From contig CAJNOJ010000143.1 in NCBI GenBank assembly GCA_905250025.1, positions 186,001 to 250,000 of the forward strand: 64,000 nucleotides of DNA, in the 5' to 3' direction. The position numbers and the translations under genes are program-made. This DNA comes from Adineta ricciae (lineage: Eukaryota > Rotifera > Eurotatoria > Adinetida > Adinetidae). The notes below the pieces were generated by a model. It did not search any database. It saw only the letters and a list, made by a program, of their open reading frames with translations, and had not been told where the DNA came from. Below, piece after piece: positions 1 to 64,000 of the stretch (within the stretch, counting starts at the first letter, position 1; every line of letters starts with the position of its first letter).

Positions 1-662
1 AATTCAAAATCGACATACCATATGTCCGTTGTGTGAAAGATCTGTATACAATCAAATAAATGTAATAGGAAGCACGTCATTAGCTTTCTATATCCTACTC
101 AAATTTTCCTTTTAACTAAGTAGCACTTGTTGAGTGATTCATAATCTTACCTTTTCTTTCGCACAACACAGTTAGCTTAGAAGGAACCAAAATAAATCCT
201 CTTTTAAAAATATTTTCTCATTTTGCCACATGATACGCATAATCGAAGTCCTCTCCAGTAAAGGTCTTAACTTTGGATAGAAACACACTTTTGCTAACGT
301 TCTTGATAACATCTGAACTCTAGAAGCTAACACCGATCAGAAACGAAGAAAATTTTCATATACTTTTCTATGATCTGATCTTATGAATACTTTTGAAGCT
401 TAATTTTTCCTTGAAATGTACAGTGACTCAGAAAAAACATACCTATACCACACAATACATCAAAATACAAGTATATTCTTCTCATATTACCATATCGTAT
501 ACATTATGGTAGCTGTCTGATCAGATTGTTTTGTTATTTTGGTTTTATTGTGTTAAAAGTATTTTCTGTCTTGAAGTAAAAGATATCTTTTGACAGATGT
601 TACTATTTAGTCATCTTTATCATGAGTTCGAGATTAGTGATAGATCTATGTAGTATTCTCTT
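1..662. other. Left edge, non-coding; contains duplication breakpoint
   Basis: No convincing gene is seen. Bases 1-118 are unique in the window. From 119 onward the sequence matches the region starting at 57491, so the boundary of the duplicated segment lies here. The rest is AT-rich and forms the 3' flank of the minus-strand proline-rich gene that ends at 663. Confidence 0.6.
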
Positions 663-667
663 TTATT
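662..667 (-). promoter_or_regulatory. AATAAA poly(A) signal overlapping the stop codon
   Basis: On the minus strand the last codons run GGT CAA TAA AAG, so the stop TAA lies inside the hexamer AATAAA. The same arrangement is kept in copy B at 58035-58040. It implies an extremely short 3' UTR. The hexamer is seen; its use is inferred. Confidence 0.5.
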
Positions 668-1430
668 GACCATCCCACGTATCAACGGCTAATGACGGTT
701 CTGGATTCGATGTTTCTACAGGTACTGGTTCAGGATTCCATGTATCTACAGCTAGTGACGGTGCAGGATTTGATGGTTCTATAGGTGCTGGTTCGGGATT
801 CCATGTATCTACAGCTAGTGACGGTGCTGGATTTGATGTTTCTACAGGTGCTGGTTCGGGATTCCATGTATCTACAGCTAGTGACGGTGCTGGATTTGAT
901 GTTTCTACAGGTGCTGGTTCGGGGTTCCATGTTTCTACAACTGGTGGTGGAGGGTTGTATGTTTCTACTACGGGCTGAGGAGTAGGCCCAGGCTGATAAG
1001 GTGGTGGTGCTGGCTGTGGAACATTTGTGGGAACAGTGGGTGAGGGTGAGGGCCGAATGATAGTTACATCAGTTCTTCTCACCGCAGAAGGTACTGGTCG
1101 ATATGGTGGAGGTGGCGGTCTTGGTGCAGGCTCTGGTGGCCTATTTACATATCCATTATTTCTATATACATACTGCGGTTGTTGATAAACGGGTTGAGGA
1201 CGGACACCAATACTTGTCCCCACTTGATTAAATTTGCATAGGCCATTGCAAGCATTTTCACATCCACATCGTTTGGCGCATCCACAGTAGCAACAACAAA
1301 TAATGATAATGATAATTATAATAACTAAAAGAAAAAGAATACCAAACGCTAGTCCAATAGCTCCTGCAGTCGTCAGGCCATTAATACAACCCGAATACGT
1401 GGTGTTGACTGTGCAATTAATATACGCCAT
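663..1430 (-). CDS. Proline-rich single-pass membrane protein with C-terminal tandem repeats (copy A)
   Basis: A 255-residue product from one open exon. The N-terminus carries a short extracellular part with N-x-T and Cys residues, then a strongly hydrophobic membrane helix at about residues 20-44 ending in an Ile run and a Cys-rich juxtamembrane patch (CCCYCGC...). The rest is a Pro/Gln/Tyr-rich cytoplasmic tail with PPPPY and PPPY motifs that could bind WW domains. The C-terminal third is four tandem 21-residue repeats of the type NPEPAPVETSNPAPSLAVDTW. The layout resembles Shisa-like or other PY-motif adaptor proteins, but I cannot assign a family. A paralogue of 244 residues lies at 58036-58770, with fewer repeats. 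The stop codon overlaps AATAAA. Function unknown; adaptor role is inference. Confidence 0.75.
   Translation of the reverse strand: MAYINCTVNTTYSGCINGLTTAGAIGLAFGILFLLVIIIIIIIICCCYCGCAKRCGCENACNGLCKFNQVGTSIGVRPQPVYQQPQYVYRNNGYVNRPPEPAPRPPPPPYRPVPSAVRRTDVTIIRPSPSPTVPTNVPQPAPPPYQPGPTPQPVVETYNPPPPVVETWNPEPAPVETSNPAPSLAVDTWNPEPAPVETSNPAPSLAVDTWNPEPAPIEPSNPAPSLAVDTWNPEPVPVETSNPEPSLAVDTWDGQ
675..926 (-). repeat. Coding minisatellite, 63-bp unit x 4
   Basis: Four in-frame 63-bp units encode the 21-residue repeat of the proline-rich protein. Units differ by only a few substitutions (for example VETS versus IEPS). Copy B has three full units plus a 10-residue partial. That accounts exactly for the 11-residue (33-bp) length difference between the paralogues. 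Confidence 0.9.
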
Positions 1431-2003
1431 TATCTAAGTACTGTTAGCGAGAAACCATGTTGAAACGATGAGATAACTGAAAAATAAGCTTTTTTTTTCT
1501 ATTTTTTACAATTCCTTATGTAGTTGTTTTTTCGTGTATGAATTTGTTTGATTAGAAGAAAGACAAGCGCTGCTACGACAGAATCGATAGGTGTTGTGTA
1601 GGCGAGATGAAAACAATTCACCTTTTAATGCATTAAAAGAATCTATGTGAACAAGTATGTGTGCTGACGTCAATGTCACGTCATCAAACTCGAACTCGTA
1701 CGAACACAAAGTGTTCTTTTTCTAAGAGAAATTATTGAAATTTGACTGCACAGGTTTAATAAGCAAGTAGACAACTTGAAAACATGCCAAATAATAGATT
1801 AGCTGAAGTCATGAATACAGAGGAAACTCTTCGCTGCTTAGTTACGCGGCCGAACAGATCCGAATTCGTGATTGTGGTATATAATTCGCATAGCTAAATG
1901 AAGAGCGACAATTCACTGAGTTGTATAGAGAATTTATTCATCTCTTTCTCTGTATTTCACTGTTAAGTAAATTTCATTCACAAAATGACGTCATCTTTCA
2001 CTC
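1431..2003. other. Intergenic region with conserved CRE-like site
   Basis: No supported gene. A short minus-strand reading frame at 1506-1709 has a counterpart in copy B, but the upstream part is closed by a stop in copy A and open in copy B, so coding is not supported. The region is the 5' flank of the proline-rich gene and the 3' flank of the Reeler/EGF gene. Confidence 0.5.
1665..1672. promoter_or_regulatory. Palindromic CRE (TGACGTCA) upstream of the proline-rich gene
   Basis: A perfect TGACGTCA palindrome is followed after a few bases by a half-site-like CACGTCA. It lies about 235 bp upstream of the ATG of the minus-strand gene at 1430. The motif is retained in copy B at 59004-59011. 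Binding by a CREB/ATF factor is established for this motif in animals; its use here is inference. Confidence 0.4.
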
Positions 2004-5000
2004 TCAACAGAAACTTGTCCATGACAATGGTAAACAAACTGCGCGTGGTGAACAACATGAATTAGTAATGCATATCGAAGTGCTTGATGTACAACGATAC
2101 GCTGTATTGTTGCACGCCTCTAATATTGAGCAGGAAATACCGGGTGCACAATAGCTTGCATTATTCGGTGCACGATAGTCAAAACAAGGCCTTGGTGATA
2201 AAACGCAGGTATTGTTGTCATTGTTGATGTTAGGTCGACACTGTTGCAGCGAACAATATGATACTGAGTTCCATGCAGAATGAGAAGATGATGATAGGGT
2301 GAATTCAACGGCAGTATCAGTTTGGTTACAAACGACATTAGGCTTTTGAGGTGTCTGACCTAAAACAAAAGAACGGCCGCCATATTGCAAAACTGCAATA
2401 TATCCATAAAAGATATTTACTAGCCATTTCACAATACCGTCCTGTTCGACCAGGTGGACATGTACAAGTGAATTGTGTTCCAACAGCAGTACATACAGCA
2501 TTGTTTAAGCAGGGTGATGGAGCACAAGGATTCACTAGCATTGCACAATCGACACCAGTCCATTGTGCTTTGCATGTACACGTATAACGGCCATCAGGAG
2601 TTGATACACAGGTTCCTCCAATCAAAGTAATAGTACAAAATTTTTTCGAAATTTCGTTTTCAGACTCACCCTGATTCTGACATGGTGAAGCTCTGCATGG
2701 TTCGTAAATACTACAATTAATGCCGCTATAACTAGACTGGCATAAACATGTGTATGTATTATTCAAGCCTGATAGACAAGCGCCATGTGGCGAACAAACG
2801 TTCAGACAGCAGAAATCAATAGACTGACAGAATGGACCCGTATAGCAAGCACTACAATTACAATTGACCGTCCCATTGTCGTACCTTGAGCAGATGCCAC
2901 CATTTAGACATGGCGATGGTGCACACCAATCGACTATAGAATGCAAGAAACAAACAATATCACATTTGATTGAAGAATCTCTTTTCGATACTACTTTTTC
3001 GACAATCGAGAATAATTCCAGAGAACGTAGATGTTCCACTACACCACGGAGAGCCAACATCAACAGTGGTGCATGTTGTATAATTAACGCCCTTATAGGT
3101 AAACGGAAAAGAACAATAGCTCATATTTCCTACACGAAGCAAAATCATTCATTTATCATGAATACGTTAGTATGTGACAAACCTGATGCAAGAGGCGAAC
3201 TAGTGTCATTAAAAGACGCTTGATATTGACCAATACTCCAGTTTGAGTTAACTTTATTCGCCAGTACAACATCGAAGTCACGCAATGAATAATTTCTTGT
3301 CGTGACAAATATTGTAACTTCACCCGACGGCCTATAATAAGTTTTTGAATGATCACTTTATCTATTTTTTCATTTAATCTTACCGAATAGTAATATTACT
3401 AGCAAAAGCCCTGCGATTTGTCATATCCATTATTGTTTCGTTCATATATAAGATTAACAGTTGATTGTTTAGTGTCGGTTCATTTGAATTGTAATTGAGG
3501 AGGTAAATTCTATAGGTAGAATTCGTCAAATAATAAGACTCGCATTGACGTCCGTAGTATGTTGGTGGACATAAACATATGAAATCTTCTATATCAGCTT
3601 GGTAGACACAAGTACCCTGATTTTGACAAAGTGTCGAACCGCTTTGGCAAAGATCTAGATAAATTCGACATCATAGCAATTTGAAAGCAAAAGTGACATT
3701 TCTCCCTACATTGAGTTCGACAATTGCGACCTAAGATCTGCGTTAACTCACAAAAACACGTCCAATTTGTATCGGATGGTAAACAATGTATTGGAAAATC
3801 CGGCGTACCATTACATGGGTTTGTCATATTCAAAGTTTCGCATGCAGTATGTTGTTGTGTAGGCAAACCAGTCGAGTCGCATATTCTACGATCAGCTACT
3901 GTATAGTTTTGTCCATACGCACAATAAGCATTCCCGTCTATGGTCATATGACATACTGATGATTGTTTAGTATAGTATTCATGTGGTAAAGTACAATGCG
4001 GAGCAGCTAAATCAACAGACAGCCATAGAAAATATACATCAATTGTTTATTTCGAAGCTTACCATTCAGCGGTTCAAAATCGCTGATATCAGTGAGACTC
4101 GTGTTGTCATACACTAACTTGAAGTAAGGTGGAAGATTAGCAAGAATGGGCTGAATAGTATCATAAATCTGTCGTTGAGTTATATTACCGGCAAAAGACA
4201 TGTCAGTGGTAATCTGGATGAAATTGCCTGTATAAGTTGAAAAACTAAATTGATTCAAGATGGATATTTATAACAAGTGTCGATCCTCCTTGAACATACG
4301 TAGTGTACATTAACGGTGAAAAGTCAAAACTTGAGTTGGTTTGATTACGAACCAAACTCCGGAATAAATTTGTCAAATTCTGATAAGTTTGGGTTGTAGA
4401 CGATTCCAGAGCATTTAGGGTAGTCTTCGACATATCTGGAGCTTTGAATCTAACTTTCGCTCGAAAGTAAGCTAAAGATCAACTCTTCAATAAAACAATA
4501 CAATTACTTTTTAAATAAAAAATCTTACTGTGCGTACACAATCTTCCAGTAAAGCCAACGTTACACGAACACGTGAATGTTGAAAACAGAACTCCAAATG
4601 TATATCGCATAGATGGAATACAAGAGCCATATCTGCATGGTTTCTGTTTACAATAGTCGACTGAAATACAGCTATGCTATCATATCTTTTTCTCAGGAAA
4701 ATACTGTTCGTACTTTGACAACTATTTGGCCGACCTGAAGCACTTTTACACCATGGGACAGTTCCATTCATATAGTCATTGCTTGTTATACAACTATTCT
4801 GCGATTGATATTCATTGTCGATAAAAGGGAAAACACATCCAGTGATATCTGAAAAGAAGACCTAAGAAACATATCAACGGTGACATTTCTTACTATGATG
4901 ACAATAGATTCCTCCATAGCCCGGAGCACAATTACATTGATAAGAACCCGCTGATAGAACAACACATGTGCCATTGTTCAAACAATTCATATCATTGCAT

Positions 5001-5695
5001 TGCGATACTAATTTTAAAAAAATAATAAAAGGGTGTGTAGCTCATCATTACAAAAATGGTGTATAAATAGACATACATTGATCGCAGTTTGCACCTATGA
5101 TACCAAGCGAGCATTGACAATAAGAGTTCGGACCGTTCCGAACACATGTGCCACTATTTTGACATGGTGATGAATTGCAGAATTCTGTGGGATATTGGTA
5201 TCGTTCGCGTCCTTGTTTTTGTTCCATTTCTATTGGTGGACTTTGAATATATCTCATTGTAGCTCTATCATTCGAATAGAATATTGTTGCAATGAAAATA
5301 ATTGATTCATTCAATGAATTCGAATGCATCCAAAAAAAGGTATATTGTGATTGATTTGCGCTTAGCATAAAAGAATCTTCGTTGGTTACTACTTGTTCTA
5401 ATGATGTTGAACAATGAATTACCTGACCATCCGTTGGAGTGAACGGGTGCCATAAACCTAATACTCTCGTTGAATCACTTGCAGCCATAACAAACCATGA
5501 TATGTTAGAAGGAGTTTGTTTTCTTACGAGTTTGACTTTGATGATATTTGATGATGGAGCTTTTTCGAATTCAATTGTATAATTCTCATCTGTGTTCTTA
5601 TTTGATCCTAACAAGTCCAAATCTGAACATGGAGTAGCGTTCGAACAATGTATTACGATATGAACTAGAAGGTTTATAGCTGCCAGTAAAAACAT
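2004..5695 (-). CDS. Secreted modular protein: Reeler, EGF-like, FN2, SEA-like domains (copy A)
   Basis: A multi-exon gene starting with a signal peptide (MFLLAAINLLVHIVIHCSNA) at 5695. The first exon continues with a Reeler-like beta domain, about residues 22-165, with the typical FFWMHSNS...IIFIATIFY strand pattern, followed by an EGF-like module. Later exons encode, in order: an EGF module (about 5007-4870), a fibronectin type II-like module (GCVFPFI...PWCKSASG), another EGF, a SEA-like domain (about 4470-4070), a Cys-rich segment, an EGF, a second FN2 (SFPFTYKGVNYTTCT), several EGF modules, and a Cys-rich C-terminus ending at 2004. The first intron maps to 5008-5076 (69 nt) and restores frame across the exons. 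An intron near 2640-2690 differs in length between the two copies while exon frame is kept, which supports the model. No membrane anchor is obvious. Likely extracellular matrix or adhesion. Some internal exon borders are not pinned. Confidence 0.75.
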
Positions 5696-6305
5696 GATTA
5701 AATAGCAATCCTCCTCTGTAAAGGTACAACTAAATATTCGAAAAAGGAACAGAAAGAGTATTTTCGATCGATAATGGTTTATTTATTACCGAAAAGAACA
5801 ACATACAGCCTACTCGATGAGAAAATAATTATATGAAAGAAGTTCTTCTCCATCTAGATTTCTATTTCATTGTTTGTATAAACGAACCTCTGAATTCAAA
5901 TAGAAGGTATGTTCTATTCCAATATAAAATCTTCGGGCACTATTCACATGTTGTTTTCCTATGTGTTGTATATTCGCTTGCGAAAATCTCTAAAAAGATC
6001 CCATCTGATAAATCGTTCTTCTGTCAAGAGCAAACAAGATAAATTATTAATCGAATGTTGTATTGTATTTTTTATATTCGCAGCATTCATGACTTCAAAC
6101 ATATTAAGCAAAATGGGCTATGCTCGAAGCTTGCGATTGAGTATAAACATAGTCACTGGTGGAATGTTCCAATAGGTATCGTTTTCTATTTATCAACGGA
6201 CTACTATATTTCAGACAAAAATGAAAGATCATTATTTGTATAGTTAGTAGTAACAAATCTTTTTTTCATAAAAAAATAACTAAAATCCTAACCAGTCTTG
6301 TCATC
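5696..6305. other. Intergenic, no gene seen
   Basis: AT-rich spacer between the 5' end of the Reeler/EGF gene and the 3' end of the NHL gene. Short plus-strand frames here are not conserved in copy B in a coding-like way. It presumably contains the Reeler/EGF promoter. Confidence 0.5.
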
Positions 6306-7835
6306 TTAGTCAAGAGTAAATTTTTGCACTCGATTATTATTCTGATCGACAACATAGAGAGAACCATCTTGATCAAATGATAGACCAACAGGATATTGAA
6401 ATTGATCCGAATTGTCACCACGCCCATTTCCACCAACGATTATTACGCCCTTCTTCGCATTGTACGCCCAACGCACTATGCGATGGTTCCAACTGTCAGC
6501 TATGTAAATATTACCGAACCGATCAACAACTAAACCCTGTGGATGATCTAAATTTGAACGTGAGTCACCTTGACCATGGCCACCTGCAACGAGCATGCCT
6601 TTCATAGCTCCGTCTACCCACTTCATAACGCGATTATTATGGTGATCGGAAACATAGACAGAATGATCTTGATCGACAAAGAGTGCAGTTGGTGAGTTGA
6701 GTTGGTTAGGAAAATCTCCCTTTCCATTTCCGCCAGCCACAACTGTTCCCTCTGCTTCACCTGTTTTCCATCGTTTGACTTCATGCCTTTCGCCATCCGA
6801 AACATACAAACTACCATTGTCATCGATCGTTAAACGAGAGCAGTAAATGTTCGGTATAATTACTTGAGGACTTCTGTCGCTCCGATGAAACCAGCGTACA
6901 ACACGACTATTGCCACGATCACATATAATTAAAGAATCATTCTTTTTATCGACAATAACATCTGTTGGACGATCCAATTGGTTGAGTGCTTTACCAGGTC
7001 CGTTTCCCCCTGCCACGATTTCACCATTCATCGCATTAAACCGCCATCGAACAATACGATGATTATCATGATCAGCCAAATAGATCGTTCGATCGTCATC
7101 ATCCACATAGATACCACGAGGATAAGCTAGTTGGTTCAATTTCGACCCTCTGCCATTACCACCTGCAATCATGATTCCATGTCGTTTCCAGACACTATTA
7201 TTATTGATATTAATCGACGGTAATGGTTGTTCTAAAGAATAAGAAGAACGAGGGAAGATCAACAATCGTCTTAAATCTTAAACGAACATAAACATACGAG
7301 AAGAAACAGTAACAAGAATCTTGTTAATTAATGGCGTTGATGTATGTTGTATAGTTACAACTGACGATCGATCTAATTCCTCTACTAAATGGCCTAATCT
7401 ATCCTTAGACTCTTCTAATTTCTCTTTGAACTGATTGATATCCATTTCGTTGAAATCGTCTTCATGACGCATAGCTTCTATTTGATCCGTTAATCTTACC
7501 AAATGCATGTCGATTTGATGAATATCATTCGAAGGATGTTGAGATAGAATTTGTCGACATTCGTTTGCTGTTTGTTGAACTAATCGAATGGAGTCGTATT
7601 CCCATTGATCAATTTGACGAAGCAATAGTTCATTATTTGTTCGACTAATTTGAAAATTAAGGGCTTGCCGGAAAAGACTATAGTTACTATAGACATCTTC
7701 GAGTTGTTTGTTTAGCTCCTGATGATGTTGAATAAAGTGAGTGTAGCAGAAATCTTGTAAACAACCAGTACATTTCGATGTTGCGCGTTCTTTGTCACAT
7801 CTGACACAATGTGATTTTCTTAAGCCTGATGACAT
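6306..7835 (-). CDS. B-box-like zinc finger, coiled coil and NHL-repeat protein
   Basis: Two exons joined by a 66-nt intron at 7232-7297 (GTATGT...TTCTTTAG, strong pyrimidine tract), which puts QQPLPSI in frame. The start chosen is the ATG at 7835 (MSSGLRKSHC), directly before the zinc-binding motif; the frame stays open upstream to 8003 but is hydrophobic and looks like UTR. Residues about 8-45 have a B-box-like Cys/His pattern (CxxC...CxxC...CYTH...HH). Residues about 45-160 are predicted coiled coil. The rest is a six-blade NHL propeller with repeated AGGNGRG, LNxPxGIxVD and DxxNxRIVRW motifs. This is TRIM-NHL-like without a RING, a layout common in bdelloids. It may bind RNA or proteins; the partner is unknown. 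Copy B of its 3' part is at 63649-64000. Confidence 0.85.
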
Positions 7836-8388
7836 CGCGAGAATCGAATAAGTCGAAGCCGATTCCTTTTCTAAATAATAATAATAACAAGAGAGAAAAG
7901 AGACAACAGCGCCGCACTCTGTAAACACGAAAATAACAAGATAGTTCAATGTCAACAGGTATCGAAATGCAGTAATGAGTAATTGACATATGCATTCATT
8001 CAAGCGTTTTTACCATTCTGTTCCATCGAAATAGAATGTGTGCGTGAGTGCGTCAATGAAAGAAAATTAATTTTCGTTCGTTTACTTTTCTCAGCGCATA
8101 CGGTAACACTTGCATATGGATAAATAAGAGAACTATATCAAAATATTTTCTCCGTTCTTTGAATTCAGAAGGTAATAGAATGACAAAATATTCATGTATG
8201 TATCAATAAAATAATAATGATACAATCAAGGCCAATGGTTTTTTTTCCATAGAGTTATGTAGCTAAAAGTTCACAGTTGAAAGAGAGAGAGGAAGACCGC
8301 GTGAGAATTGATTGATGCGAGAAACCAGCTCTTATGCTTTATTTTCATCAAAATAGATACATACAATGAAATTTTCATTTCTTCAATT
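7836..8388. other. Intergenic, no gene seen
   Basis: Promoter side of the B-box/NHL gene and 3' flank of the next minus-strand gene. It has a short GAGA-like tract near 8283. Nothing else is supported. Confidence 0.45.
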
Positions 8389-10464
8389 TCATAGGTCACC
8401 TAGTTTACCAGCGGCCTTCCACCATTGATTTTGCGGTAGATTCTTAGGGTGTTCGTCAGTAACACGAAACATCAATCCATATACTAGAATGCCATTGAGA
8501 GCACCAATATTTTGACCAGGTTTCCAATGAACAACCCATTCTAGCACATCATTCGAAAAATTTGGATCAGCTTTTTGTTTATCGTGTGGAAATGCACCAG
8601 GAAGTGTTCCGGGATATTTTTCAATAAGCTTCGGATGCACTCGAACTTGTAAAACCATTTGAACGTACTTCGACTTAATCTGTACTATTTTTGCGTAACG
8701 TGGATGTCCACTGTATTCGATGCTTGGACTAAGGTAAACTGCACCATGGTTCGATCTAAGAAAACATCCTTGTCCACTGGCACGCAGGCCATTGAGAAGA
8801 ATTGTCATTGCTAACGCCCCTGCTGTTCCATGGTAGGCTACCGGCCAACTTCCATATTGTTGTTCGAACTGTGCACCAGTCATACCGACATCTATGGCAT
8901 ATCGACGCCAACCATTTGGACAGTAATACGGTTCACTTCCTCTGTTTAAACTTTGGACGAATGATGTTGCTATGAAACCGACTGCCGTCTCTCGTCCATC
9001 ACGACTGTATATTCGGTTGAATGCTGGATTCATAGCGTGTCGAAATCCGTTGAGACCAAAGTTGCCAATCAGAACGCTGCGGACATTAAGATTAGCGAGT
9101 TTTGAAATGATTTTTGCGATCAAATGAGGGATATTTTCCGAGATTTCCACTTCCAGTGTGACTATTTTAACATCGCCGTTGATTCGTACTTTTCTTGATC
9201 GGACATCCTGAAAATTTCTACTAATATCGTTCAGTACATTTTCGGCAGTTCTATGACTAACGGATGAATCGAGTACAAAGTCGAAGCATAGAATTCGCTT
9301 TCCATCAGTTGGCAGAGGTAATTGACCATATGCAATACATGGTAGCAAAGATGCGCCATTAGTGGGATTTGCTTGAGTAGCTGCATTATGAACAGTTCGC
9401 GTGACCGCTTCCGTATGTTCTTGTAACAGTTCGGGTTTGTTCAGAATCACAGCATACAGAAATTTACGTACCCGTTCTAATTCAGACAAGACGACGCTTT
9501 TTCCTAGCATAAATGTTCGATCAGATGGCAGCATTTCGCGTATTTGCTCGATCCATTTGTTAATACAGAATTGAAAGTGTACAAAGTCGTCTTCCAAACC
9601 GTGATAATCAAGAAATTCTTGTAATTCTCTATCAGATGTTCCCGTTTTCGTCACATAGTCAGTTAAATAGTTCGCAACGTTACTGAACCAATTAGGTTCT
9701 CCACGGCATAATAATCTTGAATGTCTCCTCATGTTTTCACCGACGTTCAAGGTTGGGAAAAATAGCGAACCGATTAATCCTACCGGTTTTGATACAAAAT
9801 CCCCTGCTTTACCAGCGCGATTCGCTAAACCAAGTGTATATCTGTTGGCAGCTTGTATTCCTACTAATTTTTCTTTCAGTGGTTCGAATACTTGACGGAT
9901 ATCTTCTGCTATCTCTTTTGCCAAAGCAGTGACTTCTTCAGGTCTGTCGCTAGTGGATCTTCGATTTTGACGATTGAAAAACTCCGTCACTCTTTGATCA
10001 ATGGTTAAATCATCATTATCGAGAAAATTGAGGGTATCATCGCTCATCAAAGTTTCAAATCCGGATTCGTGTAATGTTGTAATCAAAGAACTGACTCCAA
10101 GTCCATTAATATAACTGAAAAATCTGCGCAACGCCTGCATTAATGTAAAAACTGTGGTAGCCTGTTGCAAAGGTCGTAGCTGATCTAACAGGTTTCTTTT
10201 GTATTCGTTCAGCTTTTGCTGAGTAATGTGATGATTGAAAACATCGACAAATCTATCTATCCGCGTGCGAAGTTGTGGAAAGAATTCCATGTCGCCTTGT
10301 TTCAACATTTCTTCGAGTATATCAGAGCTTGCAGCTGTGTCATTCAGTTGAGCCATAGTGGATCGATAACTTTTATCAAGTGACAAACGAAGGATTCGAT
10401 TCGGCGATACTTTTTGTATAGTACTCTGCTTGAAATAATCGTTGAAAAACTTATTTATATACAA
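8389..10464 (-). CDS. Large protein with C-terminal PARP/ART-fold-like domain
   Basis: A single open frame of 691 residues; an alternative start at 10356 (MAQLNDTAAS) is as likely as the first Met. The N-terminal 350 residues are helical with no family I recognise. Around residues 390-470 there is an alpha/beta segment (LCFDFVLDSS...). Residues about 505-680 contain PNGWRRYAIDVG, then SWPVAYHGT, then a Gly-rich stretch and GAVYLSPSIEYSGHPRYA. The YHGT and AVYLSPS pair matches the His and Tyr positions of the H-Y-E NAD-binding cleft of PARP-like domains. I cannot place the third catalytic residue, so it may be inactive, mono-transferring or only a fold relative. Intronless, unlike most neighbours. 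Function otherwise unknown. Confidence 0.65.
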   Translation of the reverse strand: MYINKFFNDYFKQSTIQKVSPNRILRLSLDKSYRSTMAQLNDTAASSDILEEMLKQGDMEFFPQLRTRIDRFVDVFNHHITQQKLNEYKRNLLDQLRPLQQATTVFTLMQALRRFFSYINGLGVSSLITTLHESGFETLMSDDTLNFLDNDDLTIDQRVTEFFNRQNRRSTSDRPEEVTALAKEIAEDIRQVFEPLKEKLVGIQAANRYTLGLANRAGKAGDFVSKPVGLIGSLFFPTLNVGENMRRHSRLLCRGEPNWFSNVANYLTDYVTKTGTSDRELQEFLDYHGLEDDFVHFQFCINKWIEQIREMLPSDRTFMLGKSVVLSELERVRKFLYAVILNKPELLQEHTEAVTRTVHNAATQANPTNGASLLPCIAYGQLPLPTDGKRILCFDFVLDSSVSHRTAENVLNDISRNFQDVRSRKVRINGDVKIVTLEVEISENIPHLIAKIISKLANLNVRSVLIGNFGLNGFRHAMNPAFNRIYSRDGRETAVGFIATSFVQSLNRGSEPYYCPNGWRRYAIDVGMTGAQFEQQYGSWPVAYHGTAGALAMTILLNGLRASGQGCFLRSNHGAVYLSPSIEYSGHPRYAKIVQIKSKYVQMVLQVRVHPKLIEKYPGTLPGAFPHDKQKADPNFSNDVLEWVVHWKPGQNIGALNGILVYGLMFRVTDEHPKNLPQNQWWKAAGKLGDL

Positions 10465-10729
10465 TGGGAAAGATTATTTGTGTGTTTTATGTGTGATTTT
10501 TCCAGCACTCTTATCAAGGGACACCATGGTACTTATCATTGATGCAATAGTACAAAGATAAAGTATAAGACTGATAAAAACCCACTACGCACTTTTTCTT
10601 CAACGCAAATAACGAAAGACAATTTGAATTTTCCTTTGAGTCAATCTTTTATTTTCGTTAGGTTTATTGATTCAATTCCGCTGCCCTACATGCATGACAG
10701 CACTTTGGCGAACCATAAAGAAACATGTG

Positions 10730-12069
10730 CTATACAAAAAATTTTGAAGCGAGACATAGCACTAAAGCAGTGGCCGTATAATTTTGACAGACACCAGTAT
10801 TGTTTAATCCTCGACGCGTGATATAGTATACAGCAAATGTACCTAACCAATGTCCTCCTTCATAGTGATTCTCATCGATAGCGATCAATCCAGCCCGAGC
10901 ATTTCTTTCACTCAATTCAAGTAATTGATCACGGCGTTCTCTCTGTTTACTGTCCGAAGATAAACCATCGACAATTCCTTCCAACATCCATGCACGACTT
11001 AGACATAGACCAGCAAGGTGAATTAATTTCGGATCTGTTGGATCAGCAATTGACGGTGGTTCGAGCGTAGATGGAAGGACATTCGGCGGAAGGAATTCAT
11101 TGAACCATGCGACAAAATCTTCAGATCTGTCCTTCATCACACGACGTAGTAGATCAGCTTCAGCTAGACCAGCCGAAAGAAAATCTTCACCAGATGGTTC
11201 ATATGGGAAAGGATAATTTTTATCAGCAATAAAATAATCCGATGAACGTCGCTCGATCAATTCAATGAATGCAATATTCTTCATTCGACGAGCATAATCA
11301 AGTATGAGACCAAGTGCAAATGCAGTTTGGCTATGTTCACCGCTACGTATAGGATATAACAACTTTGGAAGCCAAGCAGAGAGACGGGTGACAATCAGTG
11401 TTTCCAATGGACGTAAATTCTCTCGCCATTGACGAATCTCGTCGACGTTCTGAAACATATTCGAAAATCGAGAATCTATAGATGAACGTTAGCTCGAGTT
11501 ACCTGTTGTTCTTCATTAGCCCACTCATCTAACTCAGTAGCTAATTGCAAAAACCACGCTAATCCATAAGGTCGTTCGAACGAAGACCGTTGGCTATTGC
11601 TGAGATACGCGAATTCACCTTGAAGTTTTTCTTTTGTAAGACTTTTCGCTAGCGCTTGACGACATTCTACTGAGAGATTTGCATCGACTCGAGCTAGACG
11701 AGCCAAAAGCCAATGACCATGAACAGCCGAATGCCAATCATAACAACCATAAAAACTCGGAGTTAAATCTCGAGGCGCTTGAATATCGGCATCGGATGTC
11801 AGAACATGACCGATTCTAGTCGGATATTCTTGATGAACACACGCTAGAGCAAGCGAAGCAAACCGACGACGCATTGTAGCCATATCTGCATTCGAAACAA
11901 ATCGTCTTTATTCGATCATCGAAATTAACTATAGATTATTGTATTAATTTTTACCTGTTACTGAGTCATTGGTATTTATTTTGTGTTCGAATAATCTTTG
12001 TTCGATACTTGGCGAAGAAGTGATCACGACTGTAATTGTCAAGAGGAGCAAAAAATGAATGCTGGTCAT
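10730..12069 (-). CDS. DUF2891 family protein with eukaryotic signal-peptide exon
   Basis: Three exons: 11955-12069, 11503-11885 and 10730-11449, with introns of 69 nt (11886-11954) and 53 nt (11450-11502, phase 0); the spliced product is 405 residues. Exon 1 encodes MTSIHFLLLLTITVVITSS, a textbook signal peptide, and a short linker. The body matches bacterial DUF2891 (PF11199) as I know it: CYDWHSAVHGHWLLARL, SFERPYGLAWFLQLA, TAFALGLILDYAR, PSGEDFLSAGLAEADLLRR and a C-terminal HWLGTFAV. The repeated His, Trp and Glu suggest an alpha/alpha-barrel hydrolase-like enzyme, but no activity is established for the family. The family is essentially bacterial, so this looks like an acquired gene that gained introns and a secretion signal. 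The last about 20 residues after the domain are unmatched. Confidence 0.88.
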
Positions 12070-12997
12070 CATCACGTATCAAAAACAAATGACAGCAGTA
12101 TATTTCGTCTATTCCAGTCAAATACTTCAAATGAAGACAGTAATCATACTGTCTTATCAAATTTTCATATACGACATAAAAAAATTATATAATATACTTC
12201 AATGATATACGAGAGCACTTTACTATTTTATCATATGTTTTACGAGGGGAAGTTGATGGATATCTTCATTTTCTTTTTCGTTCCAGTTAACTTCAATTGT
12301 AGATACATATATATGTACAAAAAAAAACAGCGAGAATGAGATAATATTAAGAAGAATCAATACCGCCAAGTTATACAGTACATATGTTTGTTTTTTGCCT
12401 ATGAATGATAAGAATACAACTCGTTTTGAAACTGATTATGGACTTGTAGTCATGTTCTCCTTCACCTGTATAGTCAGAGTCAATCGAAAATTCATTCTAT
12501 ATCATCAGTAACTCTGTTTTTATTGATCTAGAAGAGCAGCAAGAATGGCGAAATTCGAAATAGCGTTGATCAGTTCTTATCGATAGGATTATCGATATTT
12601 TTGGAGTGGTTTGATTATCATTTGACAGGAACGATATTTCACAGTACAGAATTCAAATACTTTGATTTATGCCTTTTCATTTGCTTTTCTTATTATTTAA
12701 CATAGATATCGCATTATAAGTATAGTTTGCGAAATTCTTTTTCGAGAATATGTAACTTACGATGTTTTACGATTTTGCAACTTCGCAGAAGTCACGATAA
12801 AGTGTCTTCTATCGTCGATTATTCACTCAATTCTTATCTAGCTTATACATTTATTTACATAATCTGTTTTAAAAATACATCGAAAAGCATAGTACTGAAA
12901 TGTACTCTACTACTCAACATAGATTGATGCTTCTCGACGTTGCTTAAATGATTATCTTTGAACAAAAATAAAAACAGAAGATTATTGATAAATCAAA
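12070..12997. other. Intergenic, no gene seen
   Basis: About 930 bp of AT-rich DNA between the DUF2891 start and the VWA gene stop. Small frames on either strand have no domain signal. It includes the DUF2891 promoter side. Confidence 0.5.
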
Positions 12998-14269
12998 TCA
13001 GGAATAAGTTGGATAATTTCCATGAAAAGAATTGTAAATTCCAGAATTCCATTGTTGTGAATTGTTCAATGTGACTTTCTTTTCGTCCAACTGATCGAAA
13101 AAACTGTCAATACCACCCATGAGAATTTTCACTACGTACTGTAGAACAAAAGACAATGATTAAGAAAAAAAAGAAACGATCGAATAAGTTGTACACTCAC
13201 ATCACCAAAGCCAAACGGAAAATCTCTTCCCTGACATGCTTGAATTTCTTTCCTTTCACTTTGATAATCATCGACGACATCAAGATTTGGAATTTGTTTA
13301 TCCCAATCATTCAGGTACGACATACTGTTGTCATCGTCTGAGATTCAGAAAAGCAACGTCTCAAATGTGAACTAAATATTTCTCATTTACCTGTACAAGC
13401 GATAATCGTCACTGGAATTTGATTAGTAGGTCTGCGTTCATTTCGAAGTACATGTTCGAGAGTATGAATATCTGGCCGTTCACGTTCGTCTGTTGGTACT
13501 CCATCAGTGGCAAGGAGTATTAATAAGTTACGCTCATATATCTGATTACGTTTATCGTGAAGTACTTGTCGGAAAACAGGAACGATAGGTGTGGAACCTT
13601 GAAGAAAAGGTACGTGTTTTATGTGATTGAGTTTAATATTTTGCATAAATCAATTTTTCAGTTACCTTCTGGTTCCAAAGCGAAAATGGTTTCGAGTTCA
13701 GAAGAATTACGTACGTGGAACATCGGTTCCCGATTAAGGAAATAAACATCAACACCGTCCGGATCAAACACACTGGCAAGATCAACGACAATTGATACTG
13801 TTTGCTTCAATTCATCCCCTACACATGCAATCAAGTTCATCTGATATCTGTCAATGTCAGTCGACCCTTACAACGTGTTCTTTGTTGTTCATGTGGGTTA
13901 TTGTTTGTTCCTAAAGCATCAAAGATCGTTCCATTTCCAATCTCCATCAAAGAAAATTCCACTTACCGAGTGGTGCAGTCATCGAACCAGAGTCATCGCA
14001 TATGAAAACAATTTCATAGCCTTTCAATTTTCGTAATCTTTCAGCGAAAGTTGGATTGACTAAATAGATTGAAATGACGATCACCGTTTTCGAGCAAATA
14101 GTGACCTACTTTCATAACGTCTGACAAATTCATCGAGACCAGGAAGTGGTTCTTCAGATGGTTGCGGATAATTCCAATTTGTCTGTTGGTAAGATGATTG
14201 AGGATCGTTCACAACTGATTCGTAAGGCGGAGGCGGAGAAGATGGTTTCTGAAGATTGCGCGAGTCCAT
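12998..14269 (-). CDS. VWA-domain protein with proline-rich N-terminus
   Basis: A multi-exon gene. The start at 14269 gives MDSRNLQKPSSPPPPYESV, a PPPY-containing proline-rich head. After an intron comes FAERLRKLKGYEIVFICDDSGSM, where DxSxS is the MIDAS metal site of a von Willebrand factor A domain. Later exons give the helical part, LLILLATDGVPTDE (the TDG metal-coordinating motif), a TIIACTG strand, and a C-terminal tail through VVKILMGGIDSFFDQL to the TGA at 12998. Introns are about 50-80 nt. Cytosolic VWA proteins with this proline-rich head and LRKLKGYE lead-in are frequent in fungi and protists. A role in protein-protein assembly is inferred from the domain; the partner is unknown. Confidence 0.8.
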
Positions 14270-15002
14270 TCCAACACTAATAAATGAATGCTGGATAATA
14301 TTTGTTCGGAGTGTTGATCCTCTCCAGAGAAAACAAATAATGGTATTGAGTGAGAGCGTATACAAGGCAACACGTTTCAATCTGTTGCGCAGGGAAAAAA
14401 ACCAAAGGAAGAAAAACAAATTCGAGTGAAGAATAATGACGTTTAACAGAGTGCAAATATGACGTGCGCGCGATTTGAATAATTCTTCTTGTTTCTGTTG
14501 AAGACAGTTCTCTCCCGTCGGAAGTAATAAATTTGAAATTCGAACGCTTTGATTTCTACGCAATTCAATTGCATACAATTTTCGATAGAAGATTTTTGTA
14601 GAAAAAAGTTCGTTATTTACATTGATTATTCATTCAACTTCTCGATGTTCTTTTATCTAATTGGTCCTTCATGTCAAAGCAAAAATAGTACAAAAGATCG
14701 TTTCTTACGGTGCATATGAGTATTAGTTGACTCACTTATAACGATCAGTATGCTACCATAGTTATGCTATTCTCCTCCGACTACTCACAGATGTCTCTAT
14801 GTGCCGTGATGTACTGATACGAAATGTGTACGTTTAAACAATATCACGAACGTATTACAGGTTGCAATTCGATCATTCAACATGATCGGTGAATAGATTT
14901 GTATAATTTTGAGCAAAAAAATCAACCCGTTTGTTTCAAAAAGTATTATACAATCCAGATTAAAGATATTTGTTGTCAATTCATAACAAACAGGCGTTTT
15001 AA
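14270..15002. other. Intergenic, no gene seen; ends at foldback element
   Basis: Promoter side of the VWA gene, then sequence that before the foldback insertion would have been the 3' flank of the helicase-ligase gene. No supported coding sequence. Confidence 0.45.
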
Positions 15003-15387
15003 TATCGATGCGAAGCTAGCACGAAGGAGCTGCCACGAATAAACGATGTGATAGCTAGAAATTTTTTTACTAAACAAGTCCGTCCCTGAAAAATATACCA
15101 TTCGACTCAGAATTTAATTCTGCACCGAATGGTCATGTTTCTACTCACGGAACAAACTTCGGACAAATTTTGTTTGGATCATGAATAGACCTATCGGAGG
15201 CAAGCAAAGATATATCTAAAAATTTTCCCAAAGTTTGTTCCGTGAGTAGAAACATGACCATTCGGTGCAGAATTAAACTCTGAGTCGAATGGTATATTTT
15301 TCAGGGGCGGACTTGTTTAGTAAAAAAATTTCTAGCTAACACATCGATTGTTCGTGTCAGCTCTTTCGTGCTAGCTTCGCATCGATA
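15003..15387. mobile_element. Foldback (MITE-like) element, 385 bp
   Basis: Two inverted arms of about 165 bp, roughly 95% alike by eye, surround a loop of about 50 bp. The outer ends are perfect (TATCGATGCGAAGCTAGCAC). It is flanked by the 7-bp direct repeat GTTTTAA at 14996-15002 and 15388-15394, read as a target-site duplication. It has no coding capacity. The right TSD copy contains the stop codon of the minus-strand DEAH-RBR gene. The superfamily cannot be named from the ends alone. Confidence 0.9.
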
Positions 15388-15390
15388 GTT

Positions 15391-18300
15391 TTAATCAAGT
15401 TCGTCAGCAACTGTATCGTTATCCAGCATTCTGTTGTAGCATGGTGAATCAGGATCGGTAAAATGTCGATGGACTATTCGAATAAAGGACAAAGAACATA
15501 TATGATATCTGATTAACATGAAACCTTACTATCCGTATCGTCGGTTGCTAAACATCGCCAACAGAATTGAGTATTACACAATGTACATTTGACTGCATGA
15601 CACCCGGCATATTTATCAATCGGTGTTCGACATTTCGGACAAGCTTTGCAAGTTGATTTGCCGAGATTATATTGCAAAATCGCATCTTCGTCCTTCTCAT
15701 TATGTAGTTTTTGAAATTGTTCACACGTCATACCGGTATGGTACTCAACTTCGCATGGTGTACAATACACTTTGATGCATTGATCGCAAAAATACATCGA
15801 TGAACGATCCGATAGACGATATACCTACACAAGATCGATGAAGACAAGCACAGAAACAAATCAAAGTCATCTTTACCTGTTTACAATCAATTCCCATACA
15901 TTGTGCTAGGTTGTTTTCACCTTGACGAATATAGATTTGGAATGCGATCATTGCTAGACGCGTCATTCGTTCAAAGCCAAGTATCGAAACAATGTCACGG
16001 ATGAGACAAACTGCATTACAGTTTTGCAGTGGACACGACAATTTAAAAGCATCAGAACTGATCGTCACATCGAAATACGTATCGAAGTAAGCGGTTAAAC
16101 ATGAACGACAAAATGTATGTCCACACTGTTGTAGTGCATAAGGAGAATCAAAGTCACAGGCACATATTGGACAAGTGTTTGTTGTATCTGCCGACTTTTT
16201 CTCATCGACATGACTTGAAAGTTGAGAAAAATTGTCCAGAAACTGTATCACTTTCTGTTCACAACTTGTCACTGCGTCCCGGTCGCCGGTTATTGTAATT
16301 ACGTGTTTGATTACATTAACCACTACTGTTGTTTTCTTGTTATTCAACTCGCGGAATTTTTTTGCATTTTGTATGCATAGTCGAATACAATCTGTAGAAA
16401 TGCAAGATCGAAAATTGATATTCACCCGAGAAAAATTATCGATACCGACTTTGAGGAATTGGAATTGATATGGAGTGTCCGCGTTGAGTGATATTCTCTT
16501 GAATGTAAGAGCCTATCTGCTTGTACGCCTCTTGGCACGCTTCGTCTTCACCAAATATCCGTAGAAAAGTTGATTTCCAATTCCACCAAATATATGTACT
16601 TGTACGATACTGAAGATCGCTCAAAAATCTTTGTCCAGCTGTATCGAAAAGTACCGTCACCTAGGATGAATGCAATCAATGTATAAATTCTTTCGTAGCG
16701 CGAACTTACCCACGAATGATCATATAGTTGAAATTGCAAACCTTTCAAAAGATTATCGAACAGTAATCGTGCTTTATACGATTGTTGAAGATTCGATCCT
16801 CGAATAGATATTAGAACATGCGATTTATCATACAGTGTAATCGGCTTTTTTAGCAGATTTACACTGGAGTAAGTAGAATCTTCTTTGATAGTTTTGATGG
16901 TCTGTTCGATTTTATTGTCGATAGCTTGAGCAAGTGTGTCTTGAAGCACAATTCGATGTGAAACGATAGGAAGGAATTGAAGTTGATTAAGTTCAGTTCT
17001 TTCAATGGCAGCACTATCCAATGACTCGCACAAGCTGATAGCTGTGATAATTTCACGAGGATCATGAAAACGAATGTATGCGACAGCGCGTCCATCTTCG
17101 GTCGGTGAACGCAGTTCGATTTCTGGCTCGGAGAAAAGTTGAATTTGCGATTCGAATAATGATTTGAGTTGATTCATTGCCTTTTGATTATCATCATCGA
17201 TCGTTCGCGAACGATACGAAAAATAATCTCCAGGTAACTTTTTTCGATATACGATTGTATACGTGAGTGCGCCACTAAGGTTACAACTATCGAGCAGATC
17301 GGTAAGAAATTTTTCATCAACATGACTTGGTAATCGACTGAGTCGGATGCGAAATTCATCTGTTCTCGATTCGTTTCGTTTCGTCGTTGCATTCATTTGT
17401 CGTTGTTCTTGAATTTTGACGCGTAAGATCCCTGTGCCCATTTCAAGCTTCATATCGTCGAGGTCACTGGCTATTTTTCGCATTTCTCTTTCGTCAGTAA
17501 ATTGTACATAGGCAACAACTTGACCATCATGAAGATATGGTTCTATAAAGGTTGATTGAGGTTGAAATGACGTACAGGTATCGAATAGAGATTGGAGAGT
17601 AGCGTTGACATCAGCTGGTGTGGCCATCATGACGTTTTTTCGCGTTCGAAGTATTGAAATATTCGTAGAATCAGTAAAAATAGTTTTCAAATTGGTTTCA
17701 TCCAGATTTCGTGGAACATTTCGGACATAGATTGATACATTCGATCGTCGACTAGGTTCAATACGAAATGGATATTCATAGCGAGCTTCGATAGCCTGAA
17801 AAGAATAGAGAACTCATAATAAATCGCATTTCTGTAGAAGTTTACCGCTTGTGCCTGCTCAACTGTAGTGAAATGAACAATGGCATGTCCGTGATGAGGT
17901 GTCAGTGGCCATGAACATCGGATGGTTGGATTGACAGAGCTCATTTCGAATTGACAGAAAAAATGATGTCGTCGCGTGAATATTTGATACGCTTGTTGCG
18001 CTGCCTGAGCTTTACTAAATGTCACTCGTCCCGTACATTCAGAATCTGTCAAATACCATTGAACTTTCAGTGTATAATTTTGGCGTTTGCTATCAACTGA
18101 TGTTCGAGTGAAGCTTGGTCTGACCTGTATCACGTAATCATCCCATGTTTCATGTGCTAGCTCCTTAACAGCTGTATGTGCAGCGGCACATTCAGCAAAA
18201 GTAACCGAAGCTGAAATACCGTTTTGATTTCTTCGGATAAGTGTCACATTACGAACTGAAATATTGAAATATAACTATCATAGTACGAGTTGATCTGTAA

Positions 18301-21300
18301 CTTACCTTCTCCGAATCGTTTGCACTTGTCGTGAATTTGTTCTTCACTGATTTTTTGCGGCAAATTAGTGAGGAAAATTTTAATATACTCATCCTCTACC
18401 AAGACTAAACGAGGCTCAGCGCCAGCGCCGAGTAAAACTCGAGTGGAACCTATGATTTCAAATTCTTGCAATTCACTCCGTAGTTTATCACGTTCAGTAT
18501 CTAAGATCTTCTGCACATATTGCTGAGCATTGACCAATTTATCCTTTCGTCCCCATATAGTTAATTTCGATTGGACACGATCGACTTCAAATAGAACCTG
18601 TAAATTTTCTTCCAATTCTGGTATCTTTCGACATTTTCTTCCTACTAATGAAAGCAAAAGCGCTGGACCAAGATTGACGAATGTATAATCTTCATAGACA
18701 GACTGAGATGGCGAACGCGGCAATGATGCGAGCCACGACAAATTCAACCATTCAAGTTCTACTGGACATACACCGGTTAGGTAATTCGTTTCGTTAATAT
18801 TCAGTATTTCATGATAGAGAACAAATTTCGGTGGTTGTTGAGCATAGGTAATAATCGATGAACGATGAATTCGTGCAACAGTATCTACCGAACTCGTTGC
18901 CAATTGATAACCAGCACGAACAGGACCATTTGAAATAGCTAAATTTTGGAAGAAACCAGCACAGACACAACGAACGATTCGCTCCATCAAATCTTTAGTC
19001 GGCATAGGGAAAATATCAATCGTATATTTGGGTGTAATTTGATAGGAAAGTTCTCGAGCAAAACTAAAGGCCATTTTCATAGACTTCGATCGAATCATAT
19101 GTCTCACACACCAAGCTTTGCGAGTTTCGTTATACTCATCCAGATTGTACCATTCAATGAAAATGCGTAGTAAAACCATGTAATCACCACCGATATCGGT
19201 ATCATGGATAAACGACGATCGTATTTCGTCAATGGTCTGCTTCAACTGATCATCTTTCGCACGCCACCATAAGTTCTGTACGACACTCAACATACCGACA
19301 AGTGCAAGAATATGATGGAGACAATTTTCCTTTTGTGCAGTGAAAATCATGACTGCAAGCGTAGGTTCAAGACCAAGTTGCGCCATTCTTCTACCCTGAC
19401 TGGTCAAATCTCCCGTTTTCGAATCGAGTGCATTTAACCATGTTAAACAATTGATGGTCTCTGCTAAACTGATACTCGAAGGTGCTTCTAACCAGTCAAA
19501 CTTACAGACATCGTCAACGATTTTCAGGTGTTTCAATTTCAGCACAGCTATACTCGGTTGTATACAAAGAACTTCTGCTCGAGAACAAACATCCAACGAC
19601 TGATACGTATCATAAGTATACAAGTGATAACACTAGAGAAAATACGAATAGAGCATGTTATCATGCTTACGACTTTACCTTTCCGGCTGATGTTCGCCCG
19701 GCACGTCCACGACGTTGTTTGACTGAGCTTTGTGTGGTATATCCAACCTTGAGTACACGCATACGTCGTTTCGAATCCCACATGGCCTCTTTGACCATGC
19801 CAGAGTCAATCACATATCGAATTCCTTCGATAGTTACCGATGTTTCAGCCACATTGGTTGAAAAAATAATTTTTCGTTGTTGCTTATTATTTGTTGGCAT
19901 GAAAGCGGCTCTCGTTTCATCTTCATTCAATTTACCGTGTAAGGGCAAGACAATCGCTGACTCAGGTGCATCGATACTTCTTGTTACTTCATCAATAGCA
20001 CGGTCGATTTCATCCTGGCCAGTGAGAAACACAAGAATATCTCCCGCAGGTTGACTACGGTGAATTTCGAGAACTTTATTAATGGCTTCGTCAACATGAT
20101 TTTCAGCATCTTCCATCGCATAAATATCTTCGATGGGAAACATTCGTCCTGGAATTTCGATCATGGGTTCGCCATCAAAATAATTAATCAGTAGCTTCTC
20201 ATCGAGCGTTGCTGACATAATAATTAACTAAACATTCATTTTATCTTAAGTCAGCATTTTCCATTTGCGTGTAGAACTTACCTTTATGTTAAAGCGTCTC
20301 TGAATACACAACTTCATAGCACCAAAGAGTAAATCAGTATCCACTCGTCTTTCATGAGCTTCATCGATAATAACTATAGAATAGGCACTCAGTGTAGGAT
20401 CTGTCTGATATTCATTCAATAGAACGGAATCAGTTACGAAACGCATCTTTGTTCGATTGGAAATCTGTGGTTGCGAAGAACCAACTTGACACCCAACCTA
20501 CATGTGAAATATGATCAATTAATTTCAACTCTTCGTTTTTCAGAACTTTACTTCTTCACCAAGTTGACATCCGAATTCTTTCGCAACTCGAGTAGCTAAT
20601 TCACGTGCAGCTAGCCGTCGTGGTTGTGTACAAACAATTTGTTCTATAAATAATTAAAATACGCACTTATAACGAGCAAAACTATCAACATAAAATATCT
20701 ACTAACTTTGACCGGTAAGACCGGCATCAACAAGATACTGAATTAATTGACTACTTTTACCGGAACCTGTATCACCCTTGACGATTATCACACGTTTGCT
20801 ATATGAATTACTGATAGCGCCGACTAACTGATCACGCCGTGCATAAATTGGTAAACGAGCTTTTAGACGTTGGATTTCTCGTTTCAGTCGACTGACTAGT
20901 TGCTGATGATGTTCCACTGTCGTTGGATTGCATTCTGATAATGTCGTAATACCACGTACAAATGTATCTAGTTGATCTTTCAATTCTTGGACAATTGTTT
21001 GTTTGGAAATTTTCACATCATCATCTTCTTCTTGCAATGCAAGCTGTTCACGAATAAGAGCTTCGTGTGCCCCAAACAGTTCAGGTACTTTTTCCTATAA
21101 AGTAACAATGTGAACAGTTGTATGTTTATCATTAGAGGGGAAAATCCTACGTACATGAAAGAGAACTTTAAGTTCCTCGGACAGATTTTTTAAAACAGAG
21201 TTACGAACTGTTCCAATTTGTCTATTGAGATTTTCAATTGTGAATCGTGATTTTGAAGATACTAATTTACAATTTGTCGATACATCTGGAAACGACTGAT

Positions 21301-21616
21301 GTTGATTAAATGTAAGACAACTAAGATTTCGATTGACGTCGGCATATGTTGACATCTGTCGTCGTGTCGTTGTAGAATTGTAAAAATCTTCATTGGTATG
21401 ATAGGGTTCATCGAATGGTGTATACTCGTCAGCTTGATCTGCAGAATCGGACTGATCTTCGTCTAGTGAATTAATTTCCCACTGTTGATCATCATTGAAA
21501 CAGTACGAGTCTTGTCGATTGTCTTGATAATCATTCGCATACTTCCAGTAGGAATCAGTTCGTCGTTTGTTTCTTGGCTGATATTTGTGTTCGTATTGTT
21601 TAGACATGGCTGACAT
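15391..21616 (-). CDS. DEAH-box RNA helicase fused to RING-IBR-RING ubiquitin ligase (DEAH11/12-like)
   Basis: A large multi-exon gene; the start chosen is [10 protein letters not shown] at 21616, the first Met of an acidic, low-complexity head. Then helicase motifs in order: [13 protein letters not shown] (Walker A, about 20770), VIIDEAHER (about 20350), SATLDEK (20218), LTGQDE, and QRRGRAGR (about 19700). Next come HA2-like and OB-like helicase accessory regions (18244-19560), then RRM/KH-like segments (16440-18240). The C-terminus is an RBR ligase: RING1 CPIC...CGHTFCRSC (about 16170-16080), an IBR, then RING2 CPKC...GCHAVKC...CWRC with the catalytic-type Cys in the GCH motif (15640-15540). 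The last exon ends [10 protein letters not shown]-stop at 15391. The architecture matches plant DEAH11/DEAH12. It should unwind RNA and transfer ubiquitin; the substrate is unknown. Exon borders are mostly inferred. Confidence 0.88.
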
Positions 21617-21947
21617 CAGCGAAAAGTCGATAGCTAAATGAGAAAGATGTGTTCGATTGCTTTGAAATTCATTAGAAAGTAAGTAGGAAACTATAATATA
21701 GCGAAGTTGTGACAGAACATGATTCATCAGAAAAAACCCCACTGTGAGAATTGTTGTCTTCCAGATTTTACCTTTTTGAAAAAGGCTTCGTGAGAACCAG
21801 TAACACAGCTGTCGACACTTGTCTCATCTGTTTTAAGTTTGTTTTCAATATAATCAAGAGGGTTAAGTCGGATTTTCTAACTAAACGGTTATTTTATTTT
21901 TGAATTATGATACTGAACGTGTACAGTGAAAAAGAACGTAATCAAAT
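21617..21947. other. Intergenic spacer with open frame upstream of the helicase start
   Basis: The helicase frame stays open up to 21742, but the extra residues have no acidic-head character and probably belong to the 5' UTR. The 3' flank of the ART gene follows. No other feature. Confidence 0.4.
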
Positions 21948-24516
21948 TCAAAGGTTTATATTGTTTAAATCTATTGTTTTCAAATGAATGATCCACACGT
22001 GTTCTGTATCCGCAAGCTCACGTATATTACCCACTTGAAAGACACTGCCCATACCAAAGAGAGTTTCAGCTTCGTCTGGAAACGTTGAAAACTTTGATAT
22101 GTCAGCATATGGACGCGTTTTTGCTCTGGAATCCGTTTGTATACTAAACACCACTGGAACTAAGTTCGAAGACTCATGAAATTTACTACTAAACATCAAT
22201 GCAACTTGCATCGATGTCGTTGTTGATAAGAATGTATTGACTGAAATGATATTTCCTCGAAGTTTTTGGAAACTCTCAAATTCTCGAAGAGACATTAGCT
22301 GACCCCGATAGTACACATTTGCTAATGGTTCGTTGAATGCGCGGAGCCAAGATCTATGTTGATGTGAGTGATCTAAATGGTCACATATGTCAGAAAGAAT
22401 ATATCGTAGTTTAAACATAGCGTCCACGTTGCTCTCTCGAAGTGTTCGATTGATTGTTCTGGAAACAAATGAATCTCGTGTGTACCACCGAACGGCTGCA
22501 CTACTATAGTATTCATTTCGAAAACATTCGATTTCCGCAAGTATAGTTTCATTATGAGAATACAGACGTTGAAATTCAGCAATCATTTCCAATTTAGACT
22601 CGTTTGTATGAGGCATACAAAGAATAGTGTCTATTGTACGTTGATGACCAAGAAACACGTGTTTTTGTTCTTCATTGTAAACACTGATTGGTAATGGTAA
22701 TAATGATTCTGTATCATCCATACTTTGTGGTATCTAGAATAGAGATTATGTATCGAAATTTGATATGAAAATCATGTCGGAACTTGATCTCACTGTTATG
22801 TGATTAGCCATCTTCGATGGGTTGTACCATTTAGAATCAAATGCACCTGATGATTGCTTAAATGGATTAAGATCCATTTGTATTTTCTCGAGCAGTTGGT
22901 TCTGATCATTGAACACCCCTTGAATTGCCGAGTTATCCTCAGTCCATTCAAAATTTGGACTGAGATGAGCACAATAAACATACGTCGCAAACAATTGTTT
23001 GGTTAGACATACATTTGTTAGAAATAGTTCGTTGCCCAAAGATCCTGAAACGACTAGAAAAATGTATCGTTGTTCGCGTAATTGTGTTTCAATGAATGCT
23101 AAGCAAGTGGGTATCTTAGTGAAGAATGTCCACTGAAACGGTTTGATCAATCGGTCAAATTCAGCAGGTGATTCGGTTAACATTTCGTCGAGCCAAATGA
23201 ATGAAATTGACTTATTTTTCGAATTCTCCAATTCTGCGTAGTTAAACGAAGACAGATCTTGGAAACGGCCTTTGCTTCGAAGTACATAGGCCATCTCCTT
23301 CCGTTTACTAGTTTTTCTATTTTGCTCTTCACGATCTAATTTGGGCTATGAAAAAAATGATTATAGAGATTGCATGGAACAGATAGCGTTTTCTTTTGTC
23401 TTACTTCACGCTGAAGACTTTCTGTCGAGATGCAGATTTCATACCAGTCAAATATTTCTGCACTAACTTCGATTTGACGGTCAGCGAATGTGATGAAAGC
23501 TCGACGAAGTGCCGAATGAAATCGAGGATTTTCATGTAATCGACTAAAATCAGTGGGCGCAACTCGTGATACTTTCCATTCTTTCGTACATGTAAATGCG
23601 AAATTCCATTTGATATCATCTTGAACTCGCTCATTTTCTAGAAATGCACACCAGTTATCTTCATCCTGCATAACATCCGTTTCAGTCGAAATCATTAATT
23701 TACTCCATTCACTCTGTATAGATGATTCGTTCCCGTAGAGATAAAACCGAATAGGTGATAGATTCTTAATGCGTTGACACATATTATTTGGATGTTCATT
23801 AGAAAATAGAAGATTTTCATGCGGCAAAAGTGATATATGCTTGCCAGTGTGCGGTATATAATCGTTCAATTGACGAATAATTACTGAAGTGCATCCCATG
23901 CTATTACCTAGAATAGAACATCCCTATTTTGATGGTACTCTTGAAAGTACTTACAAATTTTCTGCAATCTCTGCTGGGCACTATCAAGATTTGCTTGACT
24001 ACTATTCAGCGGAATCAACAGAATATGACAAGGTTCAGCCTAAAAGATAAATTTATGGTCCAAGATTAATCATGTACTAGTTAGCTTACATCTAGTTACC
24101 TTAAATAATGACATGACCCATTCTTTTAATGTTCGTGCTTGTTGATAATAAACTTTTGCTAGAGGTATTCTTTCCAATCGTATCTGTTTTTCACCTTCAG
24201 AAGTCAAAAATCGAACGATATCATTTGTTAAATCTAATGTAAATTGTCGTAGTAAGCGATCTTGAGTTTTCTCATAAACGGTTACTACTCGATGATTGTC
24301 TTTGACTCGTCTCATAAGATTTTCATTGAGAGGATCAAACAAAGCGATAAAATATCGTTGTAGACATGGTTCATCGAGTTTCGGATTTGTCCTAATCAGC
24401 TGCTCGAGTGCTGCCTCATCGAATATAAACAATAATTGCACGGGCACTCGCAAACTGATCGTTGAAATTGTTCGCGGAGAACCAAAGATTACTACAGTCG
24501 GTTCGAAATATGCCAT
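21948..24516 (-). CDS. R-S-E type mono-ADP-ribosyltransferase with bdelloid N-terminal domain
   Basis: A multi-exon gene; the start is MAYFEPTVVIFG at 24516. The last intron begins GTGAGATC near 22799 and ends TTCTAG near 22733, joining ANHIT to IPQSMDD in phase 0. N-terminal exons encode alpha/beta segments without a recognised family. A central part (LAFIETQLREQRYIFLVVSG...) resembles the receiver-like domain often found before bdelloid ART and TPR proteins. The C-terminus carries the R-S-E triad of clostridial/ecto-ART enzymes: VYYRGQ (Arg), NTFLSTTTS (S-T-S) and DEAETLF (E-x-E). It should transfer ADP-ribose from NAD to a protein residue, Arg being the usual target for E-x-E enzymes. No signal peptide, so probably cytosolic. 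It is divergently paired with the F-box gene 375 bp away. Confidence 0.85.
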
Positions 24517-24554
24517 CTGTAACGTAAAATCACGCGTGTACAAGGAAACGATAT

Positions 24555-24555
24555 A

Positions 24556-24587
<32 letters not shown>
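24555..24587. repeat. (AAAG)n microsatellite
   Basis: About eight AAAG units lie just upstream of the ART start, in the divergent promoter shared with the F-box gene. Confidence 0.95.
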
Positions 24588-24589
<2 letters not shown>

Positions 24590-24890
24590 TTTTTTATGTT
24601 GGAAGAAACCAACGTGGTTTGATTTAATCATAACTGTTATTTTTATCAACGCGTTTTTAAAGACTTTAATTCTGAAGAAACTCTGCTGAAATGGAAACAC
24701 ATTTTTACCAGTCAAGATTTAGATAGTAATGATTCAAACTAAAAAGTAAGATTCAGATCGAATCTGAGATTTCTTCTTCCTAATAAGTACCTTGTATTTA
24801 CCAAACAGAACGAAACAAACCTTGTCTTGATTTACTTTATGTTGGAAAAAACAATATACTCTCGCCATACTTCTTTTTTTGATTAGTAAA
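24588..24890. other. Divergent promoter region
   Basis: About 300 bp between the minus-strand ART and the plus-strand F-box gene. No sharp promoter motif is seen apart from T-rich tracts. Confidence 0.4.
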
Positions 24891-26591
24891 ATGTCCGTCG
24901 AACAAGATTCGTCGTTTTTTCGTTTACCTCCAGAAGTCGTTTTTTATATTTTTCGTCATCTCGATGCACAAACTATTGTCCGTTCAGTTCGTCTTGTCTG
25001 CAAGCAATTTTCTACATTTGTGAATACGTACGATCAATTCAATCTTCACCTCAATTCAATATCAAAGCCAGAGTTTCATTATCTCTGTAATTTAATTCGA
25101 CCAAATCAAGTCAAATCTTTGACATTATCGAATGATGCTGAAACGCCCGGTCAAATTGAATATTTTCTTTCATGCTTTCGTTTAAAACAATACACACAAT
25201 TGCGTTCACTTACTCTTCTGGAAATTGACCAATGTTACTTACATGTCATTTTAAAAGACGTTCTAAATATGCGACTCGAGAAATTAATCATTATTTCAAA
25301 AGAAGATTTATCTACCGATGATGCAATTGCAAATGATTTATCTATGGTCACATCCTTACCCACTCTTTGGAAATTTTGTTTAGATGTGATGACTCTTGAT
25401 GCGTCTCGAATAACATTGTCTCCTTTGTCAATGATACAACATCTGGAAATTCATTGTCAAAGTGTTAGTGCATACTGTGAAATACTCCATCGTTTACCTC
25501 ACTTACAAATACTAGTGGTTGAACAACTGCTAGCAATTAACTCAATTAATTCAATACCTGATTTAAAACCTGCTTGCCAATTGTCTTCATTGACATTTAA
25601 ATATAGTAGTATAAATATGAATACACTTCAAGCTCTTCTTTTGTTAACTCCGACGCTAAATCATCTTTATTTATTGCGTTGTGTTAATTTACACGATTTT
25701 ATACTACATATATCCGAGTGGCAATTGCTAGTGGAAAGTACTCTATCTCTTCTGATCAAATTCGAGTTTTTTCTCGTGGAAACAGGACAATTATTTTTTC
25801 CAAGCGTGGAGCACGTGATTGCACCGTTTCAAACACCTTTCTGGACAGAAGTCAAACGTTGGTATGCTATATGTGACTATACAACGCACCCACTATCTCT
25901 AATAGTTCATTCACCCTCTGCACACGATCCTAAATTTGAATACATCTTCTATTCGAAGCACATTTCTCGTTCAACTTCAACGCCAATCATCAGCAATGTA
26001 CCCATTATGAACCACATACGCATCTTGCGTTTGGATTTATCCACAGGAATACCAGCCGGTCTACCATATACGTCAGTCTTTCCAAATATAGAATGGCTCA
26101 TATTACAATTGCCCGATATTTGGCCGCCAGGTTCGCTTCGGTCCCTCTCCACTCTGATCAACCTACCAAGTGTAACTAAATTAACATTAGAAATGACTGG
26201 CTCATCAGAACATCCTCTCAAGATGCTCCACTATGATGTCGCTTTACTTCTGAAACTAGCGCATAATGTTCGTTGTTTATATTTGTTGGGTACTGGAAAT
26301 AGTAGATGCCTATCTAATTATGATTTAGACGTATGTTCAGAAATCCCCGAAAACGTAAAACATTTGACTGTCTCAATATCCATGGCATACCAAATGAATT
26401 TAGTGGTTGAAAAACTAAAATACAGATCAAGTATCAATTTTTTGTGCACACAAAGCTACCATCCTGTTGAGGAAATATATTTAAAGTGGTTTAAAGATGA
26501 CAACGGATCCTATAGCTATCGTTTAACTGGCACATCATTATCCGTGTGGTTTGACAAAATGAAACCCACTACAAAGCATTCAGTTTATTAA
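24891..26591 (+). CDS. F-box protein with leucine-rich-like repeats
   Basis: One exon, 566 residues from the ATG at 24891 (MSVEQDSSFFRLPPEVV). The F-box is at residues about 9-50: LPPEVVFYIFRHLDAQTI...RLVCKQF. The rest is made of irregular leucine-rich repeats (VKSLTLSN..., LRSLTLLEIDQCYL, LHILVVEQL-type strands), like the large F-box families of bdelloids. It would act as the substrate receptor of an SCF ubiquitin ligase by binding Skp1; substrate unknown. An AATAAA at 26725-26730, about 135 bp past the stop, may be its poly(A) signal. The frame is open 12 bp upstream but only from a non-ATG codon. Confidence 0.82.
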   Translation: MSVEQDSSFFRLPPEVVFYIFRHLDAQTIVRSVRLVCKQFSTFVNTYDQFNLHLNSISKPEFHYLCNLIRPNQVKSLTLSNDAETPGQIEYFLSCFRLKQYTQLRSLTLLEIDQCYLHVILKDVLNMRLEKLIIISKEDLSTDDAIANDLSMVTSLPTLWKFCLDVMTLDASRITLSPLSMIQHLEIHCQSVSAYCEILHRLPHLQILVVEQLLAINSINSIPDLKPACQLSSLTFKYSSINMNTLQALLLLTPTLNHLYLLRCVNLHDFILHISEWQLLVESTLSLLIKFEFFLVETGQLFFPSVEHVIAPFQTPFWTEVKRWYAICDYTTHPLSLIVHSPSAHDPKFEYIFYSKHISRSTSTPIISNVPIMNHIRILRLDLSTGIPAGLPYTSVFPNIEWLILQLPDIWPPGSLRSLSTLINLPSVTKLTLEMTGSSEHPLKMLHYDVALLLKLAHNVRCLYLLGTGNSRCLSNYDLDVCSEIPENVKHLTVSISMAYQMNLVVEKLKYRSSINFLCTQSYHPVEEIYLKWFKDDNGSYSYRLTGTSLSVWFDKMKPTTKHSVY

Positions 26592-27381
26592 CAGTATACT
26601 GATAAGAAATATGAAGATAAAGATTACGAACGCTTTGGGTCATTCGCATTCGTATCAATATAGAAATATCATTTAACATAAGAAAAATACTAAAACTAAC
26701 TACTTTGAATTTTGATGATATCGAAATAAAAAGTCATTCTTTTTCAACAGCAAAATCTATATTCGACGATTATAGTAACCTTCACTAGCTTTTAGACTCG
26801 ATAAAAAATCAAAGGGATACAAGTATTATTTTAAGCACTAGCGATTCTCTTCTTATAGTACTGTGCAGTACAGAAGGAAGGAAAATGCCGTTATGAAATG
26901 ATGTATCGACAATAACAAAAGAGAACTACATAAACTTATATGCTTCATCTTTCCTGATTAAAACAGTGAAAATGCGATCCGCATTATCAAACAGCTCCGT
27001 TTTCAATGCAATTCATTTTCTTTGAATCAATATTGATATTTAGATGGTCGAGTGAAAACATCTCGATTTCTTTTGTCTAGATATTTCTGAATGAAAACAA
27101 ATGACATAAGTAAATAAGAAATCGTTTTGATCAAATTACTACTCATGCAAAATCAGTGCGTATTTCGAAAATCACAATGTGACCTGTTACATGCTATGCG
27201 AGAAGAAAAACAATCAAATAAAAAATAATATACCTTGATATTCGAAAATTGAGAGAATTTTTCTGAGTGCGATAGATATTCGGTCTTTTGTCAATATTAG
27301 TATCTGGCCTTTCATCATATAAAGTTCGTGAAGTTGCTCTATGACAGCTTTATTTTATCTTTCTGTTGAATAATTGTTAGA
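26592..27381. other. Intergenic, no gene seen
   Basis: AT-rich spacer between two plus-strand genes; it holds the probable poly(A) site of the F-box gene and the promoter of the Cys-rich secreted gene. No coding signal. Confidence 0.5.
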
Positions 27382-28032
27382 ATGCATTACGAGCTAATAC
27401 TGTTCATCTGTATCATTGCTGTCACTTCGGGTGCTATTCACACCGTATATGAATTTCAATGCAGTTGTTCATGCTGTACAAGCGATCGTTGTTCATTGAT
27501 ATCTCCAAAGAATTATACAACTTCGACATGCGAAACGTGCCAATCAATATGTGAGACGGAGTTTGCATCGATTTGCATGAAAGGAGCCGAACGAGTTTCT
27601 TATCAATGTACGAGTGATGTACCAATATCACGAGCAGCTAATCCACAAATGTGGTTTGGTTCATTCCGTGCAACGGACGATTGTGATAAAACCGATTGTT
27701 GCTGTCTAACGGATGTCATCTATTTCAACCCTGGACGATATAATAATCTTCACATCCAAGGTAGATTTACCGGTCAATGCTCAAGCTCATCACCCACTTT
27801 AGATACGACACAACCGATACCGAATACCAATTCGCTTGACCTGCGATTTCAAAATCAACCCATCAGTGTTACCTTAAGTGGAGATGGTGGAACAGTTACA
27901 TTCATAGAAACAGACAACATGGCTTGTCGTTACAAAGCAATACGAGAAGCAAATAGTGCGTCTTCTAATACAATCAATTGGATATCAGTTCTATTTCTTA
28001 CCAGTCTGATCAATATCAGAAATTGTCTCTAA
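27382..28032 (+). CDS. Cys-rich secreted or GPI-anchored protein
   Basis: 216 residues in one exon. A signal peptide (MHYELILFICIIAVTSGAIH) is followed by a region with about 20 Cys (FQCSCSCCTSDRC, CETCQSICETEF, CDKTDCCCLTDV). A short beta-rich part with GRFTGQC and LSGDGGTVTFIE follows, then a hydrophobic C-terminal tail (NWISVLFLTSLIN) after a Ser/Asn-rich stretch, which looks like a GPI-attachment signal. I do not recognise the family. A disulphide-stabilised surface protein is inferred. A poly(A) hexamer lies at 28096-28101. Confidence 0.72.
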   Translation: MHYELILFICIIAVTSGAIHTVYEFQCSCSCCTSDRCSLISPKNYTTSTCETCQSICETEFASICMKGAERVSYQCTSDVPISRAANPQMWFGSFRATDDCDKTDCCCLTDVIYFNPGRYNNLHIQGRFTGQCSSSSPTLDTTQPIPNTNSLDLRFQNQPISVTLSGDGGTVTFIETDNMACRYKAIREANSASSNTINWISVLFLTSLINIRNCL

Positions 28033-28095
28033 AACTGATTAAATGTTCTTTTTTGCTTGTTGGAACGCTTCTTATTCACGGATGTATATTTCATT

Positions 28096-28101
28096 AATAA
28101 A
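28096..28101 (+). promoter_or_regulatory. AATAAA poly(A) signal
   Basis: It lies 64 bp after the stop of the Cys-rich secreted gene. Motif seen; use inferred. Confidence 0.5.
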
Positions 28102-28165
28102 CACAAATTGATGATTTAAGTTTTGAAACAGTTTATTCTTAGAAAAAAAGCGATCGAAAGACCAA

Positions 28166-31100
28166 TTAATTCATGAGAAACTTATGCGAACTTGCCATAT
28201 CTAAAGCTAATGCTTTCATACGTAAGACATTAATCTTGTCGTCATAGGCCCATTGAACGGACGGAGTCAATTGTTGTCCGTTCCATGTAATACTGGTCGG
28301 CCGCATGCTCATACCATAGATTTTAATTTCATCTAATTTAACTTCTCTATCCATTTGAGGATAATCAAATGTCCACGGTTCGAGAAGTAAACGCTGTGAA
28401 TTGCATGTAAAGATGAAATGGTTAAACTGTGATCTTTCAAACGTATCGATTGATTCACCATCATCCCAAAATAGATCACCTTGCGCTTTGCCACGTTTGT
28501 CTAGTGCAATAACTAGAAAGAATGATTTCTTTCGTGACAGAACTGTGTTCAGAGCACTTTGCTGATGAGGAATAATAACACCACCACGTATGAACAATGG
28601 TAGATAGTCCATTCGTGCTGTGACAGTGATATGACCAAATGTAGTGTACTCTGCACCAGTATAATAATCAAACCATCGTTCGGTGGCTGGTAGATAGACA
28701 TCTTTATGTTCGTGTCCTTCTTTGATAACTGGTGCGATCAAGAGATGTGAACCCCATAAGAATTGTTCATCCAATGACCAACATTCTGGTATAGTTGGAA
28801 ACTCATGTGCCATAGAACGAACAACTGTGCCTCCACTGCGATGAACTCGATAAAATAATGTGTATAGATATGGATTAAGAGTATAACGTGTTTCAACAAC
28901 TCGACGGTTCGAATCGACAACAGCAGGTCGGAAGTTGCCAGGATCATGATCAGGATAATTCAAGCCGTTGTGATTGCGGAAGAATGGATTGAAAGCACCC
29001 AGTTGCATCCATCGTTGACACATCTGTTCTGTTGTAGTACCTTCAAAGCCGCAAATATCCGCGCCAACATAAGGGATACCGAACAAATTGAATTCTAATA
29101 TTCCAATGATATTGTATTTGAGATGTGCCCAATTTGCTGAATTGTCACCTAACCAATGACCACTCATGGCACCCGATGTTGGAAACGTTGAACGACTGAT
29201 AACGATTGAACGTTTATTTTCTAATGCACGCGCCGCTGGTAACGAAGCGACTGTTTCTGACCACCCATACAGATTATGTACATCATAATGTCTATATGTT
29301 TTGCCGTTTCCATCGGTTTGTTCACCAATCATGCACATAGTTTTGTCGGAGAGATACTCTCCGAGAATGGCTGTTTTATATTTTGGCGTTTCCAATGACT
29401 CGTCTTTTGGACAATGTAAATTCCAATCTTCAGGACGATTATAGTTGAATGGTCTTGGCTTATTTGTATCAAAATTAGCTGGCTCACTATAATAGTGATA
29501 TATGAAAGCATGGTCAGGGATTACTTCAGCATACAAAAAAAATCTTACTTCATATCAATCCAGAGGCCATCAAATTTCAATTTCGAATGATACTGAGCAA
29601 TTTCCGATTGCCACCACTCTTGTGCTGGTGGATAAAAGAAATCGGGAAATACTGTTTTACCTAAACGACGCAATAACATTGTAGTATGTCGAACCGACAA
29701 GTAGGCTCCTTTCGGAGCGAAATAACTAACCATCTGGCCATACATAACCGAGCATATTGCGATTACCAGTTTCACTAAACTGGACGTTTCGTCGTGCAGG
29801 CCATTTAATCCAAATATCCTTATCTTGCCCGCGAGTGTAGACATCGTAATTTTTTGCTTCCGAATCAATGGCAGGATCCAAAATCGTTATGAATTTCATT
29901 CCGTTTTCATGTAACCAATCGACATACTCGGGTAAACCTTTGAAATTATTTGGATCCCAGGTGAAATCAAGACGTTTATCGAAATAATCAATGTCACCAT
30001 ACCTAACAAACACGAGCGGAAAATAGGTGCGAAGATTTTCTTTCTACTTACATAACATCCAGAGGGATACTTCCATTGAGGGTTCGCATCATTGCTGCTT
30101 TCATATTATTCAATGTATTGTAACCATATCGGCATAACTGAAATCCGAGTGCCCAATATGGTGGTATGATAGGTCGGCCGATCAAAGTTTGATACTGTTT
30201 AATAACTTCTTCGGGAGTAGGTCCTGCAAAGAAGAACATGTCTAATATACCACCAATGGTTCGATAGGTAAGCATCGCTTGATTTTCTACAAATTCATCA
30301 AATTTGTAATCTTGAGCATTAGAATTGAAGATAAGAACACCGAATGCTTGACCATCTTCTTCTATGCCCATATAGAATGGATGTGTACCATACAAATTTT
30401 CGTTTCCTCCGAACGGTTGTTGATCTCTGGCGAATATACCGTAACGATCTGAATTTTTCAAAATATGTCGAAAACTTTTGTGAGTATTTTCACCAAAACC
30501 TTTGAATGGACAAAATCACTGATTGTGAATCTGTTTTTTTTTAGTTTTCTACTGTACCATAAACATTTCGCGATGGAGTTGTTGTTATAAACTGAAGATA
30601 TTGATCGTCATAGATAAAGCCTTCGGCAAAGAAGGATGTGTCGAAAATAATTGAACCGGTATTGTTACGTCGAATGCGAAAACCAACTTGTCCTGAACGT
30701 GTTTGAGTTAATTCAAAATGAAATTGAACCGGCGAAGATTCACTTGGACCATAGGAATTCCAGTGGATAGGTACAGGAACTTCATATCGTTCGGCATTGG
30801 CATCTCTGATTGTTAAACGTATTTTATCACCACCTGAAACGTTGATTTGAACGTCTAATTGATTAATGTCATTGCCATATAGAGAAGTGCCTGTTGATGA
30901 ACGTCGAGACAATGAATATTGTGTAACTGAATCAGACAGTTGTGTTGGGCCTTGTGTCAGTTCATAGCCACCTTTTTCCTTTGGTATATAGCATGCAACA
31001 ATGCCTGGCCCTTTACTTAAATCCCAATTACAACCACGTGCACGACAAGCATTTTCATTTGCATCTAAATGGTTAAATTCCAGTCATATGAGTCATATTC

Positions 31101-34100
31101 GATGTGATATTCTCTTACTAGGATCAGGAAAGCAATCTACGCGATATTTTGGATCATCAGTAACCGCAGAAGGTGGTTGCACGATTGGATTTTCCGAAGT
31201 CTTCCAGCTTAATGTATAATTTGTACCCATAGCCAATCTTAATCCTTTGACTTCAATAATCTCTGTATTGGTTCGTTTACTCGGTTGAAATGTTCTATTA
31301 TCAACAGTGATAGTATCGGGAACTTCATCGAGACCATAGATGGTCAGCGAGTCTAAAATTAACTGTGACATTTCAGGATAGTTATTTTTAATGACGTTGA
31401 TGATCAATTGACCATTGGTAGACGACCATGTAAAATTTGCATAGAAATAGGAGTTCGTCTTAATGGTATCTATAGATTCGCCATCATCATAGAAAAGATC
31501 ACCAACAGCATCACCAGTCGAATTGAGCACAACAGTTAAACCAAATGGTAACTTTCTAAAAATATAAACATTTCAGCAATTATATGGAAGGCTGAATCAG
31601 AATTTATAAGTTTACCTTGACAATTTAGTATTATTAGCGAATTCCTGTGTTGGTATGATAGCACCACCTCGAAGTAAGATTGGTATGGTTTCTAAAGGTG
31701 CTGCAATTGCGAATGTTTTCTTTTGAGCAGAAATTTTGACACCAGTGTAATAATTATACCAATGCGTTGAAGGAATATAAGGGTGAACAATCTGTGCGCC
31801 TTCATCGGTGACCGGTACAATCATCATATGTGAGCCGATTAAAAACTGTGAAGAAATATCAAAAGTTGCCTTATCTGTCGGATACTCATGAAACAATGGA
31901 CGAATGACCGTGGAACCTTGAGTATGTGCTTTATAGAAAAGTGTATAATAATACGGAAGAAGAGTATATCGGATGCGTAGAGCCGAAGTCATAACATTGA
32001 CAGCATATGACGACCATGATGCTGGATCTTGATCCGGACCTTTCCAAGCATTGTGCTAAATTGAATATCAGTTTTAGACGAAAACGAAAGGAATGTCATC
32101 GAAGAACGTACATTTCGAGAGAATGGGTAAAATGCACCAACTTGCATCCAACTAAAAGAGATCAGAACGAGATGATTTGTTGGAAAATCGTTTCAAATAG
32201 CTTCATTTTTGTTTTACCGAATACACATTTCTTCGGTGGGTCTTCCATCAAAACCGCAAATATCAGCACCATTGAATGGTATACCAAACCAATTGAATTC
32301 AATCATACCAATGATTGATTGTTTCATCTGAGTCCATGTTGCACCATTATCTCCAAGCCAATGGCCACTCCATTGACCAGAACCGACAAACGTAGATCGC
32401 GGCAAGACTAAACTTCGTTTGCCTGTCGCTTTTTGCATAGCATCCAGTGATGGTTTTGTTTGACTCCATCCGTAAAGACTAAACGCAAATCTCATTTCTC
32501 AAGCATGAACAGATTATCTAACCATATACTTATGCACATCATAATGACGGTACTTGGGTTTGCCAGTTCTACTATCGATTTCGCCTTGTGGTGCCGACAT
32601 GCAAAGTGTACGATCTGATAAACGACTTTGACGATTCATACCAGCATCGTAACCAAATACAGCTTTTGTACGATACGGAGGATCTTCCAATAGATTCTTT
32701 GGGCATTTTAGTGTATGATTACTGAGAGTGTCCGCTGAATTCCACGGTTTTTCATCGTTCGTATCGAATAGCGCTATACAGTAAAATATCGACATATTTT
32801 TAATGGTCAAAACAACGTTCTATTTATACCTGGTTCATTCATATCAATCCAAAGACCGTCAAAAGTTAAATTAACCCGATAAAAATCATTGATCCATCGT
32901 GACCACCAATTCTGTGCTCGTTGCGTAAAGAAATCTATTTCAAAGCAGATCCATTTGTTTTATACCTATGTAAAATATCACATGCTTACCTGGAAAGAAG
33001 ACTTCACCGGGCCAACAAGCGCCTTTCATGAGTCCTTGTCCATCATCCCATTTGATAAAAACATCTTCACGAATACCTTCAATCGTGGGTTGATAATAGA
33101 CTTGATCATCAATGGTTCCTGGATCCAAAATAACGATGGTTCGTATGCCATCATCGTTTAATTGTTTAAAATATTCTTTCAATCCTGGATAATTGATAGG
33201 ATCAATCGTGAAATCTTTCTCAGCATCCATATAATCAATATCAGCATATTGAACATCAAGTGGAATACCGGCATCTAAATTTCGTTGGACGACATGTTTC
33301 ATGTGGGTGATATTTCCATAATCCCAACGAGCTAATTGAAAGCCAAGTGACCAGTATGGTGGTAGGATGGATCGACCAATTAGCCATGTATACTGTTGAA
33401 CGACCTGCTCTGGTTTAGGGCCAAGAAAAACAAAAAAGTCCAGGACACCACCGATGGTACGCATAGTTAATGACGGTGTTGGTTCAAAGGAATAATCCAT
33501 AGCATTCGAGTTAAGCAGAAGAACACCATGCATGTTACCTGTAGGACTAGTTGATGCATCCGAATCTTGTTCCATGACGAGATAAAATGGATGCGAACCA
33601 TAGTGGTTCGTATTTGTACTCCAATGTGTTCCTAAAGAAAACAGTTATTCAAAATTGAACAACGTTATTCACTTCTCCTTTGACAAACCTTGGTCACGGC
33701 CGAAGATTCCCCATGTTCTTCTTTCGTTCACATCGTGTTTGAGTGTTTCGTGATTATTTTCTCCTAAACCATAAACATGGGGTGATTGAAGTCGTGTAAC
33801 AATTTGTAGAAATTGATCATTCAGTACAAGTCCACCTAACGATGTATCAAACAATGTGGCTTGATTAGCTCGACGTTTGATTGCAAACGAGAAAAGTCGA
33901 TTGTTTGCTGGAAGTGATCCATTGATAAATTCATATTGAGGCAATGAAATATAATCCGACGGCGAATTCAATTGAATAGGTACCTATAACAAAACAAAAA
34001 CAAATGGTTTGATATTCTTATTTCGTCAGCGATAATTATTTTACTTCATAACGTTCGTTATCTTCATCATATAGTTTAAATCGAAGGATATCATCCGTAT

Positions 34101-34443
34101 AATATTGTACATCAAGGACAACATTTCTTATTGGACTTGAAAACATACTACCAACGGCTTCATTACGTTGTAGCCGGAATTGCATACCCTTAGCTGTTAC
34201 ACGAGGACTTTCTCGCAAGATATAACCATAATTGGGTGATAAATAGCATTGCTTGACTCCGGGTGGTGTCCAATCATCGTATAGACAATTTCGTGCTAAA
34301 CATGCTTTTTTCGAGTAACCGGAATAGGGAGAGGCAGCATCAGGAAAACAATCAATACGTTGGGTCGGTTCGACCGAACGCGAATGAATTGAGATGCTAA
34401 GTGCGAAGTGAAAAAACGTAGAGAATAAAAGGAAAGCACGCAT
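28166..34443 (-). CDS. Tandem GH31 alpha-glucosidase (sucrase-isomaltase/maltase-glucoamylase type)
   Basis: One long multi-exon gene. The start is [20 protein letters not shown] at 34443, a signal peptide, followed by a P-type trefoil (RIDCFPDA...[12 protein letters not shown]). The first GH31 module runs to about 31100. It has the nucleophile motif GLWIDMNEP (about 32850), where splicing continues into ALFDTND, then [10 protein letters not shown] (acid/base) and GADICGF. A second trefoil (YRVDCFPDP..., [10 protein letters not shown]) opens the second module. That has [12 protein letters not shown] formed across an intron (29480-29550), [19 protein letters not shown] and the C-terminal beta domains to 28166. 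Both modules keep their catalytic Asp residues. It should release glucose from the ends of alpha-glucans outside the cell or in the gut. Unlike the vertebrate enzyme there is no clear N-terminal membrane stalk. Several exon borders are inferred. Confidence 0.9.
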
Positions 34444-34627
34444 CCCACTTCGAATTGCAAAAATGGGAAACTGATCATTCGATACGAATCTTGACGAAGA
34501 ATATATCAACACGTTGAGAGATTTGCATCTTAAGCCTTTTGTTTTTAATCAATTTTTATTTTTGGATCTCATCAAAACAGTATCAATACAGATTAAATAT
34601 TTCTCTGAGACGAAAAAAAGCAATCAG

Positions 34628-35638
34628 TTAAGAATGATAAATGCGCAAAACAATCCGTTTGAATTCAGAGCGAAAGGTTTTCGAGACGATGATATTCATA
34701 TAGCATCCAATACTGTTTTCAATGTAATATACAAAAAATATTATCTGAAGAGTTAATAGTTCAACTAACCCTTGCTCTGTAGTTTTATCGTCATAATTTG
34801 TTATTTGTAAATAGATGAAGAGAAGAGTTAATGGACTTTTGCAGATGACATACACAAGAATCTCGACGAATAACATTCGTATGAGTTGATGATCTTTCGA
34901 TTGAAGACTATATGATTTTCCAATTGTTATTGTACCAGTGTTCGACGATATTCGTGACAAACGTTGCATACGACGTAAACGGTGAATATTTCTCACCGTC
35001 CAACAACTGAAAATCGTCATTAGAATAGGTGGCAGTACTCCATTGATGATAACGACATAACAAGTAATGAATATAATGTATATTCCTTGTTGACATGTGC
35101 AAACAAAAGAATCCGGTTCAATTTGATGAATTTCCGTGAAAAGTAGTGCGTGAGTATGAGCTAGAGACCAAAACAGACACATGGCAATGCTGATTGTAAT
35201 CATCATACGACGTGCAGCCAGTTTTCGAATTCGAATATTTGGTGAAGTGATTAATGTTCGATCAATCGTTGCTAAAACAAGCAATGATGACTGGCAGCAC
35301 GAAATGACGAAGCCAACATAGAAGCGAAGTCGACAAAATACGATGCTTTTAGCACTTGGATCAATACCGTATCCCGATGAGAGCGATGTGAACAAAAGAC
35401 CCATATAAAGATAAATAACATGGATAATATTAACAGCGATAAAGTAGATGGTGCAATTGTTTTTTCGCAAGGCACCTTTCGTGAATATCAATAAATTCAA
35501 TAAGCAACTGATACTGCCGATTGCGATTAACAGAGGTCCGCCGAATCGATATAGTATTTTTTGAGTGGAACTCAGAACTAGTGAAGCAGACATTAGACAA
35601 CAGATAAGAATGAAAGAGAAATCGGACAGCTTCGTCAA
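34628..35638 (-). CDS. Rhodopsin-like 7TM receptor
   Basis: 336 residues in one exon. Seven hydrophobic helices are visible. TM1 is GGPLLIAIGSISCLLNLLIF with the family Asn, TM3 ends ATIDRTL (DR motif in place of DRY), and a Cys in FCRLRFYVGF pairs with CTCQQ in loop 2. TM6 follows KDHQLIRMLFVEILVYVICKSPL, and TM7 is IIFFVYYIENSIGCYMNI with an NxxxxY-type end. It belongs to the large divergent class A (FMRFamide-like) receptor set expanded in bdelloids. The ligand is unknown. The N-terminus is short and hydrophobic, possibly a signal peptide. Confidence 0.85.
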   Translation of the reverse strand: MTKLSDFSFILICCLMSASLVLSSTQKILYRFGGPLLIAIGSISCLLNLLIFTKGALRKNNCTIYFIAVNIIHVIYLYMGLLFTSLSSGYGIDPSAKSIVFCRLRFYVGFVISCCQSSLLVLATIDRTLITSPNIRIRKLAARRMMITISIAMCLFWSLAHTHALLFTEIHQIEPDSFVCTCQQGIYIIFITCYVVIINGVLPPILMTIFSCWTVRNIHRLRRMQRLSRISSNTGTITIGKSYSLQSKDHQLIRMLFVEILVYVICKSPLTLLFIYLQITNYDDKTTEQGLVELLTLQIIFFVYYIENSIGCYMNIIVSKTFRSEFKRIVLRIYHS

Positions 35639-35982
35639 GATTATATACTACTCAAATTAAGTTTTAATTAGAAAATTGAGGAAGTTATCAAGTAAACCAC
35701 TACTTAAAAATTGATATTGTGTGCCGGTTGTTGAAAAGTGGATTAAAGATATATAAACTATATATAGCTCATTTTATCCGAAGATCAGTTGTTCATTTCA
35801 CTTCTTATCTCGGTGCAAAAGCTAGAGCGAAGGATAATAATGTTTCTGTTTGATTGTATGTGCAAAGCAAGTTCTTAAACACTATTATCTTGTTCGGGCT
35901 GAGACACGATTTATGGTGCGTTGACATACACAAATCATTGAACAACAGGCCGACGTCGTTTCGCTCGTTTCCCTTGTCGAAG
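35639..35982. other. Intergenic, no gene seen
   Basis: About 340 bp between the receptor start and the decayed NHL-EGF gene. A minus-strand frame at 35805-36023 is antiparallel noise overlapping the end of that gene. Confidence 0.4.
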
Positions 35983-37800
35983 TCATCGTAATTCTTCACA
36001 CATTGGATCAATGCCAAAACCATACTTTAAGATATCCATAATAATTACAAATGCAGCCACAACAGTCATCACAATGATAGCAATGTAGGACACAGATTTT
36101 CCAATAATTCGATAAATCATGAATTTCGTCGTTGTATATTCACAATATTGGCCATAATAACTAGCAAGGCAAATACATGTGTAATTAGGATGTGTTGATC
36201 GACAAACAGCTCTGTTATAACATTAGGCATTGTCACAGTAGTTTACTCGATGTTCTCAATGTAAGCCCGGTCAATCCGGTCCGCACACACATTTATATCC
36301 CTCGTCGCAATAACCTATATGAGAGAAATATTTCAATGGCAATCCAATAAAGAGAAGTGAAGAGCACAATATTTTGCTCTTACCATTGAGATAAGATTTT
36401 TGTGTGCAGATTCGATGATCATGCTGACATTGTTTGCCATTGAATAACTCAGATGAGCATGAACAAATGTAATCGTCATCGTTTATGTAAATGCAATAAT
36501 CACTTTGACGACGACATGGAGTGTTCACGTAACTACAATTGATGCCAATGCTCATTGAATTGTTGCATACTTTTGGCGGGACAAAAAAACGGTGGTGTTG
36601 ACGGTACTGAAGAAAATTAACAGATATAGCAGAAGAAGTGATACCAGTGCGATTTCTTTTATTAGAGTACAATTATGAGGTGCTTACTTGGAGTTACAAA
36701 TACCGATGACCGATGAATCAAAGATGCTAAAGTTTTTGGTAGTTGCGCTCGTTTTCTGTTCAATTTCTTGTCAGATTTACTTTCTTGTGAAGCTGACATT
36801 GAACCAGTCGTCGTTGATGTCTCTATTGGATTAAAAAATATATTGCAGGGTTTTTAACTTTCATAATACATAACTCCCAAGTGTTCAAGGAGAAAAATTA
36901 TTTCCTTTGAGATTATATGTCATAACATAGTAAGATGACTCACCTGAATTATTGAGAATTTGAAAATTTTGCTTTCTGTGATTTTCGTAGTCAACAACGT
37001 AGAGCAAACCATATTTGTCGAATGTTAATGAATGAGGCCCGCTTAATTGATTTGAAGCATTCCCGCGAGATTTCGTGCAACCAACAACACACTTACTAGC
37101 CGTTGAATTAGGCGTCCATCGAGTGATTTGTGTACTCTCGCTTTCGCTTATGTACATAAATCCATTTTCATCAACAACTATATCTGTAGATGACATCAAG
37201 CATGGTTCGTTCCTACCAAGATCACAGTTTCCAGCCACACAAATACAAACAGAGGCGTTAGACAACCATTTCATAATCCGATGGTTGTATCGACCAACAA
37301 CAATAAATAGTTTCATCAATAGTAGCAAATATTTCATATGGAACCCTGAGTTGAGCTGCGCTCGATCCATTCGTTCCATTGCCAGCAACTACACTGATAT
37401 TTGTTGAGTTGAAACAAATACGAAACACTTGGTGTTTTCTTCTGTCGCTGAAATATATATCACCATTTTCATGAAGATGTATGTAAAATGGTGATTCTGG
37501 TGTCGTTTGTATGGTTGTTTCCTTTGGGTTTTGTTGGCTCAGTGGTGTAAAGTGTATCGTTGAAAACGAAAAGATCGCGCAGGTCATGAAATCTACGCGG
37601 AATAATATTAGTATCGACTGTATTAGAGCTCAAATGATCAGCGATCACAGTATTATTTGCTGTCTCAGCGACGTAAAGAACATCGCCACTAGAAATCGAT
37701 ATTCCCACTGGTTGATAGAGAGGCAAATCCGTTGTCTGAAGCACTGTGGTGCTATTCTCGTGCCAAGTAACTTGAGGTGATAATTTCACAGTTGCTTAAA
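35983..37800 (-). pseudogene. NHL-repeat/EGF transmembrane protein gene with in-frame stops
   Basis: Minus-strand exons encode NHL blades (YQPVGISISSGDVLYVAET, FYIHLHENGDIYFSDRRKHQVFR, DIVVDENGFMYISESESTQITRW, HSLTFDKYGLLYVVDYENHR; 36960-37790), then a Ser/Lys-rich linker, then EGF-like modules (36640-36420). In the following EGF module the Cys-spaced frame CVCGPD-PGLH-EHRVNYCDNA-CYNRAVC is broken by TGA, TGA and TAA codons near 36271, 36256 and 36223. It then continues as an intact EGF end and a membrane helix (SYIAIIVMTVVAAFVIIMDI) to a TGA at 35983. The 5' exon, expected to hold a start and signal, is not found. Best read as a recently decayed gene; alternatively the EGF exon is skipped and a shorter protein is made. 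Confidence 0.6.
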
Positions 37801-38224
37801 GAAATAAAAATAAATAATAATCAGATGCCATTAGATATCTCGTTTGACTCGACCTAAATGAGAAGAACAATTGTAGGTCGCCGTTAATTTTACTATGATG
37901 TTTTGAAAAAAATATCCAGTTTTATAGCAGTAGTTTCTCCGAACTATGTGCTCAATACACAATAGTCTTCCATTGATGATGTACAAACCCCTTGGAAAGT
38001 TTGAAAAATATGTGATAGTGTCTAATCATGACATATTATTAAAGTACGTTTCACAAAACTAACACAGACACATAAAATATATGATCCGATTTCAAGCATA
38101 TTAATCGTCTGTAAGTATCGCTATTGGCTATGAACGTGTATAAACATACGGACATTTGAATACTGAGAAAGAACATAAGAAATCGTTCATTCTACGTCGA
38201 ATTGACATGATTCGGCCTTTTTCT

Positions 38225-38811
38225 TCATAGAATACGAATATGTCGTGCATAACATATATGCACAATACTCAAACTAAAAAACGAGAACAAAATTGTAAGT
38301 AACGAAAAATAATCTATCCACCGACTCACATATTCGAATATAACATAGGTAATAGTTAAATAATCTGCTGATACACCTGTATATTTTGGTGCAGAAATGA
38401 ACAAGTATAACATCCATCTAATTGCAATAAAATCACGTACAACCCTTCTGTTTTGTTGATATACAAAATTTGGGGAATGCTGATGCACATAGCGTATCAC
38501 GTATATACAGATTATAGCTGTAACCGAATCAGGATGGAATCAGTTTAGCATTGTCCATGCTATCGCTGCATACCAATTTGCTAGAGAAACCTGACAATGG
38601 TAATCTTCCTAATGATATTTACCAGTAAGAAGAAATGGCAATGGGATACAGTGTACTCAGACAGAGTTGGATAATTATAAGAAGAATATAAAAGCGGATC
38701 TATTGGTGAAAATAGGATGACTGTAGTGGTCAATTCGACAAAAACGGTAAAGAGTTTGGAATGTATCGGAATAAAGCGAATAATAATAATAAACAAATTC
38801 TGAATTAACAC
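38225..38811 (-). pseudogene. Degenerate 7TM receptor remnant
   Basis: The minus-strand frame reads VSLANWYAAIAWTMLN, a TGA, then FHPDSVTAIICIYVIRYVHQ and NRRVVRDFIAIRWMLYLF, then hydrophobic segments like a TM7. The order (TM5, RY loop, RRxxRD before TM6) is that of bdelloid class A receptors. A hydrophobic frame at 38581-38811 may be the TM3-4 part in another frame. The stop in TM5 and apparent frameshift argue for a pseudogene. Family assignment rests on pattern only. Confidence 0.45.
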
Positions 38812-39118
38812 CAGAATATCTCGTGATCATCTCCGATTATGTTCAGATTCAGATGATCTTTAATTATTGATATATAAAGTAAACAGGTAGAAATGAACGT
38901 AATCAAACTAAGTAAGAACAAAACCTACTCCTTCGATTGTGTTAACTCACTCGTGCACCCTTTTTCTACAAATATCGAGAAAAGCAAGTTCGATCTAGTT
39001 ACGTTGGCCTGTAACTTTTATTATGCTGAATCAAATACAAAGTATCGAATAGATTCAATAAATTCCATGAAGAAAACATTTTTCATTGATAACAATTCAT
39101 TGTTTAGTTAACAGACTT
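38812..39118. other. Intergenic, no gene seen
   Basis: AT-rich spacer. A plus-strand frame at 38893-39111 has no domain features and lies in the 3' flank of the minus-strand gene ending at 39119. Confidence 0.4.
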
Positions 39119-39790
39119 TTAGAGTCGAACTTCTATAACATCGTGTATTGATTCAGGACGACTATTATTACCCTTCAACATACGTTTGAGTTTCGGTATT
39201 TGTTTTTTCACTTTAATAATACCATTAGTAGGCGATGCACCCGACTGTGGTATCCATGTAAACGAACAGCAGAAAAACACACTCATCGCATATGCAGCAA
39301 TGATCAACCAAAAGGCGCTTCGATAAGCAGTTCCATTGCAATATGACGTAGTATTAGCTGGATTCGTAAATTGAACGCGTTGTACTGAACCGAAGACCCA
39401 GATATTTCCTGTGATGAACCATGCGAATTGAAAGAGAAAAAGAAACGCAGTTAAAAAGGCAATAGTACCAATAAATTGATATTTATATCTGTTAATATAC
39501 AAAATGTATACGATAGCAGTTACATGAATGATTAGAATAAAAAGACCAACTGCACCTTGAACAAGAAGATAGATTGGAATATACGGTTGGATTGGACAGT
39601 TATTTATATAAAGAATACCAACGACAAAAGAAACAATCGCAATTGATAAGGGTAGTAGAAGTTGACAATGAAATCGTTTTGATTTGTACAGTCCAGTTGT
39701 TTTCTTGATTACTTTCGCAGAACCAAAACCCTTCGATAGGTGAGATCGAATTTCATCAATCACCAGATGCGAATTGGTAGTAGACACCAT
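39119..39790 (-). CDS. Four-pass membrane protein, TMEM272-like
   Basis: 223 residues, one exon. A charged N-terminal head (about 50 residues) precedes four helices: LLLPLSIAIVSFVVGILYI, IYLLVQGAVGLFILIIHVTAIVYI, FIGTIAFLTAFLFLFQFAWF and SAFWLIIAAYAMSVFFCCSF. Motifs NNCPIQPYIPIYLLVQG, WFITGNIWV and YCNGTAYRSAF match the TMEM272 family pattern as I know it. The cytosolic tail is basic. Molecular role unknown even in the family. Likely at the plasma membrane or endomembrane. Confidence 0.75.
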   Translation of the reverse strand: MVSTTNSHLVIDEIRSHLSKGFGSAKVIKKTTGLYKSKRFHCQLLLPLSIAIVSFVVGILYINNCPIQPYIPIYLLVQGAVGLFILIIHVTAIVYILYINRYKYQFIGTIAFLTAFLFLFQFAWFITGNIWVFGSVQRVQFTNPANTTSYCNGTAYRSAFWLIIAAYAMSVFFCCSFTWIPQSGASPTNGIIKVKKQIPKLKRMLKGNNSRPESIHDVIEVRL

Positions 39791-40145
39791 CTAAATGTCG
39801 TTTGCGCCTGAAAAGCTAATTTCCAAATTTGAATTTCTCTTCTAAATTTTTACCGACGGTATACATAAAATAGTCACGTTTCTTCGTTCGATCCGAGAGT
39901 AATTTACCTTTAGAAATTGTTTCACATGAATAAGTAAAAACTAACGTGCATACAGTTGCTTACGACTATACATGGTATGCTTCAATACCTATGAAATTAC
40001 TGTAAGAAAGAATACACAGTTTTTTTTCTTTATTTTGACTCATATATTGACAACAACAACATCATCATGCACTTCCTTCATTATGAATTAGACAACATAC
40101 TCTCTCGTCAAATAAATTTATCAATTTTCTCATATCTAAACTCTT
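39791..40145. other. Intergenic, no gene seen
   Basis: Promoter side of the TMEM272-like gene and the immediate 3' flank of the gene ending at 40147. No coding signal. Confidence 0.4.
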
Positions 40146-40151
40146 TTTATT
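40146..40151 (-). promoter_or_regulatory. AATAAA overlapping the stop codon
   Basis: The gene ends CTA AAA TAA AAA on the minus strand, so the stop is inside AATAAA. Use as a poly(A) signal is inferred. Confidence 0.45.
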
Positions 40152-40701
40152 TTAGTGCATGCAAATCAACCAGCGCTTGTCGAAAGTATTGTAAAGCATT
40201 ATCGAAATCTTCTTTCAATAGTGTTTGGATGTCGATTTCGTGTGCAATTTTGTTGCGTAAATCATTTGCCCATTGTACTTGCTCTGCATTTTTGAAAATA
40301 TCTTTAGCTGATGCAAGTCTTTGACGCATGGTTTCACCCGAATAGTTAGACGTCTTCAAAACATGATCAAGTAAACTGTTGGCATAAATAATAGCCAATG
40401 GACGACTTTCTTCTATACGAGATAACTCGTCTATCCGTTTCCACTTCTCTATGTACAATTCTATATGGGATGTGATGAGAGAATTATAAATAGAGCGGCA
40501 ACAACATATAAGAACGATGATAGGCACAAATACAAAGGCAATAACACCAAATACAATCACACTAGTGTCTAATTCGGGTGGAAGCGGTGATTGAGGCGCT
40601 TGAGATACAGTCATAGCTGGATATAAGATGGTTAGAAAGAGGAGCAGACCGCTGAGCACTAGACAATAAACAGGCAGATCATCAGGATAACTATCACTCA
40701 T
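40147..40701 (-). CDS. Two-pass membrane protein with HEPN-like RNxxAHE helical domain
   Basis: 184 residues, one exon. Two N-terminal helices (VYCLVLSGLLLFLTILY at about 11-27; VIVFGVIAFVFVPIIVLICCC at about 48-68) are followed by a soluble helical domain. That domain has LAIIYANSLLDHVLK, SGETMRQRLASAKDIF, WANDLRNKIAHEID and FDNALQYFRQALVDLHAL. RNKIAHE fits the Rx4H motif of HEPN-type helical bundles. The whole C-terminal pattern resembles small membrane proteins I associate with candidate-phyla (Patescibacteria) bacteria. No animal family with this design is known to me. Function unknown; RNase activity of HEPN proteins is a family property and is not shown here. Confidence 0.68.
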   Translation of the reverse strand: MSDSYPDDLPVYCLVLSGLLLFLTILYPAMTVSQAPQSPLPPELDTSVIVFGVIAFVFVPIIVLICCCRSIYNSLITSHIELYIEKWKRIDELSRIEESRPLAIIYANSLLDHVLKTSNYSGETMRQRLASAKDIFKNAEQVQWANDLRNKIAHEIDIQTLLKEDFDNALQYFRQALVDLHALK

Positions 40702-41215
40702 TATACAATATCACGCCGTGTCGTTGAAACTGCAGTAAGATATGAATGTTTGTGTGTGTTTGAAAGTAAACGAGAGTAGCTGTTATTTTTATACAGTGTG
40801 TGCTGAAACGTGTGTGTTTTTCATAGCATTTATTATTTTTCTCCACAAGTAATTATCACTATCGATAGAAGTATCTCATTTACATATCCATCGTAATCAC
40901 TGGAAATGCTTCTTTGAAATCTTTTCTATAGCGGCATTTTTCGCGCGAAGATAGTCTAACAGTCGATAGTCAAAATGAATCAGGCTCTTTTCTGTAGAAG
41001 TTTCACAGTAAGATTTTTATTCCATTCAAAAAATACAACAACAACAATCAAATAGCGCTCAGTGTCATTCAAGATCTTTATACTCTATTGGATGAGATAA
41101 GATGGAAATGAATGAACCCCTTCGGACGATAGTTTTCCATTCTTATAAAAAAAACTCGTTCCGCTTAATAATATAATAGCTGTCCCGAACGTCACTTTTA
41201 TTCTCACTCTGCTAT
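40702..41215. other. Intergenic, no gene seen
   Basis: AT-rich spacer between the HEPN-like gene and the mobile element at 41216. Contains the first copy of the direct repeat actctgctat (41206-41215). Confidence 0.4.
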
Positions 41216-41567
41216 AGTGTCCTGCGGGAACGACTTTTTTCTCTAATTTTATCTATTCCCATTTAGACTTAGGGAATGGGAACGATGCTGAAAATTGACG
41301 TTCCCTAAATTTTGATCATCTTATTTTGGTATATATAGATATTCCTATCATATCTCGTAGTATTTCATACTAAATTCTTTTTTTGACAGAACTGATAGAA
41401 AAATATCAAGTTTATGTCAGAAAACATAAGAATATTCATTGAATATTAACTGAATTGTTATTCAGCCACCATAAATATAGTCTTTTCAGAGTCAGTCGTT
41501 AACAGCTTTGGGTAAAATGGGAATAGGGAAAGGGAACCATTAGAAGTCGTTCCCGCAGGACACTTAT
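41216..41567. mobile_element. Short non-autonomous terminal-inverted-repeat element, 352 bp
   Basis: The ends are AGTGTCCTGCGGGAACGACT and its reverse complement, about 21 bp. The sequence actctgctat occurs on both sides (41206-41215 and 41568-41577), read as a target-site duplication. The interior has GGGAATGGGAACG and GGGAATAGGGAAAGGGAAC subterminal motifs. No reading frame. The superfamily is uncertain. Confidence 0.75.
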
Positions 41568-41859
41568 ACTCTGCTATCCTGGTAGCAGTAGCGAAGGAAT
41601 ACATTTTACAAGGGGCAAAGTTAAAATATAATCTGTATTCGTCATCACCATGATGACAATTTCGTTATCTTAAAGCATATATAAAGCCATACTCTTTGAA
41701 AGATAGAACGAAAAAAAACGTGCCTGTTGATGATAGTAGTGTATTTTTCTTTTCTTCATATCAGCATCGTCATAGGAGACACATATATATATACACATAC
41801 AACGATTATTACTTTGCCCTTTACATCTCATACGTTATACTAAAGCACGTTAACAAAAA

Positions 41860-42831
41860 ATGATTCTATTAATTGGATTTCTTCTCCTTGCCTATGTCGC
41901 TTACCAATTATATCAACATTTCAATCCTGCGCCTAACGTAGATCCTAAAGGTAAATATGTTCTGATCAGTGGTTGTGACACTGGCTTTGGCAATGGACTT
42001 GCTATCGAACTTGATAAACAAGGATATAATGTTCTGGCTGGTGTTTACAGTCCCGATAGTGTAACTACATTGACCAGTCAATTATCAACAAAAGCGACGG
42101 TTTTTCAACTTGACATTACAAAAAAAGAATCTATTGAGTCGGCATATGAATTAGTTGCAGCGAAGACAAAAACTCTTCATGCTTTAGTGAACAATGCTGG
42201 TGTTTCTACAGGTGGACACGTGGATTGGATTACAACAGAATCTATGCGTCGAATCATGGACATTAACTTTTTTGGACACGTTGACATGACTAAAACATTC
42301 TTACCCTTATTAATTGCAAGACGAGGCTCCCGTGTTATCAATATCTGTTCAATTGCAGGTTTCATCAGTCCACCATCAGGCTCAGCCTATTGCGCTTCGA
42401 AATACGCACTGGAATCCTTCTCAGACTGCCTTCGTCGTGAAATGTTTTCATGGGGTTTACATGTTAGTATCATTGAGCCAGGCATCATGCGCACTGCAAT
42501 CGTTCAAAAACATACTCAAGCTGTGCGGGACGTTTTCACGCAATGGTCACCTGGTGCAAAAGAACGATGGGGTGAAGAATATTGTAAAAGTTATTTGAAA
42601 AAAATGGCGGAGAATCCTTTGCTGAGAAATGCCGAGGATCCAATCAAAGTGGTGAGAGCATTGGAGCACGCAGTTTCCAGTACAGTCCCATGCATTCGCT
42701 ATAAGCCTGGTTGGCAATCAAAATTTGTTTACTATCCTTTGTCATTACTTCCAGCTTGGTTAGCCGATATGTATTTTGTCAAAACGCGTGTCTTGGACGT
42801 TGCACCTGTTGGTATGAAGAACCAATTTTAA
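41860..42831 (+). CDS. Membrane-anchored short-chain dehydrogenase (RDH/HSD17B6-like, SDR9C type)
   Basis: 323 residues, one exon. An N-terminal membrane anchor (MILLIGFLLLAYVAYQLYQH) precedes a Rossmann domain with SGCDTGFGNGLA (NAD(P) binding, residues about 37-48), LVNNAGV (about 110), the catalytic Ser in NICSIAG, and YCASK (Tyr-Lys, about 180). Length and the PG..T and tail motifs fit retinol/hydroxysteroid dehydrogenases of the SDR9C group. It should oxidise or reduce retinoid- or steroid-like alcohols at the ER face. Native-looking for an animal; nothing suggests transfer. Confidence 0.85.
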   Translation: MILLIGFLLLAYVAYQLYQHFNPAPNVDPKGKYVLISGCDTGFGNGLAIELDKQGYNVLAGVYSPDSVTTLTSQLSTKATVFQLDITKKESIESAYELVAAKTKTLHALVNNAGVSTGGHVDWITTESMRRIMDINFFGHVDMTKTFLPLLIARRGSRVINICSIAGFISPPSGSAYCASKYALESFSDCLRREMFSWGLHVSIIEPGIMRTAIVQKHTQAVRDVFTQWSPGAKERWGEEYCKSYLKKMAENPLLRNAEDPIKVVRALEHAVSSTVPCIRYKPGWQSKFVYYPLSLLPAWLADMYFVKTRVLDVAPVGMKNQF

Positions 42832-43125
42832 TAACATTTTTCTTCCAAACTTTCGTTCGGAAATTATTTCAAATATAAAATGAATGAATGACATTTAACA
42901 CATTCCTAACGAAAACAACAAAAAGTGTAGAATATGCTTGAAAATAATATAGTTATGTCGAATCTATTTAGAACATTCGTGCAGATAGTGTTGCATGAGA
43001 AAATAGCAAATATATTAGTATTAAAAGAAAACAAATAGCTCTTCAAATTTGTGTAACACTTTCAAGATCAGTACCAAAAGTTGTTCATAAGTAGATCGAT
43101 ATTTGAGTGACGTCGATTGAATATT

Positions 43126-43131
43126 TTTATT
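43126..43131 (-). promoter_or_regulatory. AATAAA overlapping the stop codon
   Basis: The kinase gene ends GAT TGA ATA AAA on the minus strand; the last base of the TGA is the first of AATAAA. Inferred poly(A) signal. Confidence 0.45.
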
Positions 43132-44768
43132 CAATCTGTAGTCGTTCTTTGTTGTTCAGCTTCTAATCGACGTTTCTGTGCTGCACGCTTCTTCGATATA
43201 CGTGATGCTTCCGGTCCACGAACGGTCATTACCCCATCGCTGCCATCTTGGTCCAGTCGTCGTTGCAAATTATTCGCATTCGTAACTAAACGAAAGAATA
43301 TAATTCGTCTATTCATTATAAAACAGACGCCGGTATATACGTACATTCACTCTATAAGAAAAACGAACCGAAATATATTGAACTGATTCGAAATATAACA
43401 GGATAAAACTTACTTCGATTTGATTTCGAGCATCTACATCTTGAAGTAAATTCAAGTTAATTGGTCTGTCGGAAGTGAGTCCAGTGAGCCATGAACAATC
43501 ACGAATTTTATCAATAGTAATACGTTCGGCAGGATTTACTTTTAACATCTGTTGTATCGTTGACTTGGCCTCGTCAGATACGCTACCCCATTCTTTTTGA
43601 TCAAATTGATAGTCTCCAGCTTTGATTTTTCTTGCCATATCATCACTTAAACGCGCCTCATCACTCTTCGAATAAAAAGGTGGAAAACCGCATAGAAGAA
43701 TGTATAATATAACGCCCATCGACCAGATATCACAAGCCTTATCGTATCGCATTTTAGAGATAACTTCTGGGGCGACATAGTAGGGTGTAAAACTACAGAG
43801 ATAAAAACATAGAAATAAGAGATATTAGCACTTAAAATTGATTACCATGGCGTTTTATATGGTAAATCTTCATTATTTCCTGGAAAATGATTTTTAAAAA
43901 GCTAATAAAAACCGCAATGAACATATAGTCCTTTTTACCTTCCTTGGCGAATCCAAAATCAGAGAGTTTTAGAATCGAATCGTCTTCCTTAGTTGCAAAC
44001 AATAAATTCTCTAGTTTCAAATCACCTACATACGAAATAAGGCGCACATATGGATAATCAACCAAACGATTCTATTTACTCACGATGTGCCTATCAATAA
44101 ATAATAACACATGAGAAAAGAAATGGACACAGAAATGATCAAAAGTTTCTTACAATATCCATACAATGTAAATGTGCTACAGCTTGAACAATCATGGCTA
44201 TTATTCTAGCCGCATCACGTTCAGTGTAACCGCTTTTACTACGCGAAGTGATACGACTGAACAATTCCCCACCTTCCATACTAAACAGAATGTTAAACCA
44301 ACAGTGATATCACAAGACAGAAAAATTAAATTTATACTATTCCATAACGATTAATATTGACTTGTGCTTGAGAAACATATTTTGCTAACAATCAAAAGTT
44401 AAATCAAAGAGAAACGTAAATTTCATCAATGTAAACTTACATAGACATGTAGTATCTTTACGATATATTCACAATCCTCACATGCTTTTTTATGTAAAAT
44501 CACTTCTCGTCGGCTTAGATCTGAATCAGTTAAAATCTGTAAATCAACAAAAAACAAAGTAAGAACTGAATTGGTAATTTCCAATTGCATAATTCATTCA
44601 TACTTTCAGGGCGTATTTTTGTCCAGACCTTCGACTTTGAATCCGATAAACTTTTCCGCTAACCCCAACACCTAAGACATCACCGGAGACTATGTAGTCG
44701 TCAGTGATGGCATTTTTATGTGTAGGAAAGGGAAATTTAATAGTGATTCGTCGACTAAATTTCGCCAT
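43131..44768 (-). CDS. MAPKAPK2: MAPK-activated protein kinase (MAPKAPK2/3-like)
   Basis: A multi-exon Ser/Thr kinase. The start at 44768 gives MAKFSRRITIKFPFPTHKNA; the KNAITDDYIVSGDVLGVGVSGKV lead-in and glycine loop closely match MAPKAPK2 (KNAIIDDY...). Later exons show YALK (catalytic Lys), the SRREVILHKKACEDCEYIVKI helix, GDLKLENLLF (catalytic loop), LSDFGFAKEG (DFG), and CDIWSMGVILYILLCGFPPFYS. The substrate-lobe motif is YQFDQKEWGSVSDEAKSTIQQMLKVNPAERIT. The C-terminus KKRAAQKRRLEAEQQ is a basic nuclear-localisation-like helix as in MK2. It is expected to act downstream of p38 MAPK in stress signalling. Introns are short. Confidence 0.85.
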
Positions 44769-45132
44769 TGGATTGTATAATAAAGATCAATTTCTTGATT
44801 TACTCACATTCCCTGTGTTGTATTTGCATTGGTTGTCATTATTATATATGCTAAGATTCCTACGTGATAGTAAAAAACTCAATTGGTCTCACAAAGGAAA
44901 AATAATACAAGGCTGTTTTATAATGTAAAAAAGGATGATGTGCGTGTGTTCTTCCAACATGAAGTGTTGCAATCACGAGAAATTACATAAAAAAAACATC
45001 GACGGTAGACGCGCATATACACAACAACACACGGAGACGAAAGCACGTGTTAAGAACGATAAAATCGTACGGCTAATAGTAACATTGATACAATCCTATG
45101 AAACAAGTTTGCGATTTTGTTTTATTCGAACG
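44769..45132. other. Intergenic, no gene seen
   Basis: Promoter side of the kinase gene and 3' flank of the methyltransferase gene. Small frames here lack domain signal. Confidence 0.4.
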
Positions 45133-46104
45133 TTAAACACGCATCAGTTTTTTAATAAACCAAGTTTTTGCTGATAATACAGTAACATTTAGTTGGTTCG
45201 AATCGATAAATCTGAGAACATCACATCGTACAGCTTCCCAGTCCCAATCGTCGCCGACAAGGACACCACCAGTTTGAAGAATTGACCAGTATAATTCAAG
45301 TTCGATATATGTTTCACCTTGTAAATGTGCACTATCCAAATAAATGATTTGAGGGAAGAGTTTTTTCTCAAGCAGAAAACGGGCGCCTAATAACGATGTG
45401 GTTGAATACGGTAGAACGTGGTTTGTTAAATTACTATCTATGATATTAGCGATAAATCGTTCGTAGACAATTGGTCTACCATACGCCATACCCATCATTT
45501 CACGAAAATCGTCTCGAACCCAATGTTCGAGACCACCGAGCCATGTGTCGATACATAGTAAAACATAGCTTTGATTGAACTGGCTTTGAAGTAAGACTTT
45601 ACCTATGTTAATTGCTGATTTACCCATAAAACTACCAACTTCGACTACAAATCTAATAGGAATATCAACTTCTTCCAGAATTTTTTCAAAGATAGATTGC
45701 GTTAGAGATGTGTGTGGATATGTTGAATCCGATTTCTGTTTAAAATAATTCGGCCAAGTGGTATAGATATTGGGTGCGCTTAATCCAAAGAGTAGTCGAT
45801 GAATTTCTTGAAATGTTGGTGAATGTAACGTTGGTTTAGCTAACCATTTCGAATCTTGTTGAATAGAAAAAAATGATTGAAATAGATGTCGGGGAGTTAT
45901 TCGACGATCAAAAGGAGCCCAATCTGATTGTTGTTTATGGTGAGTGATTATTAAAGTTTCAATATTATCTGGTGATTTTGCCGCAAGTTCCAATGAAGAG
46001 AACAGTTTGACAGCAATGCTGATTAGAATGAACACTAGTAATAAGCTAATGCATAGTTTCGTGGGTCGTTTTAATTGGCAAGTGTTCATATTTTGAATAC
46101 ACAC
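45133..46104 (-). CDS. Type II membrane class I SAM methyltransferase (Methyltransf_24-like)
   Basis: 323 residues, one exon. A short basic head and one helix (LCISLLLVFILISIAVKLFSS, about 17-37) suggest a Golgi-type signal anchor. The catalytic fold starts at FVVEVGSFMGKSAINIGKVL (SAM-binding loop, about 150-170), followed by LCIDTWLGG, IIYLDSAHLQGETYIELELYW and TGGVLVGDDWDWEAVRCDV. The DSAH...GDD pattern fits methyltransferases that modify small molecules or glycans. The exact substrate is unknown. Relatives are known to me mainly from bacteria, algae and protists, so an acquired origin is possible but not shown. Confidence 0.75.
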   Translation of the reverse strand: MCIQNMNTCQLKRPTKLCISLLLVFILISIAVKLFSSLELAAKSPDNIETLIITHHKQQSDWAPFDRRITPRHLFQSFFSIQQDSKWLAKPTLHSPTFQEIHRLLFGLSAPNIYTTWPNYFKQKSDSTYPHTSLTQSIFEKILEEVDIPIRFVVEVGSFMGKSAINIGKVLLQSQFNQSYVLLCIDTWLGGLEHWVRDDFREMMGMAYGRPIVYERFIANIIDSNLTNHVLPYSTTSLLGARFLLEKKLFPQIIYLDSAHLQGETYIELELYWSILQTGGVLVGDDWDWEAVRCDVLRFIDSNQLNVTVLSAKTWFIKKLMRV

Positions 46105-48355
46105 ACTGGCGTTTCAACGAATTTTGTCACTTTGATGTTCTCTTTGCTTTTAACATTGAATAAGTGATGGAAAGACAACGTCAGTGTTTCTGGAGGAGAT
46201 AAAAGATTTTTACATGTCTTCTACGTTTCTACGAAGAAAAGAAAAAGAAAAAAAATCCTCAAATAGTGTTACCATCATCCGGTGAAGACATTCTCACCAT
46301 GGAAGAAGCACCACAAATCCGACTTACGACTAAGTTTTCTTATCGGTAACGTATAGACGAATCAGAGTTGATGGAGAACAAACACGCTGAACTGTTGTGC
46401 TTTTATCTGCAAAGACTTTCATTTAAAGAATGTTTCTTTTATTTATACGACAAATACTGCTTCCATCGTAATCGTTAAAATTTTGGTACGCGCCATTCTT
46501 ACATATAAGCGTAAGTGAAAAGCCGCTCTGATTTCCGGTCGTTGTCGGTGCTTTCTCTCTATGAGACTGCGTACAGTACTATCAATATAATAACATCGGT
46601 CTATTCGCTCGAGAGAATTTTTATCCGGTCTTACAGAAAAAGTTATAAAATGAATAATTGCTCTTGCAGACAAAAGAGGCTAATGCAAATTTACACTGAA
46701 TTAAGGCATGACTACCCGAGCAGACAAAAATTTGGAAAAACGCGTTTAAACGTTCAATCGGTAACTTCGACCGAAGGCTAAACACGGGAACTAATAAAAC
46801 GACGTCAGCGTTTTAACGTTCTGAAAGTGCGAATTACACGTTTAAAATGGCGTTTCGACGTTTTATTAGTTCCCGTGTTTAGTCTTCGGTCGAAGTTACC
46901 GATTGAACGTTTAAACGCGTTTTTCCAAATTTTTGTCTGCTCGGGTAAGCATTGAATTTAGTCACAGCCGAACAAGTTCGGACAAAATCCAATTTCCACG
47001 TAACCCAACATTTGTGTGTCAGAATCAAAAGATCATCCACTTAATAATAGAATGCTATCGCAGTCATACGTATATATTGAAAACAAATTTTTCGATAGAA
47101 TTTTTAACTATTGGGAAAAAAAGCAAGCTAACTTGTATTTCAATAGCTTATATGTCGTATTGATTCTCGTGGTACTTATTCATTCGTAGGTCTCGCCTAT
47201 CCGCATGCCAATTTGTCTCTCTCACTCGCAATATGTGTAATTGCGTTCTTTATTATAATGAAGTTTAATCGAAAAGAATTTTGATAAAATCGAAAAAAAT
47301 GCCGTCGACTAAATAGAAAACTGGCTAATTCGTCTAATCATTTCAATCAAATAGGACCAAATCAATACACGTAAAAATAATTAATAGCAGCAACGGATGT
47401 ACTAATTGTAAGCATACGCTTTTACCCAGTATTCCAAAGAATTTTCTACAATAAGCAAAACGAAGATTTGTAGAAGTCACAATGTTCTATCATAATCGTA
47501 AGAAAATTTATTTGGGAAGAATTATTATTTGACAGTATAGTTTGAAGTATATTGGAGTCCATCATTACACTATCTAGGAAGAAAGTAAATAAAAAAGAAG
47601 TCGCTAAAGTCTCATTCTGTTGTCAAAACGAGATGATAATCGAGTACTTTTTGTTTTCTAACAGTAAATTAGAGTATTCGAAATATAAATGTAATCGCAC
47701 TTTTATCGAGTTCATCACTTGTGTCAAGTAAATAAATGCTCACATCGAATATTCTTTCACTTTTAGAGATTAGCGACATTTTCATGATACAATTTCTGGT
47801 CATTGTCATCTAGCAACAACTACCTGTAATAATGTTCTGTGATTATTTGGATAGTACATTTGCATTGTATACATCAATAGATATTGTCAATGTGATGTTG
47901 GTGAATAGTAATATTGTGTCTGAACAAAACAATATGTGATGATTTATCGACGGCGCAGCTACGGGTTTGAGAATTCATTTGTACTATTACGAAATGTTAT
48001 TGAAAAGTTGGTAACAGATTGAATAACAACAATTGAAGAGTGTTCGATTACTGTTGAAAAACAAAAATTTCCTCTCGTATGACGGAGATAGGGTGTTCAA
48101 ACACAATGAAAACTATTACTAGATGATATCACCGATATGACTTTTATGAAATGAATTTTGCACTTCCTGTTCAACAACTCAATTGGGAAATGGAATTTTC
48201 TATATGTATTACAGACAACGGTCTCGTTCAAGTAACAAAGGAATCAGAAGTTCTACGCTAATTTCAATGAATCTTATTATTTATTAAAGACTTATAATCT
48301 GTGTTATATTTGCTAATTAAAAAAGTATATCAACAATAAATCGAAAACAACAGAG
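46105..48355. other. 2.2-kb gene-poor region with one palindromic element
   Basis: Apart from the element at 46715-46945 no gene, RNA or repeat is recognised. Many short frames exist on both strands but none has a domain or coding-like composition. It contains the promoter of the methyltransferase gene and the 3' flank of PARG. Confidence 0.55.
46715..46945. mobile_element. Palindromic MITE, 231 bp, TA target site
   Basis: Arms of 87 bp (outer end CCCGAGCAGACAAAAATTTG) are inverted with a single mismatch that I can find. They surround a central spacer of about 57 bp. It is flanked by TA on each side (46713-46714 and 46946-46947). TA duplication with long arms fits a Tc1/mariner-type non-autonomous element, but the ends alone do not prove it. 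The near-perfect arms suggest a young insertion. Confidence 0.88.
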
Positions 48356-50564
48356 CTATGGCTTGATTTGTAAGGATGAAATAGGTGTAGTACGAATAAA
48401 ATCGAACAGTGACAATTGAGGACGTCTAGTGACGTATTCCAAAAGATACTTGGAAATATCACGCACAGTTGCTTGTTGTCGTAACAAACATTCATAGACT
48501 GTCCACAATGAATCCATTAGGTTTTGATCGTGCCATGTTGCATAAGCCAATGGACGACGTGCTTCTGAAGCAGCCATTATCTGAATGATTGCTATTTGAT
48601 ATATAGATAGAACACTTTATTTCTTACAGATGTATTCTATTAAAAAGAAAATCTACCTTTCAGTTCTTTGTTGCCACGAAAGGCACCACACCCCCAGTTG
48701 CCCGTTGCTATGCCATACACTCTTTGTTCATACGATCGTGGAAGACGAAAACATGTGAATGCTTTATCTAATTCTCGGCCTATACATGCAGGAAAGTACT
48801 GATCGCATGGATTCGAAAAACAGATCGCATCCATTGCGACGACATGACATAGTCTTCGACCCCAATTATCTCTAAACATACATACTGACGGTTCAGCAGG
48901 AATAACGCTCAGTCACTCAAACCTGCCGGTATTATCTACAAAATCATCTTTCGCTCTGAATGTATCTGCATAGCCACTGTATGATACATACTGTTCACAG
49001 CCAAATAGAAAAATACATTCATTCGCTTGCATAACTTCACCAACAAGAAGGCTAATCAACATTTCTGGACATATAGTAAAACGTATTTCTTCTTGAACGA
49101 TACCATCACCCATTACACCACCGCCCTGCGATGTTTATTTTTGTATTCAAGACATGTCAATATGATCGACAATTATTTTCCTATACTTACGATAAATTCA
49201 TTAGCAAAGTCAATTTGTAAAAGGCCAGCCATATCCTCAATAGTTGTATTTTTGTTTACATGAAGACTGCACATTGGAGTTTGAGATTCCGTCCAGTTCG
49301 GTCTCCACTGATCGGGTAAAGTAAAACGTCGCAATGTAAGAACACCTTTAGGCACTGAAATGATCCATAAAAAAACAATAATTATATGAAAGAGAATGGA
49401 CAAGTTGTACACACTGTTCTGAGTAACGCGCCAGAAATAGTGTAGAAGACATTTCAGTTTTTCTAATTTCCACGGTGGTCCATGTTCGAAAAGTCTGCAG
49501 TAAACATCATATTTCGTAAATATAGAAATCTATCTAAAGAAAGATTTTATCTTTTACTTGTTGAAATTGATGCTCTGATACGTGTGTCCATGGGATTGGC
49601 GTGGAAAGAGACAGAAGAAGGCACAAGCTAATAATGATGCTGCTTGTCGTTGCGAGAAAGTTAAAGCTCGATTACCACCGATACGTAGTAAAATAGGTGG
49701 CTAAATTAACACCAATGCATCTGATGCATGAATTCAAATAGAAAGACTTTAAATATTCGAACCTCGGTACATATCGTATCGACATTCAGAGCAAATGAAA
49801 TCATTTCAGGAAGAACTTTCGTCATAAAATGTGCACGTTCATCTTCTTTGTACACCTATTAGAAGCAATACTAAATATGAATCGAGCGATGAATGGCAAA
49901 CGACGCATGATTATACTTTGTCAAGCAAGTGTTCAAGACAACCTATATCGAACTGAGCTCCATTGCAATTTTCGATAGTTTCCTATAGAAACGATAGTAC
50001 AAGTGCGATTGAATATTTGCGAACAAATTTCATATACTTTGATATCATAAACAGATGCAATGTTTTCAACACATTTTTGTTGTAGGTAAATTAGTGCATT
50101 TTGGATGATAGACCATTTCGGGTTGTTCTTATTCTAGAGTAAAATATTTCAAATACATTCAACGGTAAAATCCAATAATACTGTTAGATTGTATGGAGAA
50201 CATGGTAATCGAACATGATCGTCATCCCATTTGTCAACATAAACACCAGCTGCATGAATTGGTTCTGGTTCGTTATCAGGTTTTGATGGATCATACGCGA
50301 ATGGCTACGTAAAAGAGAGTAATTACAATGCATATCCGTCATTTGATTTTTTGAGTGATGTACTTTAATGAGAAATGCATGAGCAGGATCACGAATATCC
50401 TGCATATCAACGAGCAATGGTGGCTGCTTAAAAAGATTTGGAATATCATCCAGTGGTACACCCTATAAATATTTATTAATTCAATGGAACACAACGGTAA
50501 TTGACGAGTTTACGCGAAATTCTGCAGGTTCAGTGGCTTGTAGACTGGAATCTTGGTGAGCCAT
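48356..50564 (-). CDS. PARG: Poly(ADP-ribose) glycohydrolase
   Basis: A multi-exon gene. The first exon begins MAHQDSSLQATEPAEF at 50564; the first intron ends TTTATAG before GVPLDDIP (about 50460). The catalytic signature GGGVMGDGIVQEEIRF is formed across an intron near 49120, matching GGG-x(n)-QEE of PARG. Around it are LLQIDFANEFI upstream, and FLFGCEQYVSYSGYADTFRAKDDF, VVAMDAICF, RVYGIATGNWGCGAFRGNKELK and LAYATWHDQNLMDSLW downstream. It should cut poly(ADP-ribose) to free ADP-ribose, reversing PARP activity. It looks shorter than the long vertebrate forms and lacks an obvious regulatory N-terminus. Confidence 0.9.
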
Positions 50565-50991
50565 GTGGAAGATTCGAAGCAATGCAGTTAAAACGCTATT
50601 CTTCCTTTTTTCTTTCAAAAAAAAAGAGTATCAATGTAACGTGTTTTTACGACTCAGTTTAGATTATACACAATTGAGTTTTTTTCATACGTTGGTTTTT
50701 TTTTCTTTTCGCCGCAGAAAAGATGTCGGTAAAAAAATATTTTTTTTAAAAGGAAGAAGGCGAACAGTAACAGCGACATGTGCACATGCTTGTAGGTCTT
50801 CATCAGAGAGCACTTATGATTTACGGCAGAAAAATTTGCAGAAAAATAATTTTCACTATGATACTTCATAATTGCATGTTCATTAGATCGAAAATCGATC
50901 TTCCCTATAGAATTTACATAGTCGTGCGCTCAAACTCTACTCTATGATTGTCTTTATTGAAAATTCATAGCGATTATTCTTCTCATATACG
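50565..50991. other. Intergenic, no gene seen
   Basis: Promoter side of PARG and 3' flank of the permease gene, with T-runs. The plus-strand frame at 50563-50871 overlaps the PARG first exon and is antiparallel noise. Confidence 0.4.
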
Positions 50992-52629
50992 TCAGATTAT
51001 GATTGCTCGAAGGCGCGACCATATTGTAGAATTTTCCATTTCAATTTCGTTTTCGTGCGGTAGACGACGACTAGTCCAAATGTCCATTTCAGGTGCATGA
51101 ATCCATCGCGTTTTCCACAAATATTTGTATACGAAAAATAGAAGTAGAAACACGGGAATGAGAATATACGAGACAGTAAAGGTAACTAGATCAAACGATG
51201 GAATTATACTAGTATACCCTTGAAAGAAAATCAGAAATATATTGGCACCAAGTCCAAAGTAGGCCCCATATGGATACCACAGCGCTCGAAATGGTAAGTC
51301 CTTTATATGAACACCTTGTGCTTTTAATCCGCGACGGAATTGGATATGTGTCAAACATATCACTGCCCAAACGATAAATGTCGAAACACCAGAAAGATTT
51401 ATCAAATATGTATAAGCAGTGCCTATTCCACCGGGCCCTTGGTTGATAAAGCATATACACGCACAAAAATTACTAAAAACAATTGCACACCAAGGAACAC
51501 CACGTTTGTTAGTTGTACTCAGAAATTTTGGTGCTCGTTTCGTTTTTCCCAAATAACAAACGGTTCGTGATGTAATATAGATGGAAGACATTCCCGCAGA
51601 TACAACAGAGACGACAATAAGTCCGTTGATAATGTGAGCAGCTACACGAATACCGGCGTCTTGAAGGGAGATAGTCAATGGGGATGCAGCTGTCTTGGAT
51701 TGAGACGAAAGAAGACGAGATGAATTATACGGAATCAAAAGACCAATAAAGAATATGGTACCGAGATAGAATATTATGATACGCCAAAACACTTGCTTAA
51801 TTGCTCGAGGAACAGCCCGTCGCGGATTTTCGCATTCACCCGCTGTAACGCTGACCATCTCAACACCTGCATAGAGTGTGCCAGCAATGACAAAAACTTT
51901 AGCGATACCATTTATACCATCAGCAAACGAACCCGGATTATTCCACAATTGCATACCGATACGGTTACCACCGATAACTCCAGTATCGATGAGAATAGCG
52001 AGAACGAAATAAGCAAGAATAGCCAAAACCTTCATTGAGCTAAGCCAAAATTCAATTTCCCCATAAACGAGTACACCAACTAGTGATAAGGCAAGGAAAA
52101 TAAACCACCAAAGAACGATCCATGCCCATTGCGGTACAATCTGAATCCAGTACATGATAACAATCGATATGGCATTATACTCATTTGCTAGTACTGTTAT
52201 CCATAGGTACCAATAGATCCAACCGAGAGCAAATGACAAGGCAGGATCGCAGAAACGGCCAGCAAAGTCCATGAATGCGCCACTCACAGGAATGGCTGTT
52301 GAAATTTCGCCGAGTGACTGCATCACAAAGAAAACGATGACTCCAGTAGCAGCAAAAGCAATTAAAGCACCTGCAGGACCAGCATATGCAAGTGCTGTCC
52401 CTGAACCGACGAGAAGACCAGGACCGATAATACCACCAATAGCCATCATAGTAATATGTCGACTTTTCAAATCGCGTTTCAGTTTCTCATCGCCCGGATC
52501 ACGATGAGACGTCATCGGATGAACAGTAGATTGCATTTCTTCTTGTAGATGATACATTTCTTCGTGAGAACTTGCAATATGTTCTAGCATGAAATAAATT
52601 GTATTAGTATGTTTCGAACATTCAGACAC
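50992..52629 (-). CDS. Fungal-type amino-acid permease (APC superfamily, YAT/AAT family)
   Basis: 545 residues without introns, about 12 membrane helices. After a hydrophilic head come LKRDLKSRHITMMAIGGIIGPGLLVGSG (the signature first helix), SLGEISTAIPVSGAFMDFAGRFCDPALSFALGWIYW, GGNRIGMQLWNNPGSF, GTLYAGVEMVSVTAGECENPRRAVPRAIKQVFWRI and WYPYGAYFGLGANIFLIFFQGY. All are hallmarks of yeast and filamentous-fungal permeases (GAP1-like group) and bacterial relatives. Animals normally lack this family, using SLC7 and SLC6 carriers instead. It should import amino acids with protons across the plasma membrane. The absence of introns and the fungal motif set point to acquisition from a fungus. The first Met is the longest option; MYHLQ or MTSHRD could be the true start. 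Confidence 0.88.
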   Translation of the reverse strand: MSECSKHTNTIYFMLEHIASSHEEMYHLQEEMQSTVHPMTSHRDPGDEKLKRDLKSRHITMMAIGGIIGPGLLVGSGTALAYAGPAGALIAFAATGVIVFFVMQSLGEISTAIPVSGAFMDFAGRFCDPALSFALGWIYWYLWITVLANEYNAISIVIMYWIQIVPQWAWIVLWWFIFLALSLVGVLVYGEIEFWLSSMKVLAILAYFVLAILIDTGVIGGNRIGMQLWNNPGSFADGINGIAKVFVIAGTLYAGVEMVSVTAGECENPRRAVPRAIKQVFWRIIIFYLGTIFFIGLLIPYNSSRLLSSQSKTAASPLTISLQDAGIRVAAHIINGLIVVSVVSAGMSSIYITSRTVCYLGKTKRAPKFLSTTNKRGVPWCAIVFSNFCACICFINQGPGGIGTAYTYLINLSGVSTFIVWAVICLTHIQFRRGLKAQGVHIKDLPFRALWYPYGAYFGLGANIFLIFFQGYTSIIPSFDLVTFTVSYILIPVFLLLFFVYKYLWKTRWIHAPEMDIWTSRRLPHENEIEMENSTIWSRLRAIII

Positions 52630-53919
52630 ATAAAAAACTAATCGAAAAGATGACTTATATAATCAAAAAAAGTATACTTTTTTTATAACATACGAATGAT
52701 ACAAAGTAATCGCTCTCTTTTTTTACTCCTTCATACACATTCAAATTCTTGGTATGTAAAACCTTTATCAAATATATGCGATGAAAAATAACATACCCAT
52801 GATTTGTATTTTGTCCACGTACAAAAATGTGCTAAATATGTATACTTTTGTAGTCTTCGTTCATTAACTGCAGTATCCAAACATGTACACAAATACCCGA
52901 CTAGTACAGTCAGTGACTAATGAAAAGATCAACATTTTCTTTCATCGTTTTTTTGCCATAAATAAGCACATGTTCGACTTCCCTCGGTGATATATGCATC
53001 GAACATAGAGTCAGCCAATAAATAAATCTATTTACTCCTCATTGTCATTCATTTAGAAAAGGAAGGGACCATGATCATGGCAAATGCATAACTAACGAGT
53101 TGCTGCTGGTTATAACGCATCTTTATCATATTGTATTGTCATCAATAACATGGAATACAGAATATAGGAATAGGAAAAACACTAAATTATATGTTACAAT
53201 TTTTATTGATAATAGAAACCATTTTTCCAATAGCTTAATGAAATGTCATGAATGGTTATAGCAGCGGTTGTTGACACGCTTCCTCAATTATCAATCACAC
53301 ATGAGCAGAATATTGATGTTCAAAATCATGTCCAAATATATTTGAAAAATATCATGTACGCATCTGCTGGTATTTTTTCCTTTTTCTGTTCTCTCGAGAA
53401 CAACGTGCTTGCTACAGCAGAAAAAGAAAAAGGACCTTTGCTTTCTGTCTTCCTCTCTTTCCTCGTATAAGGATGACAAAGCGTTTTTTGGTTGTCACAA
53501 AGCTTAGCATTGATATTGTGCACGAATGAATCTTATATAAGGTCAGTTATTTTGAAAGACTAACGATTTCGAAAAATGATACTTAAAGGAAGTTTTTCGA
53601 TCAATTTCGCTTGTGTGAACCTCAATAGAATAGCAGCCGGTTTCTATTGCTCTTGATGTTTATCATCACGAATTCCATGTTTTTGTTATAGTAGTGTGTA
53701 TCAGGTATTTTTTGGATTCGCACACGATAGAAGCCTAGAATTTTATTTTAATTTTTATTAAATGTAGTATACGATTGAGATTGTCCTAATGTGCTAATTA
53801 AAATAAAGAGCGAGAGGAGCTTGTCCGATAGATGGCATCACATTGTTCTTTGATAAAAGATAATAATAATCAATTTTATCGTTTGACTTATTGAAGATCG
53901 TTGTAAAACATAGATCGGG
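52630..53919. other. Intergenic, no gene seen
   Basis: 1.3 kb between the divergent permease and SDR genes. Overlapping frames on both strands at 53252-53523 have no domain features. No repeat recognised. Confidence 0.5.
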
Positions 53920-54804
53920 ATGTCATCGACACTACGAACAATTACTGCTGCCAACGCTCGTATTTTATCGGCATTGAACCCACCACCAAAGGTTGTTGTA
54001 GTCGGTGGCACTTCAGGTATTGGTCAAGCTATTGCTCTTGCCATAGCTCAACATTGCCCATCGGCTTCAATCACTATTATCGGACGCAATGAATCTGCTG
54101 CTAACACCATACTACCCAAATTAGGGCCGAATTCAAAGTTCTTACGTGCTGATGTGTCACTTCTGTCAGAAGTTCGAGCTGTGACACAAAAGATTTCTGC
54201 AGTAGACATGTTAATTATGTCACAAGGTGTTCTGACAATAGCTGGTCGTACTCCTACAGCAGAAAATATTGATTATAAATTGGCCTTACACTATTATGGT
54301 CGGACACTGTTCGTCCAAGAACTTCTTCCACTACTTCGTTCATCGCCTAACGGTGGTAAAGTTTTATTCATTTTGGATAGTAAAAATGGTAATCCATCAA
54401 AAGTTAACTGGAACGATATGGCTCTCGAAACGACATATTCTTTGGCTTCAGCTGCTAATCATGCTATTTCGTTTACTGATCTTGTCATACAACATTTTGC
54501 ATCACAACCTGAAAATGCCAATGTTACATTTACTCATGCATATCCAGGTGGAGTACGAACGACATTAGTTGATAATCTACCGTTCTATCTTCGAATACCA
54601 GCGAAAGGCCTTCTGGCAATGGGCGTTGGCATTAGTCCAGAAGAATGTGCTGAATATATGATACATGGTATTCTGGGAACAGATAAAGGTTGGAGATGTG
54701 TCAATGAGAAAGGTGAAAACATTTCAAAGAAGAAACCAGCACAGGAAGAATGGATTACAAAAGTATGGGAACATACATCTCAAATGATTTCTTCAAAACA
54801 TTAA
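53920..54804 (+). CDS. Fungal-like short-chain dehydrogenase without the usual Tyr-Lys pair
   Basis: 294 residues, one exon. KVVVVGGTSGIGQAIALAIA (TGxxxGIG-type NAD(P) loop, about 24-43), ITIIGRNES, FLRADVSLLSEV and VDMLIMSQGVL (in place of NNAG) define an SDR fold. At the position of the YxxxK dyad the sequence reads YSLASAANHAISFTDL, so the Lys, and possibly the Tyr geometry, is lost. The same feature occurs in fungal hypothetical SDRs that this resembles. HAYPGGVRTTLVDN is the PG-T cofactor loop. It probably binds NADP(H); catalysis is doubtful or uses other residues. Origin from fungi is inferred. Confidence 0.8.
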   Translation: MSSTLRTITAANARILSALNPPPKVVVVGGTSGIGQAIALAIAQHCPSASITIIGRNESAANTILPKLGPNSKFLRADVSLLSEVRAVTQKISAVDMLIMSQGVLTIAGRTPTAENIDYKLALHYYGRTLFVQELLPLLRSSPNGGKVLFILDSKNGNPSKVNWNDMALETTYSLASAANHAISFTDLVIQHFASQPENANVTFTHAYPGGVRTTLVDNLPFYLRIPAKGLLAMGVGISPEECAEYMIHGILGTDKGWRCVNEKGENISKKKPAQEEWITKVWEHTSQMISSKH

Positions 54805-55660
54805 AAAGACAAAAATGAGTGACCTCTTGATGTTTCTTGCTGTAACTTCTACTTTAGCTGACACTTTTCATAGAAATCCAGATTACTTATGCTTATAAAC
54901 TATTTAAAAGTCTGCATGGAGAATCATATTAGCTATCTAACTATAGTGTATGTGGCAGATCAAGCTTGACATATCAAAATAAAAAGAGCAGAAGCAAAAT
55001 ATTGTATCAGGACCAGAATGAGAACGTCGGATGATGCATCTAAGAAATTTTAAAATCTCTTCAAGTCCAAATGATGACGGAGTACATTCATACGATCCCT
55101 TCGTGTTTGATCATTTTCTCATTCGCCTTGATATTCAGTGTATGTTATTCTCTAATTGTCCAACATCAAATTCTATCTGGCATAAAATAGAAATCAGAAG
55201 CGTCGAACAAAACGTACTTCTTCTAATCTTTCCATAGCAACTAATCTTTGTCACCACTTGCAGATGAAAATATCATGAAATTGTGACGTTTTCCGCCGCA
55301 TGATGATGAAAATAAAAACTAATAAATACTCCAAAACTTGTCATCAATATTCATATAATTATTTTTGCACTCAATTATCACTTAGCGTGTACACAAAACC
55401 GATCGTTCGCAACTAATCATAAAAGATAAGGAGAAAGAAGCAACATGTGCTTTCTCAGTGTGTATTTTAATGCAATACTCTCTTGTCATACACAACTAGT
55501 CATCATCTACTCATTATATATGTGAAATGAGACGCCTCTCATATTTCGAACGTATATATGTATATATGGATCGATCAAGCACTATATTTATTAGAATTCG
55601 ATCCAATACAAGCGCTCGAAGTTTGTTTAAACCAAAAGAAATACTGTATAACAGCAAATT
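54805..55660. other. Intergenic, no gene seen
   Basis: No supported gene. Frames at 55031-55237 and 55558-55797 have no domain signal, and the second overlaps the start of the zipper gene in another frame. Confidence 0.45.
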
Positions 55661-55975
55661 ATGAATCGTTATCAAGATACTCATTCGAACGTCGTTCCAC
55701 TAGCTGGATTCGAAGCAGCAACGAAAAAGCGAAAAATGCATTCAACAGCATACTGCCGAGGAGGAAGTGTTCAAGCGGCAAAACGTTTGAAATATGAACA
55801 AGTCCAGATTAGGAAAAATCTATTCATTGAAATTAACCAACTGGAAGAACAAAATACATATTTGCAAAAAGAAATAACTGAATTAAAATCGAGACAACAA
55901 TCTTTAAGATCAAATTTACTTGCAATTATCTCATCAAAAGAAAATATGGCAGGAAACAAGACAGAAGTACTCTAA
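55661..55975 (+). CDS. Small leucine-zipper protein, bZIP-like with degenerate basic region
   Basis: 104 residues, one exon as seen. Residues about 52-80 form five Leu heptads: LFIEINQ, LEEQNTY, LQKEITE, LKSRQQS, LRSNLLA. The run EINQLEEQNTYLQKEI resembles the Fos/ATF3 zipper. Just before it is a basic stretch (AAKRLKYEQVQIRKN), and further on the N-side KKRKMH. The invariant Asn and Arg of the NxxAAxxCR DNA-contact motif are not found at the correct spacing. It may be a regulator that dimerises but binds DNA poorly, a fragment of a longer spliced gene, or a decayed copy. Confidence 0.45.
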   Translation: MNRYQDTHSNVVPLAGFEAATKKRKMHSTAYCRGGSVQAAKRLKYEQVQIRKNLFIEINQLEEQNTYLQKEITELKSRQQSLRSNLLAIISSKENMAGNKTEVL

Positions 55976-56286
55976 TACGACTCAAATGTCTACAGTTATT
56001 CATATTAACGTGTTTTCTATTACTCAGAGATATGTAGATATGTGTGCTCGCGTTATTTCTTCTGTTTGTGAACTTTATTTAGTTATAAATTCAATAAAAG
56101 AGAAGTTGGCGAAAAATGCTACTAATGATAGTTTCTAAATTGCATTCGATTACCTGCGTGAACACGTCGAATAATAAAAATCAAATTGACCAAATAAATC
56201 TTCACCGTATTGACTTGTTTGGAGATATCTTTATATAACATTGTAATTAAGACATAATGATACAAAAGCGAAATGAAATGGTATAC
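55976..56286. other. Intergenic, no gene seen
   Basis: A short spacer between convergent genes; nothing recognised. Confidence 0.4.
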
Positions 56287-57280
56287 TTATGGTTTGATAT
56301 TGAATACTTGTTTAGTTATTCTTCTATAACTATTTATCAGCTTTTTCTGTGTTTCATTCAGTTCATGTGCTCGTTTTCCACGATAAAATATAGATGAATA
56401 TTTTCCAATACTCCATTGTCCTTCTTCTAACCATCCATTCATTTCTAGTAATTCATCGTTAACATCTCCATTTCGAAACATTCCACCATTCCACCAGATT
56501 GGTTCATAATATTCATCAAAATGTAACACATTTCCAAACACTCGTTCTTTATTTTCATCATCAATTTTTCCAATGACACCTGTCAGTGATGACATAAAAC
56601 TCGATGATATTTCAACTATTGAAAAACCTAACCACCATGTATCTCGATCATTATATAAATATTTGTATGCATCTCGTTGTTCTTGTCCTTGATGATCATT
56701 TAGTTTACATGTGCTCAAAATACCTTTCAGAACACGATATTTGTCAATTACAATAACACTCGATTCTTGTCTTCGTTCAGGAATCATTGATTGATTCTTT
56801 TTTGTTGAAAATGATTCAATCCATCTCTTCGTTTCATTTGACACTTCACATCGATCATAGAAAAATAAATATCCATTTCGAACAAAATTAACATTTCCAA
56901 ATAGAATCGATGGTTTTTCCACAAATAACACATCACTATCCATCAATACAACTTGTTCGAATCGACATGCTAACACTGCAAATGATTGCATTTGACGACC
57001 ATGAAGATCTAAATGACTATCATTTGCATAACTTAACGAAAGATCAGTCAAATAAACATTTGGAAAAGATTTTCTCATCAGTTCTTGATTATCGACTGAT
57101 AAATCTTTCGAAGTGAAATACATAACTTCGATTGGAAGATCATTTTCAATCATTTCAAGACATTTCAATGCAACCAATGTCCAACGAATANCTGATCTGC
57201 CTTTGAAATTCCTTATCTCATGAAGTAAATATTCGTTCGGGCTGATATTTACAGAACAATCCAGTGTCGGTGAGACCTAT
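56287..57280 (-). CDS. GT71 (MNN1-type) alpha-mannosyltransferase-like, 5' end uncertain
   Basis: The catalytic region reads RWTLVALKCLEMIENDLPIEV, then ADSD-type VVLMDSDVLFVEKPS (the DxD sugar-nucleotide site), ESSVIVIDKYRVL, YNDRDTWWLGFSIV and FGNVLHFDEYYEPIWWNGG. These match Mannosyl_trans3/GT71 enzymes of fungi. The frame continues upstream of 57177 through an undetermined base at 57191 (RS?IRW) to a probable splice acceptor near 57281. A possible upstream exon at about 57337-57400 has a membrane-helix-like stretch (RVIIVLLAFWLV) but no clear Met. The duplication breakpoint lies at 57490, so the 5' end may be truncated. Expected to add mannose in the Golgi. Animals lack GT71; fungal origin is inferred. 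Confidence 0.75.
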
Positions 57281-58034
57281 CTATAAACAAAATTTCAGAT
57301 TTAAATTGTGTCGTTGGCATTTTATCGAAACACCTGTCAACAAGCCAAAAAGCAAGTAAAACGATGATAACTCGGCAACAACGGCACGAGGGCACAAATC
57401 CTTTTGAGGTTTTTCATACCTCATTGGGGTCTACTTACTACCAAAAGATGGGATCTAAACTGCTTGAACACCTAAATATGTTCCCTCGTTAGTAGCACTT
57501 GTTGAGTGATTCATAGTTTTACTTTTTCTTTCGTACAACACAGTTAGCTTAAAAAGAACCAAAATAAATCCTCTTTCAAAAATATTTTCTCATTTTACCA
57601 CCCGATATGCATGATCGAAGTCTTCTCTATTAAAGGTTTTAACTTTGGATAGAAACATACTTTTGTTAACGTTCTTGATAACATCTGGACTTTGGAAGCT
57701 AACACCAATCAGAAATAAGGAAAATTTTCATATACTTTTTTTATGATCTGATCCTATGAATACTTTCGAAGCTTAATTTTTCCTCGAAATATACAGTGAC
57801 TCAGAAAAAAAACATACCTATATCACACAATACATAAAAATACAAGTATCTTCTCCCCATATTACCATATCGTATACATCATGGTAGTGTCTGATCAGAT
57901 TGTTTGTTATTTTGGTTTTATTGTGTTAAAAGCATTTTCTTTATTGAAGTAAAAGATGCTTTTCAACAGGTATTATTATTTAGTCACCTTTATCATGAGC
58001 TGGAGATTAGTGATAGATCTATGTAGTGTTCTCT
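57281..58034. other. Breakpoint region and 3' flank of copy B
   Basis: 57281-57490 is unique sequence upstream of the GT71 exon, with one possible exon as noted there. From 57491 the sequence is copy B and non-coding up to the proline-rich gene. Confidence 0.5.
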
Positions 58035-58040
58035 TTTATT
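58035..58040 (-). promoter_or_regulatory. AATAAA overlapping the stop codon (copy B)
   Basis: The counterpart of 662-667, unchanged. Confidence 0.5.
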
Positions 58041-58770
58041 GACCATCCCACGTATCAACGGCTAATGACGGTTCTGGGTTCGATGTTTCTACAGGTGCTG
58101 GTTCAGGATTCCACGTATCAACGGCTAGTGACGGTTCTGGGTTCGATGTTTCTACAGGTGCTGGTTCAGGATTCCATGTATCTACAGCTAGTGACGGTGC
58201 TGGATTCGATGGTTCTACAGGTGCTGGTTCAGGATTCCATGTATCTACAGCTAATGATGGAGGATTCCATGTTTCTACAACTGGTGGCGGAGGATTATAT
58301 GTTTCCACTGCGGGCTGAGGAGTAGGCGTAGGCTGATAAGGTGGTGGTGCCGGCTGTGGAACATTTGTGCGAACAGTGGGAGGTCGATCGGGTCGGATGA
58401 TAGTTACATCAGTTCTTCTCACCGCAGAAGGTGCTGGTCGATATGGTGGAGGTTGCGGTCTTGGTGCAGGCGCTGGTGGTCTATTTACATACCCATTATT
58501 TCTATATACATACTGCGGTTGTTGATAAACTGGTTGAGGACGTACATCAATATTTGTCCCCACTTGATTAAATTTGCATAGGCCATTGCAAGCATTTTCA
58601 CATCCACATCGTTTGGCACATCCACAGTAGCAACAACAAATAATGATAATGATGATTATAATAACTAAAAGAAAAAGAATACCAAAAGCTAGTCCAATAG
58701 CTCCTGCAGTTGTCAGGCCATTAATACAACCCGAATATGTGGTGTTGACTGTGCAATTAATATACGCCAT
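58036..58770 (-). CDS. Proline-rich single-pass membrane protein (copy B)
   Basis: 244 residues, paralogous to the product of 663-1430. The signal/membrane part and Cys patch are identical through GLCKFNQVGT. The Pro-rich middle has several substitutions (RPQPPPYRPAPSA versus RPPPPPYRPVPSA). The C-terminal repeat block has three full 21-residue units and one 10-residue partial. PPPPY and PPPY motifs are kept, suggesting continued selection on both copies. Function as for copy A: unknown, possibly a WW-domain-binding membrane adaptor. Confidence 0.75.
   Translation of the reverse strand: MAYINCTVNTTYSGCINGLTTAGAIGLAFGILFLLVIIIIIIIICCCYCGCAKRCGCENACNGLCKFNQVGTNIDVRPQPVYQQPQYVYRNNGYVNRPPAPAPRPQPPPYRPAPSAVRRTDVTIIRPDRPPTVRTNVPQPAPPPYQPTPTPQPAVETYNPPPPVVETWNPPSLAVDTWNPEPAPVEPSNPAPSLAVDTWNPEPAPVETSNPEPSLAVDTWNPEPAPVETSNPEPSLAVDTWDGQ
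58048..58266 (-). repeat. Coding minisatellite, 63-bp unit x 3 plus partial (copy B)
   Basis: The same unit as at 675-926, with one 33-bp in-frame shortening next to NPPSLAVDTW. Confidence 0.9.
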
Positions 58771-59345
58771 TGTCTAAGTACTGTTAACGAGAAACCATGC
58801 TGAAACGATGGGATAACTGAAAAATAAGTTTTCTTTTTCTTTTTTTACAATTCCTTATGTAGTTGTTTTTTCGTGTATGAATTTATTTGAGTAGAAGACA
58901 GGCAAGTGCTGCTACGACAGAATCGAAGGGTGTTGTGTGGGCGAGATGAAAACAATTCAATTTTTAATACATTAGAAGAATATATGTGAACAAGTATGTG
59001 TGCTGACGTCAATGTCACGTCATCAAATTCGAACTCGTACGAACACAAAGTATTCTTTTTCGAAGAGAAATTATTGAAATCTGACTGCATAGGCTTAATA
59101 AGCAAGTAGACAACTTAAAAACATGCCAAATAATCGATTAGCTGGAGTCATGAATACAAAGAACACTCTTCGCTGCTAAGTTACCCGGGTCGAACAGATC
59201 TGACTTCGCGACTTTAGTATATAATTTGTATAGCTAAATGAAGAGCGACAATTCACTGAAAATTGTATGGAGACTTTATTCATCTCTTTCTCAATGTTTC
59301 ACTGTTAAGTAAATTTCATTCACAAAATTACGTCATGTTTCACTC
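58771..59345. other. Intergenic, counterpart of 1431-2003
   Basis: No supported gene. The frame at 58845-59105 is longer here than in copy A, where a TAG interrupts it. The CRE palindrome is kept. Confidence 0.5.
59004..59011. promoter_or_regulatory. Palindromic CRE (TGACGTCA), copy B
   Basis: Same position relative to the proline-rich gene as in copy A, with the adjacent CACGTCA half-site also retained. Confidence 0.4.
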
Positions 59346-62300
59346 TTAACAGAAGCTTGTCCATAGTAACGGTAAACAAACTGCGCGTGGTGAGCAACAT
59401 GAATTAGTAATGCATATTGAAGTGCTTGATGTACAACGATATGCTGTATTGTTGCATGGCTCCAATATCGAGCAGGAAATACCGGGTGCACAGTAGCTTG
59501 CATTATTTGGTGTGCGATAATCAAAACAAGGCTTTGGTGATAAAACACAGGTAATGTTGTCATTGTTGATGTTAGATCGACATTGTTGCAACGAACAATA
59601 TGATACTGAGTTCCATGCAGAATGAGAAGATGATGATAGAGTAAATTCAACGGCAGTATCAGTTTTGTTACAAACGACATTAGGTTTTTGAGGTGTCTGA
59701 CCTAAAACAAAAGAACGGTCACAATATCGCAAAACTGCAATATATCCATAAAAGATATTTACTAGTCATTTCACAATACCGTCCTGTTCGACCAGGTGGG
59801 CATATACAAGTGAGTTGTGTTCCAACAGCAGCACATGCAGCATTGTTTAAGCAGGGTGACGAAGCACAGGGATTCACTAGCATTGCACAATCGACACCAG
59901 TCCATTGTGCTTTGCATGTACACGTATAACGGCCATCAGGAGTTGATACACAGGTTCCTCCAATCAAAGTAATAGTACAAAGTTTTTCGAATTTCGTTGT
60001 CAGACTCACCCTGATTCTGACACGGTGAAATTCGGCATGGTTCGTAAATACTACAGTTAACTCCGCTATAACTAGGCTGACATAAACATGTGTATGTATT
60101 ATTCAAGCCTGATAAACAAGCACCATGTGGCGAACAAACGTTCAGACAACAGAAATCAATAGACTGGCAGAACGGACCTGTGTAGCAGGCACTACAATTA
60201 CAATTAACCGTCCCATTGTCGTATCTTGAGCAGATGCCACCATTTAGACATGGCGACGATGCACACCAATCGACTATAGAATGCAAGAGACAAAAAATAT
60301 CACATCTGATTGAAAAATCTCTTTTCGATGATACTTTTTCGACAATCGAGAATAATTCCAGAGAACGTGGATGTTCCACTACACCACGGAGAGCCAACAT
60401 CGACAGTAGTGCATGTTGTATAATTAACGCCCTTATAGGTAAACGGGAAAGAACAATAGCTCATATTTCCTACACGAAGCAAGATCATTCGTTTATCATG
60501 AAAACGTTATTATGTGACAAACCTGATTCAAGAAGCAAACTGGTGTCATTAAAAGACGCTTGGTATTGACCAATACTCCAGTTTGAGTTAACTTTATTCG
60601 TCAGTACAGTATCAAAGTCACGCAATGAATAATTTATTGTCGTAACAAATATTGTAACTTCACCCGATGGTCTACAATAAGTTTTTCAACGATCACTTTG
60701 TCTGTTTTTCCATTTAATCTTACCGAATAGTAATATTACTAGCAAAAGCCCTGCTATTTGTCATATCCATTATTGTTTCGTTCATATATGAGATTAACAG
60801 TTGATTGTTCAGTGTCGATTCATTTGAATTATAATTGAGGAGGTAAATTCTATAGGTAGAATTCGTGAAATAATAAGACTCGCATTGACGTCCGTAGTAT
60901 GCTGGTGGACATAAACATATGAAGTCTTCTATATCAGCTTGGTAGACACAAGTACCCTGATTTTGACAAAGTGTCGAACCGCTTTGACAAAGATCTAAAT
61001 AAATTCGATATCATAGCAATTTGAAAGCAAAAGTGCTATTTCTCCCTACATTGAGTTCGACAATTGCGACCTAAGATCTGCGTTAACTCACAAAAACACG
61101 TCCAGTTTGTATCGGAAGGTAAACAATGTATTGGAAAATCCGGCGTACTATTACATGGGTTTATCATGTTCAAAGTTTCACACGCAGTATGTTGTTGTGT
61201 AGGTAAACCAGTCGAGTCACACATTCTGCGATCAGCTACTGTATAGTTTTGTCCATACGCACAATAAGCATTCCCGTCTATGGCCACATGACATACTGAT
61301 GATTGTTTAGTATAGTATCCATGTGGTAAAGTACAATACGGAGCAGCTAAATCAACAGACAACCATAGAAAATAAATATCGATTGTTTATTTCGAAACTT
61401 ACCATTCAGCGGTAGAAAATCGCTGATATCAGTGAGACTCGTGTTATCATACACTAAATTGAAGTAAGGTGGAAGATTGGCAAGAATGGGTTGAATAATA
61501 TCATAAATCTGTCGTTGAGTTATATTACCGGCAAACGACATATCAGCGGTAATCTGGATGAAATTGCCCGTATAAGTTGAAAAACTAAATTGATGCAAGA
61601 TGGATATTTCTAACGAGTGTCGATCCCCCTCGAACATACGTAGTGTACATCAACGGTGAAAAGTCAAAACTTGAATTGGTTTGATTACGAATCAAACCCT
61701 GGAATAAATTTGTTAAATTCTGATAAGTTTGGGTTGTAGACGATTCCAGAGCATTTAGGGTAGTCTTCGACATACCTGGAGCTTTGAATCTAGCTTTCGC
61801 TCGAAAGTAAGCTAAAGACCAATTCTTCAATAAAACATTACAATTACATTTCAAACAAAAAAATCCCTACTGTGTGTACACAATCTTCCAGTAAAGCCAA
61901 AGTTACACGAACAAGTGAATGTTGAAAACAGAACTCCAAATGCATATCGTATAGATGGAATACAAGAGCCATATCTGCATGGTTTCTGTTTACAATAGTC
62001 GACTAACACGAAGCCCCTATCATATCTTTTTTTCTCAGGAAAATATTTTTCATACTTTGACAACTATTTGGCCGACCTGAAGCACTTTTACACCATGGGA
62101 CAGTTCCATTCATATAATCATTGCTTGTTATACAGCTATTCTGTGATTGATATTCATTGTCGATAAAAGGGAAAACACATCCAGTGATATCTGAAAAGAA
62201 GACTTAAGAAACATATCGACGGTAACATTTCTTACTATAATGACAATAGATTCCTCCATAGCCCGGAGCACAATTGCATTGATAAGAACCCGCTGATAGA

Positions 62301-63036
62301 ACAACGCATGTGCCATTGTTCAAACAATTCATATCATTGCATTGCGATACTAATTTCAAAAAAAATTAAAAGAGTGTGTAACTCATCATTACAAAAATTC
62401 TGTATAAACAGACATACATTGATCGCAGTTTGCACCTATGATATCAAACGAGCATTGACAGTAAGAGTTCGGACCGTTCCGAACACACGTACCATTATTC
62501 TGGCATGGTGATGAATCGCAGAAATCTGTGGAATATTGGTATCGTTCACGTTCTTGTTTTTGTTCCATTTCTATTGATGAACTTTGAATATGTCCCATTG
62601 TAGTTCTGTCATTCGAATAGAATATTGTCGCAATGAAAATAATTGATTTATTCAATGAATTCGAATGCATCCAAAAAAATGTATATTCTGATTGATTTGT
62701 GCTTAGCATAAAAGAATCTTCGTTTGTTACTGCTTGCTCTAATGATGTTGAACAATGAATCACCTGACCATCCGTTGGAGTGAACGGATGCCATAAACCC
62801 AATAATCTAGTTGAATCACTTGCACCCATAAGAAACCATGATATGTTAGAGGGAGTTTGTTTTCTTTCAAGTTTGACTTTGATGATATTGGATGATCGAG
62901 TTCTTTCGAATTGAATTGTATAATTCCCATCCGTGTTCTTATTTGATCCTGACAAATCCAAATCTGAACACGGAGTAGCGTTCGAAAAATGTATTACGAT
63001 ATGAACTAGAAAGTTTATAGCCAACAATAAAAACAT
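59346..63036 (-). CDS. Secreted Reeler/EGF/FN2/SEA-like modular protein (copy B)
   Basis: The same exon order as 2004-5695. Signal peptide MFLLLAINFLVHIVIHFSNA, Reeler-like domain and first EGF lie at 62389-63036. Then follow EGF and FN2 (62350-62060), an EGF (61990-61880), the SEA-like domain (61800-61400), the Cys-rich part, the second FN2 (about 60480-60340), EGF modules and the Cys-rich C-terminus. No premature stop appears in the exons I could follow. The intron near 59950-60010 is slightly shorter than in copy A without disturbing the coding frame. The first exon is the most diverged (31 of 215 residues). Both copies appear functional; exon borders are partly inferred. Confidence 0.73.
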
Positions 63037-63648
63037 GATTAAATAGTAATCCTCCTCTGTAAAAGTACAACTAAATATTCAGAATACGAACAGAAAGAAT
63101 ATTTTCGATTGATAATGGTTTTTGTATTACTGAAAAGAACAACATACTGCCCACTCAATGAGAAAATAATTATATGAAAAAAAAATCTTTTCCCTCTAGA
63201 TTTCTATTTCATTGATTGTATAAACGGAGCTCTGTATTCGAATAGAAGGTATGTTCTATTCCAATATAAACTCTTCGGACACTATTGACATGTTGTTTTC
63301 TGTTGTGCTGTATATTCGCTCGCGAAAATCTCTGAGAAAATTCCATCTGATAAATCATTCTTCTGTCAATAGTAAACAAGCTATATTAATAATCAAATGT
63401 TGGATTGTATTTTCTGTATTCGCAACATTCATGACTTCGGAAGTATTAAGCAAAGTGGGCTATGCTCGAGGGGTGTGATTGAGCAAAACCGTAGTCACTG
63501 GTGGAATGTTCTAATAGTTATTGATTTCTATTTATCAACGAACTACTATATTTCCGACAAAAATGAAAGATCATTATTTGTATAGTTAGTAGTAACAAAT
63601 CTTTTTTTTCATAAAAAAATAACTAAAATCCTAACCAGTCTTGTCATA
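63037..63648. other. Intergenic, no gene seen
   Basis: The counterpart of 5696-6305; AT-rich, with substitutions and small indels throughout. Confidence 0.45.
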
Positions 63649-64000
63649 TTAGTCAATAGTAAATTTTTGCACTCGATTATTATTCTGATCGACAACATAG
63701 AGAGAACCATCTTGATCAAATGATAGACCAACAGGATATTGAAATTGATCCGAATTGTCACCGCGCCCATTTGCACCAACAATTATCACGCCCTTCTTCG
63801 CATTATACGACCAACGCACTATGCGATGGTTCCAACTGTCAGCTATGTAAATATTACCGAACCGATCAACAACTAAACCTTGTGGATGATCTAAATTTGC
63901 ACGTGAGTCACCTTGACCATGCCCACCTGCAACAAGCATACCTTTCAAAGCCCCGTCTACCCACTTCATAACACGATTATTATGGTGATCGGAAACATAG
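63649..64000 (-). CDS. NHL-repeat protein, C-terminal part (copy B, truncated by window)
   Basis: The last two to three NHL blades (MLVAGGHGQGDSRANLDHP, IYIADSWNHRIVRWSYN, LYVVDQNNNRVQKFTID) end at 63649. About 5 of 106 residues differ from copy A. The rest, including the expected B-box and coiled coil, lies beyond the window. Confidence 0.85.
   Translation of the reverse strand, partial: YVSDHHNNRVMKWVDGALKGMLVAGGHGQGDSRANLDHPQGLVVDRFGNIYIADSWNHRIVRWSYNAKKGVIIVGANGRGDNSDQFQYPVGLSFDQDGSLYVVDQNNNRVQKFTID

Follow-up and report, generated by a model that had tools for sequence, protein, structure and literature searches.

The DUF2891 gene and its surroundings

A three-exon gene encoding a DUF2891 protein lies on the minus strand of the window, which is the whole 64,000-nt stretch of Adineta ricciae DNA analysed here (part of contig C143), and extends from position 12072 to 10730 (Table 1). 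The spliced exons form a single open frame of 406 amino acids, and the gene is a real and intact animal gene. The start codon was assigned to the first ATG of an ATGATG, 3 nt past the end coordinate given in the initial annotation. That annotation had described introns of 69 and 53 nt splitting the body of the protein, and both were recovered with GT..AG borders, splicing at each being predicted from the sequence. For comparison, the median intron lengths in four bdelloid species are 55, 58, 67 and 61 bp, as given in the available text of PMC5916493. We also noted an in-frame ATG at 11883, inside exon 2, that an unspliced transcript could use; a stop lies further upstream in the unspliced frame.

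Table 1. Positions in the window of the DUF2891 gene parts and of three uninterrupted ORFs
Feature	Position	Strand	Description
Exon 1	11955..12072	-	118 nt, phase-1 end; residues 1-39 and one base of codon 40; putative signal peptide and linker; also in the second allele
Signal-peptide-like stretch	12007..12072	-	residues 1-22; hydrophobic core FLLLLTITVVI
Intron 1 (predicted)	11886..11954	-	69 nt, GT..AG, phase 1
Exon 2	11503..11885	-	383 nt; N-terminal portion of the DUF2891 domain
Intron 2 (predicted)	11450..11502	-	53 nt, GT..AG, phase 0, after residue 167
Exon 3	10730..11449	-	720 nt including the stop; remainder of the DUF2891 domain
C-terminal tail	10733..10798	-	residues 385-406, partly hydrophobic
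ORF adjoining the DUF2891 gene	8389..10473	-	694 residues; no Pfam match at E 0.01
Amino acid permease ORF	50992..52662	-	556 residues; PF00324, E 1.3e-130
Short-chain dehydrogenase ORF	53914..54804	+	296 residues; PF00106

Residues 47-375 of the protein match positions 2-324 of the 325 in the PF11199 profile (E 6.6e-116; 387 bits against a curated cut-off of 25), which confirms the full-length match to the bacterial DUF2891 pattern first proposed for this gene. Of the 53 family columns conserved across 109 bacterial rows at a level of 98% or more, 52 were retained in all four rotifer copies described below. The copy on contig C551 also matched the solved chain of Campylobacter jejuni CJ0554 (PDB 8IEU, 8IEV) at E 8e-63. 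Compared with CJ0554, the rotifer gene differs in having two introns, a predicted signal peptide, an insertion of 6-7 residues and a C-terminal tail. Apart from a similar fold, we claim no relationship to GH88/AGE enzymes; the weaker fold matches reflect a common arrangement only. No enzyme activity of DUF2891 is recorded in the literature examined, and the parts of the literature covered by our search contained no mention of DUF2891 or PF11199 for rotifers. In the available text of one paper on algae, PF11199 is applied to ice-binding proteins, a label that is presumably a misprint.

The gene is physically linked to animal-type genes, sharing its strand and contig with ORFs for NHL repeats, a rhodopsin-type receptor domain (7tm_1), helicase-associated domains and ADP-ribosyltransferase (ART) domains, all of them in the window. 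Genome-wide, the nuclear-receptor ligand domain gave 38 matches, compared with none in 14 control genomes, and the N6_N4 methylase family (N6_N4_Mtase) gave two; bacterial-type 4mC methylation is reported for bdelloids in the accessible part of PMC8885841. These matches, together with the allele pairs described below, point to a bdelloid rotifer as host. Three uninterrupted ORFs, one of them next to the DUF2891 gene, were recorded as well (Table 1). According to the portion of PMC5916493 available, 11.7-14.5% of bdelloid genes are transfer candidates, and the majority of the candidates found in four bdelloids are old ones that the species have in common. Like other genes acquired by bdelloids, the DUF2891 gene is of bacterial type, with short introns and animal-type neighbours and, in this case, allele pairs. 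By bdelloid standards such a gene is nothing unusual, although its details are informative.

Gene copies, introns and phylogeny

Four DUF2891 genes were found in the genome (130 Mb, 1033 contigs), as two allele pairs at two non-syntenic loci. The block at 2660..17156 of the window is 93.4% identical to C143:246000-260499 (about 14.5 kb), where the second allele lies in the same orientation. This allele, at C143:254.1-255.4 kb, shows the same three-exon structure, with GT..AG borders at both introns and a start resembling a signal peptide, and its five segments are free of gaps relative to the window copy. The two blocks stand about 57.3 kb apart; they are either alleles joined by the assembly or a large direct duplication, and the two C143 copies are most simply taken as alleles. 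The second pair, on C551 and C100, has uninterrupted domain ORFs lacking intron 2, and its proteins share 69-70% identity with those of the window pair. For the window pair, dN was 0.0188 and dS 0.123 (dN/dS 0.15), and for the C551/C100 pair 0.0073 and 0.130 (dN/dS 0.06); both loci are under purifying selection.

An ohnologue, that is syntenic, origin of the two loci was not supported, since blastn of the window against 46.9 kb of C551 and 100 kb of C100 returned the DUF2891 gene alone. At the protein level, comparison of 169 window ORFs with C551 and C100 added weak matches only, to 7tm_1 and ART-type ORFs (23-29% identity). No tandem pair of TGTGGG units, sought as a sign of telomere proximity, was present in the compared stretches of the window, C551 and C100. 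An uninterrupted coding extension upstream of the C551 and C100 ORFs was rejected, as the reading frames are interrupted differently in the two alleles.

Intron 2 falls within the 6-7 residue insertion common to all four rotifer copies, where 24-25 residues stand in place of the 18 found in 103 of the 109 bacterial rows; the intron itself is confined to the window pair. The earlier view that a bacterial-type gene had gained introns holds, the introns being gains made in the animal. Upstream of the C551 and C100 ORFs we observed a candidate hydrophobic exon; the intron behind it would have the same phase as window intron 1 and its acceptor at the corresponding place. With this acceptor place and phase imposed, and with a hydropathy line of 2.2 (the lower of the real values), a two-allele model was obtained at 26 of 28,072 background positions, for an exon that had been noticed during scanning, before its test. 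The donor of this exon, GTTTAT, is unusual, and by eye an alternative earlier donor is possible that would lose the hydrophobic core. The pattern is only suggestive of an intron 1 common to the window gene and its C551/C100 paralogue. If the paralogue exon is real, exon 1 and intron 1 are older than the duplication and the paralogue would be exported too.

In a 113-row tree built from 109 bacterial and four rotifer rows, the rotifer rows formed one clade (SH-aLRT 100, stem 0.81). A more careful tree of 66 rows joined the rotifers to 51 bacterial rows against 11 outgroup rows with support of 100/100. An AU test in which the 51 mostly exported bacteria were held together without the rotifers gave p 0.334; placement of the rotifers outside this group is thus not rejected, and nesting among the 51 is only a possibility. 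Joining the rotifers to a seven-row Acidobacteriota/Verrucomicrobiota clade gave p 0.495. The DUF2891 phylogeny suggested as a check in the initial annotation accordingly yields one rotifer clade in an otherwise bacterial tree; neither the two trees nor the two AU tests single out an exact place for that clade or a donor phylum. The sampling of bacteria is biased towards relatives with one or other of two query motifs (80 loci among the matches listed), and 30 of the bacterial rows stem from the sample of one phylum (42 of 149 genomes positive). Four of 113 proteins were excluded from the trees, two of the 109 kept rows (L111 and L034) are the same gene, and phylum labels are unsure because many rows are MAG contigs. 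The nearest bacterial rows, among the matches listed, are 59% identical to the rotifer protein. We consider a bacterial origin of the rotifer DUF2891 highly probable, and one old transfer with a later duplication fits best as the simplest reading.

Signal peptide and export

The hydrophobic core encoded by exon 1 scored 3.09 in the window copy and 3.25 in the second allele (mean Kyte-Doolittle value over 11 residues); the cleavage place was guessed from the -3,-1 rule. Two one-intron, in-frame upstream models were found for the window gene, differing only in the starting ATG, and both have the hydrophobic core. Among 4000 random anchors in the window, scores of at least 3.0, a line chosen close to the observed 3.09, were reached by 24 (0.6%), scores of at least 2.5 by 87 and scores of at least 1.8 by 309. 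Predicted splicing, hydropathy and this chance test agree with the proposal of a signal-peptide exon that reads in frame only once spliced. Between the alleles, divergence is 5.1% in exon 1, 4.3% in intron 1, 2.9% in exon 2, 5.7% in intron 2 and 4.6% in exon 3. Four of the six differences in exon 1 change an amino acid, and taken alone this exon is without clear constraint; the core is kept in the second allele and the frame is unbroken. The signal peptide is predicted to direct the window protein to the secretory path or outside the cell. The C-terminal tail is missing in the C551 and C100 copies as well as in 13 of 13 bacterial proteins aligned, and membrane or GPI anchoring through it is a possibility.

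An export-signal filter, a simple hydropathy rule devised for this analysis, was passed by 84 of 106 bacterial DUF2891 proteins (seven of 113 were omitted as cut or distorted). Of the 22 that fail, about nine are clearly without a signal by eye (L030, L033, L062, L067, L071, L084, L113, L137 and L139). In the seven-row candidate sister clade, five rows pass (L027, L119, L065, L130 and L132); the other two, L030 and L033, are Acidobacteriaceae DUF2891 proteins lacking an export signal. Because so many bacterial relatives pass, including five of these seven, export is probably ancestral, that is, older than the transfer, and on this reading an intron now lies between signal and domain. The rotifer signal could not be aligned with any bacterial one, and may have replaced a bacterial signal.

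Bacterial neighbourhoods and interpretation

In bacteria, DUF2891 has three different 5-oxoproline gene sets among its neighbours. At five Acidobacteriota loci (L032, L039, L042, L052 and L087), DUF2891 is followed by an OPLAH-type oxoprolinase, with an Nramp-type gene further on; this arrangement is a second gene order for 5-oxoproline use. In a Hyphomonas-type clade of seven loci, the genes following DUF2891 are one of Nramp type and PxpA; PxpB and PxpC are also present at six of these loci, the seventh record being short. The third set contains DUF969 and DUF979, which stand ahead of DUF2891 on a Kosakonia plasmid and occur with DUF2891 and Pcp on a Streptomyces plasmid, where PxpABC is close by. 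Two of the three plasmid loci inspected thus have 5-oxoproline-type neighbours, and no 5-oxoproline gene was seen at the third, from Agarilytica (L138). DUF979 is also present at L113, a short chromosomal locus. Among the matches listed, an oxoprolinase gene was found at 12 of 79 loci, all within two clades, and in the flank examined at the other 67 there was none. In a census of 108 of the 203 neighbouring ORFs, hydantoinase/oxoprolinase domains were more common than any other family (4 of 108).

Published work bears on several of these genes, here in the parts of each paper available. The Nramp-like PxpT is required for 5-oxoproline use in Corynebacterium glutamicum (PMC13274462), and its Bacillus subtilis homologue YcsG is reported to be a manganese importer (PMC10448178). 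A table of halotolerance-linked clusters contains oxoprolinase, DUF969, DUF979 and DUF2891 as clusters 113 and 115-117 (PMC10040529). A C. jejuni cj0552-4 mutant, affecting DUF969, DUF979 and DUF2891, did not grow on 5-oxoproline in a preliminary test, which the authors credit to the transporter DUF969/979 and not to DUF2891 (PMC12795558). Whereas the C. jejuni DUF2891 gene sits with DUF969 and DUF979 (PMC12795558), a genome-wide search of the rotifer matched neither, and transfer of a whole operon was rejected on that ground. The rotifer genome does have matches to Hydantoinase_B and Peptidase_C15. DUF2891 thus occurs in or beside 5-oxoproline gene sets in bacteria; judged from this neighbourhood, a role in 5-oxoproline salvage is perhaps an even bet, and the substrate and reaction considered below are proposals.

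The account that we favour, with a probability of roughly 60%, is that DUF2891 was acquired once, long ago, by a bdelloid lineage from a mostly exported part of the family, and would then have been copied to a second, non-syntenic locus. Export would have been inherited from the bacterial form, and the exon 1 signal peptide would send an (alpha/alpha)6-barrel enzyme to the secretory path or outside the cell. Gains in the animal would comprise intron 1 (perhaps before the duplication), the rotifer insertion, intron 2 within it and the partly hydrophobic C-terminal tail. Outside the cytosol, the enzyme would release or convert a 5-oxoproline (pyroglutamate)-related compound, and a cytosolic 5-oxoprolinase would then turn the product into glutamate. 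It is a more tentative suggestion that the animal adopted a salvage enzyme of this kind, perhaps held at the cell surface by the tail and acting on pyroglutamyl- or 5-oxoproline-type compounds, to feed its own 5-oxoprolinase. If that suggestion is true, DUF2891 would represent a new class of enzyme in the pyroglutamate pathway, with an (alpha/alpha)6 toroid as its scaffold. Through the three gene-set links, a family that is uncharacterised but has a solved structure gains a specific substrate for assays.

The gene could instead have arrived in cytosolic form, with a new signal-peptide exon from animal DNA later changing its place of action. The exon-intron border at the start of the bacterial domain, the two candidate-clade proteins without an export signal and the failure of the rotifer signal to align with bacterial ones would all fit such a history. 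We nevertheless regard it as unlikely, given the share of bacterial proteins that pass the filter, also within the candidate clade, and the paralogues that may carry a similar exon at the same place. The initial annotation, which read the gene as a domesticated transfer with a gained signal-peptide exon, is upheld as to the transfer (an animal chromosome encodes a protein of bacterial type, with introns, a predicted in-frame signal and protein constraint) and not as to the gain, in view of the 84 filter-passing relatives. Quite unlikely, in our judgement, is a non-coding exon 1, with translation from the ATG at 11883 giving a cytosolic protein, or with both forms made through retention or removal of intron 1. 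That ATG and the stop upstream of it, the intron-like divergence of exon 1 and C551/C100 ORFs that can begin near the domain without an upstream exon are consistent with this reading; the hydrophobicity above 99.4% of random anchors and the core preserved without frameshift in the second allele argue for a coding exon.

Vertical descent of an old eukaryotic DUF2891 gene, lost in most animals, would be easier to accommodate with trees and comparisons that cover bacteria and the four rotifer copies, and with AU tests that leave the rotifer position open. It appears most improbable against the 59% identity to bacteria, the single clade among 109 bacterial rows, the intron-poor body at one locus and the many transferred genes of bdelloids. 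As to function, the protein might be a sugar-active hydrolase or epimerase like its fold neighbours, the 5-oxoproline neighbours being incidental; we think this improbable.

The favoured account implies an order of steps: transfer first, then the insertion and perhaps intron 1, followed by the duplication, intron 2 and lastly the separation of the alleles. With such an order, the gain of introns by a foreign gene can be tested by comparing bdelloid species. New here are the history of the four copies, the insertion where intron 2 lies and the lead that connects DUF2891 with 5-oxoproline. Finally, we noted that 10 codons within the conserved GCFDWHSAVH motif are duplicated in tandem in the C100 copy (L011, at about 236.27 kb) and not in its C551 partner.
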